Source of the DNA: Chaetoceros tenuissimus
Taxonomy: Eukaryota; Bacillariophyta; Thalassiosirophyceae; Chaetocerotales; Chaetocerotaceae
Reading direction: 5' to 3'
Assembly (NCBI GenBank): GCA_021927905.1
Contig: BLLK01000047.1
Coordinates: forward strand, 1,054,001 to 1,118,000
DNA length: 64,000 bases
A program made the translations under genes and the position numbers. Below the pieces are notes generated by a model. It ran no database searches. It saw only the letters and a list, made by a program, of their open reading frames with translations, and had not been told where the DNA came from. Each line of letters begins with the position of its first letter. Positions within the stretch are counted from its first letter, which is position 1. Below, one piece after another: positions 1-64,000 of this stretch.

Positions 1-318
1 TGCTTGTCTTGGTGGAGTATCTTTTGGTTATCGGATGTACATTTTGCCTTGTTTGTATGTTGGGTAATGCCACGTTTGAATGTGGCAGAAATGCAGCTGT
101 GCTAGTTACCAACAGAGCTAGTGATGATACAATAAGCTTCATTTTCAAGTTAGATTGGATTGAGATCATTCAAATGAGCATGTAGTATGAAGATATCGAT
201 GAGATGAACCTCCATTTTTGGAAAGTCGTGAAAAGAGAGAAAGCGAAAAATGAAGAGAGAGAGAATATTCATGAATGAAACATGTAATGAATAAACTGGA
301 GGGGGGTGACGTAGGTGT

Positions 319-335
319 GGGGCGGGGTGGGAGGG
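319..335 (+). promoter_or_regulatory. potential G-quadruplex
   Basis: GGGGCGGGGTGGGAGGG has four runs of at least three G separated by single-base loops, the most stable class of predicted quadruplex. It sits in a purine-rich tract just upstream of the 704-2920 gene, in otherwise AT-rich DNA. That it folds, or acts as a regulator, is inference. Confidence 0.55.
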
Positions 336-430
336 AATTGGAAGAGAAAGAAGGGGAGAGAAGAGGGACAGAAAAGAGGTATGAAAGGGGAGGGGTAAGA
401 GAAGTGTGAATAACTCAAAATTATTTTGAG

Positions 431-467
431 ATATTTCATGTTTTCCAATACAAGCTGGTTTCACAAT
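431..467 (+). repeat. left copy of short dispersed repeat
   Basis: The unit TTTCATGTTTTCCAATACAA and the bases after it match the plus-strand unit at about 3390-3420 with roughly three differences in 33 bases. Bases 449-464 (TACAAGCTGGTTTCAC) are also the exact reverse complement of 3301-3316. The DDE-like gene at 704-2920 is therefore bracketed by related direct and inverted copies of one repeat. Confidence 0.6.
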
Positions 468-703
468 TTTTGATGCTGCCGTAGATTCTACGCAAAACCA
501 TATGGTGACGTCAAATAGGCCTTTTAACATCTCTTCTCAAGACTCATTTTTCTGCGCTCCTCCATACAAACTACAGTGTAATTACATCAAAATAAAGCCA
601 TTACAAAACATTCCATAAAACCTTAAATATAAAAATTCAATTGGATCCCCATTAGCGGAAGCTTCCTAACCCACTCTAGTACCTAGGACTGAAGCGGATC
701 CAA

Positions 704-2920
704 ATGGATTTCCATAGTACTTTCATACCAGCACTAGTTGCATACGCAATCAAAGATGATTCTTTCAATATGCACAAAGGCAAGTGGATGGTAGAAGGAA
801 CTTTATCAGCACTTTTGCTGAACCATTACAACATTGATAAAGAACTTTCATTTACAGAGGATATACTGGTGAATGCTCTAGGGCAGAACAATATAATTAA
901 CCTTCGAAAGCACAACCTAGCTGGTGTCCATGAGTCCTTGGAAAGGAACATGTCTAGGTTACATGCCGTTGATCATCGCCAAAAAGGACAGAGGAGAAGG
1001 CGGGTATATTATATAGAGATGAAGCCTTTTGTACCTAGAAGGTCAAATAGATTAAAAAGGGTGCATGATGAAGTATCAAATACATTACCTGCCATAGTGT
1101 CCCCAACACCAACGAAGAAGACAAGAAGGCGATCCTCACAATTACAAGTAACCGATTTGAGTCATACAAGTGTCAGCAGCATTATTTTGTTTCTAAGTCC
1201 AAGAAATCATTTCAGAAATGTAAAAACAGATCTTGTGGTGAACTCAAGTGATAGAGTATGGTTCAAAGAACTTCTCCAACTTCACATTAATACTCTAGAA
1301 CAAATTCAAGGTTCAAATTGTACTCCGATTGAAATTGTAGATGCAGAATTACAAAACCAAATGACTGACGCCAAACATAAAAAAATTGCAGATAGGATTA
1401 GGGAAGAAGTTATCCAATCCATATCAAATGGTAAATATAAGGCTGGTGGTCCAAGCATTTATTGGTATAGTACCGAAGCAAAGAATTTGTTCTGCCCTGA
1501 CAACAAAGAGTTTGGTGGAAAACAGCGTTTGATTCATGATTCTTTACTAACAAAAGGATGTTTGGGAACTTATAATCCAAAGTTCAAGGTTGGTGATACT
1601 CAATCTTTTACCTTTTGCGAGTCATCGTCTGGTCCATTTTTCATGTCACCTTTGGAGAGGGAAACACTCGAGAATGGTGACTTGCATGATTCAAAATTCG
1701 TGCCAATACCAAAAAACGTTCTATTACAAAGATTATTTGAAAAAGGTTTATTTATAAATCTTGACACTATAAGAATTGCTAATTGTGAGTTTCGTATTGA
1801 CCACCAAAACCGCATGTTGTATGGGAAGGATAAAAAGCTATCTGCAAATGAAATACGAAGCTTATGTGAAGACCGTCATATTGATCCACACGCTTTTCAG
1901 CAGCAAAGGCCATCTAACAACACTCTTCAAGCTCTTGTAAAACATTTGATTGATAATATTCCACTGCATGAAACTGTCAAATTTCAGAATAGAATGGTAC
2001 ACATTGATCGGCTCAATAATTGCATTTGGAAGCGCAATAACGTTATACCAACCATGTATGTCCGAAAATTGTGTAGAGAAAATGATGTTGAATGGAAACT
2101 ACAGAAACCATGTGTGTCAAATTCAAAGGAAGTTGACAAAAGTATCAAGGAGCTGCTGAAAGATCTAACAAATGATGGGCATTTTATCCCACGCAATAGA
2201 ATGAAGAAAGCAGACTTGATTAGTTTCGCTACGAAATATGACATTCCAATCAAGAAAACAGTTGAGACACAAGTAACTGAAGGCTGGGTTGGAAAAGCAA
2301 AGGGGAAGCTCCAGATTGCTTTTGAACGTGGCTTATTAAACCTAGAAAAATACTGTGTGGAAGAATTTTCGGACAAAGGTAAGAAAGATGAAAATGGAAA
2401 TGTGATACGAGAGACAAGTTTGAACGAGTTACTTGCTTCATGCTCAGATTTCATTGAAGAAGAGAGCATGCTTCAAAAGAATATTAAAGATCTTGGGGGT
2501 CAGTGTATACACTCACCAAAATATCATTGTGAAATTGCAGGTGAAGGTATCGAATATAGTTGGGGAAATTCTAAAATGAAATATAGAAGAAGTAAGATGA
2601 TTGATCGGGATTCTTTCAAGAAATTTCGTGAAACAGTAGAGGAGTGTCTTTCCAGAACTTACCTAACAATGGAAAGAATTAGGATGAATTCACGGCGTGC
2701 GCATGAGTATATTGTTGCCTATTTTATTCTTTCAATTAGTGATGATAATCTTGATGGTGGAATAAAGGAGTTTGAACTTGATGCATTGAAGCCACAAGCT
2801 GCAAGCGCTTCAAAAATTGAGCAACTAAAGGAAAGGGTTCGGTCACATCGTGCTGCATTAGACTTTGATACTGGTTTCTGTAAGGCAACAGTTTGCATCA
2901 AAGAAGAGAGTCAGAAGTAA
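704..2920 (+). CDS. DDE-transposase-like accessory protein, 738 aa
   Basis: One exon from ATG 704. The N-terminal 500 residues are not recognised. They include a basic arginine/lysine-rich stretch (about residues 95-140) and two or three short helical repeats of the form LSANEIRSLC...LVKHLID, which look SAP-like. The last 200 residues resemble the C-terminal half of a transposase-like family common in protists: a GWVGKAKG segment, then SPKYHCEIAGEGIEYSWGNS at about 605-625. In relatives the glutamate of the IEY-WG motif is the catalytic acid of an RNase H/DDE fold. I could not place the two upstream aspartates, so catalytic competence is doubtful. The gene lies tail-to-tail with the Rep/helicase gene, with about 590 bp between them. 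It is either a passenger of that element or a neighbouring transposon; shared flanking repeats favour some linkage. Resemblance to DDE proteins is recalled, not searched. Confidence 0.55.
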   Translation: MDFHSTFIPALVAYAIKDDSFNMHKGKWMVEGTLSALLLNHYNIDKELSFTEDILVNALGQNNIINLRKHNLAGVHESLERNMSRLHAVDHRQKGQRRRRVYYIEMKPFVPRRSNRLKRVHDEVSNTLPAIVSPTPTKKTRRRSSQLQVTDLSHTSVSSIILFLSPRNHFRNVKTDLVVNSSDRVWFKELLQLHINTLEQIQGSNCTPIEIVDAELQNQMTDAKHKKIADRIREEVIQSISNGKYKAGGPSIYWYSTEAKNLFCPDNKEFGGKQRLIHDSLLTKGCLGTYNPKFKVGDTQSFTFCESSSGPFFMSPLERETLENGDLHDSKFVPIPKNVLLQRLFEKGLFINLDTIRIANCEFRIDHQNRMLYGKDKKLSANEIRSLCEDRHIDPHAFQQQRPSNNTLQALVKHLIDNIPLHETVKFQNRMVHIDRLNNCIWKRNNVIPTMYVRKLCRENDVEWKLQKPCVSNSKEVDKSIKELLKDLTNDGHFIPRNRMKKADLISFATKYDIPIKKTVETQVTEGWVGKAKGKLQIAFERGLLNLEKYCVEEFSDKGKKDENGNVIRETSLNELLASCSDFIEEESMLQKNIKDLGGQCIHSPKYHCEIAGEGIEYSWGNSKMKYRRSKMIDRDSFKKFRETVEECLSRTYLTMERIRMNSRRAHEYIVAYFILSISDDNLDGGIKEFELDALKPQAASASKIEQLKERVRSHRAALDFDTGFCKATVCIKEESQK

Positions 2921-3505
2921 ATGTAGTGATAATTCTATAAAGGTGCGCGATCAATTGAGGAAAATTGTTGTGTTGAGGAGGGAGTTGTATAGGACGGGCC
3001 GTTCGTTTGGAATTGATGCGCCGAAGCCACCAACCCATCCACAAGCCTAGCTGAACCCCTATGTCACCGAAAAGATTCAGGCATGAGGGGCACCCATCAC
3101 ATACTGACCGCAGTCAATACAACTGAAAAGAAGAAGAAACGCTTGCTTCCTTCATTTTGTTGATGATGTTTTGTGTTCGTGATGTGATGTTGTTTCACTG
3201 GCTGAGAATGCATCAAATATGTGACATTTTTACTGCTTTTTAGCTGTCTACGTACAAACATACTATATCCGGGTTATTTTCTACGATATCTACTCGATCC
3301 GTGAAACCAGCTTGTACAAGCTGTATTGACACGTCTCAAATTGGGTATTCTTTTTTCAAGGTTTCCAATTCAAGCTACATTCGTAGTATTTCAAGTTTTC
3401 CAATACAAGCTGTATTCACAAGTCTCAAATATGGTATTCATATTTCAAGGTTTCCAATACAAGCTACATTCGTAATGTTTTTTTGATCCTATTTATATAT
3501 TCAAT
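2921..3505. other. spacer between convergent genes
   Basis: Apart from the 3301-3481 repeat nothing is recognised. An open frame at 2865-3050 overlaps the end of the upstream gene in another frame and shows no domain. Confidence 0.4.
3301..3481 (+). repeat. degenerate tandem repeat with palindrome
   Basis: About two copies of an 85-90 bp unit, each built around TTTCAAGGTTTCCAATACAA and an AAGCT(A/G) segment, lie between the stop codons of the two convergent genes at 2920 and 3506. The left end contains a perfect 16-bp palindrome, CAGCTTGTACAAGCTG, at 3308-3323. Bases 3301-3316 are the inverted copy of 449-464. The position just past the 3' end of a Helitron Rep/helicase gene fits subterminal repeats, but I see no clear CTRR end with a hairpin. 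Confidence 0.6.
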
Positions 3506-6500
3506 TTAATTAGCTTTATACCGTTTCGAATGGTTTCTAACAATTTGATACAAGTTTTCTTGACAAGTAACATTGGCTTGTTTTTGATTTAACCACTGCA
3601 ATATGTTCGTTCGTTCATCATCTGTTGTGTTCAAATTAGTGAGAGATTCTTTTTGATCTAAAAACATCGTCCAAAATTTCCTCTTTTTGACTTTCGTGTA
3701 TATTTCATTTGTTAGTTGTGGTTCTACAAACTCATTAGCATTTTCATTGTCCAATTTCCGCTTCACACTTTTTCTTTTGTGGTGTATTTCACGTATTCTT
3801 GTGTAAAGTTTAAACTTGCTTTCATAATTGAAATAAATAGCAGAATTGTTGACGTCATTTGTTCCCATTGAGGTAGCTCTACTTATTCCAGTGTACAGTA
3901 AGCCTGGATTGTTCCCTTCGAATGCTGTTTTACCTGGATTAAAAACCATTATTGTAACCGGATGCCCTTCTCCTATTGATTGACCTTGAACTTTATGTAA
4001 AGTTCTTGCAAATGCAATTTCTAATGGAACATATTTCATTTCACAACATCTGAGATTGCATTTTGATCTATTTTCTAGCAATGTTTGAATTGGAACTGGA
4101 ACATATGTTGGGTATCGGTTGTCCCAAGGTGGACCACAGTAATTGTCAAAATCTACAATTACAAACAAAGGCAAGTTCCCAGTCAATGGACTTTCTCCTT
4201 TAGCAAAGCGAATATCAATCACTGTTCCCAATGACCCATTAAATAATCCCTGTAAAGGACATTTGTTTGTTGTTAGTGAAACCCTCGCTCCTCTCGTCAG
4301 TACCGTCTTTGCTTCAATTAAAGTTGTCAATTTGAAATGAGATTTGATTGGTTTGTCTAACTTTGATTTTGGAGTTTTGTGCAATTGATATGGAAATTCC
4401 ATCAATGGATTTGTCTTGTCTACAATTTCTCGCAGTTCCTGTTCATTATGTGTGAATACCTCTTCCTTGGTCGTGTAGACGAATAGAGCCTTGTCTTTGA
4501 TTTGGAGTCTGCGTTCTTTTGTAATGTCTTCGTTATCTAAGTTCAATCTACAAATCGCCATACTCTGGTCTTTTGTCAACCCAGACTTTGTTCTAAGAGT
4601 TTCATTGATTTCTTGCAACATTTCCTGATTAGGAACTATTCTCTTGACTTGTCGTAATGATTTGACTTGTTGAACAGTTGACTCAAGTATTTGTGCTCCT
4701 TTCAAGTCGGATCCAGTCATGGCATCATTTTTAAAACCTGTTTTTGAGAATAGATCAAAGGCTCCAAGCTTTTTGACTGGTGGCAATTGACTGTCATCGC
4801 CTAAAATAAGAATAACTGGGATTCCACCAAATATTTCTTCAGTATTACCTGTACCATGTGCAAATTCACTACAATTTCTGGAGATTGCATTGAGAAGTTC
4901 CAAACTAAGCATGCTACGTTCATCTATAACAAGAAGCAGCACGTTTCTCAACAATTGAAATAGTTTTTCTTTTTTGTATTGAGAGAGTTCTTTTGTTGGG
5001 TCATCAATGTCAATACAAAATAGAGAATGAATTGTTTTTCCAAAGATGTTGTATGCCGCGCATCCTGTTGGCGCACATGATTCTGATACTTTCACATCAA
5101 AGATTGACTCAATTGCATTGACAATAACCTTGACTAAGAAACTTTTTCCAGTTCCACCTGCCCCTCTAACAGTAAGAATCAACGGTTCAAATTTTCTAGA
5201 AGGTTCTTGAGCCTGGACTTCAGGAAATTCCATCCATTCTTTTATTTTTTGAAGCACTTTGAATGTTATTTCCTTCTGTTCTTCATTGTCTCCAATGTCG
5301 CTAATTACGTATGGCTTGTTTGTAGAGCTGTTAATGTATTTTTTTTTCTCTGATGATTGCTGCAAAGCCATAGCGTCTATTGTGTCATCAAGCCAAGTAG
5401 GACCAGATTTATTGTCTGGGTCAAAGTCATGATGGATTTCATTGAAGTCATATCCGTCGTCACCTTTGTAGAAGTCACTAAGTTTGGAATGATCAAACCT
5501 TGCATGACTTACAAGGTTATATAAATTTGTTGACTCTTCGTTCAGTTCTCCAAGGTCTTTGTTATGGGCTTCTTGAGGGGCACTTCTGTACAGTTTTCTT
5601 TCAAATTTATGCTTGGCGATACAATATTGCAACTTTACAGACTGTGGACAATCGTCAGACTCAAGGAATTGATAAAATTCATCAATTGGAGTTTTCTTCT
5701 TCAATTCGAAATCCAATCTGTTTCTATTGTCCCATTTCTTATGCAACACCAGCGTAGCAATAGCATAATGATTAGTTGGAGGAAATATGGGACTCGAATT
5801 GAACCCAATAGGATGGAGATATCTTTGTTTAGTTTTGGGGTCAATCCTTTTCAATCTCATATTGTTGTTATTGTTCAAATCATTTCCTTTGTCAAGAATT
5901 TTCATATATTCAACGAATGTAAGGTTTTTTTGAGTATCATGTCTAAACTTGTATTTCTGAATTGGGTCAGTCATTTTCTTTTTTTCTTTCATAAGCTTCT
6001 GCAACCCAGTGAGATTTATATGTTTAGCGCTTTCCGTGCACCAATATAGATCACACCCCATAAGTTCAACAGACGCTTCAGGCTTTGATACTATTCTGCT
6101 TGTCAACAATGAGTTCATAGATTTTCTTAACATGGCATTCATGTTCATTCGCTCCGATCTAACCCCGCAATTTTCATATGTGCTAATTATAGCTGCTATT
6201 GAATTTCTCTCTTCCTGAAATGAAAGATTGCCTTTTGTACAGTATGAAGTGATGTAACCATTGATTCTTGCAATATCTGCAGGAACTATATTGTTTGGAT
6301 CAGTAGCATAGACGATGACTGAGACATCACAATTTGCTCTCCATGATTCCAACATTGAAGTAGATGTTTTTTTGAGTCTGGAATTATTTCTTTTCAATTT
6401 CAGAATATGAATATCCTTTTTGTAGTCTTTTTCAATGGAAGCTGTTTCCTTTGGTGATTCAAAGCCAGGTGTACTTGTGTGGTCGTTAGGAATAACTTCT

Positions 6501-9090
6501 TTACCAGCTCCCATTCTGCATGTTCTCGCTGTCCCATTACTGAGTAACAAAAGTTAGAATTTTGTTGTTAGTGGTGTGAATAATGTGCTTATTGACTTAC
6601 GTTGTTTGAGGACCTAAACAGTAATCAGAACATTCATGCATGTGTACGTCATAACAAAGTTGGCACATGTCGAGTTTGTGGTTTGACGCAGAAAAAAAAT
6701 TGGTGGATAGAGGCGACTGTTTTGATAATAGGTTAGGAACCCTATTTAACTCAAAAAAGTTTAGAGGTAGTTTGTACTTACTGAACTATCGGAACTTTCG
6801 CTTGTTTCTCTTAATTTTTGTTGTTCTGATTCCTAAAGAAAAGTAGGTTTAGTTCTATTCATTTAATGTAAATGGTGTAATGATACAATTTCACTTACCA
6901 GTTTTTCTTTATCAAAATCTATTTCCTCTGTTAAAGACAAAACATTTGTGACATATTCTTCCATTAATTCTGCCCCTAATTCTTCCTTGCGTTCAATACA
7001 AAACGTGTGATAGAATTCAGTCAATAGTTCATGATCTGCCGTGATTGCTACCATATGCGCATGAATTTGCCCTCTCCCTTTTGCAAATTCAAACCTGAGG
7101 TAATAGTGTTTGATATTGAAGATGTTTTTTCCTATGGTTTCAAGCCAATTGTCTAATTTCTCTTGAAAGAATACTTGAACACTTGCTGTGTATTTATCCA
7201 CTAGTTTTGCTTGAATTTTTCGTTGTGATTCTTCATCTCCCTCTTCCAATGACTGTAACAAATGTTCATCTTCAGTGTTCATAATTTTCTTCTTTAGAAA
7301 ATGCAAAAGATCATTCCACCAGTATTCTGCGCATGAAAATGTCATGAAAAGGGTTGGAGGTCCATGTCCCTTGTCTAAATGGTAGGCCACCCAACTGTCC
7401 AATTCATGCTTTCTTGAGCGCCACCAGCCATCACTCCCTCTAATTTTTTGAGCCGCAAAGTTTTGGATCTTTCCAACAGTTGAGAAGTTGCCATTCTCTA
7501 TTTCTTCTTTAATGTCGTCAACAGTTTTGTTTTCAGAGAACATGGACTTGAGAAGTGTAAGAGAAGACCCATTGTTTACATGTCGTTGAATGAAATTAAA
7601 TGCATGGAAGGTAAAACATGGATCATGTTGAAATCGTCCATCTTCCCACAGTAACAATAGTTTTGTCCACTCAATTGCTTTTGAACGTTCAGATTTCACT
7701 TCATGGGAAATATCACCATATCCACCTGGAAAAAGCCACGGGTAACACTTTGCAAAACAATCTTCTTCTGTGTATTCGTCTACTGGGTTTTCGTCTGTTT
7801 CTGGCCACATAATTGTAGATGGTGTTGTCTTTTTTGCAGTTGCTTCTGCTAATTCATCAATGACTTGTTTACTTTCGACTGAGAACAATGAATCCGCTCG
7901 ATCGGATGCAACCCCACACATTTCCATTGTTTTTTCTTCTAGTGGATTTACTGTTTGCTTTTTAGCAACAGAACAGTTGCTGTATTTTTCAGACAATGTA
8001 TGATTTTCCTTAAAGTTTGTGAATTGCGCTTCTTCTTTATCACCCATCCAATTTAAGTTCTCCTCGACAATTGTGATGTCCCGATAAAATCTATTATGTT
8101 TCTTCAACCAATTTAATGCTGCTAGTACTTTCTTTCTCCGAACTTTGAATGTGTCGAAGGTTTGCTGGTCTTTATTCACCGACAGTCTCTTAATTTCAAT
8201 ATAATCCAGTTCACTACGAGGTAACTGCAAACAAATACTTGCAATATCTCTCTTGAACATAACAGTATGTCCACATAATCCTTTTCAAATGAATTGTGGC
8301 GTCAGTTTATTTCAAGAAATTTGTTTGATTCAATTTTTAATGGTTACATCTTACCGAATTTCCCTTTTCCAATATGTATACAAGGAATTAAGAATGACTG
8401 TGTTTGTATCAGCATTTTCTCTGTCACAGTAAGATCTCTGAGTTCTTCAGGCAATTCATAATGAGCTTCTTTGTATTTATCTTCTTTGATCTCATCATCA
8501 TCATACCAAACTGGGAACATACGAAAGCATTTCTCTTTGTCTCTGTTGTTCTTGCGACAGTCAGAGCATTTTTTGGTTTCACCACCATTGAATTTGTTCG
8601 AAATAAAGGCTCCTTTACATACTGAACATTTGTGTTGATCAATTGACAGGTTTCTTGCTTCGAAAGCAATCATTTGTAGTATTTCGTGTTGTCTAGATCT
8701 CGAAGATTGAAAAAACAGATCCCTTGTTTCATCTGAAATAGATAACTGCGGATGATCTTCTTCTGCTTGCAAATCAATAAAGGCTTCCATCATTTCATCC
8801 AGTTTGTTTTTACTGTCTCTCCACGTAGATTGCATCAATGGATCTATTTTTCCATTCAGGAAATATTTGACCTCTCCATAGGTTGCGTAATTTAGGTATA
8901 ACTCATATACTTTTTCAAAGAATAACGTTGGCTTTCTACCAACTTTTTTTTTCCGAAACTGTAGGATTTGTTGTACATGCTGAGATCCACAAAAGTCTAC
9001 TATCTCATGATGTTGGCATGTACTCTCACGAACTCTTTTCTTTCGCTTTGCTTTGGATACAGATTTATAATGAGATGCAATATTTTTCAT
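3506..9090 (-). CDS. Helitron-type Rep/helicase (RepHel), 5 exons, 1772 aa
   Basis: Rolling-circle transposase with an HUH nickase and a PIF1-type helicase. I read five exons: 9090-8355, 8280-6899, 6832-6782, 6716-6601 and 6539-3506. All have GT-AG introns of 61-74 nt, and the joined length is exactly 1773 codons. Order of parts: CxxC pairs at residues 155/158 and 175/178; CYPWLFPGG near 424; Rep motif LFMTFSCAEYWW near 555-567; HUH motif GRGQIHAH with histidines 652 and 654; a zinc-type CQLC...CSDYC segment in the small fourth exon; WRANCDVSVI; the catalytic tyrosine pair GYITSYCTKG (857 and 861); Walker A GAGGTGKS (about 1221-1228); Walker B VIDE (about 1301); GDDSQLPPV; and the C-terminal helicase motif LHKVQGQS. 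Every expected Rep and helicase motif is present and no frame break is seen, so it looks recently active or under selection. Start chosen at the first ATG of exon 1. Confidence 0.9.
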
Positions 9091-9131
9091 ATGTTCTATG
9101 TGAAAAAAAAAATGTTAGTTTCATTTAGAAT

Positions 9132-11210
9132 TTAGAAGAAGTTATTCATATTGCGATCATCAAATTGAGTCTTGAAAAGAACCTGTGCAGCCTCTCTGGT
9201 ATAACCCTTGAAAAAATAGGTTGCGAATGCAGCAATGTCTTCATCTACTAGAAATTCATCAAGTTTCAATCCAATTTTTGAGACAATAGGAGTACTTCCA
9301 AGATCTTGTGAAAGATTGCATCTTGCATCAGTGATCATCGCTCCGTACAATCCGCCTCTTGCTCTCTGCATTGCAGCACGGAACACTTTTGGCAGACCAT
9401 TTTTGATCAAGTTGAAGGATGGATTTTCTTCTTTGCCAGCGGCCTTTGTCCAAAGTTCATTAAGCACATCATCAACTTGCAGAGTATTCTCTGGACAAAC
9501 ATACTCCCAATAAGCTGCAATCTGATAGCATAGGAACCAATCTGGAGAAGCTAGAATCTTCTGTATTTCAGCAATCAACAGTGGTACTTCATTGTTGGCA
9601 TCCTGAAGATTGGTAGCTTCCAAATTAACACGGAGAATCGCTTGATACTTTGCATATGTTCTGAATGATACGAAATCGTTATTCAAAAGCCCTGGGTGAG
9701 CTCTGATTCTTCCTGAGTAGGCATGGGATTCCAAAAGCCTCTCTGTGATGTTTGACATAGATCCAACCTCAAATTTATAGTCATCTTCATCCCAAGTGGA
9801 ATAACAAGTCTGCCAAGATTTGATAAAGACTGGAGCTCTAAATTCAAACATGTGTTTGTCTTCGCCTCGGTTCAATTCATTGATGGCTGTAATGCCCAGG
9901 ACAACTTCAAATTTGTCACTACTGTGATCACTTTTGATCGGTACAGACGCCTGGACATGACAGTATTTCTTTCCAGTGGTAGTTGTTTTGGGAGATGATT
10001 TCAACTTTTTGAAGAAGAATTTGCCGGTTGTTGTCTTCATTGGAGTTGATGGAGATTCCTTCGACGACTTGGACGGAGAACCAGAAAATGAACAGGATCT
10101 AGATGATGCGGATGATGCAGTTCCTGACTTCGCTGATGTTTTTGATGCAGGTCCTGACTTTGATGCTGATGATGCTGTTCCCAATGCAGATGCAGATCTT
10201 CCGGAAGATGTTGAAGATGCAGATGGAAGACTTTGACTAGGTGAATCCTCACTATTCTTCTTCGCTTGTTTGTTAGCACTATTATCCATACCGAGTTCCC
10301 TTTTATTGCTTCTTTAAATCAAGTAAGATTCTATTTGGTTCGAAAAAGGTAAATAAAATAGCTATGCACTTACTCCATTTTGAAAAGTGATACCAAATCA
10401 ACACCATTCAAACCATTTGGCCCTAGGTCAACACCAACCTTTTTCAGGTTTTCAATGAGTTCATTATTATATTTTGCATCAATTTTTTGTTCATGCTTGG
10501 TTTGAGCCAAGTGAAACCCAGGAGCAAATCCTCCACTCAATGTTTTTTCCTCGTTTCCAACAGTACTTGCAACAGGTTTCTCTTCAAGTTCCTCATTATA
10601 CTCACCTTTCTGCTCAAGAGATTGCTGGATATCTTGATTATGATTGACATCAATTGCTGCAACCTTTAGTATCTTCGGAGAATTCAAAAGAGATCCCCTA
10701 TTGAAAATGATAAGTTAGCAAACCATAGGTTACGAACCCAAATATCTCAAAACGATTTCTATCTATCTCAGATTTGTAACCTATTACTTACTCTTCTATG
10801 TCAACCTTGAAATATGTAACTTTTCCTTCAAACTCTTTGTTGATAGTCCAAAAACCAGTTTTCTGGTCTACATCCATGTACTTATTCAAGATAGACAAAT
10901 AAGTGGACAGATACTTAATAGAGTCCCTTCTCTTTTCTTCGGAGATCTTTGGAAATTTGATTTCATCATTCTCCAGAGTCTTTAGAAAATCCTTCAATTC
11001 AATAGATCTGATACAATGGAACAATCCCTTTCTAAAGAAATCCGCATAGACAACTGCGAGTTTGTTGATTTTCTCATGCTTGGACTCTAAAGCAGCTGCC
11101 TTCACAATGGAGGCAATAGACTCATCTCCGGTTTTTGCAAAGGCCTTGCCAAGTGCAACAATAGGAGCAAAAAGCTCTTTGAACTCATTATCCTTTTTGT
11201 CCTTGTTCAT
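9132..11210 (-). CDS. unrecognised 3-exon accessory gene B, 640 aa
   Basis: Three exons (11210-10792, 10697-10374, 10311-9132) with GT-AG introns of 94 and 62 nt join in frame to 641 codons. The open frame extends to 11240, but that first codon is GTG; the first ATG is at 11210. No family is recognised. The first 140 residues are charged and helical. The middle (about 265-355) is a Ser/Ala/Gly/Lys-rich disordered stretch. The last 290 residues are globular and open with KYCHVQASVPIKSD, followed by alternating strand-like and helical segments. The gene ends 41 bp before the ATG of the Rep/helicase gene on the same strand, so the two could share regulation. Known Helitron passengers include RPA-like single-strand-binding proteins. 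An OB-like fold is possible for the globular part, but I cannot show it. The exon structure is well supported; the function is unknown. Confidence 0.75.
10698..10791 (-). repeat. first intron of gene B, carries shared motif
   Basis: This 94-nt intron includes an inverted repeat, ATAGGTTAC...GTAACCTAT (9-bp arms). Its plus-strand stretch AATATCTCAAAACGATTTCT and onward resembles, over about 48 bases, the first intron of the oppositely transcribed gene C (11315-11421). Confidence 0.55.
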
Positions 11211-11225
11211 TTCCTCAATACTAAT

Positions 11226-13797
11226 ATGAGAGAATTTCACAACAACGACATAGCTTTCAATGAGGAAGTTTCTCCAAAGAAGAGGAAGTCTTCTCCCGAA
11301 TCAACCGAAACAAGGTAAGTATTGGTATGGTCTCTTAACCTATTTGTTGAATATCTGAATATCTCAAATTGTTTTTTATCTATTTCGGGTTCATAACCTA
11401 TCATGGCTTTGATTCAAACAGGAAAAAAAGAAGAAGTGGAAGAAGTAAGAACGTTTCTGCAGAGAATCTAGAATCTGAGTTCAATAAGGATACTGATGAT
11501 GAGGATGATAATAATGATACAATGGACAACAAGCGTGCACCATTTGAATATTCCTTTATTGGTAAACCAGTTCAAGCAGATGTAAAAGTTGAATCCGATG
11601 ATGATGAACATACCGAGGAAGTTGTTGACAAATCGCAACAGGAAATCGATGGTAAACCGAAACCAAAGAAAAAAAAGACAACTCGGAAACTTCCAACCAA
11701 GAAAAAGAAAGGGAAAACACGCAAAAAGAGTTCTGATGATTCAAGTGATGATTCAGATGATGGTGATGATGTAGTTGAAGAACCACTTCAACAAATTACC
11801 AGAATATATGCCAATATGGAAGAAAAGAAATATGTGCTCGAAAAGGTTTACCGTACCTACAATTTCCTTTTCCCGGACCGACAACACATTTGTTCAAATT
11901 ACTGTTCAAAAAAAGCTACGTAAGTCAAAATGACTTTTTGTTTCAATTTCCATTAACATATTTCTAACTACATCAACTCAGTGATGGTCAACGAGGAACT
12001 TGTCAAATGGACAATCAAATGGAAATATCAACTAATGAAACAACAGGTTCAACCCAACAGGAAGTTCAACAAGAAATAACTGCAGGCGTGGATGGTGAAA
12101 GCCCAGAAAGTCAACAGCCTCAAACAAGTAAGGACCAAGAGACCGTACAAACGCAAGAACTTCAACAAGAAATTACTGCAGGCGTTGATGGAGAAGATCA
12201 GAGACAAATTGAACCAGAAGATGAAGAACATCATGGACAAGAAAAGGAGTCTGAGACTGTAGAAAAAAATACAGAAGTAGAATATCAAGAGAAGCAACAA
12301 CCTCCAAATGAACAAGAGCACAAACCAAATACAGAAAACGAAGAGACTCCGTTGTATGAGAATCAATTGAACCAGTTCACCACCATGGCAGAAGTGGCAA
12401 CAAAGATTTTCTTCCTTCGACAAATGAATAAGAAAAAAAGAGAATACATCTTTAGCTCGTTTCCATCAGTACTGTCCGAAACAGTTTTCGATACAGTATC
12501 ACAGAGATCTATGTTTCCATTAAGCAGGCTAGATTCTGTTGGTCCATTCATGGATCAATATCTTCTGAAACTCAGATTGTCATTCAGTGGTCCTGTTTCG
12601 ATTGAAGACAAGCTATTCGGTTATGTGAAGGATAGAGTACAATCCATGCAACACATTCAATTGAAGTTGCATAGTATTCTTGCAAAGTTCCCCTTCTCCT
12701 CAACAGCATTTTCCACCAAGGTTATGCATGATCACTACTACTACGAAGGATTTTTTGATCTTAAACGAGATGTTATATCCACATTTTTGACACCTTTAAG
12801 ACAACCAAGAAAGGTATCATTCGACACGAATATTCCCCAAGAGAGATTTGACCAAGAGTTAACCAATACGTTTCACTTTGAACATGCAGAAAAGAAAGGT
12901 CATTTGGTTAGACCTTGGAATCGATTTGAATATTTGGTCCTTGACAATGCAAGATTCTACCAGGAAATATTTATAGAGAATAGTGTCATCTCATGCAGAA
13001 ATTTAATTAAATTGCCAACGAGAGATGAATTCATGAGAATAAAGCTTTACGAAGAACACGACAAAATGTTCTTGGAGGAATTGAAGTTTGACAAACTGTT
13101 CAAACTAACCACTATTGACAACAGAGTTCAAGTTTCACCCTATTCATCAGAGACTGGGTATCCACGCTACCATGACTATTTCAGAATTACACCACCTCTT
13201 TCTTTAGACGAATACAAACGTTTTAATTGTATCAAGATAGAAAATGTAGTTGCGGAAATTATTGGAGTAGATTGGGGAATTATTCATAAACCATCAGAAG
13301 AGATTGGAGAAGAGAATGAACAGTGGTTTTGTTGCTCAGACAGAGTCGAATTGTTCAAAGCAATCTCAGTTGATCCACATCTATTTGATGCAAATAGCGA
13401 TGATGAAGATGAAGATGAAGATAAAAATGATAGTGGAGAGAAAGACAATGAAGATAGTGGAGATGAAGATAGTGCAGAAGAAGACAGTAGTAGTGATGAA
13501 GATAGTGCAGATGAAGATGAACAAGGTCAAGAGAATGACAAAGACAATGAAAATGAGAACTGTGAAGATGAACAAACACAAACCGTCGATGATGACTTTA
13601 CATTTCGTCGAATAGTAAAAAAAGAAGAAGAAGAATACATATACACATTTACGACGACTGACGAGAAAGGTAAAAACCCGAATATATATGAACTTCAATT
13701 TGGAATAATTCATTCGAAAAAAGACATTCAATTTTATAATTTCGACGAGGACATATATGACCTACATCAGTTTCATCATAAGTTCATTCAAAATTAA
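11226..13797 (+). CDS. unrecognised 3-exon accessory gene C, 800 aa
   Basis: Exons 11226-11314, 11422-11919 and 11982-13797, with GT-AG introns of 107 and 62 nt, join to exactly 801 codons. The N-terminus carries nuclear-localisation-like basic clusters (PKKRKS, then RKKRRS across the first junction). Next come acidic and Lys-rich low-complexity segments, a short CSNYC...C stretch at the second junction, and an imperfect repeat QQEITAGVDGE (twice, near residues 215 and 250). A globular region of about 330 residues follows (about 310-640), then a strongly acidic Asp/Glu/Ser tract at about 660-730 and an 80-residue tail. No family is recognised. Its start codon lies 15 bp from the divergent start codon of gene B, so neither gene has room for a separate promoter between them. 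Both carry a related sequence in their first introns. A chromatin or nuclear role is only a guess from the composition. Confidence 0.75.
11315..11421 (+). repeat. first intron of gene C, carries shared motif
   Basis: The 107-nt intron holds AATATCTCAAATTGTTTTTT and a later ATAACCTAT that align with the plus strand of gene B's first intron, which is transcribed the other way. The shared sequence therefore sits in sense orientation in one gene and antisense in the other. Confidence 0.5.
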
Positions 13798-13820
13798 GTT
13801 AAATCGTCTAATCTGATCAA

Positions 13821-14855
13821 TTAACATCCCAACAACTGCGTAATAAGGAAATTATTTGCTTTGATTGCAAATGATGAACTATGACTCAGTAAATAATCAA
13901 TAGGATAAAGATTCAAATCATCTTTCTCAGCGAACACATCCAAGACATCTTTTTTTTCCACCAAACGTCGAAAATTACTGAACTCGTCTACGTCGCCATG
14001 AATACATATATAGTGTAGCATCTTACGAATTCTTCCTTCGAACATTACCTTGACGCCTTTACCATTCTTGATCAAAAAGGACATAGAAGCACTTAATTCT
14101 CCATATTCCCCGTGGTCATAGAAGTCTTCGTTAATTTCTTCTTCCGATGGAGAAATAATCGTAGTATTAAAGTATTCCATAAATCTTCTCTTTTGGTAAT
14201 CCCTTTTCATGATAGTAGCAACTTCGTGAAATAAACCTCTATTAACACAGTTGAATGAATCAGATGAAAATTTCAATTTTAACAAGTGAACTGCAGACAT
14301 TTTTTTTGGAAGTCCCAAATCATGTGATTTCTTCAACAAACGACACAAAGAAGTAGCTGGTGTTTCGAATGTAACTACTTCCAGAACTCTAGAAGAAAGA
14401 AAACTCTTGTAATCCTCAGTTATCACAACTCCCCCAAGATTACCATTCACCATGTTTAGTTCATAACCAACCTGACAGCAATTGATGTCAAAAAACTTGA
14501 GTAAATGATGAATACTGCTGCATTGTTTAACAAAAACAACATTCAATTTCTTGCATTTAGAATTCATAAAAATGCATCCATCCTTATCCTTCAACGGAAC
14601 TTTGTAGCTATCTTTGATTTTATAGCTCAGACTTTCGTCTACTTCAACAATCTTGTCTGTACTGAAGTCTATAACAAAAACATCAATGTCATTGTATAAA
14701 TATTTCCCGTTATGCAAAAATGTAGCAAACGACCCTGCAATGTAATACTTCAATTCCTTTCCCAAGCAGTTATGAATGAATGTCTCCTCATGCTTTAGAG
14801 TACACCATACGAGCTCACAAATCTTAGATGATGAAAACACTTCATTGGTACTCAT
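13821..14855 (-). CDS. nucleotidyltransferase-fold protein with ankyrin-like tail, 344 aa
   Basis: A single exon from ATG 14855, converging on gene C with only 23 bp between stop codons. Residues about 40-62 read AGSFATFLHNGKYLYNDIDV, which fits the pattern hG[GS]x9-13Dh[DE]h of the minimal nucleotidyltransferase fold (Gly-Ser, then Asp-Ile-Asp). A later KLNVVFVK strand could hold the next core element; FDINCCQVGYEL near residue 125 is reminiscent of uncharacterised nucleotidyltransferase-like proteins of large DNA viruses. The last 70 residues (LHYICIHGDVDEF, then a LYPIDYLLSH segment) look like one or two degenerate ankyrin repeats. Substrate and partner cannot be told. It marks the right side of the accessory block and is probably part of it, because the next gene has a clear host type. 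Fold call is by motif only. Confidence 0.6.
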   Translation of the reverse strand: MSTNEVFSSSKICELVWCTLKHEETFIHNCLGKELKYYIAGSFATFLHNGKYLYNDIDVFVIDFSTDKIVEVDESLSYKIKDSYKVPLKDKDGCIFMNSKCKKLNVVFVKQCSSIHHLLKFFDINCCQVGYELNMVNGNLGGVVITEDYKSFLSSRVLEVVTFETPATSLCRLLKKSHDLGLPKKMSAVHLLKLKFSSDSFNCVNRGLFHEVATIMKRDYQKRRFMEYFNTTIISPSEEEINEDFYDHGEYGELSASMSFLIKNGKGVKVMFEGRIRKMLHYICIHGDVDEFSNFRRLVEKKDVLDVFAEKDDLNLYPIDYLLSHSSSFAIKANNFLITQLLGC

Positions 14856-15618
14856 CTTTCATGTTATGTTGCTTGCAACATATATGTGTTGCACCAACGA
14901 AAGAATTACAGTTTACAATCTGTAACGATAAAAATACAATAGTATCAAGAAATAACAATTTAGTCTAAAAACAGCAAACCGGAATATCACAAAAAAATTT
15001 TTAGATATTCTGATTTTTTTTAGCACGATTTCCGACACATTAGCTCAGTCGTGTCTTTCAATTCTTATTCCCACCTAATTTCATTACTCGTTTTTCTAAA
15101 CAGATATAAAACACGATTGATGTTGACCGTTGAGTTTTCCTACTTTTTCTTGACAACTGTCAATATACCGTCTACTAATGTCAAAACGAGGTCAATCGGC
15201 TAAAACTCATGTAAATTGACATATTCAAAAAGACCTTGGATTATAAGCTTACGATCATAAAATATCTTAAGTCATGAAGATATTTTATGATCCAAATTTT
15301 TTTGCCATCAGCATATATTACTAGAAGTGGCCTCCGGGTCCGGTGAGCAAGTCACCCCCCTCCAGGATAAGATGAGGGAGATCCAAGATGAGATGAATTT
15401 TGCTTTCTTCTGTCAAAAAATGGCGCCAACAAGACCAATAGATCAGAATTAGTCCCATCTTCAAAGGGGGTGATTTGAATCTAAAGAGGGGGGAGAAGAA
15501 GATTTGAACTTGAACTTCAAAACGCCACGACGAGACGAGAGAACGAAGATTGAAGATGAATGAGATCCAATCATACATGTTGCTGCTATCATCATTGATA
15601 CATTAGCAATAAGAAATA
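14856..15618. other. spacer with strong hairpin, possible element edge
   Basis: No gene is seen. The stretch is AT-rich up to about 15,300 and contains the 15253-15292 hairpin. From about 15,330 the composition changes to a GC-richer sequence (GGCCTCCGGGTCCGGTGAGC), which may be where host DNA resumes. A 79-codon and an 85-codon minus-strand frame lie here without recognisable content. Confidence 0.4.
15253..15292. repeat. perfect 16-bp-stem hairpin
   Basis: GATCATAAAATATCTT (15253-15268) and its exact reverse complement AAGATATTTTATGATC (15277-15292) flank an 8-nt loop. Helitrons and relatives carry terminal or subterminal hairpins, and this one lies just outside the last accessory gene. 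The next CTAG is about 37 bp away, farther than the usual 10-12 bp, so a classical 3' end is not shown. Confidence 0.7.
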
Positions 15619-16777
15619 ATGAAGATAATTCTTTCTCTGTTTTTACTGGCGTATGTGCCACTACTAGCAGCAGCACTGTCAAACAATGTCTTGTCTCCAA
15701 GCGATGTGCAGAAAATGTAAGTTGGCAACAGCCTCATATTTCCTTCTCTCTTTCTTCTTCCCCAAACCCTTTCTCATACAATCATGTAGTTCAAAAGGTG
15801 GGGTAGCAGTCATCAACAACTTTATACCAGAAACATTAATTGAAGCCATGAAAAAAGATGCACGATACCTATTTGATCATGGAGAATTCACACCCGATGG
15901 ATTGACGAATACAGCAGTATCCAAAGAAAAACAGGGATTTACAGCCAGGGCTGATCGACAGACGTTTCGAGGAGGTGCTGATTGGAATTCAAGAGTTGGA
16001 GATTATGAAGCTAGATCGGAATTTGGTACCATTATGAAAAATCTACGAACGGAATTGTCGCAAAAGTTGGATCGGCCTTCTTTGAATGTAGATGGTGAGA
16101 GACGACATGAAATGACTTATAATTGGTATGAACCTGGGGCGAAATTGGGGAGACATTTAGATGAACATCATGAAGAAACCAAGGGTGTCAAGGGATGGTT
16201 GCTTGGTACAAGGCGAAGTGTTACTTGGCTTGTTTATTTGAATGATAATTGGAGTGAGTCGGAAGGTGGAGCATTGAGATGCTATCCACGAAATGGACTT
16301 AGTAAGAATCCTGTAGGATGTCATGAAGGTAATCTTCAAGTTGGGTGGATGGATGAATTTGATCCAATATACCTTGACTGTTTTCGTAAAAGTGGACAAT
16401 CGGCATTGTATCGTGTTGTCAATGGGAAACGGGATGTGCTGTCTGTTCGTGATTTTGATGTTCCAAGTCAACCTATTGAATTTCAAAAGTTTCTTCCAGA
16501 TTTGTACAAAGATCGATTTGAGCAAATATCTACTGCACGCTTAGATTCTCGTTTTGCAAATGTCAATGGAAACAGCGACGCTAGTATTGCACAAGCATCT
16601 TTGCTTGCGGACAAGTCAGAGGATCATTTCATGGATGTCATACCAAAAGCAGGAACACTTGTTCTATTCGATTCTGTCAGTCTACCCCATTTGGTTCAAG
16701 AAGTTACAGCTAAAAGACAACGCATTGCTGCAACAGGATGGTTTCACGAAGATAGTCAGTTTTTATTAGATGTATAA
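15619..16777 (+). CDS. secreted/ER 2-oxoglutarate Fe(II) oxygenase, prolyl-hydroxylase-like, 361 aa
   Basis: Two exons, 15619-15716 and 15790-16777, with a 73-nt intron. This model replaces a longer intron-reading frame because exon 1 supplies a clean signal peptide (MKIILSLFLLAYVPLLAAAL), so the protein enters the ER. The body is a double-stranded beta-helix dioxygenase. The first iron ligands are in GRHLDEHHEE (H-x-D type, about residue 155). The distal histidine is in LPHLVQEV, followed by the 2OG-binding arginine in RQRIAATGWFHE near the C-terminus. SVTWLVYLND and EGGALRCYPR are typical strands of the prolyl 4-hydroxylase-like group. It probably hydroxylates a secreted protein; the substrate is unknown. 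Its 3' end (16680-16795) recurs as a decayed fragment in each tandem unit downstream. Confidence 0.85.
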
Positions 16778-16848
16778 AAAGTTTATGTATCTTTATCCAT
16801 TTATTTATGAAGAGATTCATCTTTTATTAGATGTAAAAAATATGTAAC

Positions 16849-17273
16849 GTTCATCCTTTTTCCGTCTCCTCTCTTGGGCCCAATCCAGGAACGCGTTCCT
16901 CTTCACTTACTTAGTCTGCATCGACAAATAAATCGTTTCTAGCTAAGAACCCCAACACTTTTCTTTTTACAAGAGAGAGTTTCATTTGATCCTGCGCAGC
17001 TCTAGATATACCAGACCCAACGCTTTCCTTTTACAATGGCCTCTTCAAATTTTCAAATGTTGAGGTTGCACAGTCGCAGAACAATTTAGAAATTTCGCCT
17101 TTCATAGATCAATCTGCGAATTCGTTACAAAAAATAGCTGCACTGTATTCCAATATTTCAGTCCAACCGACAAAGCTTGAAATAAAACAACCATGAATAG
17201 CTTATCATACCGTATTCTATACTCATAAAATCATCTTGTGCAAAAAACAATACAACAGTCAAGAAGTCTAAAC
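16849..17273 (+). promoter_or_regulatory. conserved leader of LamG unit 1
   Basis: About 425 bp conserved in the three units directly upstream of each LamG ATG. It contains AATGGCCTC at 17035-17043, a motif also seen upstream of several other genes here, and ends with GTCAAGAAGTCTAAAC before the ATG. It is probably promoter plus 5' UTR. The unusually strong non-coding conservation could also just reflect recent duplication. Confidence 0.55.
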
Positions 17274-19356
17274 ATGAAGTTTCATTTGTTAACTTCCTAT
17301 CCTTTGTTTCTTCTCGGTACTACCTTTGTATCTCACATGAGTCAGATGAAGATGGCTGATGCTCTCTACATTGATGGTATGGTTCGTCTTTTCCGCGGAG
17401 AAGGAAACTTGAACGATGATGCTAACGGGCAACATGCAGCATTAGATGTAGCATCTTCCTCATTTGCTTATGTCAATGATACTCCAGGATCTCAAACATC
17501 TCGTCAAGTTGCACAGTTTTCTGGTTCAGAAAAAGCAGTTGGGTCTGCCACTGGTCTACCTTCTGGTGCTGAGCCTAGAGCCATGGTTGCTTGGTTCAAG
17601 TGGGATGGTGTAACAAGTGAAAATGGACCATTTGGATATGGTGGTGGTGGTTATAATAATTACTACTATTGGGACTTAAATGGTACCCAGAATAGATTGG
17701 ACATCGATGTTGTTGGATATGACGAGGGTGTTAATCCTGTCATCAGTACTGTTACAGCAGGCACTTGGTACCATGTTTCTGTAGCTTTTGATGGAACCAA
17801 CAATATAGCTAATGTATATGGAGCCCATCATGCAACTGGTTCTCCAAGCGCTCTTCCCGCTACACAATTAGACAGGTATGTTCGTTCATTTGAACCATTT
17901 GTTGGATAAATAATTTCACCAATGTTAGCTTTCTTATCATCTATCTTATTATTTGTGATTCTAGGGTGGCTTTTGGTGGTCATCCAACCGCGGCCACAGA
18001 ATCTTATTTTGGTGGTTCCATAGCTGATTTTGCAATCTTTAATAGAGCTTTGACTGATGCAGAAGTTGCTGCTATATACAGTGCTCCTGAAGGTTTGAAA
18101 GCAATCGATGCTGTTGGTGATACATGCATCGATGCAGGCAATTTGGATTCTGTGTTTCTGGTCAATGCTCAGATGGATCGATTGGTTCCACTTGTACATC
18201 AGATTCAGAATGCGGGTCTGGATTATCATGTGACTCTGGAACTTCTACTTGTAAAGTTTCGATTGGGAATACATGCTCTGCTGCGACTGACTGCTCTTCT
18301 GGATTTTGCGCAGGGTCTCCACTTACATGCACAGATGGAGCTATTGGATCAGATTGTGGCTCCGGTAGTGACTGCTCCTCAACATTCTGCGTCTCCAACC
18401 AGTGCACTGATGGTGCGATTGGATCGGATTGTGACTCTGTAAGTGATTGTGCTGCCTCATTGAGCTGTCTAAGTAGAACTGAGGTTTGTACTGATGGTGC
18501 TGATACTTCTCCCTGTGACTCTGGAAGTGACTGCTCCTCTGGATTCTGCTCTGGCGTAGATAATACATGTACCAGTGGGGATATTGGAGCTTCAAGTAGT
18601 TCTGGAAATGACTGTTCCTCTGGCTTCTGCTCCAGTATTGATAATACATGTACTACTGGAGATAATGACTCTTCATGTGCTTCTGCAAGTGATTGCTCCT
18701 CTGGATATTGCTCTCCTACATCAAGCACCTGTACTACTCGTCCTATCTTGGATCCTTGTCATGGCATTACATGCTCTAATCACGGTAAATGCAAGGGTAA
18801 TGGACTATGCCATTGCGAAGATACTTTCATCCAAACCAATGACGGTAAAGATTGTGCATGTCCTAATAGAAGCTTCCTCATTGCTTCAGTGAACCGCTGC
18901 TATGCACCTACTTCCTCCCCGACTCCATCCCCGACATCTTCACCAGTAACTGCATCGCCCACTTCATCACCAACCTCTATAGTAACCAATGCACCTACTC
19001 CTGACACACCACTCGATAATCCATGTGAAGACGGCTCAGGAACATTTACTGTCAACAACAAGGAGGTCGGATGTGATTGGCTGTCAAAGAACAAGAAGAG
19101 AGAGCAGAAACGAAAGGATACGTACTGCGCATTGAATGAAGTCAAGCTGATGTGTCCTAGTACTTGCGATGTTTGTGCTTGTGTTGATAGCTCTTCGTAC
19201 ACATTTGAGCTCAAGAATGGAGTGAATGAAGTTGGGTGTGATTGGATCTCGAAGAACAGCAACAAGGTCGAAAAGCGGCGAGCAAAGTATTGTACTGATG
19301 ATTATGATGATGGTGCTGTGATGAATGCATGTAGAAAGAGCTGCAACTTGTGTTAA
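17274..19356 (+). pseudogene. LamG/cysteine-rich secreted protein, copy 1 (frameshifted)
   Basis: Exon 1 17274-17875 and exon 2 from 17965, with an 89-nt intron placed exactly as in the two sister copies. The product starts with a signal peptide (FHLLTSYPLFLLGTTFVSHM). A LamG/concanavalin-like jelly roll follows (GTWYHVSVAFDGT, then FGGSIADFAIFNRALTDAEV), then cysteine-rich repeats, an EGF-like module (DPCHGITCSNHGKCKGNGLC), a Pro/Ser/Thr linker and two six-cysteine ShK-like modules ending in ACRKSCNLC. The reading frame changes between about 18123 and 18160: the LamG part reads in one frame, and everything from FGFCVSGQCSDG onward reads in another. No splice pair explains this. It is a broken copy, or one base is wrong in the assembly. 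Predicted role if expressed: extracellular or cell-wall carbohydrate or protein binding. Confidence 0.75.
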
Positions 19357-19781
19357 TTGTAAGGTTGGAGAAGTCTGTATTACGATTGATGTCAAAGTGT
19401 TTGTTATTTGTAAGAGAGGGTGAGAATTTCCGAGAGTTTGTGTCAGAGTTTGAAGTTTCAACATAAGTACCTATTTGCTATGTACTAGGTCCTTCTCAAA
19501 GTAGAGTGATGATGGAAATAGTTATTTGTTAAATTGGAAATAGTTATTTGTTAAATTCTTATTCGAAACGTATTCAGTTTAGCTCACATAACACGAGAAG
19601 TTACATCCAAATAACAGCGTATTTCTGCAGCAGGATGATTTCATGAATATCTTGAGGTTTTATAGATGTACAAGGAGTTTATGGTGTCTTTACCTATTTC
19701 CTTCCATTTAATTTGAAAGCGAGGTATTAGAATCTTTCCAGTCTTGTGTTTTTGTTGATTCTCTGGAGACCATTAAAATAT
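19357..19781. other. spacer with decayed 2OG-oxygenase 3' end (unit 1)
   Basis: Bases about 19580-19700 align with 16680-16795, the last codons, stop and 3' flank of the 2OG-oxygenase gene (shared GAAGTTACA, CAGGATG, TTTCA.GAA and TAGATGTA blocks). The rest shows a short duplicated GGAAATAGTTATTTGTTAAA and nothing else recognised. Confidence 0.6.
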
Positions 19782-20579
19782 TCATACCATATTTCTTCTC
19801 ACTTCTCCGCACTTGACAACGATTTCCGATAGCATGTCAAGGGCGAATCGTGCACCAGGGCATCTCCTTCCAGCATGTCTCATACCTACAGAATGAAAGA
19901 TTGTACTGTAGTCGAAGAGATTCATTCTCTTGTGATCAAACTTGAATACATTATCTCCATATAAATTCTTGTTCACACAGCTCATGTTGATTGGAATACT
20001 AATCACTGTGCCTTTAGGAAAAGTGCGTTCTTCCCCCATGATGTTCACTGTAAAATCTTCCTCTGCGACTCTATGAGAATGACCAACTGGTTGATTGAGT
20101 CGTCCACATTCAAGTAGATAGGCATGAACTTCTTTTTCGTCATTAAGATCAAGCTGATCCCATACGTCAGTTTGATTGATTGAGCTAGTATCAATACCTT
20201 CCTTATATTCAGGAATTGGTTTCTGTCCCATGGCTACTTCTATCAAATGTTTAGGTCCTTGTGTCGCTGCAATTCCCATGAGTGGAATCAACAGCTCTGC
20301 AAACTCGTGCTTGGAAATTCCAACATTTTCCGAGTCAAAATTCGCAAGCATAGATGACTCTTCATAGATCTTGACAACTTTTCTAATACGGCTCTTCCCT
20401 TGTGGATGTTGAATAGTATGAATTTGGAAGTTTTGGAGAATCTTTTCGAGAATGGATGCACTTCGAAATGCCTTTTCATATAGCAGTTCATCACAACAAT
20501 GTCTCACTTTTCTCTGTATTTCAGGATCAACCATTTTGGACCCATTCAATCTGATAGTTCTTATACATTGAATCTGCAT
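19782..20579 (-). pseudogene. cytochrome P450 remnant, copy 1 (internal deletion)
   Basis: An open frame of 265 residues from ATG 20579. The C-terminal 210 residues match the full-length P450 of unit 3 (28179-29640) almost residue for residue. They include the K-helix ECGR (E-x-x-R) and the haem-ligand segment HAGRRCPGARFAL. About 206 residues present in the full gene (positions 52-257, including its intron) are missing: HPQG joins directly to KSRIRK. The first 30 residues are also different. Without helices B to H such a protein should not fold as a P450, so this is a pseudogene or a protein with a new role. The frame remains open, which suggests either recent loss or some constraint. Confidence 0.8.
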
Positions 20580-20996
20580 CTTATTTATGCTTCTTGATTC
20601 TTGATTGTTTGAGCACTCTGTCTAATGAAAGTCGAGAGTCGAGACGTCTCAGAAGCTGCCATCTGCCATCATACCAAGTCATTGATGTCGTTTCAATATT
20701 TTCAGTATTCAGCAATACTCATGCTTGACAAGGCCTTCAAAAATTAGCAAATACCAGAAACAAGAAATCATCCATCGACAAATACACCAACTAGCAAGCA
20801 AAGCAATTATATATATAATCTCACCAAAGTTAGAACAGAAGGTGGTGTTGTTAGTATTTTTTGTAGTACAGAACATACAAACATGAAAGTTCATCCAGGT
20901 TTGGCTGTGGCGATGATGATGACGGATGAGAATTTTGCTGGCAAGTAGAAAAGGGGCTTAAGTAATGTCCACACCTATCCAACAGGGATTGTACAA
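20580..20996. other. divergent spacer, P450 remnant to LamG copy 2
   Basis: No gene is seen. The stretch contains GTCGAGAGTCGAGACGTCTC, a small repeated and palindromic cluster, and is nearly the same as 24866-25288. It would have to carry the upstream region of the minus-strand P450 remnant. Confidence 0.45.
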
Positions 20997-21420
20997 GTTC
21001 ATCCTTTTTCCGTCTCCTCTCTTGGCCCTATCCAGGAACGCGCTCCTCTTCACTTACTTAGTCTGCATCGACAAATAAATCGTTTCTAGCTAAGAACCCC
21101 AACACTTTTCTTTTTACAAGAGAGAGTTTCATTTGATCCTGCGCAGCTCTAGATATACCAGACCCAACGCTTTCCTTTTACAATGGCCTCTTCAAATTTT
21201 CAAATGTTGAGGTTGTACAGTCGCAGAACAATTTAGAAATTTCGCCTTTCATAGATCAATCTGCGAATTCGTTACAAAAAATAGCTGCACTGTATTCCAA
21301 TATTTCAGTCCAACCGACAAAGCTTGAAATAAAACAACCATGAATAGCTTATCATACAGTATTCTATACTCATAAAATCATCTTGTGCAAAAAACAATAC
21401 AACAGTCAAGAAGTCTAAAC

Positions 21421-23661
21421 ATGAAGTTTCATTTGTTAACTTCCTATCCTTTGTTTCTTCTCGGTACTATCTTTGTATCTCACATGTGTCAGATGTCTGA
21501 TGCTCTCTATATTGATGGTATGGTTCGTCTTTTCCGCGGAGAAGGAAATTATAACGACCTCATCAATGGATATGATTTAAATGATCTTGTAGGATCCGGT
21601 CATAGTTTTGCCACACAAACACTGCCAACTGCCGGTGCCCAGGCTCGCCAGGTCGGGTTTTTCGATGGCAGAGGAAAAGCTATTGGAGCTGCTACTGGTT
21701 TGCCCACAGGTGCTGCACCTAGATCCATGATGGGTTGGTTTAAGTGGGATAGTCCATGGGCTGCTAATGGTCCATTTGGATATGGTAAAGGAGGAGGTTG
21801 TAACTTTGCGTACTCTGCGTATATGCATTCGCACCATATACCTTTGCCCATACTCGAGCTTGACCAGACTTGTCATGATGAGGGCATCAATCCAGTGCTT
21901 ACTAGTGTTCCTGCAAACACTTGGTATCATATTGCCTTTACTTACGACGGAACTTACCACAGGAAATATGTCAACGGGGTATTTCAGGGTGAAGGAATAC
22001 CAGATACACAACCTGATACTCAATTGGAAAGGTGAGTTTTATCAGCAGAAAACAATTCAATCTATTTATTAAATATCTCATAAAAACCTTCTATTTTCTA
22101 AGGGTGACAATGGGAGGAAATCCAACTGCACACGCCGGAAGCTATTTCAGGGGGTTTGTAGCGGACTTTGCTATTTTTGATAGAGCTATCACCGATGCCG
22201 AAGTAGCAAGCATATATAATACTCCAGAAGGTTTGACAAGTGGTAGTCTTGGAGAGAGTTGTACCTCGGATTCTAACTGTGGATCTGGATTTGTATGCGA
22301 CATTGCAACAACTACCTGTAAAGTTGACAATGGTGGTACATGCTCTGCTGCGAGTGATTGCTCCTCTGGATTTTGCGCAGGGTCCCCACTTACATGCACT
22401 GATGGTGCTATTGGATCGCCATGTGGATCTGGAAGTGATTGCTCTTCAACATTCTGTGACTCTGGAACTTCTACCTGTAAAGTTGCCAATGGTGGTTCAT
22501 GCTCTGCTGCGAGTGATTGCTCCTCTGGATTTTGCGCAGGGTCTCCACTTACATGCACTGATGGTGCTATTGGATCGCCATGTGGATCTGGAAGTGATTG
22601 CTCTTCAACATTCTGTGACTCTGGAACTTCTACATGTAAAGTTGCCAATGGTGGTTCAGCCATGCTCTGCTGCGAGTGATTGCTCCTCTGGATTTTGCGC
22701 AGGGTCTCCACTTACATGCACTGATGGTGCTATTGGATCGCCATGTGGATCTGGAAGTGATTGCTCTTCAACATTCTGTGACTCTGGAACTTCTACCTGT
22801 AAAGTTGCCAATGGTGGTTCATGCTCTGCTGCGAGTGATTGCTCTTCTGGATATTGTGCAGGGTCTCCACTTACATGCACTGATGGTGCTATTGGATCGA
22901 CTTGTGGATCTGGTAGTGACTGCTCTTCAACATTCTGTGACTCTGAAACTTCTACCTGTAAAGTTGCCAATGGTGGTTCATGCTCTGCTGCGAGTGATTG
23001 CTCTTCTGGGTATTGCTCTCCTACATCAAACACATGTGCTACTCGCCCCATCTTGGATCCTTGCCATGGTATCACTTGCTCTAACCATGGAAAGTGCAAG
23101 GGTAATGGACTATGCCATTGTGAAGATACTTTCATCCAAACCAATGACGGAAAAGATTGCGCATGTCCTAATGGAAGCTTCCTCAATGAATCAGTAAACC
23201 GCTGCTATGCACCTACTTCCTCCCCGACTCCATCCCCGACATCTTCACCAGTAACTGCATCACCTACTTCCTCACCAACCTCCGTAGTAACCAATGCACC
23301 TACTCCTGAAGTATCATTCGATACCCCATGCGAAGACGGCTCGGGAACATTCACTGTCAACAACAAGGAGGTCGGATGTGATTGGCTGTCAAAGAACAAG
23401 AAGAGAGAGCAGAAAAGAAAGGATGTGTACTGTGCATTGAATGAAGTCAAGCTGATGTGTCCTAGTACTTGCGATGTGTGTGCTTGTGTTGATAGCTTTT
23501 CGTACACATTTGAGCTCAAGAATGGTGTGAATGAAGTTGGGTGTGATTGGATTTCGAAGAACAGCAACAAGGCTGAGAAACGCAGATCAAAGTATTGTAC
23601 TGATGATTATGACGATGGTGCTGTGATGAATGCATGTAGAAAGAGCTGCAACTTGTGTTAA
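21421..23661 (+). pseudogene. LamG/cysteine-rich secreted protein, copy 2 (4-nt insertion)
   Basis: Exon 1 21421-22031 and exon 2 from 22103, with a 71-nt intron. Signal peptide and LamG domain as in copy 3 (NTWYHIAFTYDGT, GFVADFAIFDRAITDAEV). The cysteine-rich part is a run of 53-residue repeats of the type GSCSAASDCSSGFCAGSPLT. Repeat starts lie at 22341, 22500, 22663, 22822 and 22981, so the spacing is 159, 163, 159 and 159 bp. The 163-bp unit has four extra bases (GCCA) near 22659-22662, inside GGTTCA-TGCTCT. This shifts the frame and ends translation a few codons later. The downstream EGF-like module, Pro/Ser/Thr linker and two six-cysteine modules are intact in the other frame. Disruption is recent, because the remaining 1 kb is still open. 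An assembly slip in a repeat is the main alternative. Confidence 0.8.
22341..22980 (+). repeat. 159-bp coding minisatellite in LamG copy 2
   Basis: Four complete units of 159 bp (53 codons), one with four extra bases, each beginning TGCTCTGCTGCGAGTGATTG. The units are more alike here than in copies 1 and 3, where the same region holds more diverse cysteine repeats. This suggests recent local expansion and homogenisation. Confidence 0.85.
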
Positions 23662-24067
23662 TTGTGAGGTTGGAGAAGTGTGTAGAAGTATTGATGTCAA
23701 TTTGTTTGTTATTTGTAAGAGAGGGTGAGAATTTCCGAGAGTTTGTGTCAGAGTTTGAAGTTTCAACATAAGTGCCTACTTGCTATGTACTAGGTCCTTC
23801 TCAAAGTATAGAGTGATAATGGAAATAGTTATTTGTTAAATTCTTATTCGAAACGTATTCAGTTTAGCTCACATAGCATGAGAAGTTACATCCAAATAAC
23901 AGCGAATTTCTGCATCAGGATGATTTCATGAATATCTTGAGCTTTTATAGATGTACGAGAAGTTTATGGTGTCTTTACCTATTTCCTTCCATTTGATTTG
24001 AAAGCGAGGTATTAGAATCTTTCCAGTCTTATGTTTTTGTTGATTCTCTGGAGACCATTAAAATATT
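23662..24067. other. spacer with decayed 2OG-oxygenase 3' end (unit 2)
   Basis: Bases about 23865-23980 are the unit-2 version of the 2OG-oxygenase 3' fragment, nearly identical to unit 1. Nothing else is recognised. Confidence 0.6.
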
Positions 24068-24865
24068 CTATACCATATCTCTTCTCACTTCTCCGCACTT
24101 GACAATTATTTCCGATAGCATGTCAAGAGCGAATCGTGCACCAGGGCATCTTCTTCCAGCATGTCTCATACCTACAGAATGAAAGATTGTACTGTAGTCA
24201 AAGAGATTCATTCTCTTGTGATCAAACTTGAATACATTATCTCCATATAAATTCTTGTTCACACAGCTCATATTGATTGGAATACTAATCACTGTACCTT
24301 TAGGAAAAGTGCGTTCTTCCCCCATGATGTTCACTGTAAAATCTTCCTCTGCGACTCTATGAGAATGGCCAACTGGTTGATTGAGTCGTCCACATTCAAG
24401 TAGATAGGCATGAACTTCTTTTTCGTCATTAAGATCAAGCTGATCCCATACGTCAGTTTGATTGATTGAGCTAGTATCAATACCTTCCTTATATTCAGGA
24501 ATTGGTTTCTGTCCCATGGCTACTTCTATCAAATGTTTAGGTCTTTGTGTCGCTGCAATTCCCATGAGTGGAATCAACAGCTCTGCAAACTCGTGCTTGG
24601 AAATTCCAACATTTTCCGAGTCAAAATTCGCAAGCATAGATGACTCTTCATAGATCTTGACAACTTTTCTAATACGGCTCTTCCCTTGTGGATGTTGAAT
24701 AGTATGAATTTGGAAGTTTTGGAGAATCTTTTCGAGAATGGATGCACTTCGAAATGCCTTTTCATATAGCAGTTCATCACAACAATGTCTCACTTTTCTC
24801 TGTATTTCAGGATCAACCATTTTGGACCCATTCAATCTGATAGTTCTTATACATTGAATCTGCAT
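24068..24865 (-). pseudogene. cytochrome P450 remnant, copy 2 (internal deletion)
   Basis: An open frame of 265 residues that differs from copy 1 at only a few positions (for example GPK to RPK, VVKC to IVKC). It has the same HPQG-KSRIRK deletion junction and the same unrelated N-terminus. It keeps the E-x-x-R and the cysteine of GRRCPGARFAL but lacks the middle 206 residues of the full-length gene. The shared junction shows that the deletion happened once, before units 1 and 2 separated. Confidence 0.8.
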
Positions 24866-25288
24866 CTTATTTATGCTTCTTGATTCTTGATTGTTTGAGC
24901 ACTCTGTCCGATGAAAGTCGAGAGTCGAGACGTCTCAGAAGCTGCCATCTGCCATCATACCAAGTCATTGATGTCGTTTCAATATTTTCAGTATTCAGCA
25001 ATACTCATGCTTAGCAAGGCCTTCAAAAATCAGCAAATACAGGAAACAAGAAATCATCCATCGACAAATACACCAACTAGCAAGCAAAGCAATTATAGAT
25101 ATTCTCACCAAGTTAGAACAGAAGGTGGTGTTGTTAGTATTTTTTGTAGTACAGAACATACAAACATGAAAGTTCATCCAGGTTTGGCTGTGGCGATGAT
25201 GATGACGGATGACCGCCACATGAATTTTGCTGGCAAGTAGAAAAGGGGCTTAAGTAATGTCCACACCTATCCAACAGGGATTGTACAA
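24866..25288. other. divergent spacer, unit 2 to unit 3
   Basis: Near copy of 20580-20996, with an extra ACCGCCAC-type insertion near 25211. A 109-codon frame here is not conserved in the sister spacer and is not called. Confidence 0.4.
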
Positions 25289-25711
25289 GTTCATCCTTTT
25301 TCCGTCTCCTCTTGGGCCCTATCCAGGAACGCGCTCCTCTTCACTTACTTAGTCTGCATCGACAAATAAATCGTTTCTAGCTAAGAACCCCAACACTTTT
25401 CTTTTTACAAGAGAGAGTTTCATTTGATCCTGCGCAGCTCTAGATATACCAGACCCAACGCTTTCCTTTTACAATGGCCTCTTCAAATTTTCAAATGTTG
25501 AGGTTGTACAGTCGCAGAACAATTTAGAAATTTCGCCTTTCATAGATCAATCTGCGAATTCGTTACAAAAAATAGCTGCACTGTATTCCAATATTTCAGT
25601 CCAACCGACAAAGCTTGAAATAAAACAACCATGAACAGCTTATCATACAGTATTCTATACTCATAAAATCATCTTGTGCAAAAAACAATACAACAGTCAA
25701 GAAGTCTAAAC

Positions 25712-27776
25712 ATGAAGTTCCATTTGTTAACTTCCTATCCTTTGTTTCTACTTGGTACTATCTTTGCATCTCACTTGAGTCAGATGTCTGATGCTCTCTA
25801 TATTGATGGTATGCTTCGTCTTTTTCGTGGAGAAGGAAACTACAACGACCTCATCAATGGATATGATTTAAATGATCTTGTAGGATCCGGTCTTAGTTTT
25901 GCCACACAAACACTGCCAACTGCTGGTGCCCAGGCACGCCAGGTTATGTATTTCGGTAGTAGTGGGAAAGCTATTGGAGCTGCCACTGGTTTGCCTTCAG
26001 GTGCTGCACCAAGAACTATTATTGGTTGGTTCAAGACAGATGTTTCTTCGAACAGCAATGGCCCGTTTGGATACGGTGCACCAACCAATAACAATGCGTA
26101 CTATACACATCTACCTGGTACCCAGCTCCAACTTGATGTGTGGTTTCACGATGAGGGTATCAATCCGATCATTAACCCTATTGTGATGAATACTTGGTAT
26201 CATCTTGCTATTTCTTATGATGGAACTAACAACAGAGCGTATGTAAATGGAGCATTAGTAGCCACTGGAATGCCTGATGCACCTCCCAATACTCAATTGG
26301 CAAGGTAAGCTTCATCGACAAAAAGATTCGCATATTCGATTCCGAATCGTTTTCTAACATTTTCAATTTTTCTGTTGAAGGGTGGTAATTGGGGGGAATG
26401 TTGCGCCTACCGGCGGAACTTTCAGAGGATACATTGCAGACTTTGCCATCTTCAATCGAGCTATCACCGATGCTGAAGTAGCTAGCATCTACAATGCACC
26501 AGAAGGATTGACAGCAACTGGCAGCCTTGGAGATAGTTGTACCTCGGATTCTAACTGTGGATCCGGATTGTCATGTGACTCTGGAATTTCTACCTGTAAA
26601 GTTTCGACTGGAAATTCATGTTCTGCCGGGAGTGATTGCGCTTCTGGATTTTGCGCAGGGTCTCCACTTATATGCACGGATGGTGCGATTGGATCGACAT
26701 GCGGATCTGGAACTGATTGCTCTTCTGGATTCTGCGGTATAAACCAGTGTACTGATGGTGCGATTGGGTCGACTTGTGGATCTGGTAGTGACTGCTCTTC
26801 GACATTCTGTGGTTCAAATCAGTGTACTGATGGTGCTATTGGATCAGAATGCGACTCTGTAAATGATTGTGCTGCTTCTTTGATCTGTCTAAGTAGTAAT
26901 AAGGTTTGTACTGATGGTGCTGATACATCTCCCTGCGACTCTGGAAGTGATTGTACCTCTGGATTCTGCTCTGGCGTAGATAATACATGTACCAATGGAG
27001 ACATTGGAGATTCTTGTACATCTGGAAGTGATTGTGTCTCTGGGTTCTGCTCCAGTGTAGATAATACATGTATTAGTGGAGACAATGACACTCCATGTGG
27101 TTCTGCAAGTGACTGCGACTCAGGATATTGCTCTCCTACATCAAGCACATGTGCTAATCGCCCTATCTTGGATCCTTGCCATGGTATCACTTGCTCAAAC
27201 CATGGAAAGTGCAAGGGTAATGGACTATGCCATTGTGAGGATACTTTCATCCAAACCAATGACGGTAAAGATTGCACATGTCCTAATGGAAGCTTCCTCA
27301 ATGAATCAGTGAACCGCTGCTATGCACCTACTTCCTCCCCGACTCCATCCCCGACATCTTCACCAGTAACTGCATCACCTACTTCCTCACCAACCTCCGT
27401 AGTAACCAATGCACCTACTCCTGAAGTATCATTCGATACCCCATGCGAAGACGGCTCGGGAACATTCACTGTCAACAACAAGGAGGTCGGATGTGATTGG
27501 CTGTCAAAGAACAAGAAGAGAGAGCAGAAAAGAAAGGATGTGTACTGTGCATTGAATGAAGTCAAGCTCATGTGTCCTAGTACTTGCGATGTGTGTGCTT
27601 GTGTTGATAGCTTTTCGTACACATTTGAGCTCAAGAATGGTGTGAATGAAGTTGGGTGTGATTGGATTTCGAAGAACAGCAACAAGGCTGAGAAACGCAG
27701 ATCAAAGTATTGTACTGATGATTATGACGATGGTGCTGTGATGAATGCATGTAGAAAGAGCTGCAACTTGTGTTAA
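25712..27776 (+). CDS. LamG/cysteine-rich/EGF-like secreted protein, copy 3 (intact), 662 aa
   Basis: Exons 25712-26304 and 26381-27776 (76-nt intron) join in frame to 663 codons. Order: signal peptide (about 1-25); LamG-type jelly roll (about 30-235; NTWYHLAISYDGT, YIADFAIFNRAITDAEV); about five cysteine-rich repeats (about 245-455) built on C-x6-C...SGFC; an EGF-like module DPCHGITCSNHGKCKGNGLC; a Pro/Ser/Thr linker of SPTSSP type, likely O-glycosylated; and two six-cysteine ShK-like modules (CDWLSKNKKREQKRK and CDWISKNSNKAEKRR). Such modules are common in diatom secreted proteins and also occur in the sulfatase next door. It probably acts at the cell surface, in wall assembly, adhesion or sulfated-glycan binding; which of these is not shown by the sequence. 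The upstream in-frame TTG at 25676 was not used because the signal peptide starts at the ATG. Confidence 0.85.
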
Positions 27777-28178
27777 TTGTGAGGTTGGAGAAGTGTGTAG
27801 AAGTATTGATGTCAATTTGTTTGTTATTTGTAAGAGAGGGTGAGAATTTCCTGTAATTTGTGTCAGAGTGTAAAGTTGCAAAAGAGGTACACGAAATATT
27901 CGAGGTCCTTTTTGAAGTAGATTGGATAATGGAAATAAGTTATTTGTTAAATTTTGATTCGAAAAGAATTTAGCCTACCTCAATTGGTACTTGAAGTTAC
28001 ATCGAAATAACAGCGTATTCCTGCACCAGGATGTTTTCACGAAGTTATTCAGTTTTTATAGATGTACGAGGAGTTTATGGTGTCTATACCTATTTCCTTT
28101 CACTTGGATTGAAAACGATGTATTAGAATCGTTCCATGTTTGTGTTTTTGCTCAATCTCTTGGGACCAATGAAACATT
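27777..28178. other. spacer with decayed 2OG-oxygenase 3' end (unit 3)
   Basis: Bases about 27970-28100 give the best match to the 2OG-oxygenase 3' end at 16680-16795 (shared CTACC.CA.TTGGT, GAAGTTACA, TTTTCACGAAG and CAGTTTTTAT blocks). It is best preserved in this unit, which agrees with unit 3 being the oldest form. Confidence 0.65.
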
Positions 28179-29640
28179 TCATTCCATATTTCTTCTCACT
28201 TCTCCGCACTTTACAACGATTTCCGATAGCATGTCTAGAGCGAATCGTGCACCAGGGCATCTCCTTCCAGCATGTCTCATACCTACAGAATGAAAAATTG
28301 TACTGTAGTCGAAGAGATTCATTCTCTTGTGATCAAACTTGAATACATCATCTCCATACAGATTCTTGTTCACACAGCTCATATTGATTGGAATACTAAT
28401 CACTGTACCTTCAGGAAAGGTGCGTTCTTCTCCCATGATGTTCACTGTAAACTCTTCCTCTGCGACTCTATGAGAATGACCAACTGGTTGATTGAGCCGT
28501 CCACATTCAAGTAGATAGGCATGAACTTCTTTTTCGTCACTAAGATCAAGCTGATCCCATACGTCAGTTTGATTGATTGAGCTAGTATCAATACCTTCCT
28601 TATATTCAGGAATTGGTTTCTGTCCCATGGCCACCTCTATCAAATGTTTAGGTCCTTGCGTCGCTGCAATTCCCATGAGTGGAATCAACAGCTCTGCAAA
28701 CTCTTGCTTGGAAATACCAACATTTTCCGAGTCAAAATTCGCAAGCATAGATGACTCTTCATAGATCTTGACAACTTTTCTAATCCGGCTCTTGATTGAA
28801 AACTTCATTTTCAAGTTAAATAAGAATCCAAAAAAATCGTAGTAGTACAATGGAAATGGAATATCGTAATAGAGCGAATACAAGGCTTCAAATGCTTCCT
28901 TATCATCTGGATCAATGTTAAACATGCAGTAGTGAAGATATTTGATTAGGAAGGGTTTCAGTCCTCCTTCTTTACTGGTGAAGAAGTCCTCATCCCTTCC
29001 ATGAGGCATGTTTTTATAATCTCTGACCAAATGATCCATAATGTTCTTTGCAACCGGATCATTTTGGCGTTTTTCAATACCGACCATATGATACTTGAAG
29101 AAAGCAGATGAATATTTCTCATACAATCCATTTCCACCAGCTCCTGATTGCGATAGTGCTAGCAGCTGTTAATTGAAGGGAAAAGTGAGAATGATGTATA
29201 GAAGAGCATCTCATTTTAGCAGACATAATACGAGTACTTACAAAAGATGACTCTCCATTTGCATTAGGTAAACGTCCTTGGTTTAAAGGAGTAGTTCCAA
29301 GCTGCGTAGTTCGGGCTTGAGGACTTGTCAAAGCCCGCTCAACTTCATTCCATTCACCCAGAACTACCTGACCTGCAGCTACAAAGTTTTCACCAAATGC
29401 AGCTCGTTTCCAGCTCAAGTAATGAGGAAGGTTTGCAGCTTGCCCCTCAAACAGATTGACTGGTACTTGGAGAGTCTTTGCCAATAGCCCTTGTGGATGT
29501 TGAATAGTATGGATTTGGAATCTTTGGAGAACCTTTTCGAGGATGGAAGCACTTCTAGTTGCCGTTTCATATGCATTTGACTTCCCAAGTAAAGGAGTAG
29601 ATTCTTGAGGATTTTTCTTGGATTGGACGGTGTCTGCCAT
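28179..29640 (-). CDS. cytochrome P450, full-length, 461 aa
   Basis: Two exons, 29640-29242 and 29165-28179, with a 76-nt GT-AG intron; the joined frame is 462 codons. P450 signatures: K-helix ECGR (E353-x-x-R356), the strand set EFTVNIMGEERTFPEGTVIS, and the haem-binding end FHSVGMRHAGRRCPGA with the cysteine ligand at 436. The region where helix I should lie (LLIPLMGIAATQGP) lacks the usual A-G-x-x-T, and there is no N-terminal membrane anchor. This makes it an unusual, possibly soluble or peroxide-using P450 (a CYP74-like or bacterial-type relative is possible). It converges on LamG copy 3. It is the only intact P450 of the array. Confidence 0.75.
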
Positions 29641-30075
29641 AATGTTGAATGTAAAATGTATCTATAGTACGTAGATAGAGAGTTGATTACTCTTGAGAAA
29701 AGATATTATGCGACAAGCGACAAGTGAGGTAAGATACAAGTGATGCTTGTGCTTCAAAGATCTGCTTAGTCGGAAGTGTTCGTAAAACATATGTTTCTCA
29801 TCATTCCAAGAATTATTCGTGATTCCATGTAGGACATTTATCATTCAACCACGACTTGATCGTACTAAATTCATCCAATTACGACTAAAGTTACACTAGA
29901 TTTCCAAATTTTCCGATTGTTCATTCTTGGAAAGCCTGACACTTGAGAACTCCAGCAAAAGATTTTTCTTTTTGAGCACTCTCCAATTCAATACAATGTA
30001 CCATATCACAGTTCAGCTTTATAAAAGGTTCCTAAATACAAAATAAAAATGTATTGAATAGTCTTGAAGCAAAAC
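29641..30075. other. divergent spacer P450 / sulfatase
   Basis: Upstream regions of both genes. TATAAAAG at 30020-30027 lies 49 bp before the sulfatase ATG and is a plausible TATA box. No other gene is seen. Confidence 0.45.
30020..30027 (+). promoter_or_regulatory. putative TATA box of sulfatase 1
   Basis: TATAAAAG, 49 bp upstream of ATG 30076. It fits a core promoter with a short 5' UTR. Confidence 0.4.
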
Positions 30076-32517
30076 ATGAGACTGCTAGCTTTCATCAGTC
30101 TTTGCCTAACCAGTCATCTCTGTAGATGTTTTCCAAATATAGTTGTGATCATGTCAGATGAACATAATCTTAGAACTTTGAGCTGTTATCGCAATAATCT
30201 GCTTACAAAGTACCCTCAAGAGAGCGTCGGTATATGGGGTGACGTCTATGTTGAAACGCCACATATCGATTCCATAGCTGAACAAGGAGTTTTATTTTCA
30301 AACTTTTATACTTCTGTCCCACTGTGTACAGTAAGTAATGTTGGTGCAATATCATATGTATATATGCAAATCGTCTATCTTATGAATCATCTAACTGTTA
30401 CAAATAAAAGCCAGCAAGAAGTTCATTTCTTACTGGTAAATATCCATACAATAATGGCGGCAGTACCAATGACCATCTCCTCGGGTCCGAGGAAAAGACT
30501 TGGGCAAATGTTTTGCAAGATAATGGATACTACACCTCCTACCGGTAAGTGGCATTTGGACGGAAGCAAAAGGCCAGGATGGGATGTACCAGAGGGTAGA
30601 GAATTTGGGTTCAATCATACAAAGTACAGATATAATAAGGGGGACTGGAAATGTTATGAGGAATTCAGTGACGGAACATTTACTATGGAACTCTCCATTG
30701 AAAAATGTATAGATATGTACGGAGAAGATTTGAAGAAGCATTACACTACCGACTTTTTCTTTGATAGAGGGATAGATTTTATTGAAACTGCCACAGAAGA
30801 AGGAAATGGACCATTTGCATTATTCTTATCTGTAACCGATCCTCACAGTCCAAACACTGTGCGTCCGCCTTATGATACGTTGTATTCTGATGTAGATATT
30901 AAAGTACCTCGGACGACCATTCAAAAGATTCTACGAGATCCAGCTGCACCTTCATTTCATTTCCAAAGTAAGAACTCAAAGTATGACATGAACCTGACGC
31001 AGGGTGAAATAAAGGGATATCTCAACAAAATAGATAAAAAGTACAATCTTGAAAAGCATGTACAGCAGTACTTCGGAATGGTCAAATTACTTGACGACAA
31101 GGTAGTAAGTATTTATGAGATGTCAGTGGTACATTGATTACAGTAAGATTAACATTTTCTGACCATGTTGAAAGGGAGAACTTCTCGAAAAGCTGAAAGA
31201 CCTACAAATCGACAATGAAACAATGGTGATATTTACAAGTGATCATGGTGAGTCTTTCAATAAAGTGTCCATCCTGCACCACGTCTACACTGTTCTAACT
31301 AGATCATTTCTTCTAGGTGACCTACTTGGCGAACATGGTAGAATCAATAAAAACATGCCATACAAAACTTCTGCTGGGGTTCCGCTCATCATCAAATATC
31401 CAAACGAAGTCCAAGGGAATAGGACAATAGAGAAAGTATTTTCACAAATTGATTTTGCACCGACTTTGTTAGGTTTGTTGAATCTAGAACATGATATTGT
31501 GTTTGATGGTATTGATGAAAGCAAAGAAATATTGCAAAATAACAGTACTGCTGCAATGCACAATTATACAATGAAAACTATTGTTTCATATTCTACGTTT
31601 TGGAAAGAGCATGCTTGGATTGCAGCAATCACAAGTGGTTATAAGTATATCATTCATAGTCAAGGAGCGCCAGTGCTATTTGATCTTGATCAAGATCCAG
31701 ATGAGCTTTATAATGTGGTTGCTGATCCTAGCTATAGCAAAATTGCACCTATTCTGAGAGATGCTGCATTGAAGTTACTCTCTCACATAAAGTCGGATGA
31801 AGCCATTTATTTAGATCCACCATCATGCAACGATAGTCGGGACTTATTGAAAATCAACGATGGTGATGGGTGGGAAGTCGAGTTATTCTGTGACATTTTG
31901 AACAAAGGAGGTTGGTTGTGCAAAAACAGTTTAGTCAAACAGCATTGTCCCATAGTTTGTGGAGAAGAGTGCGGAGACTCTACCGGAGAACTAAGATACA
32001 AAGGTCTTATTACGAATTGCGCCAATATGACTCGTTCCTCTTGCCATAGTAATGATGTGAGGTAAGAAGAATACATTTGCAACTCTACTGTTATGCACTC
32101 TTGTGTTCTATATGTGATCTTAATAATTGTCGTAATTTTTCAAAAAGTATGTTTTGCCCAGAGACTTGTGATGCAAAATGCTTTGATGACGAATATTTCA
32201 AGTTTCGCGATTGGAAGAAGAAAATGAAAATGTGTCCTTACATCATGAAGGACAAATTGAAGGCTGCTAAAAGGAGGATGAATGTGTGTAAAGATCAAAC
32301 AATAGCTAATCAATGCAAATGGTCATGTGGTCTATGTAAGGATAGCATAAAAGATGATGAAGTATTCAAGTTCTATACGCCAAAGAAACTACGACCATGT
32401 CACTTCATATCCAAAGATGACAGATTTACTAGACGCAGACAGGAAAGGTTTTGCAGTACAACCTATGAAGGTGTGGTGGTAAAAGACGCATGTGCCTTAT
32501 CATGCGGGAATTTCTAG
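30076..32517 (+). CDS. secreted sulfatase with cysteine-rich C-terminus (one apparent frameshift)
   Basis: Five exons: 30076-30330, 30411-31104, 31175-31247, 31317-32061 and 32148-32517. Signal peptide MRLLAFISLCLTSHLCRC. The alkaline-phosphatase-like sulfatase core starts with PNIVVIMSDEHN (metal-binding Asp). The formylglycine motif C-T-P-A-R lies across the first intron. GKWHLDG and SDHGDLLGEHG (metal-binding Asp-His) follow. The last 200 residues hold several cysteine-rich modules (CPETCDAKC, CKWSCGLC, ACALSCG) like those of the LamG proteins. The exon lengths sum to 3n+1. The frame that encodes PARSSFLTG and DNGYYTS meets the frame of GKWHLDG near 30535-30545, so there is one extra base, or two missing. 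This may be a damaged gene or an assembly error. Expected role: removal of sulfate from extracellular sulfated polysaccharides. Confidence 0.75.
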
Positions 32518-32788
32518 TATTTGAACAGAATTTTTCCGTCATGCAAATATAAATATATTAAGAAGGATAGTAGAGTTGTAGTCCGTTTACATTTAGTATA
32601 TCTGTTTTGGAGATAGACTTCGGACTTTTTCAAAATTACTGGAAAAATACGAAGATTCCAAATCTCGCCTGTGACGTGTAAATGGCCTCAATTGACTCAC
32701 ACAACTCATCCTCTATGAAAGCCGACACAGCCACAAAATCTTTCACATCTATTCTCTCATTATTTCTCGTTTATGTGAAGTATTCATC

Positions 32789-34237
32789 ATGTATAGAACT
32801 CGTCTACTACAGAACCAAGTAAAGAATACAGCATCAAAGACGAATGTCTACGTCAGTGGTCATGGCTGGACTGGAGCTCTTGGACAAGGATCGGACATCA
32901 TGACAGATTCCCAAAAAAGCTCTGTGAGTCCATCCGAAAGAGATAATGATTTCACATCCCTCGATATACCTAATGTCATCAACGCAGCAGCAGGATGGGG
33001 ACACACGGCTCTAATCACTTCTGATAAAAAATTACTGGTTTGTGGTCGGCCCTATGACTTTCAACAATTGATGAGACTTTATAGAATGCCATCACTGGTT
33101 CGTCGTTTGACAGTCATGAACTCGATGATGTTGGAAAAGGGTGAAGAGCCGGGAATCTTTGCTAAAATTATTGATGGAGTTTTTAGAAACAGTGATAAAA
33201 ATACCACCGATGAGTATAAAAGAGCTATATTTCCTAATTTTATTGAATTTCAACTTCCAAATGACGATGTCCCAGTTGCAGATAATTCGTCTGGAAAGAC
33301 ACTTGCTGCATCTGCAGGTTTGACGGCTGTGATTGGTGAATCTGGTAAATTATATACTTTTGGCTTGAACCAAAGAGGGCAATGTGGAATTGGTAATAGA
33401 AAAACACATCATGTGTGGGAACCTCAACCCGTGATTATGAAAAAGTCAGAAGATGTGTCAGGAGTTGAAGGAGAGGAGTTACAAGATATTGTTCATGTAG
33501 ATTTAGGTTTGCAACATGTCTTGGCTTTAAATAAAAATGGAGAACTTTTTGGATGGGGAAAAGGAAGTAGAGGTCAACTTGGTCAAGCAGATTTTAAATC
33601 TCAGAACTATGATGATGGAAAAGTTTCAACTGTCGACCTCGAGTATGCCGCCATACCAATTGATGAATTTGAAATTGTAACTGAAACATCTCGCGATATA
33701 CTCCGTGGTAATGATGCAAAAGTGACATCTACTGCAGCTGGATGGAATCATTCAGCCTGTATTACAGAAAGTAATCATGCATTTATTTGGGGTAAGAACG
33801 CAATGGCAGAAATGAAGGATGGAAGACTGGATCCAGTAGATGCCCCAAGCCCAACTTTGGTCAAGGGATTGCCATCTGGTATGGAAATCAAGGACGTTTC
33901 ATGCGGTTCTCATCATACAGCATTTCTATTGGAAGATAATAGTGTGTATGCATTAGGTATTGCTACAGATACCGCAATGCCAATTGGTGAAGAGGCGGTT
34001 GAAGTTGTTCCACCAGGATTAGTATCGGATTTGAAACAATTTACTTCCCATCATGATAGAACAACAATTGTAACTAAAGACAATGAGGTTCTGGAACTTC
34101 AAATGTGGAGTACAGATGAGCTTCGTAGCTCCGCTATTTTTGAACCAGAGTGGGTGGAAGAAATAACTAGTGATGGGTCAAAAATAGAAAGTGTACATAG
34201 AGGATGGTTGCATTCCCTTGTTTTGACGAGCACATAA
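32789..34237 (+). CDS. RCC1-repeat protein, 482 aa
   Basis: Single exon from ATG 32789. At least five RCC1-type blades can be seen: VYVSGHGWTGALGQGS near the start, LYTFGLNQRGQCGIGN, ELFGWGKGSRGQLGQ, HAFIWGKNAMAE and SVYALGIA, each preceded by an AAG.GHT/HSA-type strand. Together they would form most of a seven-bladed propeller. The first 20 residues (MYRTRLLQNQVKNTASKTN) are basic and acid-free, like a mitochondrial presequence. The closest known architectures are the mitochondrial RCC1-like proteins (RCC1L/WBSCR16 type), which act in mitoribosome assembly. Chromatin RCC1 is less likely given the N-terminus. The exact role is inferred. AATGGCCTC lies about 100 bp upstream. Confidence 0.75.
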   Translation: MYRTRLLQNQVKNTASKTNVYVSGHGWTGALGQGSDIMTDSQKSSVSPSERDNDFTSLDIPNVINAAAGWGHTALITSDKKLLVCGRPYDFQQLMRLYRMPSLVRRLTVMNSMMLEKGEEPGIFAKIIDGVFRNSDKNTTDEYKRAIFPNFIEFQLPNDDVPVADNSSGKTLAASAGLTAVIGESGKLYTFGLNQRGQCGIGNRKTHHVWEPQPVIMKKSEDVSGVEGEELQDIVHVDLGLQHVLALNKNGELFGWGKGSRGQLGQADFKSQNYDDGKVSTVDLEYAAIPIDEFEIVTETSRDILRGNDAKVTSTAAGWNHSACITESNHAFIWGKNAMAEMKDGRLDPVDAPSPTLVKGLPSGMEIKDVSCGSHHTAFLLEDNSVYALGIATDTAMPIGEEAVEVVPPGLVSDLKQFTSHHDRTTIVTKDNEVLELQMWSTDELRSSAIFEPEWVEEITSDGSKIESVHRGWLHSLVLTST

Positions 34238-34299
34238 AGATAACTATTTTGTTGAAAGAAAATAAGTTTCTCTAGAATTAAAATTTTTAAATATAAGTT

Positions 34300-37188
34300 C
34301 TATTCTTCTTTGCTTGATTCGGCTGATTGTGGAAGTTCGTCAGATTTTTTCATAGCAAAAGGAACTGCAACATCTTCTTCACCATTTGTACGTGGACTTG
34401 CAAGGAATTGTTTGATATCATTGGTAATATTCTTTTCTAGATATAGATGATCTATGAAGCTGTACTTCAAGACAGCGTTAGCTGCCATCCATCCTCCAAC
34501 CATTGCAGCAGAGAAAGAGTCTCCGACTGTGAGATCAGCTCCTCCCATGTATAGACCTGGATATGGTGTTTCTGGTTTCAATCCTTTCACAGCATACCTC
34601 AATGGCGTGTGGCTAAGTCCCTTTCTTATTGGCCCTATCATTGACATGAAGTCTATCTTATCTTTCAGCTGAGGGAAAGTAGCGAGTAAATCAGCAGTAA
34701 CTTTTTCTGTTGTGTACGCGTGAACGTCGTTTCCGTACTTAGTATTGGAGAATATTTGAGGTGCAGATTCAAATTGCTGTACATAATTATCATCAGCTTC
34801 AATAGTGATGACGCACGTGCTCTTGGATCCGTGTCTACTTTCCCAACTAGGATCCTTGGCACTAGGAAACGATACCTTCATCCATGATTGGCCGACCTCA
34901 AACTTATTTCTCCTTGTCTTTTTCTTTGGCGCTACCCCAGCCTTGCTTCTCTTGTCACGTTTTGTACCTGTGTCTTCGCCCTCTACTTCCTCAAGTTTGG
35001 TCTCGTCATCTTCCTCTTCATTAAAGTCAATAACTTGTGCTCCGATAAGACCTTGCTTCACAGCTCCGGTATTAGGATCCATCTCATCTAGAGCCAAGGA
35101 TGCATTTGGAAGTCTATACCAATCAGCTCCTGTGATGCTCAAATCTTCACTTGTTCCATCGAGACCAACCAAAAAGTGAATCAAAGGGCGTCTCTCAGCA
35201 AGAGCTGGTACACCTGAAGGAATACCATATTTTACTCGAATCTCATCAGGCATGTAAAAGATGAAAGTTTCGATAAATCCAAGCATTGAGATGACACTGC
35301 TATCATCATCGTCTCCAACTGAAATAATACGTCCATCTGCGAGCTTCACTCCAGTACATCTTGGCTTTGATGGATCAGCACCGTCAGTCTTTGTAGACTT
35401 TACTTCTTCTTTACTCTTCATTTCTTCAGTTTCGTGAAATAAGAATTCCTTCAGTTTTACAGAAGTAAATACTTTTCCTCCATTCTGTTCAATAACGCTA
35501 GCGAGTGCATGACAAAGGGCTCTTGGACCTCCAATAGGGTACGAGAAACCTTCAGGTGAAATCTGTGCACATGCATTAGTCACATGTACAGCCATACTTG
35601 TCTTACTTGGTGCCAAGTTTTCACCCTTCATTCCAATTCCAGCCATTAAACTTCTAACATGAGCATTCAGAGGCAACATTTGATCTAAAAATGCAGATGC
35701 ATATCGAACACTAGCTTCTTGATAAGCAGAATTCTTCTTAGCTCCCTTCATATTCTCCGGTAGCAATTTTGATACATAGAAATCACTTGCACTGGCGTTT
35801 ACTCCAGTACAGGATGCAAGGTAACCAGCAGCTGTCGAATTACCAACACCTTCGTCATCTGGCCACCCATCTCCAAGGTAGGTCGCTGTATCAATTGCAA
35901 TATTGGACACACCACCTGCTCTAAGAATAAATGGATGCGAATCTTTGCGATTGTCAACTCCCATACCTAGAATAGAAACAATATCAGAAGTGAAACCATC
36001 AGCCTCAGTTCCAATGCGACTAAATCTGATTCCACCTTGTGCATCTGATTCAGTACATAAGGCAGGAACCAAAAGTCGTTGTTGCCTTCCAATATGTGCT
36101 ACATTTGTAGAGTTGACATCAAAAGGAATATCCTTGTAAACTTTACGATTCTTTTCATTCAAACCATTTGTTTCTGAAAGGCTTCTACAACCAGATGCAT
36201 CAAGATCTGGACTCAAAACTGCGACAGTGCGTCCTGTTCGAGACAAGAGAGCAGCAGTGTACATTGTGTCTGGACCAGAACCAACAATGATTGTATCGTA
36301 TGTTTCTTCTCCTTCAACTTCTGGTGTCTTGAAATCGTCATCAGAGATTGGTGTTCCAACTGGTTTGCGAAGAATATCATGCTTTTCTTTATCATTCTTC
36401 GCATCAGCATAGTATGGTTTCACAGTCTTGACTTCGTCAGCCAACCATCCTGCAATCTTCTTTCTCTTTCGCGCGTTCAATTGTTGACGCCCAAGAATTA
36501 CAAGTGCTACCAAAGCCCATGGTTGAAGACCAACCAACAAGAACAATACAGCAAGGACCATATTTTCCATCTTGACTCCATTTCGATGCATAATGAAAAG
36601 AATAATGATGCTTGTCTTTGTATCAATAGGAGTCTCTTCTCTAAAAGGACTATATTCCCCTCTACTATACTTTCTCTGTACACCACGAATAAAGATTTCA
36701 ATTTCAGGATGTTCTGTAATAAAAGGACGAAAGACACCATATTTCTCATCCAATTGTCTTTCAAATTTGGCTGCATTTGCATGAACTTTCCAAGCTGCTG
36801 CACCTTTCCCAGCAGAAGTAAACACTTGAGAAGTTTCACTTAAAATAGCCAACATTTCTTCTCTTGATTCTGCAGTTCCAAATAAATATGAATTAATCTT
36901 TGGCTCAGTTGGTGCATCTGGATTTACAGTTTCAGTCTCTTCTTCTCCATGACTTGCATTCCAAGCAGCCATAGCTTCTTCATAGGATAATAGTTCCTCT
37001 GCATATTTTTCTGCCTGTGCATCTGCGACTGACTTCATATGAGGTGCATATATTGTCTCAATCAAGTTTCCTGAGAAATCAAGTCCAACTGGTTTGGTAG
37101 AAGCAACTTCTTCCTCATCTCCAGATTGAAGCACTGGTGTTTTCGTCTTGGACTTTAACTTCTTTTTATCATGGACTCCAATGCGCAT
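34300..37188 (-). CDS. membrane-anchored FAD oxidoreductase, carotenoid isomerase/retinol saturase type, 962 aa
   Basis: Single exon from ATG 37188. The first 200 residues are charged and unrecognised. Two adjacent hydrophobic segments (SIIILFIMHRNGVK to ALVALVILGRQQL, about 200-245) should anchor it in a membrane. The FAD-binding Rossmann motif TIIVGSGPDTMYTAALLSR starts near residue 300. Mid-protein YPIGGPRALCHALASVIEQN and C-terminal GLYMGGADLTVGDSFSAAMV match the CRTISO/RetSat/pyridine-nucleotide-disulphide oxidoreductase-like group. An acidic/basic linker (TKRDKRSKAGVAPKKKTRR) interrupts the domain. At 962 residues it is much longer than the 500-650 usual for the family. Likely substrates are carotenoids or related isoprenoids, perhaps at the ER or plastid envelope; the substrate is not shown by the sequence. 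Confidence 0.75.
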   Translation of the reverse strand: MRIGVHDKKKLKSKTKTPVLQSGDEEEVASTKPVGLDFSGNLIETIYAPHMKSVADAQAEKYAEELLSYEEAMAAWNASHGEEETETVNPDAPTEPKINSYLFGTAESREEMLAILSETSQVFTSAGKGAAAWKVHANAAKFERQLDEKYGVFRPFITEHPEIEIFIRGVQRKYSRGEYSPFREETPIDTKTSIIILFIMHRNGVKMENMVLAVLFLLVGLQPWALVALVILGRQQLNARKRKKIAGWLADEVKTVKPYYADAKNDKEKHDILRKPVGTPISDDDFKTPEVEGEETYDTIIVGSGPDTMYTAALLSRTGRTVAVLSPDLDASGCRSLSETNGLNEKNRKVYKDIPFDVNSTNVAHIGRQQRLLVPALCTESDAQGGIRFSRIGTEADGFTSDIVSILGMGVDNRKDSHPFILRAGGVSNIAIDTATYLGDGWPDDEGVGNSTAAGYLASCTGVNASASDFYVSKLLPENMKGAKKNSAYQEASVRYASAFLDQMLPLNAHVRSLMAGIGMKGENLAPSKTSMAVHVTNACAQISPEGFSYPIGGPRALCHALASVIEQNGGKVFTSVKLKEFLFHETEEMKSKEEVKSTKTDGADPSKPRCTGVKLADGRIISVGDDDDSSVISMLGFIETFIFYMPDEIRVKYGIPSGVPALAERRPLIHFLVGLDGTSEDLSITGADWYRLPNASLALDEMDPNTGAVKQGLIGAQVIDFNEEEDDETKLEEVEGEDTGTKRDKRSKAGVAPKKKTRRNKFEVGQSWMKVSFPSAKDPSWESRHGSKSTCVITIEADDNYVQQFESAPQIFSNTKYGNDVHAYTTEKVTADLLATFPQLKDKIDFMSMIGPIRKGLSHTPLRYAVKGLKPETPYPGLYMGGADLTVGDSFSAAMVGGWMAANAVLKYSFIDHLYLEKNITNDIKQFLASPRTNGEEDVAVPFAMKKSDELPQSAESSKEE

Positions 37189-37634
37189 CTTTAAAAAATT
37201 ATAGCGGACCTATAAACTCAGCAAGTATATTTTACGAACAAAGAGAATTTGGCAGCTATGATAGATTCGTATCTATGTTACCCTACTTATTTCCTCCATT
37301 AATCTTGCTTATTTTTTTCTTCCAATTTCTTGGTGTTGTGCAGCTCACAATTTCGCCACATGGAAGCAGTGACACTGAATTCCCTAGCCAATGGGGTTTC
37401 AAAAAGTCCAGTGCTTTCGTTTTTGAAAGTACGTAGGCAATAGTCATTCACATGTCCAGATAGTACCATGAGCGTCGCATCTAATAACCCTATCGGAAAG
37501 GGGGATCATCCGTAAGTTGAATTACTTTTTGCTGTATCTTGTGAGATCATCGTCGCAAAGCTCCGGAGACTTGCTTGCTTTCCTTTCTATTGGCACCTAA
37601 ATCGCTTACTCACATATCCAAAACTAATATCAAG
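37189..37634. other. divergent spacer oxidoreductase / FCP
   Basis: Upstream region of both genes. No gene or convincing RNA is seen. A 99-codon frame at 37137-37436 overlaps the oxidoreductase start and shows no domain. Confidence 0.4.
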
Positions 37635-38595
37635 ATGATGAAGACCGCTATCCTCGCTACCATGCTCACCGCTGCAGCAGCTTTTGCTCCTGCTCAGCAG
37701 GTATGTTGATTTCTTGTCGGGGATTGCAATGAGAGTGATGTGTTTGTCGCCTGGAAGAAGAAGATACGATGCAGAAAAGTCGGAAGTACATTTCGTACAT
37801 CAGTGAGATATTGATGGGATATCAAAAGTGTAGAAGGCTACTTACTGTCAGTGTACATGGATAGATACTAAAGGACTATACTAGATTCCTATAATACAGA
37901 CTACAGATTGTAGAACGATAGAGACAAACACATCACCATCACCAACGAAGCAGAAATTCTGCTAAACCATTCCATTTCGTTTTTTCTTCTTGCTGACAAA
38001 TTTCTTTCATTTTTCAATTTGACAGGCAAAGACCACCACCTCCCTTGCTGCTTCCGAGCTCGATGATGGAATTGGTGCTGTAGCTCCTCTTGGATACTTC
38101 GATCCTCTTGGATACATCAAGGACGAGGAGACCTTCATCCGTTACCGTGCTGTTGAGAGAAAGCACGGACGTATTGCTATGATGGCTATGCTTGGAACCT
38201 TTGTACACAACAACGGATGGACCTTTGATGGATACCTTTCCCCATCTCAGGGACTTAAATTCTCCGATATCGATTCCGGAATCGGAGGACTTTTCCAGGT
38301 TCCACCAGCTGGACTTGCACAGATCATCCTTTTCTGTGGATTCGTAGAGCTTACTTGGTGGCCAGCATCTGATCTTTCTGGAGACTACGGAGTTCGTCTT
38401 GGAACCCTTAACGACTGGGAGGAGCAGCCAGCTAAGTACTACCGTCAGAAGAACGCTGAGCTTAACAACGGACGTGCTGCTATGATGGGAATCCTCGGAA
38501 CTTTCACCCACGAGGTTATCACTGGACAGAACTTCGCTGAGCAGGCTGCTGCTGGACACTTCTCCCCATTCGGAGATGGACAGGGATTCTTCTAA
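37635..38595 (+). CDS. fucoxanthin chlorophyll a/c-binding light-harvesting protein, 211 aa
   Basis: Two exons: 37635-37700 and 38026-38595. The 325-nt intron is far longer than any other here. Exon 1 encodes exactly the signal peptide and plastid cleavage motif (MMKTAILATMLTAAAAFAPA; AFAP-type, needed for import through the four plastid membranes). The mature protein begins near SLAASELDDGIG. It has the LHC helix 1 motif ERKHGRIAMMAMLG and helix 3 motif NAELNNGRAAMMGILGTF, whose Glu/Arg and Asn/Arg pairs bind chlorophyll magnesium and bridge the helices. The middle helix is AQIILFCGFVELTWW. Length and motifs fit the main Lhcf antenna group of diatoms. Codon use is strongly biased (GGA, CTT, ACC), as expected for a very highly expressed gene. 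It acts in the thylakoid membrane. Confidence 0.95.
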
Positions 38596-39051
38596 ATTTT
38601 CTGTGATTAGGCAAGAAAACATACACATTTCCAATTTTGATGAAGCGAACAATTTCACGTCTTGATTGGTGAATAGACTAGGGTATTGTACATGGAAAGA
38701 TTAGTGCAATCTTTCGTTGCGACCCAACTTACTTTTGATTGTACAATTGGATCCACTAGCATATAATAATAAATCCAATTTAGTTCAATGTAGGAAATGT
38801 GTTATTGGTATAGTAGTATTACTTTATGAGACAATTTTTATGTGGTTTTTGTGCAGTTTATGAGTCAGATAATCATTTCTGAAATGAACATTTGTTTTTA
38901 TGGGTGTTTTGTAGCAGATTTGTGAAATGATGTAGTAATACAAGGTCTATATGCATATTGTTTTTGTGTTTGTGTTTTGAAAAAAGGTCCCCGATGAAAT
39001 GATCGTGTCACAAGAAAGTAATGGGGACGGATCCTAAGTTGAAAGTAATGA
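38596..39051. other. 3' flank of FCP, converging on the next gene
   Basis: AT-rich, with several TTTGTG and TTTTTATG-type stretches. It contains the 3' ends of two convergent transcripts. No gene is seen. Confidence 0.4.
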
Positions 39052-39866
39052 CTAATGATTCATCTTTCTTGCCTGTTGGATTGGCTTGGAGTTTCCATGC
39101 ATCAAGCCATACGCTTTCTTGGAGTAACGATTGTGAGAAATTTGATGTGCATGTTTCTGAGCTTCCATAACACGGCGTCTATTCTCAAGATTGTTATGAG
39201 CACGATGATGACGATCAAAATGAACAAGTCTTCTCTCATTTGGACTCATCATGGTTTGAGGGTGGATATGATTCTGCACCATTTGCACTCTGGTTGGCTT
39301 TCCAACGAGTCCATGCTGTCTCTGTACAGGAAAAAGGATACACAAGATTAGACTTTTGCATAATCAAGAAATCATGATAATGAGAACCGAACTTACTCTT
39401 GCCTCCCATCTCTTTTGCAAGTATGCACCATAATTGGTCCTTGTCATTTCTTCCTTTTCTTCAAGAAATGATAGATCTACCATGGTGACAAGAAAGTCAT
39501 CAACGGCATCAAGCTCAGCTGCATCTATTGTTGAACAGAAACAGAAACATGAATGAGTACAAGATTTTTCATTGAGAATTCTGATTCCGTCAAAACATAA
39601 AGATTGCAAAACAATACAGAACATCAGACACAAGAAGAGCATGATGTCAATTTGTTCCACGTACCATTTGCATCTGGAGGAAAGATCTCATCAATGGTTT
39701 CATCAGGAATGTTATGAATGATTCCATGATCCGCATGTGAGCCAAATACAGCGAGAGATGGAATTCCATCGTTGTAAATAGCGTCAAAGCCCGCGAATTC
39801 TGTAAAGCCTTCACGAGTTGGAGCAAAAGGCTGTGCGAGAGGTGAAAGGATAGATGCTGGAGGCAT
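39052..39866 (-). CDS. unrecognised 3-exon protein, 199 aa
   Basis: Exons 39866-39665, 39524-39397 and 39321-39052, with GT-AG introns of 140 and 75 nt, join in frame to 200 codons. The frame is open upstream to an earlier ATG at 39938; I chose 39866 (MPPASILSPLAQPFAP) because the residues before it look like untranslated sequence, but this is not certain. No family is recognised. The N-terminal half is acidic with many Asp/Glu pairs (PDETIDEIFPPDANDAAELD). The middle is helical (EEKEEMTRTNYGAYLQKRWE). The C-terminus is strongly basic and His/Arg/Gln-rich (HRAHNNLENRRRVMEAQKHA). The well-formed splice sites and even frame make it a real gene. It lies divergent from NOT2, 611 bp apart. Confidence 0.65.
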
Positions 39867-40477
39867 TGCTTTTGAATAGTTTAAGGTGTAAGATATGATT
39901 TGCGTTTTGTTAGATTTGCTTTTTATGTAAGATTGCATTGATGGCTTCTTGATGGCAAGAGATCATCCTGATGCACTTGGTTCGTACTTGACCAAAAATT
40001 CTTTGAATAGAACAATGATGACACCAAGAGACATCAAAGTGACCCGAACCCTATACAGTCAACCTAATTTGATAAAGGTAGAGTGTCTTTCTCTACAGAA
40101 CACATAAATGGCCTCTCTTGACACAAGACAAACTCCCACCGAACATGGAAACTCAGCTCCAAAGCACAACACAAACGCTGAAAGTAGTAACTGTTGTTGA
40201 GCTAAAAACAGCTGAAACAACAACACTTAGGAGTGATTACATTGTACATTTTCAAAGGTAAATTGACTACTTGCTATTTCGTTTTATTGTGATATAGATA
40301 GAGCAACCATCTCGTTTGAATATACATTTGACTGGGGTGAAAATGAAGATGAAAAAGATATGTTTCGACCATTTTAGCTTCATCGATTTTACACATGTTG
40401 TTTCCCTTTAACTCATGTTGTTTGTCTCCATTCATTCAACTACAGCTTTGAAATCATCTTAAAAGCTTGAAAACAAA
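39867..40477 (+). promoter_or_regulatory. divergent promoter region with NOT2 leader intron and uORF
   Basis: Contains AATGGCCTC at 40107-40115. A likely 5'-UTR intron runs from 40258 (AAAG/GTAAAT) to 40445 (CTACAG). A 45-codon upstream frame, from ATG 40145 and continuing after that intron, stops at 40468-40470, seven bases before the NOT2 ATG. Whether the uORF is translated is inference. Confidence 0.4.
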
Positions 40478-41816
40478 ATGTTTGGACAACAAGGTAGTGG
40501 CGAACTGTTACTGGGTGGTCGAGGAGGCTTCGAGGGCTCAGTGTCAAGCAACGGATTTGGTAGCGAGACAAATACCGCCTCGAACCCTACTAGTGCACCG
40601 GCTCCAGGACAATCAGGATCATCAGCTTTCGATCTTAGTGATTTTCCAAGCTTAGGTGGTTCTTCGGCAGGGTCAGCTGGAGGGGATAACAACAGTCTCG
40701 CGAATGCATTACGGCAACAGCAAATGATGGCGCAACAGCAATTGATGCAAGGTCAGAACAGCGCTAAGGGAGGCAATTCATTTTCACGTCTTGGCTTGGG
40801 GACCTCCATGGCAAATGCATTAGGATCGTCAGGATCAAACGGTGCGAATTTCAAGATGGCGACAGAGGACTTTCCTGCTCTTCCTGGGGCACCTTTAGGA
40901 GGCGGCTCAGGAAACAGTGGGTCAGGTCTTCTTGGGGAAGTTGGCGGTTCAGGTTCCAGTAGACTTGGTTTTGGAGGAGCACCGACACCGTCTGTTTCAA
41001 GAGCGGCATCAGGTGCTTCTGGAGGAATTTTTGGAGGAGATTTCGATGGATTGTCGAATCAATTCGATGCTTCTTCTTTATTGAGCGGAGGTGGAAATCA
41101 AAATAGTAGTAGTAGTAATCCTGTATCACAGCAACGATCATCGACAGCTTCTGCACCAACTGGTGCATCAGCCTCAAATGCAAGTAATGCAGGATCAGCA
41201 CTTTCTGGGGAGTATGGTCTTTTAGGATTATTAAAATTCATCCGTTTGAGTGAAGAGGAGCGTAATTCACTCGCAGTTGGATCAGATCTTTCCCAATTAG
41301 GTTTGAATCTTAATTCAAGCGAAAATCTTTACAGTAAATTCGCAAGTCCGTGGTCGGAAAGTCCTGCAGCCAAAGAACCTCAATATCAGGTATGTGTGAA
41401 TATCTGCATATAATATACATTTGTGTTGTACGAGTTATTATTATGCATGGAACATACATCTGACCTCATTTCCTACTTGCCTCCAGCTACCAATGTGTTA
41501 TTACATGCAACCTCCTGCTTTGAAGACAGGCCATTTATCCAAATTTCAGCTCGAAACATTATTTTATATTTTCTATGCATTACCCAAGGATGTCTTACAA
41601 GCATATGCAGCGCAAGAGCTTTACTCAAGAGAATGGAAATTCCATACAGAGTTGAAACTTTGGTTCAAGCGTACACAGCCATCGGAAGGAGGACAATTTG
41701 TTTACTTTGATATCCAATCATGGGAGCGCAGGTTGTTCAATGGTAATATGGACCAGAATATTACTCTTCACTTGATGCCGGAAGATGATATAAGAGTCAA
41801 GTTCACAAGCTCTTAA
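40478..41816 (+). CDS. NOT2: CCR4-NOT complex subunit NOT2/CNOT2, 413 aa
   Basis: Exons 40478-41389 and 41487-41816 (97-nt intron) join to 414 codons. The N-terminal 240 residues are low-complexity Gly/Ser/Asn/Gln sequence with two short LSDFPSLGG / TEDFPALPGAP motifs, which are conserved docking segments of CNOT2-type proteins. The C-terminal part is the NOT box: GEYGLLGLLKFIRLSEEERN, then SLAVGSDLSQLGLNLNSSEN, and after the intron LFYIFYALPKDVLQAYAAQE, WKFHTELKLWFKR and GQFVYFDIQSWERR. NOT2 pairs with NOT3/5 and scaffolds the cytoplasmic and nuclear deadenylase complex that controls mRNA decay. Length and order are typical for algae. Confidence 0.9.
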
Positions 41817-42137
41817 CATTGACTTGGTTTCTTTCAGGTTATTGTATTACTTTTCAATTTTTAGATACGATAATGAAGATGGCGATTCAGGACATATCTT
41901 TGGCTGATGAGTATTATAGTACAATAATGGGGTGAAATTGTAAACAATTTTAAATTGACCTTACACTACTTTGACTTTGTCCTTGGTTAGATTCTTGAGA
42001 GTATGAGAAGCGGTCAATTTTTGTTTTCGAGTGTGGCAGGGCATTTGTTGATTGTAAAATACATACAAGTACTGGCGAAAGTAGGCGTCCCTAATCACAG
42101 TTTCAAAGCATTGAAAAAGCCTACAATACCTTACATT
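41817..42137. other. convergent spacer NOT2 / MYND 1
   Basis: 3' flanks of both genes; nothing recognised. Confidence 0.4.
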
Positions 42138-43507
42138 CTATTCCTTGCATACATCATTCGGCTCAAAGCATTTGTTCTCTAATCTCAGTCCATATCCTAG
42201 AAAATGAAGACATTCCCTTTCGAAGCGTCTCCTCATTCTCCCTTGCTTATCTTCATCTGTAGTATTCTCTTTCGCTGCTGTTTTCCACTTTCGGTAGGCC
42301 TTGAGGACAGGGCAGAAGGTTTCGTGACCTACACAAGTTCCGGGTATTTGGTTCTTTCTCCAGTGCATACGTTGATGGTCGATACTACAGTAGCATGCCA
42401 CACGACATCCGCTACATACATATTTGACTTCGTCCTTGGTTGGCGCTTGTGTACAGGTAGAACATTTATCCATGAAAATCCATTCATTTTCAACAATCTT
42501 CTCTATGTGACGAATAGATTGTTCATAAGAATGCTGTTTGTGCTTTTCATCTTTGAGCTTATGGCAGAGGTAGTGCCATTGTGCAAGAGCTAATTCAGAG
42601 TTTAGCTCATAGGTAGTATTCATATTGTTCTCATGATATTCATACTCGTCTCGGATGTGGTCTAGCAAATTTTTGACGAGTAGGAAATCATCCCTTTTCG
42701 AGCGTAGGTGATATTCTTCTCTGTATCTCTCAATATAGGAGACAGCAAGTGAAACTTTTACCTCTAATGATTCCTGGAGGTTTGGAAGAAGAAGGAGCTT
42801 TTCGCCAAGATCTATGACTTCATCGAACCTCTTCGCTACACGAAAAAGATTCCCAGTCATTTCCAGTAACCTAACACCATTTTCATAATTTTCAGTTGCA
42901 TCAACTGACACAGTACTCATTTTTCGGAGGAGGTATCTACAGATGCATGAAGTGTCGTTATTGATGTCCTTTGTAGTGACTAAGGCAAGCTCATAGTATA
43001 ATTGTATCTCCTCCATATAAATATCATCTGTCTTTAACCAATCTTTTCCGATTTTAGATTCTCGAAAGGGAAAGTTGTCCTTCAAATCATTGTATACCTC
43101 AATTACTGCTTCAAAGTTGCTGCGACGATGTTCAAGCCACATTTGATAAATGTATAGATGCGAAACCCAACGGTATATTAAAAGAACTGGTCCAGTCTTG
43201 ATGTCGGCCCTCCGAACTGGTCCATTCTTGACGTTCTGAAGGACCTTCCATTTTGTCTTGAGAAATTGAATTGCAGCTCTAACATTTGTAGCAGCATCAG
43301 AATACAAATGTTTCTTAACGCATTGATCACTTAGTGTCAAGAGCCCGCCGAGTCTTGACTTGACATTATCAATTATCACTTTTTTTACAAGACAGGAGGA
43401 TAAGAAGTAAATCCACAGAGTTGAAGAATCATTGCACTCAATGATCACTTACCGTTGTCTGTATCAACTTTCTGAGGGCGTCGACTCTTTTTCCCTTTCT
43501 TGCCCAT
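42138..43507 (-). CDS. MYND-type zinc finger protein, paralog 1, 431 aa
   Basis: Exon 1 43507-43453 encodes the basic start MGKKGKKSRRPQKVDTDN. After a 74-nt intron, exon 2 (43378-42138) carries the rest; the frame is even (432 codons). The middle 300 residues are helical and repeat-like, perhaps TPR-type (SLAVSYIERYREEYHLRS, LALAQWHYLCHKL). The C-terminus holds a MYND-like cluster: CSTCTQAPTKDEVKYVCSGC, then CYC, H-Q-R and C-x-G-H. MYND fingers bind proline-rich peptides, so the protein is likely an adaptor. Related families are strongly expanded in diatoms. This is the longest of four tandem paralogs and has a few extra residues in the middle. The KKGKK/KSRR start could be nuclear or nucleolar targeting. 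Function is otherwise unknown. Confidence 0.85.
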
Positions 43508-44192
43508 CCTTATTTCAAAAGTACTGACTTCTATTTCATTCAACTATCTAAAAGACAAAATGCGACGATGCGAGTATTACTTTCATTACTTTTGATGGAT
43601 GCTTACTCAATCGAATGGAACTCTAGAAATTTGATTTTCAGAGCCGCCCAAAAAAAGAAGTGAAAAGAACATCTCATCAATCAATCCCATACAAATGATA
43701 AAATCAAAAATGGCCTCTTTACTTTTTTGCCTTCCAATCTATGAACTCACACTTGCAACATAATTGTTTACCAGCTATTTATTAATTGCAATGTATTCAC
43801 GCGCACTATTTTCATTTTAATAAATTGGTCAAAGATTTGCACGAACAGCATTTACTTTCTTCCGTCTTCGTAAACTAAAACCTTGCTTCGTTTCTATTTT
43901 TCCATTACGTAGAAAACTTTCGGGACTGTGAAAAACTTGAGGAAGTTTTGGATTGCATACATGAGAAGAGATATAGTATAAATATGCATTATACAAATAG
44001 TGTCACTAGATACAATGAAATATCGACGCATTGACTAAAGATACTCCCATAAATACCATACAAATAATGGCTACAAATCTAATCAGACTGACTCGACTGC
44101 GCTTGTCTAGATTGTAACCCAAAGCTGCAAGCAAGAAATCCATGACACATTCTACCAAGTCGTCTCTTTCAAATGCTCCAATTTCTATACAT
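43508..44192. other. spacer with shared MYND promoter block
   Basis: Bases about 43640-43760 match the upstream regions of the other MYND paralogs: a GCC(G/C)CCCAAAA start, AAAAGAACATCT, CAATCCCAT, then AATGGCCTCTTT at 43709-43720. The rest is the 3' flank of paralog 2, which is also conserved with paralogs 3 and 4 (ATCGAC.CATTGACTA, CAAATCTAATCAG). Confidence 0.6.
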
Positions 44193-45516
44193 CTACTCTG
44201 CAAGTATATCCTCAAGCTCAAAGCATTTCTTCTCCAGTCTTAGTCCATACGCGAGAAAATCAAGACACTCCCTTTCGAAGCGTCTCCTCATTCTTTCTTT
44301 ATTCTCTTTCGCTGCTGCTTTCCACTTTCGGTAGGCCTTAAGGACAGGGCAGAAGGTTTCGTGACCTACACAAGTTCCTCGTACTTGGTTCTTCCTCCAA
44401 TTCACACGTTGATGGTCGATACTGCAGTAACAGGATACACGACATCCACTGCATACATATTTGACGTCGTCCTTGGTTGGCGCTTGTGTACAGGTAGAAC
44501 AGTAGTCTTTGAAAGTCCATTCATTCTCAACTATCTTTTCAATATTAGAAATAGAAAGCTCATAGCAAAGTTGCTTGTGCTTTTCGTCACTGAGCTTATG
44601 ACATAGATAGTGCCATTGTGCAAGAGCTAATTTGAAGCTTGGATTGCGGATGTTGTTAAATGTATAGTTGTCTCGAATATGGTATAGAAAATTGTTGATG
44701 AGAATATAATCTTCCTTTTTGGAGCGCAGGTGATATTCTTCTCTATATCTCTCAACATAGGATACAGCAAGGGAAACTTTTGCCTTTAATCTTTCCGGAA
44801 GGTTTGGAAGAAATAGAAGCTTCTTGTCAAGGTCAATGACTTCATCGAATTTCTTTGCTGCACGCAAAACGTTTTCAGTCATTCCCAACAACTCAACACC
44901 ATTTACATAATTTAAGGTTGCATCAACCGGTAGAGCTCTCAATTGTTGATAGAGGAATTTACAGATGCATGAAGTATCGCTGTTGCCATTCTTTGTAGCG
45001 ACTAACGCAAATTCGTAGAGTACTTGTATCTGCTGTATATCCGCAGTCGATTGATCCATATCATCATCCTCCAACCAATCTTTTCCTATTTTTTGATCTT
45101 CAAAGAGAAAGTTGTCTTTCAAATCATTGTATACTTCCACTACCGCTTGATAGTTGTAGCGACGATCTTCGAGCCATATGAGATATCTGTAAAGTTCCAA
45201 AACGCATTTGCATAAATGATTTGGTCCATATTCGAGTTTACAAAGGACTTTTTGTTTTGTCTTGATAAATTCAATTCCAACTCTCAAATTTGTAGCACAA
45301 TCGGAGTACAATTCTTTCACCGCGCTTGCATTTGTTAGGTCCAAAAGCCCGCAGATTCTAGAACTGACATTATCGAATATCACTTATTTTTTAAAACATT
45401 AAAGATAAGAAGAATGTCTACATGAGTAAACCATTTGAACTCATTAATCACTTACCGTTGTCTGTATCAACTTTCTTAGCCTGCTGACGTCGACTCTTTT
45501 TTCCTTTCTTGCCCAT
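44193..45516 (-). CDS. MYND-type zinc finger protein, paralog 2, 416 aa
   Basis: Exons 45516-45456 (MGKKGKKSRRQQAKKVDTDN) and 45382-44193, with a 71-nt intron, join to 417 codons. Closest to paralog 1: it shares YNDLKDNF, SYVERYREEYHLRSKK, ALAQWHYLCHKLSDEKHKQ and the MYND cluster CSTCTQAPTKDDVKYVCSGC with CYCSIDHQRVNWRKNQ. The ending EFLAYGLRLEKKC-type sequence is shared by all four. Paralogs 1 and 2 form one pair, and 3 and 4 the other, so the array probably arose from two rounds of duplication. Confidence 0.85.
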
Positions 45517-46107
45517 CCTATTTCAAAAGCAGTGACTTCTATTTTATCCAACTAGTTAGGAAATATATGAGGAGATGCAATAGCCGCTTTCATCCATTTG
45601 GACGGATGCTTTTCCGATCGAATCTTGTAGAAAATTTAGAGCCCGCCTAAAAAGAAGCAAAAAGAACATCTGAAACAATCAATCCCATTATACAATGACA
45701 CTCGAAATAGCCTCCTTATTTTTGGCCTTTCAATTTATGATCTCTTCACAGTTGAATTTCAATTAGTCAACAAGCAAAGTAACATGTTTACCAACTATTT
45801 AATTAATGCACGTAACTGATGCGTTGATGCTCACTAAGATTATCATTCTATGAATTACCGAAGATTTGCAACAATGAAAATAGACTTTACTTTTTTCGGC
45901 CTTCTGAAACTTCAATTCGTTTCTATTTTTCTTATCAATACTCTCGACTGTGAAAACCAAAGATTGCATACATAATAAAATGATTTTTATAAACTTGCAT
46001 TATACAAATTGTGCCACTAGATACAAAAACATATCGACACATTGACTAAGTAAACTCTCAAAAATCCAACATACAGCTGCAAATCTAATCAGCCTGACTA
46101 CACTTCT
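45517..46107. other. spacer with weaker MYND promoter block
   Basis: Bases about 45635-45735 carry the shared block in degenerate form (AATAGCCTCCTT instead of AATGGCCTCTTT). No gene is seen. Confidence 0.5.
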
Positions 46108-47421
46108 TCAGAACCAACACTTATCTTCTAACCCCAACCCATACGCTAGAAATCCAAGACACTCTCGACCAAATCGCCTCTTCGTCTTTGTTTCCTTCTC
46201 AGTATCACCACTATCTACAGATTCTTGCCACCTTCGATATGCTTTCATTGCAGGACAGATAGCTTCATGGCCGAAGCACATGTCGTCTACTGCATTCTTC
46301 TTCCAGGATACTCTCTGATGATCGATGCTGCAGTAGCACGCCACACGACATTCGCCACAGACTAGTTTGACTTCGTCCTTGGTTGGTGCTTGATGGCAAT
46401 AGAAGCAGCTATCTTTCATGTGCCATTTGTCGGCAATGAGCATTTGAACGCAGTCAATGGCTTTAGTGCGCAATCCAACCCATGTTTCGTCTTCATTCTT
46501 TTTCTTCAATGCTTTAGACAATAAAAAGTACCATTGTGCATGTGCTATTCCATATGACAGTTGTAATTCAGTATAGCAGCTCAAGGCATCCCAGTCGCAT
46601 TTCCTTGTCGCACGAAGCATAAATTTATTAAGCCGATCAAATATTTGTTTGTTTTCCTTCTTTGTATGTTTATGGAATTCTACTCGATATCTTTCAATGT
46701 AAGTGATTGCTAGTGATGCTACTGATTCTAACTTTTCATACTTATCAAGATTCCTGACTGATGTAAATTTCCTATCCATATCTATGGCGGCACCGAAGTT
46801 TTTAGTTGCACGCAAGCACTTCACAATTTGTTCTTTACAACTAGATGCCTTGTCTCTATCTGTCTTTTTCATGTAGTTTGTTGCACCTTCAAATAATATA
46901 ATAGAATCAGCACTAACATGATTACTAACTCTGATCAAAGCAAGCTCATGATATATCGTGATAAGAGTTATAAAATCTTTCAAATTACTCCTACTTGAGA
47001 CTATCTTGAAAACGGTTGCACGGTTGAATTTCGAGGTGAAAGAGTTGTAAATCTGAATCACTTCTTCATAGTTACAGTGGTCATTATGTGCCATTCCTAT
47101 GAGTGTTACATATGCTTGCAGAATCAGATATTCGTAGAACAGATGTCTCTCTCTCTCAGCCTTGACGATGATTGCCTCTTTTGCCTCCACGAATTGAACA
47201 GCCTCCTTCATGATTGAAAGAGCATCTGAATACAAACTTTTCGAGAACCTTTTCATTGCTCTATCATCATATTCCCTCAATCTATTCAAGATATTGTCAA
47301 TTACAACTAGAGCTTCATTGAGAGGACGCGGACAAAAAACACGTTTTACTAGCTGGCTGCTTCTATTGCACTTACTTTCGTTTGTTTCGGCTTTCTTACT
47401 CCTTTTTCCTTTCTTTCCCAT
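46108..47421 (-). CDS. MYND-type zinc finger protein, paralog 3, 416 aa
   Basis: The start is placed at MGKKGKRSKKAETNE (47421), by homology with the other three; the frame is open further upstream by chance. Exons 47421-47376 and 47312-46108 flank a 63-nt intron. That intron has no in-frame stop and is a multiple of three, so it reads through as 21 extra residues if not spliced. Spliced length is 416, identical to paralogs 2 and 4, which supports removal. MYND cluster: CFYCHQAPTKDEVKLVCGEC, CYCSIDHQRVSWKKN and CFGHEAICPAMKAYRRW. The helical middle contains SLAITYIERYRVEFHKHTKK. Confidence 0.85.
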   Translation of the reverse strand: MGKKGKRSKKAETNESKCNRSSQLVKRVFCPRPLNEALVVIDNILNRLREYDDRAMKRFSKSLYSDALSIMKEAVQFVEAKEAIIVKAERERHLFYEYLILQAYVTLIGMAHNDHCNYEEVIQIYNSFTSKFNRATVFKIVSSRSNLKDFITLITIYHELALIRVSNHVSADSIILFEGATNYMKKTDRDKASSCKEQIVKCLRATKNFGAAIDMDRKFTSVRNLDKYEKLESVASLAITYIERYRVEFHKHTKKENKQIFDRLNKFMLRATRKCDWDALSCYTELQLSYGIAHAQWYFLLSKALKKKNEDETWVGLRTKAIDCVQMLIADKWHMKDSCFYCHQAPTKDEVKLVCGECRVACYCSIDHQRVSWKKNAVDDMCFGHEAICPAMKAYRRWQESVDSGDTEKETKTKRRFGRECLGFLAYGLGLEDKCWF

Positions 47422-48184
47422 CCTACAACCTATAGATGACTGAATATTCTTTGATTGAAAGTAAATGTATCTATACTTGAGGTAGAGCTCTTGCAAGTGA
47501 ATAGTAGATTGAATTTCAGCTGCTTTCATGTTCTTCAATCGAATCTTGTAGAAAATTTGGAGCCCGCCCAAAAAGAAGCCAAAAGAACATCTCATCAATT
47601 AATCCCATTTACAATGACATTCAAAATGGCCTCTTTTACTTTTTGGTCTTCCAATTTATGAACTCTCATACAAATGATTGAATTAGACATAAAGCATAAT
47701 CATGAGTTTTTCACCAACTATTCAATTTACAGTCTCACTATTTTATGAATCGCTGATGATTACTTTTGTCTTTACTTTTTCGACCTCTTTGTTTCAACTT
47801 TCTGGACTGTGAGAACTCGTAGGTCTAGGAAGTTTTGGATTGCACACAACATGTTTACCAACTATTTCATTGAAGCAATTTGTTAACACGCACTATTTTC
47901 ATTACATGAATTGACGAAGATTTACTTTTGCTTTCTCATTTTGCTGGAACCTCTCTCCGTTTCTATTTTTTTTTCATCTATGCTCGACGTTCTCGATTTT
48001 GAAAACTTACGTGAAGGCAGTTTTGGAGTGCAAACATGAAAGAGATAAAGCACAAACATGTATTATATAAAAACGTGTCACTAGTTACAAAAGAATATCG
48101 ACACATTCACTACATATACTCCCAACACGTATACTGCACATCTAATCAGCCTGACTCCACTTCTTCAGAATCATAACTATCATA
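47422..48184. other. spacer with shared MYND promoter block
   Basis: Bases about 47540-47665 carry the shared block, with AATGGCCTC at 47625-47633. A CACGCACTATTTTCATT segment near 47890 also occurs near 43800, so spacers were duplicated along with genes. Confidence 0.55.
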
Positions 48185-49500
48185 TCACTTATCTTGTAAC
48201 CCTAATCCGTACGCAAGAAATCCAAGACACTCTCTATCAAGCCGTCTCTTCATCTTTATTTCTTTCTCAGTGTCACTAACATCTACAGCTTCTTGCCACT
48301 TTCGATATGCTTTCATTGCAGAACAAATAGCTTCATGACCGAAACACATGTCGTCTAATGCGTTCTTCTTCCAGGATACCCGCTGATGATCGATGCTGCA
48401 GTAGCACGCCACACGACAGTCGCCACACACTAGTTTGACCTCATCCTTTGTTGGTGCTTGATGACAATAGAAGCAGTTGTCTTTCATCTGCCATTTCTTG
48501 GCAATGAACGCTAGAACGTAGTAAATGGCTTGACTGCGCAAATCAGTCCACATTTTTTCATCACTCTTCATTTGTTTAGACAGTAGATAGTACCATTGTG
48601 CAAGAGCTACTCCATGCGAAAAACGTAAATCAGTATTATTGTATCTCAAGGCATCCCAGTCTTGTTTTTGTTTTGGTGCTGTATGAGCAATGAATTTGCT
48701 AAGCCGGCTAAATTCAAGCTTGTTTTCCTCCTCTGTATGTTTATGAAATTCAACCCGATATCTTTCAATGTAAGTGATTGCTAGCGATGCTGCTGACTCT
48801 TTCTCTTCTCCCTCATCAAGATCTCTGATTGATGCAAACTTCATGTCCATATCTATGGCGGCACCAAAGTTTTTAGTTGCACGCAAGCAGCTCACAATTT
48901 GTTCCTTGCACATAGTTGCCGAGTCTCTATCTGCATCTTTCATGTACTTTGGTACATCTTGAAATAGAGAAGAATCAGCACTAATATCATTGCTTACTCT
49001 GATTAAAGCAAGGTCACGATACATCATGATGAGAATCACCGATTCTTCCATGAAACTGCTAGTTACGACCCCCTTAATTGCTGTTGTGTAGTTGAATTTT
49101 GAGGTGAAACAGTTGCAAATCTGAATCACTTCTTCATAGTTACGGCGGGTATTATATTCAGTTGCTATGAGTCTTCTATATGTCTTCTTTATCAGGTATT
49201 CGTAGAATAAATATATTCCTCTCTCTGCCTTGACGATGATTGCCTCTTTTGCCTCCACGAATTGAACAGCCTCCTTCAAGCTTGAAACGGCATCTGAATA
49301 CAAATTTTTCATGGAGCTTTTGAATGCTCTCTCATCATATTCCTTCACTCTATTCATGATATTGTCAATTACAACTGAAGTTCGATTAGTGCACACAAAA
49401 AACATGTATTTACTAGTTAACTACTCTACATGCACTTACTTTGATCTGTATCGACTTTCTTAGCCTGCTGACGTCGACTCTTTTTTCCTTTCTTACCCAT
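48185..49500 (-). CDS. MYND-type zinc finger protein, paralog 4, 416 aa
   Basis: Exons 49500-49440 (MGKKGKKSRRQQAKKVDTDQ) and 49374-48185, with a 65-nt intron, join to 417 codons. Very close to paralog 3 (shared FVEAKEAIIVKAERG, KNFGAAIDMD, SLAITYIERYRVEFHKHTEE, and the MYND cluster CFYCHQAPTKDEVKLVCGDC). Its first exon is instead nearly the same as that of paralog 2, so exon 1 may have been exchanged or kept unchanged by selection. The intron contains stops, unlike that of paralog 3. Confidence 0.85.
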
Positions 49501-50175
49501 GCTAAAACCAGTAGATGTCTGAATATCCCTTGATTCAAAGTAAACGTATCTACACTTGAGGAGATCTTCTAATGTGATTGGTAGATATGAAGTTCTAGCT
49601 GCTTCCCTGTTCTTCAATCTTGTAGAAGTTAGGTTGTTAGGTTTAGCCCGCCCGCCCAAAATGGAAAACATCACAATTCTTCAATGCGAAATGGCCTAAA
49701 GAGTTTTGTGGCTCGGCTCTTTGCACTTTTCATGTTCTCATTATCTGTATAAAAATATAATCCATTTGAATTCTAATACCTATAATTTTTATTTATTTAT
49801 ACATAGATCTTGTAAATAGAGAAATCTTAGTCTATACAAAAGAAATAGTAACTTTACAGTACCATACTTAGGTTCAAAAAATAAACACGTCTTCTTATTG
49901 AATAACCGCATCTAACGACTATATGGAAAATTACATAGCTATCGAAAAATGAGAGCCAAATGGCTAGATGTTGAGTCCCATCTTTCAAAAAGGTTCGGAT
50001 CGTCACCTTCTCTTTGACCTTTGACACAACCCAAATCACAAAGAACTCTTTGTTTCATTACTTATCAATTGATACTTCCTTTATTGATTCACACGATATA
50101 TATACGTCTTCCCTAAGCTATAACATTTCCTGTTGAGTTTCAATACTTTAGTCTTTTTCAGTGTCAGCAAGCAGC
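49501..50175. other. divergent spacer MYND 4 / PCCA
   Basis: Contains a short version of the MYND promoter block at about 49640-49700 (GCCCGCCCGCCCAAAA, then AATGGCC at 49690). The rest is AT-rich. No gene is seen. Confidence 0.45.
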
Positions 50176-52685
50176 ATGCATTCAGCCAGTAGAATCACAA
50201 GATCGGTGACGAGAAGATCCATTTCTTCATCCTTATTTTTGAGAAGCCGAAATAAGATCCCTTCATCTGCTATTCGCTCTTTGAGTTCCATTCATCCAAC
50301 GATTGTACCATTTACTTCTGGTGATAAGTTGAGAGCTCGTCCTCGTATCGCATCTTTCAGTAGTGCAGCAATAGAAAACGATGAGCCAGTAGACATCAAT
50401 CATTCAACATCATCTCAGTCCTTTGAGAAAATACTCATCGCCAACCGTGGAGAAATTGCTCGTAGAATCATTCGTACCTGCAAATCTCTTGGTATTAAAA
50501 CAGTGGCAATATACTCTACTGCTGACTCCAAATCGCTTCATGTACAAGAAGCAGATGAAGCTATATGTGTCGGTCCAGCTGCTTCTTCTGACAGTTATCT
50601 CTCTGTTCCAAACATTATGAAAGCTATTGAGCAAACGAATGCAAATGCTATTCACCCAGGATATGGATTCTTATCTGAAAATGCAGAATTTGCAGAACAT
50701 ATTGAAAAAGTAGGTAAGAAGTTCATAGGACCATCAAGTTCTGCAATCATTGCCATGGGGGACAAAATTACTTCGAAACATATTGCCAGTTCGGCAGGTG
50801 TGAATATTATTCCTGGCTTTGAAGGATTTGTCACTTCCCCTGAGCATGCTGTGAAGATTGCACATCAGGTGGGATTTCCAGTCATGATCAAGGCTACTTC
50901 AGGAGGAGGAGGAAAGGGAATGAGAATCTGCTACACGGATGAAGAAGTGAAGGAAGGCTTTTCGTTGAGTTCGGCAGAAGCGAAGAAATTCTTTAATGAT
51001 GATCGTTTATTTATTGAAAAGTATATTGAGAAGCCTCATCATATTGAGATTCAATTGTTGAGTGGAAGGAATCCAGAGACTGGAGAATTGGATATTTTGT
51101 GTTTCCCAGAAAGAGAATGTAGTATTCAGAGGAGGAATCAAAAAGTCTTGGAAGAGAGTCCAAGTACAATATTGAAACCTGAGACACTAAAGGAGATGGT
51201 GAGACAGGTAAAAATGTTAGTCAGAGACGTGGAATACGAGAGTGCAGGGACAGTTGAATTCTTAGTTGACGAGAAGCAGAACTTTTACTTTTTGGAAATG
51301 AAGTAAGTACCCCTTAATGGGTTCCTATGAAGCGAAACTTGTTCACCTTCATCTGACAAATCTCACAAAAATCTCGTCATCTTCTAGTACTCGTCTACAA
51401 GTAGAGCATCCAGTTACCGAAATGGTGAGCGATGGTATCGATCTTGTACACGGGATGATTGAAGTAGCCGCAGGAAAAGGGATCCCACGTGAATACATGG
51501 CAAAGCTAGGTGATCAATCAGGAATGTCTGAAGAAGAAAAGGAAGGTCTTAGCGTCCCACATCATGGTAAGATATCTTATTCACAAAAGCAAATTTAAAC
51601 AAAATTTGTTCGCGAAATATGATCTCATTTAAACTTTCATTTCACCTTTCGTAGGATATGCCATCGAGGCTCGTATTTACGCTGAAGATCCATTGCGAGG
51701 GTTTCTACCTTCGACAGGTCCACTGAATGAGTACATCGAACCGAATGCAGGAACTGAAGGTGATTGTACAATCCGTATCGATAGTGGGGTTGCTCCTGGT
51801 GGAATTATATCTCAGTACTATGACCCTATGATTTCGAAACTTATCTCTCATAGTTCCACCGATCGAAATAGTGCCATTGACGCCTTGAAAAATGCTATTG
51901 ATGGGTATGTAATTTCAGGAGTAGGAAATAATACATCCTTTTTGACCGATGTTCTTCGTCATGATTCCTTTGTAGCTGGTGATACACCTACAAACTTTAT
52001 TCAAACACACTATCCTGAAGGTTTCCATGGCGTAGCTTTGTCTAGTGAAGAATATGCTGAAACAGCAGCAATGGCTGTTGTAGCCAATATGATTCGAAGT
52101 GAAGTACTTCAGAAACCTCCGGCACCTATGAAAGTGGATGAATTTGATCCTTTTATTGTATGTCTTGGAGGATTATTTGGAAAAGCATATCAAGTTCAAG
52201 GATTAGAAGATGCACTGAAGGTTACAAGTATTGACGGAGAAGAAACCCATACTGTTCAATTAGAAGAAATCGATATTGATTCTAGATCTCCAATTGTCAA
52301 TGTTGTTGTAAATGACAAGAAGAGAGTACTTCAAATTGAACCCGAAGATAGCTCCGGCAAATTCTCAATCAAATATGAAGGTGCACAGATGGATGCAATA
52401 GTAATGAGTCCTCAAGAATACGAACTTGCCAAATACATGAATGAGCCAACAAAGATCGACACAAGCAATCTGATTCTGAGTCCAATGCCAGGAACGTTGA
52501 TTTCTTACTCTATTTCCGACGATGCCGAAGTTGTAGAAGGTCAGGATATTTGCATTGTCGAAGCAATGAAGATGCAAAATGTGATTAGAGCTCCTAGATC
52601 TGGAAGAATCAAACATTTGCATTCTGCAGTTGGGGCTTCCTTGATGGCTGATGAAATCATTGTAGAGTTTGTCAAGGATGAATAA
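50176..52685 (+). CDS. PCCA: propionyl-CoA carboxylase alpha chain, mitochondrial, 778 aa
   Basis: Exons 50176-51302, 51388-51566 and 51655-52685 join to 779 codons. The first 75 residues are rich in Ser/Arg and poor in acids (SRITRSVTRRSISSSLFLRS), a mitochondrial presequence. The biotin carboxylase part begins with KILIANRGEIARRIIRTCKS. It has HPGYGFLSENAEFAE, the glycine-rich ATP loop TSGGGGKGMRI, ERECSIQRRNQKV and, across the first intron, EMKNTRLQVEHPVTE. The C-terminal biotinyl domain has SPMPGTLISYS and the biotinylated lysine in VEAMKMQN. HYPEGFHGV in the middle fits propionyl- rather than acetyl- or methylcrotonyl-CoA carboxylase. It carboxylates propionyl-CoA to methylmalonyl-CoA together with a beta chain not in this window. 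The frame extends upstream to a GTG at 50161; the ATG is preferred. Confidence 0.9.
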
Positions 52686-53017
52686 GGGCAACTTCTTATC
52701 TTCATTTAAAATAATTAGAAAAGGAAATGAATAATAATTTAGAGATGAAAAAATGCTTTAGTCCAAGAATTGGTCCATCGTTAGTGGCATCTAATTTGGC
52801 CCGAAAGTTGTCGGCCCGTTGGTCGGATTTTTCTTTTCCGACACATCATCTTCATCTCGTCATTGTTGTGGCTGACACACATTTTTCATGCCACACACTT
52901 CTCTTGAACATGGAACAGTCTCTTTTGTTTCACTTCTGCACTCTCCACATTATCGATCTAGACATACAACAGAGCTTATACACTGCACTCGAGACAGATG
53001 AAGCAACATCTTACAGC
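52686..53017. other. spacer PCCA / Ctp peptidase
   Basis: The downstream frame is open back to 52727, but I see no domain there. It contains CCAAGAATTGG and GGTCGGATTTTTC-type sequence and probably holds the promoter and 5' UTR. Confidence 0.4.
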
Positions 53018-54466
53018 ATGAAGGCTTATTTAGTGACATATCTTTTTTCAGCTTTCGGAGCTCAGTTGGTCACTGCTTTCTCATTGCCACCGTCGTCGTC
53101 TCATTTCAACAAGGATCTCAATAAGTCAGTTTCCCAATTGCAAAAGGCAGTAGCATCATCTTTACTGTCTCTTTCGATTCTTACTTCTCCTCTGAGCATT
53201 CAGTTGGACAACAATCATGGACAAGGCATACACGATAACATCTCATCATTTACATCAAGGCATAATTTCCAAATCGTCAAACAAGAAGCTATAGCCGCTC
53301 CCTTGAATGAAAACCAACAATTTGTATCTGACGTATGGTTCTCTGTATCAGCTCAATTCTTTGATCCAACATTCAATGGCATGGGAGAAGATGGATGGCG
53401 ACAACAAAAGCTCACTGCCATTCAAAAAGTAGTCGAGACAGGTCCAGATGACGAAGATCAACTATTGGTAAAACAAGCTATTGATGAAATGCTTCAAACT
53501 TTAAATGATCCATATACACGATTTTTAGATAAAGAAAAATTTGAAACTTTGACAACGTATGCCAAAGGATCTAATACTGTCGGAAGAGCGGGAATCGGTG
53601 TGCAACTTTTATTAGAACCACGAAATAATGCTGTGCTTGTGGTAAGTGTTGCAGAAAATGGACCAGCTGCAAAAGCGGGTATTCAAAGGGGAGATTACAT
53701 TATTGAAATTGATGGGGAATCACTAGATAGTGCATCTGCCGAAATTGTAGCTGCCAAATGCAAAGGTGAAGCAGGTACAAAGGTCAATATTCAAATTCGT
53801 CGTCCAAAGGAAGATGGTGACTTTGCAAATGCAAGTACCAAGGAATTTTCGATATCGAGAGCAGCAGTACAAGTGAATCCTGTCAAAACTTCGACTTTTA
53901 CATCATCCAGGACTGAACGTAAAGTTGGGCTTTTGACCATTCCAGCATTTACTGTAGAAACGCAGGGGCAAGTCATTGATGGAATGCGGAAATTACTCAA
54001 TGAAGAGAATGTTCAAGTGCTGGCAATTGACTTGAGAGGAAATGTTGGTGGATACATGCCTGCTGGAATAGATACAAGTAAATTATTCCTTGCTGGAGGA
54101 AGACGTATTGTAGCAGAAGTCAACAAAGGTGGTCAAGCCACAGCCTATTATTCGGATGGCGTCGGGGCTGAAACATCTGTCCCACTTTATATTCTCGTAG
54201 ATGGGAAAACTGCTAGTGCGAGTGAAATATTTAGTGGAGCATTGCAAGATAATCGTAGAGCTATTCTTGTCGGGTCCAAAACATTTGGAAAAGGAAGAAT
54301 ACAAAATGTTCAGTCCATTGGAAATGGTTGTGGAGTTGCTGTTACTAGAGCAAGATATGTAACGCCACTAGGAAAGGACGTTCATGGAATTGGAATCACA
54401 CCCAATAAAGAAGTCAACTGCAAACAAAGTCAAAGTGCTGCAATGTGCTTAAGTGATATTATATAA
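53018..54466 (+). CDS. C-terminal processing peptidase (S41), plastid-targeted, 482 aa
   Basis: Start at ATG 53018 because MKAYLVTYLFSAFGAQLVTA-FSLPP gives a signal peptide ending in a TAF cleavage motif, the diatom plastid pattern; a further hydrophobic stretch (SLLSLSILTSPLSIQL) may direct it into the thylakoid lumen. The frame is open upstream to an ATG at 52727, giving 579 residues. The order is as in CtpA: an N-terminal helical part (LNDPYTRFLDKEKF), a PDZ domain (GIGVQLL...AAKAGIQRGDYIIEIDG), then the protease core with DLRGNVGG, the catalytic serine in TASASEIFSGALQDN, and the lysine in TFGKGRIQNVQ. CtpA cuts the C-terminal extension from the photosystem II D1 protein. This one may do the same, or act on other lumen proteins. 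Confidence 0.85.
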   Translation: MKAYLVTYLFSAFGAQLVTAFSLPPSSSHFNKDLNKSVSQLQKAVASSLLSLSILTSPLSIQLDNNHGQGIHDNISSFTSRHNFQIVKQEAIAAPLNENQQFVSDVWFSVSAQFFDPTFNGMGEDGWRQQKLTAIQKVVETGPDDEDQLLVKQAIDEMLQTLNDPYTRFLDKEKFETLTTYAKGSNTVGRAGIGVQLLLEPRNNAVLVVSVAENGPAAKAGIQRGDYIIEIDGESLDSASAEIVAAKCKGEAGTKVNIQIRRPKEDGDFANASTKEFSISRAAVQVNPVKTSTFTSSRTERKVGLLTIPAFTVETQGQVIDGMRKLLNEENVQVLAIDLRGNVGGYMPAGIDTSKLFLAGGRRIVAEVNKGGQATAYYSDGVGAETSVPLYILVDGKTASASEIFSGALQDNRRAILVGSKTFGKGRIQNVQSIGNGCGVAVTRARYVTPLGKDVHGIGITPNKEVNCKQSQSAAMCLSDII

Positions 54467-54476
54467 CTTAAGATAC

Positions 54477-56256
54477 TTATAAATCAACATACGCTTGTCT
54501 GGGTTCTTTGAGATCAGGGTTGTAAAAGCGACACCACCACCGATATCTTCCACAAATGCTGTTGCATCGTTTTTCTCCAGTAATTCTTTGCCACCTGCAT
54601 CTTCTCTGTGGATCCTGTTCGAACCAATTGCAATTCACAACTTGTCCCCTTTTCTTTCCATTTCTTAGTTTCGACTTGGCTTTGTCCATAGGGCAAGATC
54701 CCTCTTGTCGCAAATTATTTCGTAGCTTATTGCGTAGTTTCCTATATTTATCAGGACTGATTTCCAGCAAGTTTGTAGTTTCACCAATGTCAGTCTTTAG
54801 ATTGTACAATTCTTCTTTTTCGTGAGGAGCCAAGTACCGAATATATTTCAAATCTCCAAAGTGGATAGATTCTGCTCTTACAATTTCATGTTTGTCAGGG
54901 GTAGGGTATATTTTCTGCCGACTCCAAGTATGAAGATATTTACGTAGGCCTGCTGTATTGCTTGCAGATTTAGCATATTCTGCAAAACTTTTTGAATCCT
55001 GAGCTGAATACTGATCAATTCTTGAACCTGTAAATTCAGCAATGGTTGCATATACATCAACCAATGATATGTAATGTTCATCACGAACTTCGCCAGCAGG
55101 TACAACATCATCATATCTCACCACGAATGGCACACGATGGCCACCTTCATAGATACTACTCTTCTTATCCCTTAAAACACGATTTGGGTATCCCATATCT
55201 AAACCACCATTGTCGCTACAGAAAATCACTATTGTATCTTTCATTAGGTTTGTTTCTTCCAACTTGGTCATTAGGGATCCTATGACCAAATCCATTTCAA
55301 ACAGTAAATCAAGATGGGGATCCTCGTATCTACCAGCAATCTTTGTACCATCAAGATATTCAAATGGTGGAGAATGTGGTACATGGACCTGTCCAAGAGC
55401 AAAATACATGAAAAATGGATCTTCGGAACGATCAGCTACATGACCAACAAGGAATGTGTATGCTTCCTTCACAAGTTTCATATTGTAATCAGAGCTATCC
55501 CATGATGGATCACCTTCTCCAGGTTTGTTAATGATTGAAACTCCATTTTCCTTGGTATAATTTCCAACCTCCCACATGGTAATATCGTCTTCCTTTGTAG
55601 TCAAGTACCCATTGCGAAAGAAGGAATAAGGAGCAGATTGTATACCTCCCATTGTATAAAAAGACTCATCAAATCCAATTTCATTCGGTCCTTGTCCCAT
55701 AGGTTGGCTCCAATCGTTATCGCAACAAGATAGAGAATATGTCTGATTACTATATGTCCCTGGAACTTTGCCTCCGATATGCCACTAAGATTAAGTACAT
55801 TTAGTACACAAAAAGCATGGTAGCAATAGATACATAATCAATCAGATCAAAATAGCTTACCTTTCCAAACATGCTTGTGTGCCATGATTCATCATTCATT
55901 TTCAACATTTCAGCAATACTCTGTTGCATATCCAAAAATTGATTGTGTCCTTCTTTAAAGTCCCAAGTACCAAATTGACCCTCACCTCTATGTGGATAGT
56001 TACCCGACAAGAGCGAATAACGACTTGGTGCACATAGTGGTGTACTATGCGCATTCATAAAGGTAACTCCCTTTTCTTGAAGAGCACGTAGATTTGGCAT
56101 ATCAACAATTTCATTATTCCAATAGCCCGGCACATCTCCCGTTCCAACGTCATCTGCAAGTATTATGAGTACATTTGGCTTCTTCTTTTGTGCCAGAGTA
56201 TGTGTAGCTCCAAATAATAGGCATAGCAGTGATACCGTAGATAATATCTTCATCAT
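54477..56256 (-). CDS. secreted arylsulfatase-type sulfatase 2, 567 aa
   Basis: Exons 56256-55861 and 55784-54477 (76-nt intron) join to 568 codons. The intron falls exactly inside the conserved G-K/W-H-I-G-G motif. Start chosen at MMKILSTVSLLCLLFGATHT, a signal peptide; an earlier in-frame ATG exists at 56310. Core motifs: PNVLIILADDVGTGD (two metal-binding Asp), CAPSRYSLLSG (formylglycine cysteine), FFMYFALGQVHVPHSP and FCSDNGGLDMG. The last 75 residues form a basic cysteine/tryptophan-rich module (CNWFEQDPQRRCRWQRI, CGRYRWWC). No frame break is seen, unlike the sulfatase at 30-32.5 kb, to which it is only distantly related. Expected role: desulfation of extracellular polysaccharides. It ends 10 bp from the stop of the peptidase gene. 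Confidence 0.85.
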
Positions 56257-56600
56257 AGATTTTGCTTGTAGCTGTAGCAATTTTTTTATGGAACAAACAA
56301 ATGAATGCATAAGAAGGAAACATCAGATTTTCTCGTTATTGCGGAAGAAAGAAAGGAAATTCAAACATGCAAAAGTGGGACTGAATTACTTTTTGCCCAT
56401 AGCCACAAGAAAAAACAGTGACTAATATGGCTATAAAATGATGACGTCACGAAGATATGGCCGAACATCAAACTGAGCCATCAAAACCATCATAAATACA
56501 TGCAAATACAGAAGAGTAGTAACATTCCTTTTCTATTTTTGAATAAACCCATAGGTAAAGAAGATACAACAGCATTTCATCTTTCATATAACTCTGAAAA
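56257..56600. promoter_or_regulatory. bidirectional promoter sulfatase 2 / SHMT with CRE
   Basis: A 344-bp divergent interval. TATAAAA lies at 56432-56438 and a perfect palindromic cAMP-response-type element TGACGTCA at 56442-56449, only 3 bp apart. In diatoms TGACGT elements are known to respond to CO2 and cAMP through bZIP factors. That these sites act on either gene here is inference. Confidence 0.5.
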
Positions 56601-58203
56601 ATGCTAGCCAATAGTTTCCGCAGATCAGTACGTACACTCAGCCAGCAGTCGAAATCTTTGCATCGCACACTTGCATCAGCAGCAGGATCTTCACTCAATG
56701 CACCCCTCACAGAGTCAGACCCAGAACTATGTCAACTGATTGAACAAGAAAAGAAAAGACAGCAGTCATCTCTTGTCCTTATTGCAAGTGAAAATTTCAC
56801 CAGTAGAGCTGTACTTGATGCCTTGGGAAGTGTTCTTTCCAATAAATATTCCGAAGGATATCCAGGTGCCAGATACTATGGAGGAAATGAGAACATTGAT
56901 CAGGTCGAACTTCTTTGTCAAAAGAGAGCCTTGGAGGCATTTCACTTGAATAGTGAAGAATGGGGAGTCAATGTACAGTCCTTGTCTGGATCCCCTGCTA
57001 ACTTTCAGGTACGTTGACTACTGACTTTTTAATTAGATTATTTGTATAGACTTGACTCATGTATTCTTATTACATTCTTTTGATTAGGTTTACACTGCTC
57101 TTCTTGAACCTCATGATCGTATTCTATCACTTGATTTGCCACACGGAGGTCATCTATCACATGGATATCAAACACCTACCAAAAAGATTTCAGCAGTTTC
57201 CAAATACTTTGAATCCATGCCATACAGACTTGACGAAGAAACAGGTATGATTGACTATGATGAAATGGAACGCAGTGCGGAGCTCTTTCGTCCAAAATTG
57301 ATTGTAGCGGGTGCATCAGCTTATGCTCGTCTTATTGATTATGAACGTATTCGTCAGATTGCGGATAAAGTTGGAGCATATGTTTTGGCGGATATGGCAC
57401 ATATTTCAGGATTGGTTGCTGCAGAAGTGATTCCTTCTTGTTTTCCTTGGGCTGATGTTGTCACTACCACCACACACAAGAGTTTGAGAGGACCACGTGG
57501 TGCCATGATTTTCTATCGTAAGGGACAAAGAGGAGAGACGAAGAAGGGGACTCCAATCATGTACGATATTGAAGACAAAATTAACTTTGCGGTTTTCCCT
57601 GGACTTCAGGGTGGTCCGCATAATCATACCATTGGTGCATTGTCTACTTGTCTCAAGCAAGTGAATACACCTACTTTCAAAGAGTATCAAATGCAAGTTT
57701 TGAAGAATTCCAATGCTTTGGCAAACAGATTGATGGCATTGGGATACAAGTTGGTCAGTGGAGGAACAGATAATCATTTGGTTCTAGTGGATCTCAAATC
57801 TTCGAAAATGATTGATGGGGCAAGAGTAGAGCGTGTGCTTGAGCTAGCATGTATTGCAAGTAACAAAAATACCATTCCGGGAGATAAGTCTGCATTGATG
57901 CCGGGTGGAATTCGAATGGGTACTCCAGCTCTTACATCACGTGGATTTGTAGAAGCTGACTTTGAAAAGGTTGCTGACTTCTTTGACAGAGCTGTCAACA
58001 TTGCTGTTAAATTGAAGAATACCGAAGAAGGGAAGAAATTGAAGGGTTTCAAAGAAATGTGCGCAGTTGGTCCGTCAGTAGATCCAGAACTTCAGGCTTT
58101 GAGAAATGATGTTATGGACTTTGCATGTTCCTTCCCTACTGTTGGGTTCGATGAAGATGAGATGGAATTTCAAGGTAGCTACAATGTAGATTTTGTAGCA
58201 TAA
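56601..58203 (+). CDS. SHMT: serine hydroxymethyltransferase, mitochondrial, 507 aa
   Basis: Exons 56601-57008 and 57088-58203 (79-nt intron) join to 508 codons. The first 30 residues ([20 protein letters not shown]) are basic and acid-free, a mitochondrial presequence. Family motifs: [58 protein letters not shown], the PLP lysine in [24 protein letters not shown], and the tail [12 protein letters not shown]. The enzyme interconverts serine and glycine with tetrahydrofolate. The mitochondrial form works with glycine decarboxylase in photorespiration, which fits with CO2-type promoter elements upstream. Full family length; no oddities. Confidence 0.95.
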
Positions 58204-58273
58204 AATGTGAACGGATAATATGTTTGGAATAGGTAATTTTATAATTAAGAAGATAATATGATAACACCTCAAA

Positions 58274-59776
58274 TCATGGTATGTAGGCTTGAAAAAAGAT
58301 AATGCAACTTTCAGGAATATCTAATGTTGACAGAAGATCGGTATTCGTCCTTTCAGTGGCAAATCTTAATACTCCATCAGAGCGTTCTTCATCGCTGAGC
58401 CCTTCTTCTATTTTCGTTTGTATTGTCAACCCCAATCTGAGCAAAAGTTCCTCGTTGCCAACTTCAATGGGACAATAATATCGTGAGTGAAAAAAGATAT
58501 CATCTCTGTCCACGAAAACAGCCAAATGCTTAAGATTCGGACATGAAACATGCGTAAAGTTTAATTTCATATCAGTATGAATCGAGGTAGCATCAATCAT
58601 TTCCAATGAGTTTGATTCAATCCTAAGACGTGTTGGGAAAGAATCAGTGGAACCATCACCTCCCAAAGTTAATGTTTTCAACTCCGGTAACATTTTAATG
58701 AAATTATGGACGAAGAAACTTTGTTGCCTATGATTTTCTTCTGGCTCTGATTCAAATTCTTGTAGAGTGAAGTCTTGTAATGTGAATGTCAATGTTTCTA
58801 ATGAAGTCGATGCAAAAGAATCAAGAAAAGATTCTCCAAATTTTAACGCACATACGTCCAATTTTTTCAACTTAGGACAAATAATTTGATTGATCTCACA
58901 CTCTGGGGATGAAACTATCATATCTATGATTGAATCAGATTTGATGTCGAATTTTCCTTTCGCATTATCATGTACAGAGACTTCTAAGGACTTCATTTTT
59001 GACAAGGTTTCGATAGCTTTTGTAACATCTATAAGTAACCTTTCAGTTGCCATGTATCTCACATGGAAGAATAGATGTTGGAGATCTTTACACGAGGTTA
59101 TAATATCCATCACACACCCAGCAGAATGTTCATTGTCGCAAAAATCTAGAACAAAACGTAAATCCTGGATGGGTAAATCATTCCCTACATTTCGAATACC
59201 CCGAAGCACAAGTTCTTCAATCTTCATGTTGAAGAAAAAGGGTGATGCATCCGTATCTACATGTTTAGCCTCATTGAAAATTTCGGTTTCTTTATGAAAA
59301 ATGTGTTTAGGAATACCAGCTTCAGATGCTTTTGAAATCGTATCAGCATCTTGTCTTTGTCGAAATGAACTAAAACTTCGAACATCTAAAACCTGCAACT
59401 GGGAAAGGTCACACTTTTCAAGCATGTAAAGAAACAAGCTTACTCTCATATTCATTTCAGTATCTCTTACCGCAAGAGAAGACAACTTCATCTTTGCACG
59501 GCATATACATGCAATCATATTGTAATTATCTTGCCATTGGTCCATCACATCGATAGGGACCGTTTGACAGAATACGTCGCAGTATCTACGCAGCCTTTTG
59601 CTGACCAAACTAAATGATTTGTAGAGAAAAGCAACTCCTTCCATATTGCATGATTCATCTTGTTTAGATGCAATGAAGTATGTCAAGATTTTTGTAAAGA
59701 TATCATCTGGCAAGCTCTCGAGCTTGGATAATTCTTGCTGTCTTTGTACTGAGTCGCTCGTCGGTTTCATTTGCAT
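58274..59776 (-). CDS. F-box/leucine-rich-repeat-like protein, 500 aa
   Basis: Single exon from ATG 59776. An F-box-like motif is at residues about 15-60 (LESLPDDIFTKILTYFIASK, then FSLVSKRLRRYCDVFC). The rest has irregular leucine-rich repeats: LSQLQVLDVRSF, IEELVLRGIRN, MKSLEVSVHDN, LKKLDVCALKF, LETLTFTLQDF, LKTLTLGGDGS, LKHLAVFVDRD. This suggests a substrate receptor of an SCF ubiquitin ligase; the target is unknown. It converges on SHMT, with 70 bp between stop codons. Confidence 0.65.
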   Translation of the reverse strand: MQMKPTSDSVQRQQELSKLESLPDDIFTKILTYFIASKQDESCNMEGVAFLYKSFSLVSKRLRRYCDVFCQTVPIDVMDQWQDNYNMIACICRAKMKLSSLAVRDTEMNMRVSLFLYMLEKCDLSQLQVLDVRSFSSFRQRQDADTISKASEAGIPKHIFHKETEIFNEAKHVDTDASPFFFNMKIEELVLRGIRNVGNDLPIQDLRFVLDFCDNEHSAGCVMDIITSCKDLQHLFFHVRYMATERLLIDVTKAIETLSKMKSLEVSVHDNAKGKFDIKSDSIIDMIVSSPECEINQIICPKLKKLDVCALKFGESFLDSFASTSLETLTFTLQDFTLQEFESEPEENHRQQSFFVHNFIKMLPELKTLTLGGDGSTDSFPTRLRIESNSLEMIDATSIHTDMKLNFTHVSCPNLKHLAVFVDRDDIFFHSRYYCPIEVGNEELLLRLGLTIQTKIEEGLSDEERSDGVLRFATERTNTDLLSTLDIPESCIIFFQAYIP

Positions 59777-60405
59777 GTCTTTTCTTGTCAGACTTGACTT
59801 TAGCTTTATAGTAAAAGTGTTGTAGTGTGTGTTCGGATTAGCAATCTAACTACTATTGATAAATAATAAAAGATCTTCTTTGGAAATATTCTAGCTACCA
59901 AGATACACTTCTTGCTTCTTGTACGATAGTTAGTAGAAGATGGATAAAGAAAAGCCATCATCGACATGTCAACAATTCAAAAGTGACACTACTAAATTAT
60001 GTAAAACACGACTGATTGAATCCATCCAAGCTTCTAATCTTAGGTTTAGAAAAGCTACCCTATGTTATAATAACAAAACAGAGAGTAAATACATCTAATG
60101 AGTAGGAGGTACAAGTTCTATCCCTGAAAAGGAAGGACTCTTGCAACCTCCTAGGAAAGCGACGGTCTAACCATGATTTGGGTGAGATAAAATTTTCATT
60201 TCAAGTTTTTTTTCAAAGAAAATGATTGTTCCTGCGTAAAGTAAAAGAGTGGGAAAAAATATAAATAAGTAATTTCATATTTTCTATAAATTATAATGCT
60301 GTTTCTGAACCTCGAAAGTCGCTCCACACGTCGACTCTCTTTATGATTCAAAATAGTAAATTCAACAACAAAGCTTATGCGATGTCGCGATATTTTTTTC
60401 CCCTT
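59777..60405. other. spacer without recognised gene
   Basis: AT-rich 629-bp stretch between the F-box-like gene and the next minus-strand gene. It must contain the promoter of the former and the 3' flank of the latter. No gene, RNA or repeat is recognised. Confidence 0.4.
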
Positions 60406-61719
60406 TTATAATGTAGTCCTTCGAGATTTCTCAATGACTTTCTTCATCTTCTTCTCAAGCATGAGCCTATGCAAAACATTTGAGAGATCTTGTTCTAGAT
60501 CCAATTGCTTTTGTGGTGACATTAATTGAGCATTCTTTTTCTCAATCTTTTGTCTTAGTTTTCTACCTTTTTCATTCTTCTTTGCAGCGTATGTGTCATG
60601 GATTCTTCGTCCCCTTTCTTCAATTGGAGGAAGTTTGGTAGTCTTTGGAAGAGATGCATTCAGAATTTGTTGGAATCTCACTTCTCTATTTGCAGCTTCA
60701 TTCTTCTCAATCTCTTCAGCACGCAGTTTTGTATTTCTTTGATTCCTTTCCTCAATTTCCATTCGGAGTTTTCTACCAGCGTCATTCTTCTTTGTACTGT
60801 AGGAATCATGGATTCTTCTTCCTCTCTCTTCAAGTGGTGGGAGCTCTACCTTCTTCTTGGAAGCCTTTAGTCTCTCTTGAAACTTGAATTCTCTAACGTG
60901 AACTCTACTGCGATGAATCATATCAAGAGTTCTTCTCATCTCCATCTTTTTTGTTCCATAACTATGTAGACGTTGAAGACGTTCATTCTTGCTAGGAGAT
61001 TTCTTTGGCAAGATTGGCGCAACTGGTTCCTTATCGACAGCAGCTGTGTATTTCGCCATGATATTCTCTTCCAGATGATCAAGTGTCTTATCAATCGAAG
61101 GAATACGCGCTCTTCTCCTTTCAGGCTGCACCGAACCATACGACAAGTCACTATCAACGATCGAAATACTGGGGTTAGTAGATAGATCATCGTCATCTTC
61201 TTCCTCTACCTCTTCATCTAGTTTGAGGGATCGACTAGAGTTTGTAGATTCTCCCATGGATTCTGTAGATAGTTCCTCATCTCCTTTCTCCACCTCTTCA
61301 TCTATTTTGAGGGATTGAAATGAGATTGTATCAATTTTATGAACATCGAGGGATTGAAACGAGTGAGTAGGTTCCATAGTGATGGAGGCTGTGTTGCCCA
61401 TACTCAACTCATCATCTCTTTGAACTTGATTTTTTTGGACAGCTTCCACAGGCTTGAATAAGTTTCTATTGCTTGATTTAGGGGTAACAGGCAGCAGAAT
61501 ATTCTCTCCAATAAAACTAAGAGAAGGTTTCTCAGAAGTTTTGAGATCAGTTTCATCAAAAGTCTGTGTATAGTCAAAAGTCAAGGAGGCAACGAGAGTT
61601 AAATCTCCCTGTTCATTCACATGGTGCATGGACTCATCATCTTTGGTTGCATTGAAATGGAATACTTCGACATCGTCAGTGTTTCCAGTATATATGTTGT
61701 CATAGTGTAGGCTTTGCAT
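60406..61719 (-). CDS. charged repeat/coiled-coil protein, 437 aa
   Basis: Start placed at MQSLHYDNIYTGNTDD (61719); the frame is open to an ATG at 61803, which would add a hydrophobic 28-residue leader. No family is recognised. The N-terminal half is acidic and Ser-rich, with a repeated phrase around residues 120-190 (SFQSL..., SMGESTNSSRSLKLDEEVEE). The C-terminal half has three copies of a basic helical repeat. Two carry LPPLEERGRRIHDSYSTKKN / LPPIEERGRRIHDTYAAKKN, and the first is a weaker version (ERLQRLHSYGTKKMEMRRT). Each is followed by a long charged helix likely to form a coiled coil. A cytoskeletal or scaffold role is possible but not shown. Confidence 0.6.
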   Translation of the reverse strand: MQSLHYDNIYTGNTDDVEVFHFNATKDDESMHHVNEQGDLTLVASLTFDYTQTFDETDLKTSEKPSLSFIGENILLPVTPKSSNRNLFKPVEAVQKNQVQRDDELSMGNTASITMEPTHSFQSLDVHKIDTISFQSLKIDEEVEKGDEELSTESMGESTNSSRSLKLDEEVEEEDDDDLSTNPSISIVDSDLSYGSVQPERRRARIPSIDKTLDHLEENIMAKYTAAVDKEPVAPILPKKSPSKNERLQRLHSYGTKKMEMRRTLDMIHRSRVHVREFKFQERLKASKKKVELPPLEERGRRIHDSYSTKKNDAGRKLRMEIEERNQRNTKLRAEEIEKNEAANREVRFQQILNASLPKTTKLPPIEERGRRIHDTYAAKKNEKGRKLRQKIEKKNAQLMSPQKQLDLEQDLSNVLHRLMLEKKMKKVIEKSRRTTL

Positions 61720-62103
61720 GATGATGTTCTTATTGAATAGGATGAAATTTATGATGTAAATCAGAATACCTTTGTTACGACGATGGACAATGAAAAGAAG
61801 CAAATGAAAATGAAGGAAAAATGTGAGTCGAACAATTTATTCTGCGGGATTCACCTGAACACTTATTGTTTCGGCGATATTCGTGGACACTGAAGACATT
61901 CGGCGACGATTTTTCATTGAAATTAATAGCCAAGATCTAAATTTTTAGACTTTAGCTAAGAGGGGTGCATGACAGACGACAGCGGCTACACGACGATCTT
62001 CTCTCTTCACTCTTTTCGTTTACGTACTCCATCGCTTCCCAAACACTACACTGCTAGGTGATAAAGTGAATACAATTCACCGCCATCTTTACTTGATTCT
62101 AAC
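61720..62103. other. divergent spacer repeat protein / ALKBH7-like
   Basis: 384 bp holding both promoters. GACAGACGACAGCGGCTACA near 61970 is GC-richer than its surroundings. No known element is recognised. Confidence 0.4.
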
Positions 62104-63108
62104 ATGCGTTGTCTTCGCTTAATGAATTTTGAGAAAAGGAGAGAGGTCGGCCAACTGAAACTATACTTTTCATCTCGAGCAAAATGTGTCCCTTCAGATC
62201 TCATTGAACCAATCACTGAATTTGCATCACCAGCTTGTTCTCATGTAGATGCATCGTTTGCTCCTAATGAAAATATAAAACTCCCATCTAAACATTTAGA
62301 TCCAAAAGATTTCGCATTCCATCCGTATTCTGCCTTGGTTTATACAGACTTTGTTTCTCCCAAACAAGCATCGGCATTAGAAAATGATATCTTGAAAAGA
62401 ATGAGACGGAAACGATTCGAGAAGGGACACTGGGATGCTGTGATTACAAATTACAAAGAGATTGAATTGCCAATATACAACAGTCCAACTGATGAAATGG
62501 CTTGGAATAACATTCATGAATCTCATCCGGTAGAAATGACACATGAAAAGGCAAACCAAGAACAAGTAAATCCCATGTTTCAACTGTCAAAAGATTCCAT
62601 TAGTGCTATAGAACGAGTAAGAAGGCATATTGTACAATCTCATTTCTTTCCATCCAAAGAACAGCAAGATAATGAAAAAATATTGAAATATCTCAACTGC
62701 CATGCCATCCATTTGAAAAAGGATGGAATGCTGACTGCACATGTAGATTCCATCAAATTCTCTGGAGATATAGTAGCTGGTCTCTCTTTAAAGAGTGCAT
62801 CCATCATGAGATTACGACCAGCTTCTGCATCTGAACTAGCTAGACGAGATGGTGAAGAGGAACATGGTGACACATTGGATCAAACAGAGGCCGGTAGTAA
62901 AGCCATGATTGGTTGTGGACATGTCGATTTATATTTACCACCATATTCACTGTATATTCTTTCTGGTGTAAGTCGCTACTTTTATACTCATGAGATTCTT
63001 CCATCTGGAGCTACATTTCAGCTTCAAGATGAAAGCAATCAAGAGGATTCTTCTATAAAAGTCGAACGAGAAGATAGAATCAGTGTAATTTTTAGAGATG
63101 AAAAGTAA
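62104..63108 (+). CDS. ALKBH7-like 2-oxoglutarate Fe(II) oxygenase, 334 aa
   Basis: Single exon from ATG 62104. An AlkB-superfamily dioxygenase core occupies residues about 190-334. The first ligands are in TAHVDSIKFSGDIVAGLSL (H-x-D). It is followed by SASIMRLRP, VDLYLPPYSLYILSGVSRYF, the second histidine in YTHEIL, and the 2OG-binding arginine in DRISVIFRDE. The combination HVDS with SGVSRYFYTHEIL is characteristic of the ALKBH7 group, mitochondrial proteins that act on protein or RNA rather than on DNA damage and that affect necrosis and fatty-acid metabolism in animals. The first 30 residues (MRCLRLMNFEKRREVGQLKL) could be a targeting sequence. An acidic insert (RRDGEEEHGDTLDQTEAG) is unusual. 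Confidence 0.8.
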   Translation: MRCLRLMNFEKRREVGQLKLYFSSRAKCVPSDLIEPITEFASPACSHVDASFAPNENIKLPSKHLDPKDFAFHPYSALVYTDFVSPKQASALENDILKRMRRKRFEKGHWDAVITNYKEIELPIYNSPTDEMAWNNIHESHPVEMTHEKANQEQVNPMFQLSKDSISAIERVRRHIVQSHFFPSKEQQDNEKILKYLNCHAIHLKKDGMLTAHVDSIKFSGDIVAGLSLKSASIMRLRPASASELARRDGEEEHGDTLDQTEAGSKAMIGCGHVDLYLPPYSLYILSGVSRYFYTHEILPSGATFQLQDESNQEDSSIKVEREDRISVIFRDEK

Positions 63109-63469
63109 AGAAATGATGATATCGGACCATCTACCAACTAAATGTTTTGGTATTTAATTGCTTCATTTTGTAATTGAATATGTATTGAACCATCGTAATC
63201 CTGATCGAATAGTGAAAGAAGTAATACTGCAAACAATTAATTATAAAATTTTGCGTAGTGTATTCTCTCTTATCTAAACTCTATCTGATAGATATAAATT
63301 AGGTTATGCATCGGATCCAATGTCGATCAACGACCACACAAACACAGAAAATTTCCTCATTTTTTGTGCAAGCAAAGGATTGTGATGAATGAGATCAAAA
63401 CAAAAAGGCTTTGACTGAATCATTGACTTTTCTATCAAATAAATTACACTGTAATAGTTATACAACAAT
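63109..63469. other. spacer, right end
   Basis: AT-rich. A 73-codon minus-strand frame at 63304-63525 overlaps the start of the next gene antisense and shows no domain. Nothing else is recognised. Confidence 0.4.
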
Positions 63470-64000
63470 ATGATAAGGACATCTATTGCCTCTTCGACGA
63501 GGTATCTTCGGTCAAAATTCAACAATGGGCTCTCAAGAAATTGTCGTCATCGGCAGGCTTCCATTTCAAGCTTTTTGAACTCGAAAAAGATTCATCGACG
63601 AAAAGCTACAAGTATTGCAAATATACAACCTGCTCTAGGAACCATTGATTTCTTTCAAAGGCAGCAAGTGAAGTACCTTTCTTTAGCTGCAAATGAAAAT
63701 GCAACTTTAGAGAAGAATGAGTCATTAGATGCTGACTGGGGCTCATTATTGAATACAAATCTGAATTCATATTATCGCATCATAGGAAACAAGCTTGGTA
63801 TCAAAGCTATCAGACATGACTATACAATTGAAGAAATGACAGTTCCAACATATCATAACCCAATATGGACAGCTACTTTCCAATGTCCAATTACAAACAA
63901 GCTCATTCCTTCTGGTAAGCTCAAGGAAAAGTTTTATGATGCTATTACCACGGAGCCCACTCGAAATACACCAACTATAGATTTCATCAATGGTAAATAT
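63470..64000 (+). CDS. 5' part of a mitochondrial- or plastid-targeted protein, cut by the window edge
   Basis: From ATG 63470 the frame is open for 177 codons to the last base, so the gene continues outside. The start MIRTSIASSTRYLRSKFNNG is rich in Arg/Ser without acids and resembles a mitochondrial presequence. Next comes a basic stretch (SKKIHRRKATSIANIQP), then a globular part with LNSYYRIIGNKLGIKAIRHD and NPIWTATFQCPITNKLIPSG. The latter loosely recalls a double-stranded-RNA-binding-like fold, but I do not recognise a family. Confidence 0.6.
   Translation, partial: MIRTSIASSTRYLRSKFNNGLSRNCRHRQASISSFLNSKKIHRRKATSIANIQPALGTIDFFQRQQVKYLSLAANENATLEKNESLDADWGSLLNTNLNSYYRIIGNKLGIKAIRHDYTIEEMTVPTYHNPIWTATFQCPITNKLIPSGKLKEKFYDAITTEPTRNTPTIDFINGKY

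Follow-up and report, generated by a model that had tools for sequence, protein, structure and literature searches.

The window, by which we mean the whole stretch of 64,000 nucleotides that was analysed, is part of the genome of the diatom Chaetoceros tenuissimus (G000:C34:1054001-1118000), and the genome searches reported here covered 41.0 Mb in 68 contigs. Towards its left end lies a large transposable element that encodes a RepHel protein and three further genes, which we refer to as B, C and N, with a second transposon of another kind nested inside it (Table 1). The original prediction of a Helitron-type element had set its limits at 431 and 15292; the ends have turned out to lie further out on both sides, and 15292 is the outer foot of a palindrome inside the element.

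Table 1. Features of the element in the window (positions are those of the window)
Feature	Position	Strand	Remarks
Whole element, family F1, window copy	251..15367	-	5' end 15367, 3' end 251; sharp ends common to five aligned copies, flanks unrelated
Bases taken as host	250, 15368		A at 250, T at 15368
3' hairpin region	266..293	-	conserved sequence across F1, F2 and the two F3 elements
3' asymmetric inverted repeat	296..310	-	15 bp, ~45 bp from 3' end
Nested TIR transposon, not part of the Helitron	451..3314	+	TA duplications 449-450 and 3315-3316
DDE-like transposase gene of nested transposon	704..2920	+	open 738-aa frame from first ATG
RepHel, 1772 aa	3506..9090	-	exons 9090-8355, 8280-6899, 6832-6782, 6716-6601, 6539-3506
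Gene B, 5'-truncated here	9132..11225	-	exons 11225-10792, 10698-10374, 10311-9132
2.94-kb deletion junction	11225..11226	.	relative to C33 and C3; common to partial copy C59
Gene C, 3' part only	11226..13797	+	exons 11226-11314, 11422-11919, 11982-13797; 1467 residues modelled in full
Gene N, nucleotidyltransferase-like, 344 aa	13821..14855	-	single exon; GSFA...NDID; PHROG 1614; 16 genomic matches
Long palindrome inside 5' end	15253..15292	-	16-bp stem in fold; kept in F2 (alignment)
5' terminal hairpin GGTGA/TCACC	15342..15356	-	overlaps 5' inverted repeat; F2 has GGTC/GACC at same place
5' asymmetric terminal inverted repeat	15351..15365	-	15 bp, 2 bases from 5' end; inverted match to 296-310

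RepHel had been predicted to be intact with five exons in frame, and the exons do indeed join without a stop. The protein has Pfam matches to Helitron_like_N (4.5e-18), PIF1 (1.1e-21) and DUF6570, and it contains IHAH and YITSYCTK stretches that we take to be the Rep motifs. A Rep domain with HUH and two Tyr is present together with a PIF1-type helicase in one protein, the combination by which Helitrons are recognised. A search of the PDB with exon 2 gave no relative (best E 0.97).

A 601-base piece of RepHel has nine matches in the genome, five of them full length at 100%, one at a contig end and three at 71%, and the surroundings of all nine were compared (for C32b over 10 kb only and for C59 only to the end of the contig). 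Five copies of family F1, found in C34 (the window), C33, C27, C3 and C32a, could be aligned and are near-identical, with sharp common ends and unrelated flanks. The longest are those in C33 and C3 at 15.2 kb, the window copy is 12.3 kb without its nested insertion, and the deleted copies in C27 and C32a are 7.6 kb. Searches with the termini recovered seven left ends and eight right ends at full length and 100%, and C16 holds a 2.26-kb derivative with both F1 ends, an open N and the tail of RepHel; the repeat counts from these searches are lower bounds. As the copies are nearly identical the element has probably been mobile recently in this small diatom, which is kept in a culture collection. 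Past the right end of the C33 copy, at a distance of 3.7 kb, there is a second, inverted set of that end, its flank and gene N (C33:1012639-1018086), to be read either as a palindromic duplication or as a fold-back in the assembly.

In each of the six F1 copies read both ends carry AT, bases that could otherwise belong to the element itself. When the flanks of the C27 copy are joined, 120 of the 122 bases align to contig C52 with 98% identity and only one AT at the join, and it is because of this one empty site that F1 would appear to insert at A^T without a longer target duplication. The right flank in C52 diverges from that of C27 after ~55 bases, so that C52 may not be the other allele of the C27 site but a paralog. 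The joined flanks of C33 gave no spanning empty site in the genome (one found for two tried), and an additional 6-base flank repeat at C32a is taken as chance. In F2, a second family described below, the 5' flanks carry AT in three of four cases and TT in the other. An alignment of copies and a search for an empty site had been proposed as checks of the original prediction, and both came out in its favour, with sharp common ends in five copies and one AT empty site; together with the RepHel domains they bear out the claim of a Helitron-type element.

Read in the sense of RepHel the element starts with TCCTGGAGGGGGGTGAC, and its 3' side runs ...GTCACCCCCCTCCAG, followed by a hairpin and then ...TTCA. 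The palindrome with its 16-bp stem lies 75 bases inward of the 5' end. Sequence resembling the 5' repeat is found at the ends of F2 and at one F3 end, the second of the two F3 5' ends compared being degenerate, and in an alignment of four elements the 3' end is strongly conserved. Folding compared with shuffled sequences gave z scores of -4.29 and -2.35 for the 5' and 3' ends of F1 and of -1.63 and -0.32 for those of F2, and because the F2 scores are weak the case for hairpins in that family leans more on conservation of sequence than on folding energy.

Asymmetric terminal inverted repeats together with hairpins at both termini, as found here, characterise Helitron2, and the element fits the Helitron2 type, a class assigned here by its termini and its lack of an endonuclease. 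A canonical Helitron1 was rejected as the 3' CTRR end is absent and the element ends in ...TTCA, and a Helentron was rejected on two counts, Pfam giving no AP endonuclease match in the 1015-aa frame of the last RepHel exon and the sole empty site being AT and not an insertion in TT. It had been anticipated that copies would have sharp ends of either the canonical 5' TC and 3' CTRR form or the Helentron form; the sharp ends were found, neither form was, and the ends are those of a Helitron2-type.

The three RepHel matches at lower identity belong to family F2, represented in C54, C48 and C32b, whose members are more than 99.7% identical to each other where they align, apart from gaps (0.6 kb across the boundary of B and RepHel in C48, 27 bases in C32b). 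The C48 copy is 17.5 kb in length. RepHel exon 5 of F2 is only 55% identical to that of F1, and the accessory proteins have diverged further, with amino acid identities of 36% (BLAST) or 39% (HMM) for N, 37-39% (BLAST) or 38-41% (HMM) for B and 28% for C. The block of RepHel, B and C is inverted relative to the ends when compared with F1, N keeping its place and orientation. The first frame of C in F2 is longer in C32b (455 aa) than in C54 or C48 (381 aa in each). Between N and RepHel the C54 copy of F2 encodes a 463-aa protein without a Pfam match and an LRR_5 protein (L023:1484-4282), none of which was seen in F1, and elsewhere on this contig an F2-like copy has N, B, C and a 5' end with no match to RepHel exon 5 (C54:1788305-1796720). 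Two further elements, at C34:1.908 Mb and C27:0.689 Mb, have open N genes with a mutual identity of 51%, and their RepHel matches cover the C-terminal half only, each spanning one stop.

Comparison of F1 with F2 by codon position gave identities at positions one, two and three of 0.52/0.69/0.39 for N, 0.55/0.64/0.44 and 0.51/0.59/0.35 for two exons of B and 0.64/0.74/0.41 for RepHel exon 5. At fourfold degenerate sites the raw agreement, not corrected for chance, is 21 of 47 for N, 18 of 35 and 17 of 52 for B and 69 of 186 for RepHel exon 5; identity at such sites is thus 33-51% for N and B, B exon 2 (18 of 35) being the least saturated. Comparisons among N genes gave a saturated, undefined dS in two of three cases and 2.5 in the third. 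These patterns indicate that N and B are constrained at the level of the protein, and at these distances they do not show how strong the constraint is at present. For gene C, with amino acid identities of 0.26-0.31 over 129-256 codons in partial alignments, constraint would seem less clear.

Gene N is the accessory gene for which most can be said of function, as it alone gave a lead when the B, C and N proteins and their alignments were searched against Pfam, NCBIfam, PHROGs and PDB sequences. The lead is a match to the nucleotidyltransferase family PHROG 1614 with an E value of 3.3e-4. The GSFA...NDID signature is invariant in all 13 aligned N sequences, including that of the window, and has the GS motif followed by DxD of the DNA polymerase beta-type nucleotidyltransferases, the usual third Asp not having been located. 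N itself has no match in Pfam; among 13 of its homologues the protein database lists PF26128 for five and PF12461 for one, and an hmmscan of N, P0003 and P0012 did not report PF26128. A scan of IMG/VR with N gave one distant relative, on a 465-kb contig, and a scan of prokaryote genomes gave none. The protein on the IMG/VR contig (L067:9638-10888) has 416 aa and carries the N signature as NDLD and FDINSCQLGYD.

Genes B and C are best understood from the longer copies. In C33 and C3 they are divergent, B on the minus and C on the plus strand, and start from a shared 5' region, and the full gene B modelled in C33 has four exons on the minus strand and encodes 774 aa. The deletion in the window copy has removed the region between the two starts along with residues 1-129 of the 774 of B, where the first remaining ATG is codon 135, and residues 1-667 of the 1467 modelled for C. 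In C27 and C32a the sequence corresponding to 9884-14508 of the window is missing, with 3 bases of microhomology at the junction, and the N frame of C27 ends after 116 aa. Gene C in C33 and C3 has an in-frame TAA and a change of frame relative to P0015, a relative that is 87% identical and open through this stretch. A model with short introns of 36 and 57 nt joining the two frames is disfavoured, and because P0015 reads through the region at similar identity it is more likely that gene C is interrupted in these copies. Among the copies of the assembly none was recognised as having all four genes unbroken, C being broken in C33 and C3 and deletions affecting C34, C59, C27 and C32a. The statement that all genes appear open and spliceable could consequently not be upheld, as the 2.94-kb deletion has cost both B and C their 5' ends in the window, and the two F1 copies in which the first half of C survives have an interrupted C.

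Neither of these two proteins could be placed in a recognised family. Among the database matches listed for B there is one, from C. tenuissimus itself, and for C there are two, at 87% and 45%. B resembles PriC with an E value of 8e-4, below the cut-off of Pfam. A DGxHR motif is conserved in all three aligned gene C proteins, one of which matches GmrSD_N at E 0.8, and we presume a likeness to ParB/DGQHR-type proteins, as a lead only with no significant match behind it. AlphaFold models were uninformative, with a mean pLDDT of 32 for B (P0014, without the first 134 residues) and 35 for C (P0015, first half only).

That B, C and N are part of the element and travel with it, as the original prediction proposed in describing a large Helitron with auxiliary genes, is borne out by the position of all three inside the sharp common ends of F1 and by the diverged relatives of the three in F2. 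The prediction was open to the objection that homologues of these genes might occur only as ordinary host genes, or that the ends might exclude them, and within this genome the objection fails. Every one of the 16 genomic N matches, 14 of them full length and two truncated, lies 0.5-2.6 kb inside a match to the 5' terminus and reads inward (distances worked by hand from the coordinates), and N keeps this place even in short derivatives without most of RepHel. The 26 pieces matching B fall into 12 loci, ten of which are near RepHel or a terminus match, the other two (both in C56) adjoining gene C near contig ends. The pieces of gene C (query residues 1-697) also make up 12 loci; both of those in C56 are known only beside B, and two, at C32:3.778 Mb and C38:0.403 Mb, are fragments near which no feature of the element was found. 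Those in C32 (C32:3778687-3779347) are 57-68% identical to F1, contain stops and are perhaps a relic of another family.

Taken together, the copies and their ends, the AT site, the open RepHel, the conserved termini and the retention of the accessory genes by diverged families make it very probable that we are dealing with a rolling-circle transposon of the Helitron2 type whose regular cargo is three accessory genes, a judgement that covers this much and leaves aside the roles of N, B and C.

Additional genes carried by Helitrons are as a rule regarded as captured passengers. B, C and N could likewise be host genes that were taken up by chance and are now drifting, and the truncation or interruption of B and C in the F1 copies examined is what would be anticipated of such passengers, the capture of gene fragments by Helitrons being known (available part of PMC6431247). 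We nevertheless think this improbable, given that the same three genes are present in F2 despite the divergence of RepHel exon 5, that N and B show codon-position patterns of protein constraint, and that searches of this genome found no host locus or parent gene for either of them.

It is less probable still, and would in our view be surprising, that the element is an integrated virus or a plasmid-like replicon that uses RepHel and for which B and C provide structural or partition proteins. The large gene set with its divergent pair, the lack of a recognised family for B and C, and the distant relative of N on the IMG/VR contig along with its match to a phage protein family would all be in keeping with such an origin. 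Against it, the ends are those of a Helitron, the scanned proteins have no capsid, packaging or polymerase match above the curated cut-offs of Pfam, NCBIfam and PHROGs, and scans of IMG/VR with RepHel exon 2 (reaching close relatives only) and with the gene C alignment were empty.

The presence of two transposase chemistries in one block, which had been thought unusual, is explained by the nested element. This is an independent transposon bounded by CAAGCTGGTTTCAC inverted repeats and TA, and of the other aligned F1 copies the four that extend across its site all lack it, C59 not extending across it. Searching the genome with the DDE-like protein gave 11 matches, made up of the window, a two-part copy in C17 and eight matches of 87 aa at 83%. 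The C17 copy has the same ends and different flanks, lies on a contig without a RepHel match and is split by ~3.2 kb of other DNA (C17:1256628-1262080). The protein has no match in Pfam with E up to 1, and it is on the basis of a motif recognised by eye and the TA and TIR anatomy that we take it to be a DDE transposase. A composite single element working with both HUH and DDE chemistries, to which only the position of the DDE gene between the shared Helitron ends of the window copy lends any colour, is refuted here by the four copies without the gene, the gene's own TIRs and TA duplication and the second copy in C17, and has virtually no chance of being correct. Beside the place of this insertion, near the 3' end of the Helitron, are two 77-nt repeat units that are 88% alike (window 3315-3480).

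Returning to the Helitron2-type transposon with its cargo, a mode of transposition can be proposed by analogy with known Helitrons. RepHel would nick the 5' end of the element, the helicase would peel off one strand, the 3' hairpin and inverted repeats would mark the end of the element, and the resulting circle would be inserted at A^T. More tentatively, N, being always at the leading 5' end, might act on nucleic-acid ends or on a host response during transposition, and the divergently transcribed B and C might support replication of the element or its regulation. A bolder proposal, which we consider possible and on balance rather unlikely, is that this Helitron lineage depends on an obligate module consisting of N fixed at the leading 5' end and of two new, divergently encoded proteins, one of which would have a core like that of ParB/DGQHR proteins, and that this module makes the transposon a partly self-sufficient circular replicon in diatoms.

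The element has much in common with Helitron2 as far as the accessible text of Bao and Jurka (2013, PMC3627910) describes it, namely asymmetric terminal inverted repeats, a 5' hairpin that includes some of the 5' repeat, a 3' repeat just upstream of the 3' hairpin, a 5' T, inversion of RepHel in some families and no endonuclease. It differs in that the empty site is AT here and TTTT then T/C there, in that the 3' repeat lies ~45 bp from the end rather than 20-30, and in having three conserved accessory genes and reaching 15-17 kb. The FoHeli elements of Fusarium oxysporum (accessible text of PMC5148889) also have Helitron2-type ends with RepHel inverted between families that share them, and FoHeli1/2 insert at an AT-containing site; they are however about 5-11 kb in size, no RPA-like genes are reported from them, and B, C and N are not described in that text.

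As regards cargo, HELPO1 of Pleurotus and the Phytophthora proto-Helentron come closest among the precedents in the portions of the literature available, and both have other extra genes. HELPO1 (Castanera 2014, PMC4289320, in part) reaches 13.7 kb with one to four extra genes, of which those described were found only inside Helitrons, some of them of unknown origin and function; these cap genes differ between subfamilies, after which they are named, whereas the diatom families keep the same three despite deep divergence. The proto-Helentron of Phytophthora infestans (PMC4067079, in part) is likewise from a stramenopile, is ~14 kb in length, inserts at A^T, lacks an endonuclease and has several extra ORFs, but its structure is described as that of typical Helitrons and the extra ORFs encode a SET domain and two hypothetical proteins of 218 and 266 aa. 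No description of the present element was found in the accessible literature on Helitrons and Helentrons, diatoms and Chaetoceros, subscription papers being mostly outside the search, and the word Helitron is absent from the main text, as available, of the C. tenuissimus genome paper (PMC8613185).

A conserved set of accessory genes in a Helitron2-type transposon is unusual. As these genes have been retained while RepHel diverged deeply, as N and B show signs of constraint and as the place of N is fixed, the element offers a testable case for the idea that some Helitrons need more than RepHel. It also illustrates how the reading of a single copy can be misled by a nested transposon and a deletion. 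Finally, elsewhere in the window, between 18520 and 27133, there are genes with cysteine-rich tandem repeats, whose periods are 75-322 bases, and a 2-kb stretch is duplicated with 94% identity.
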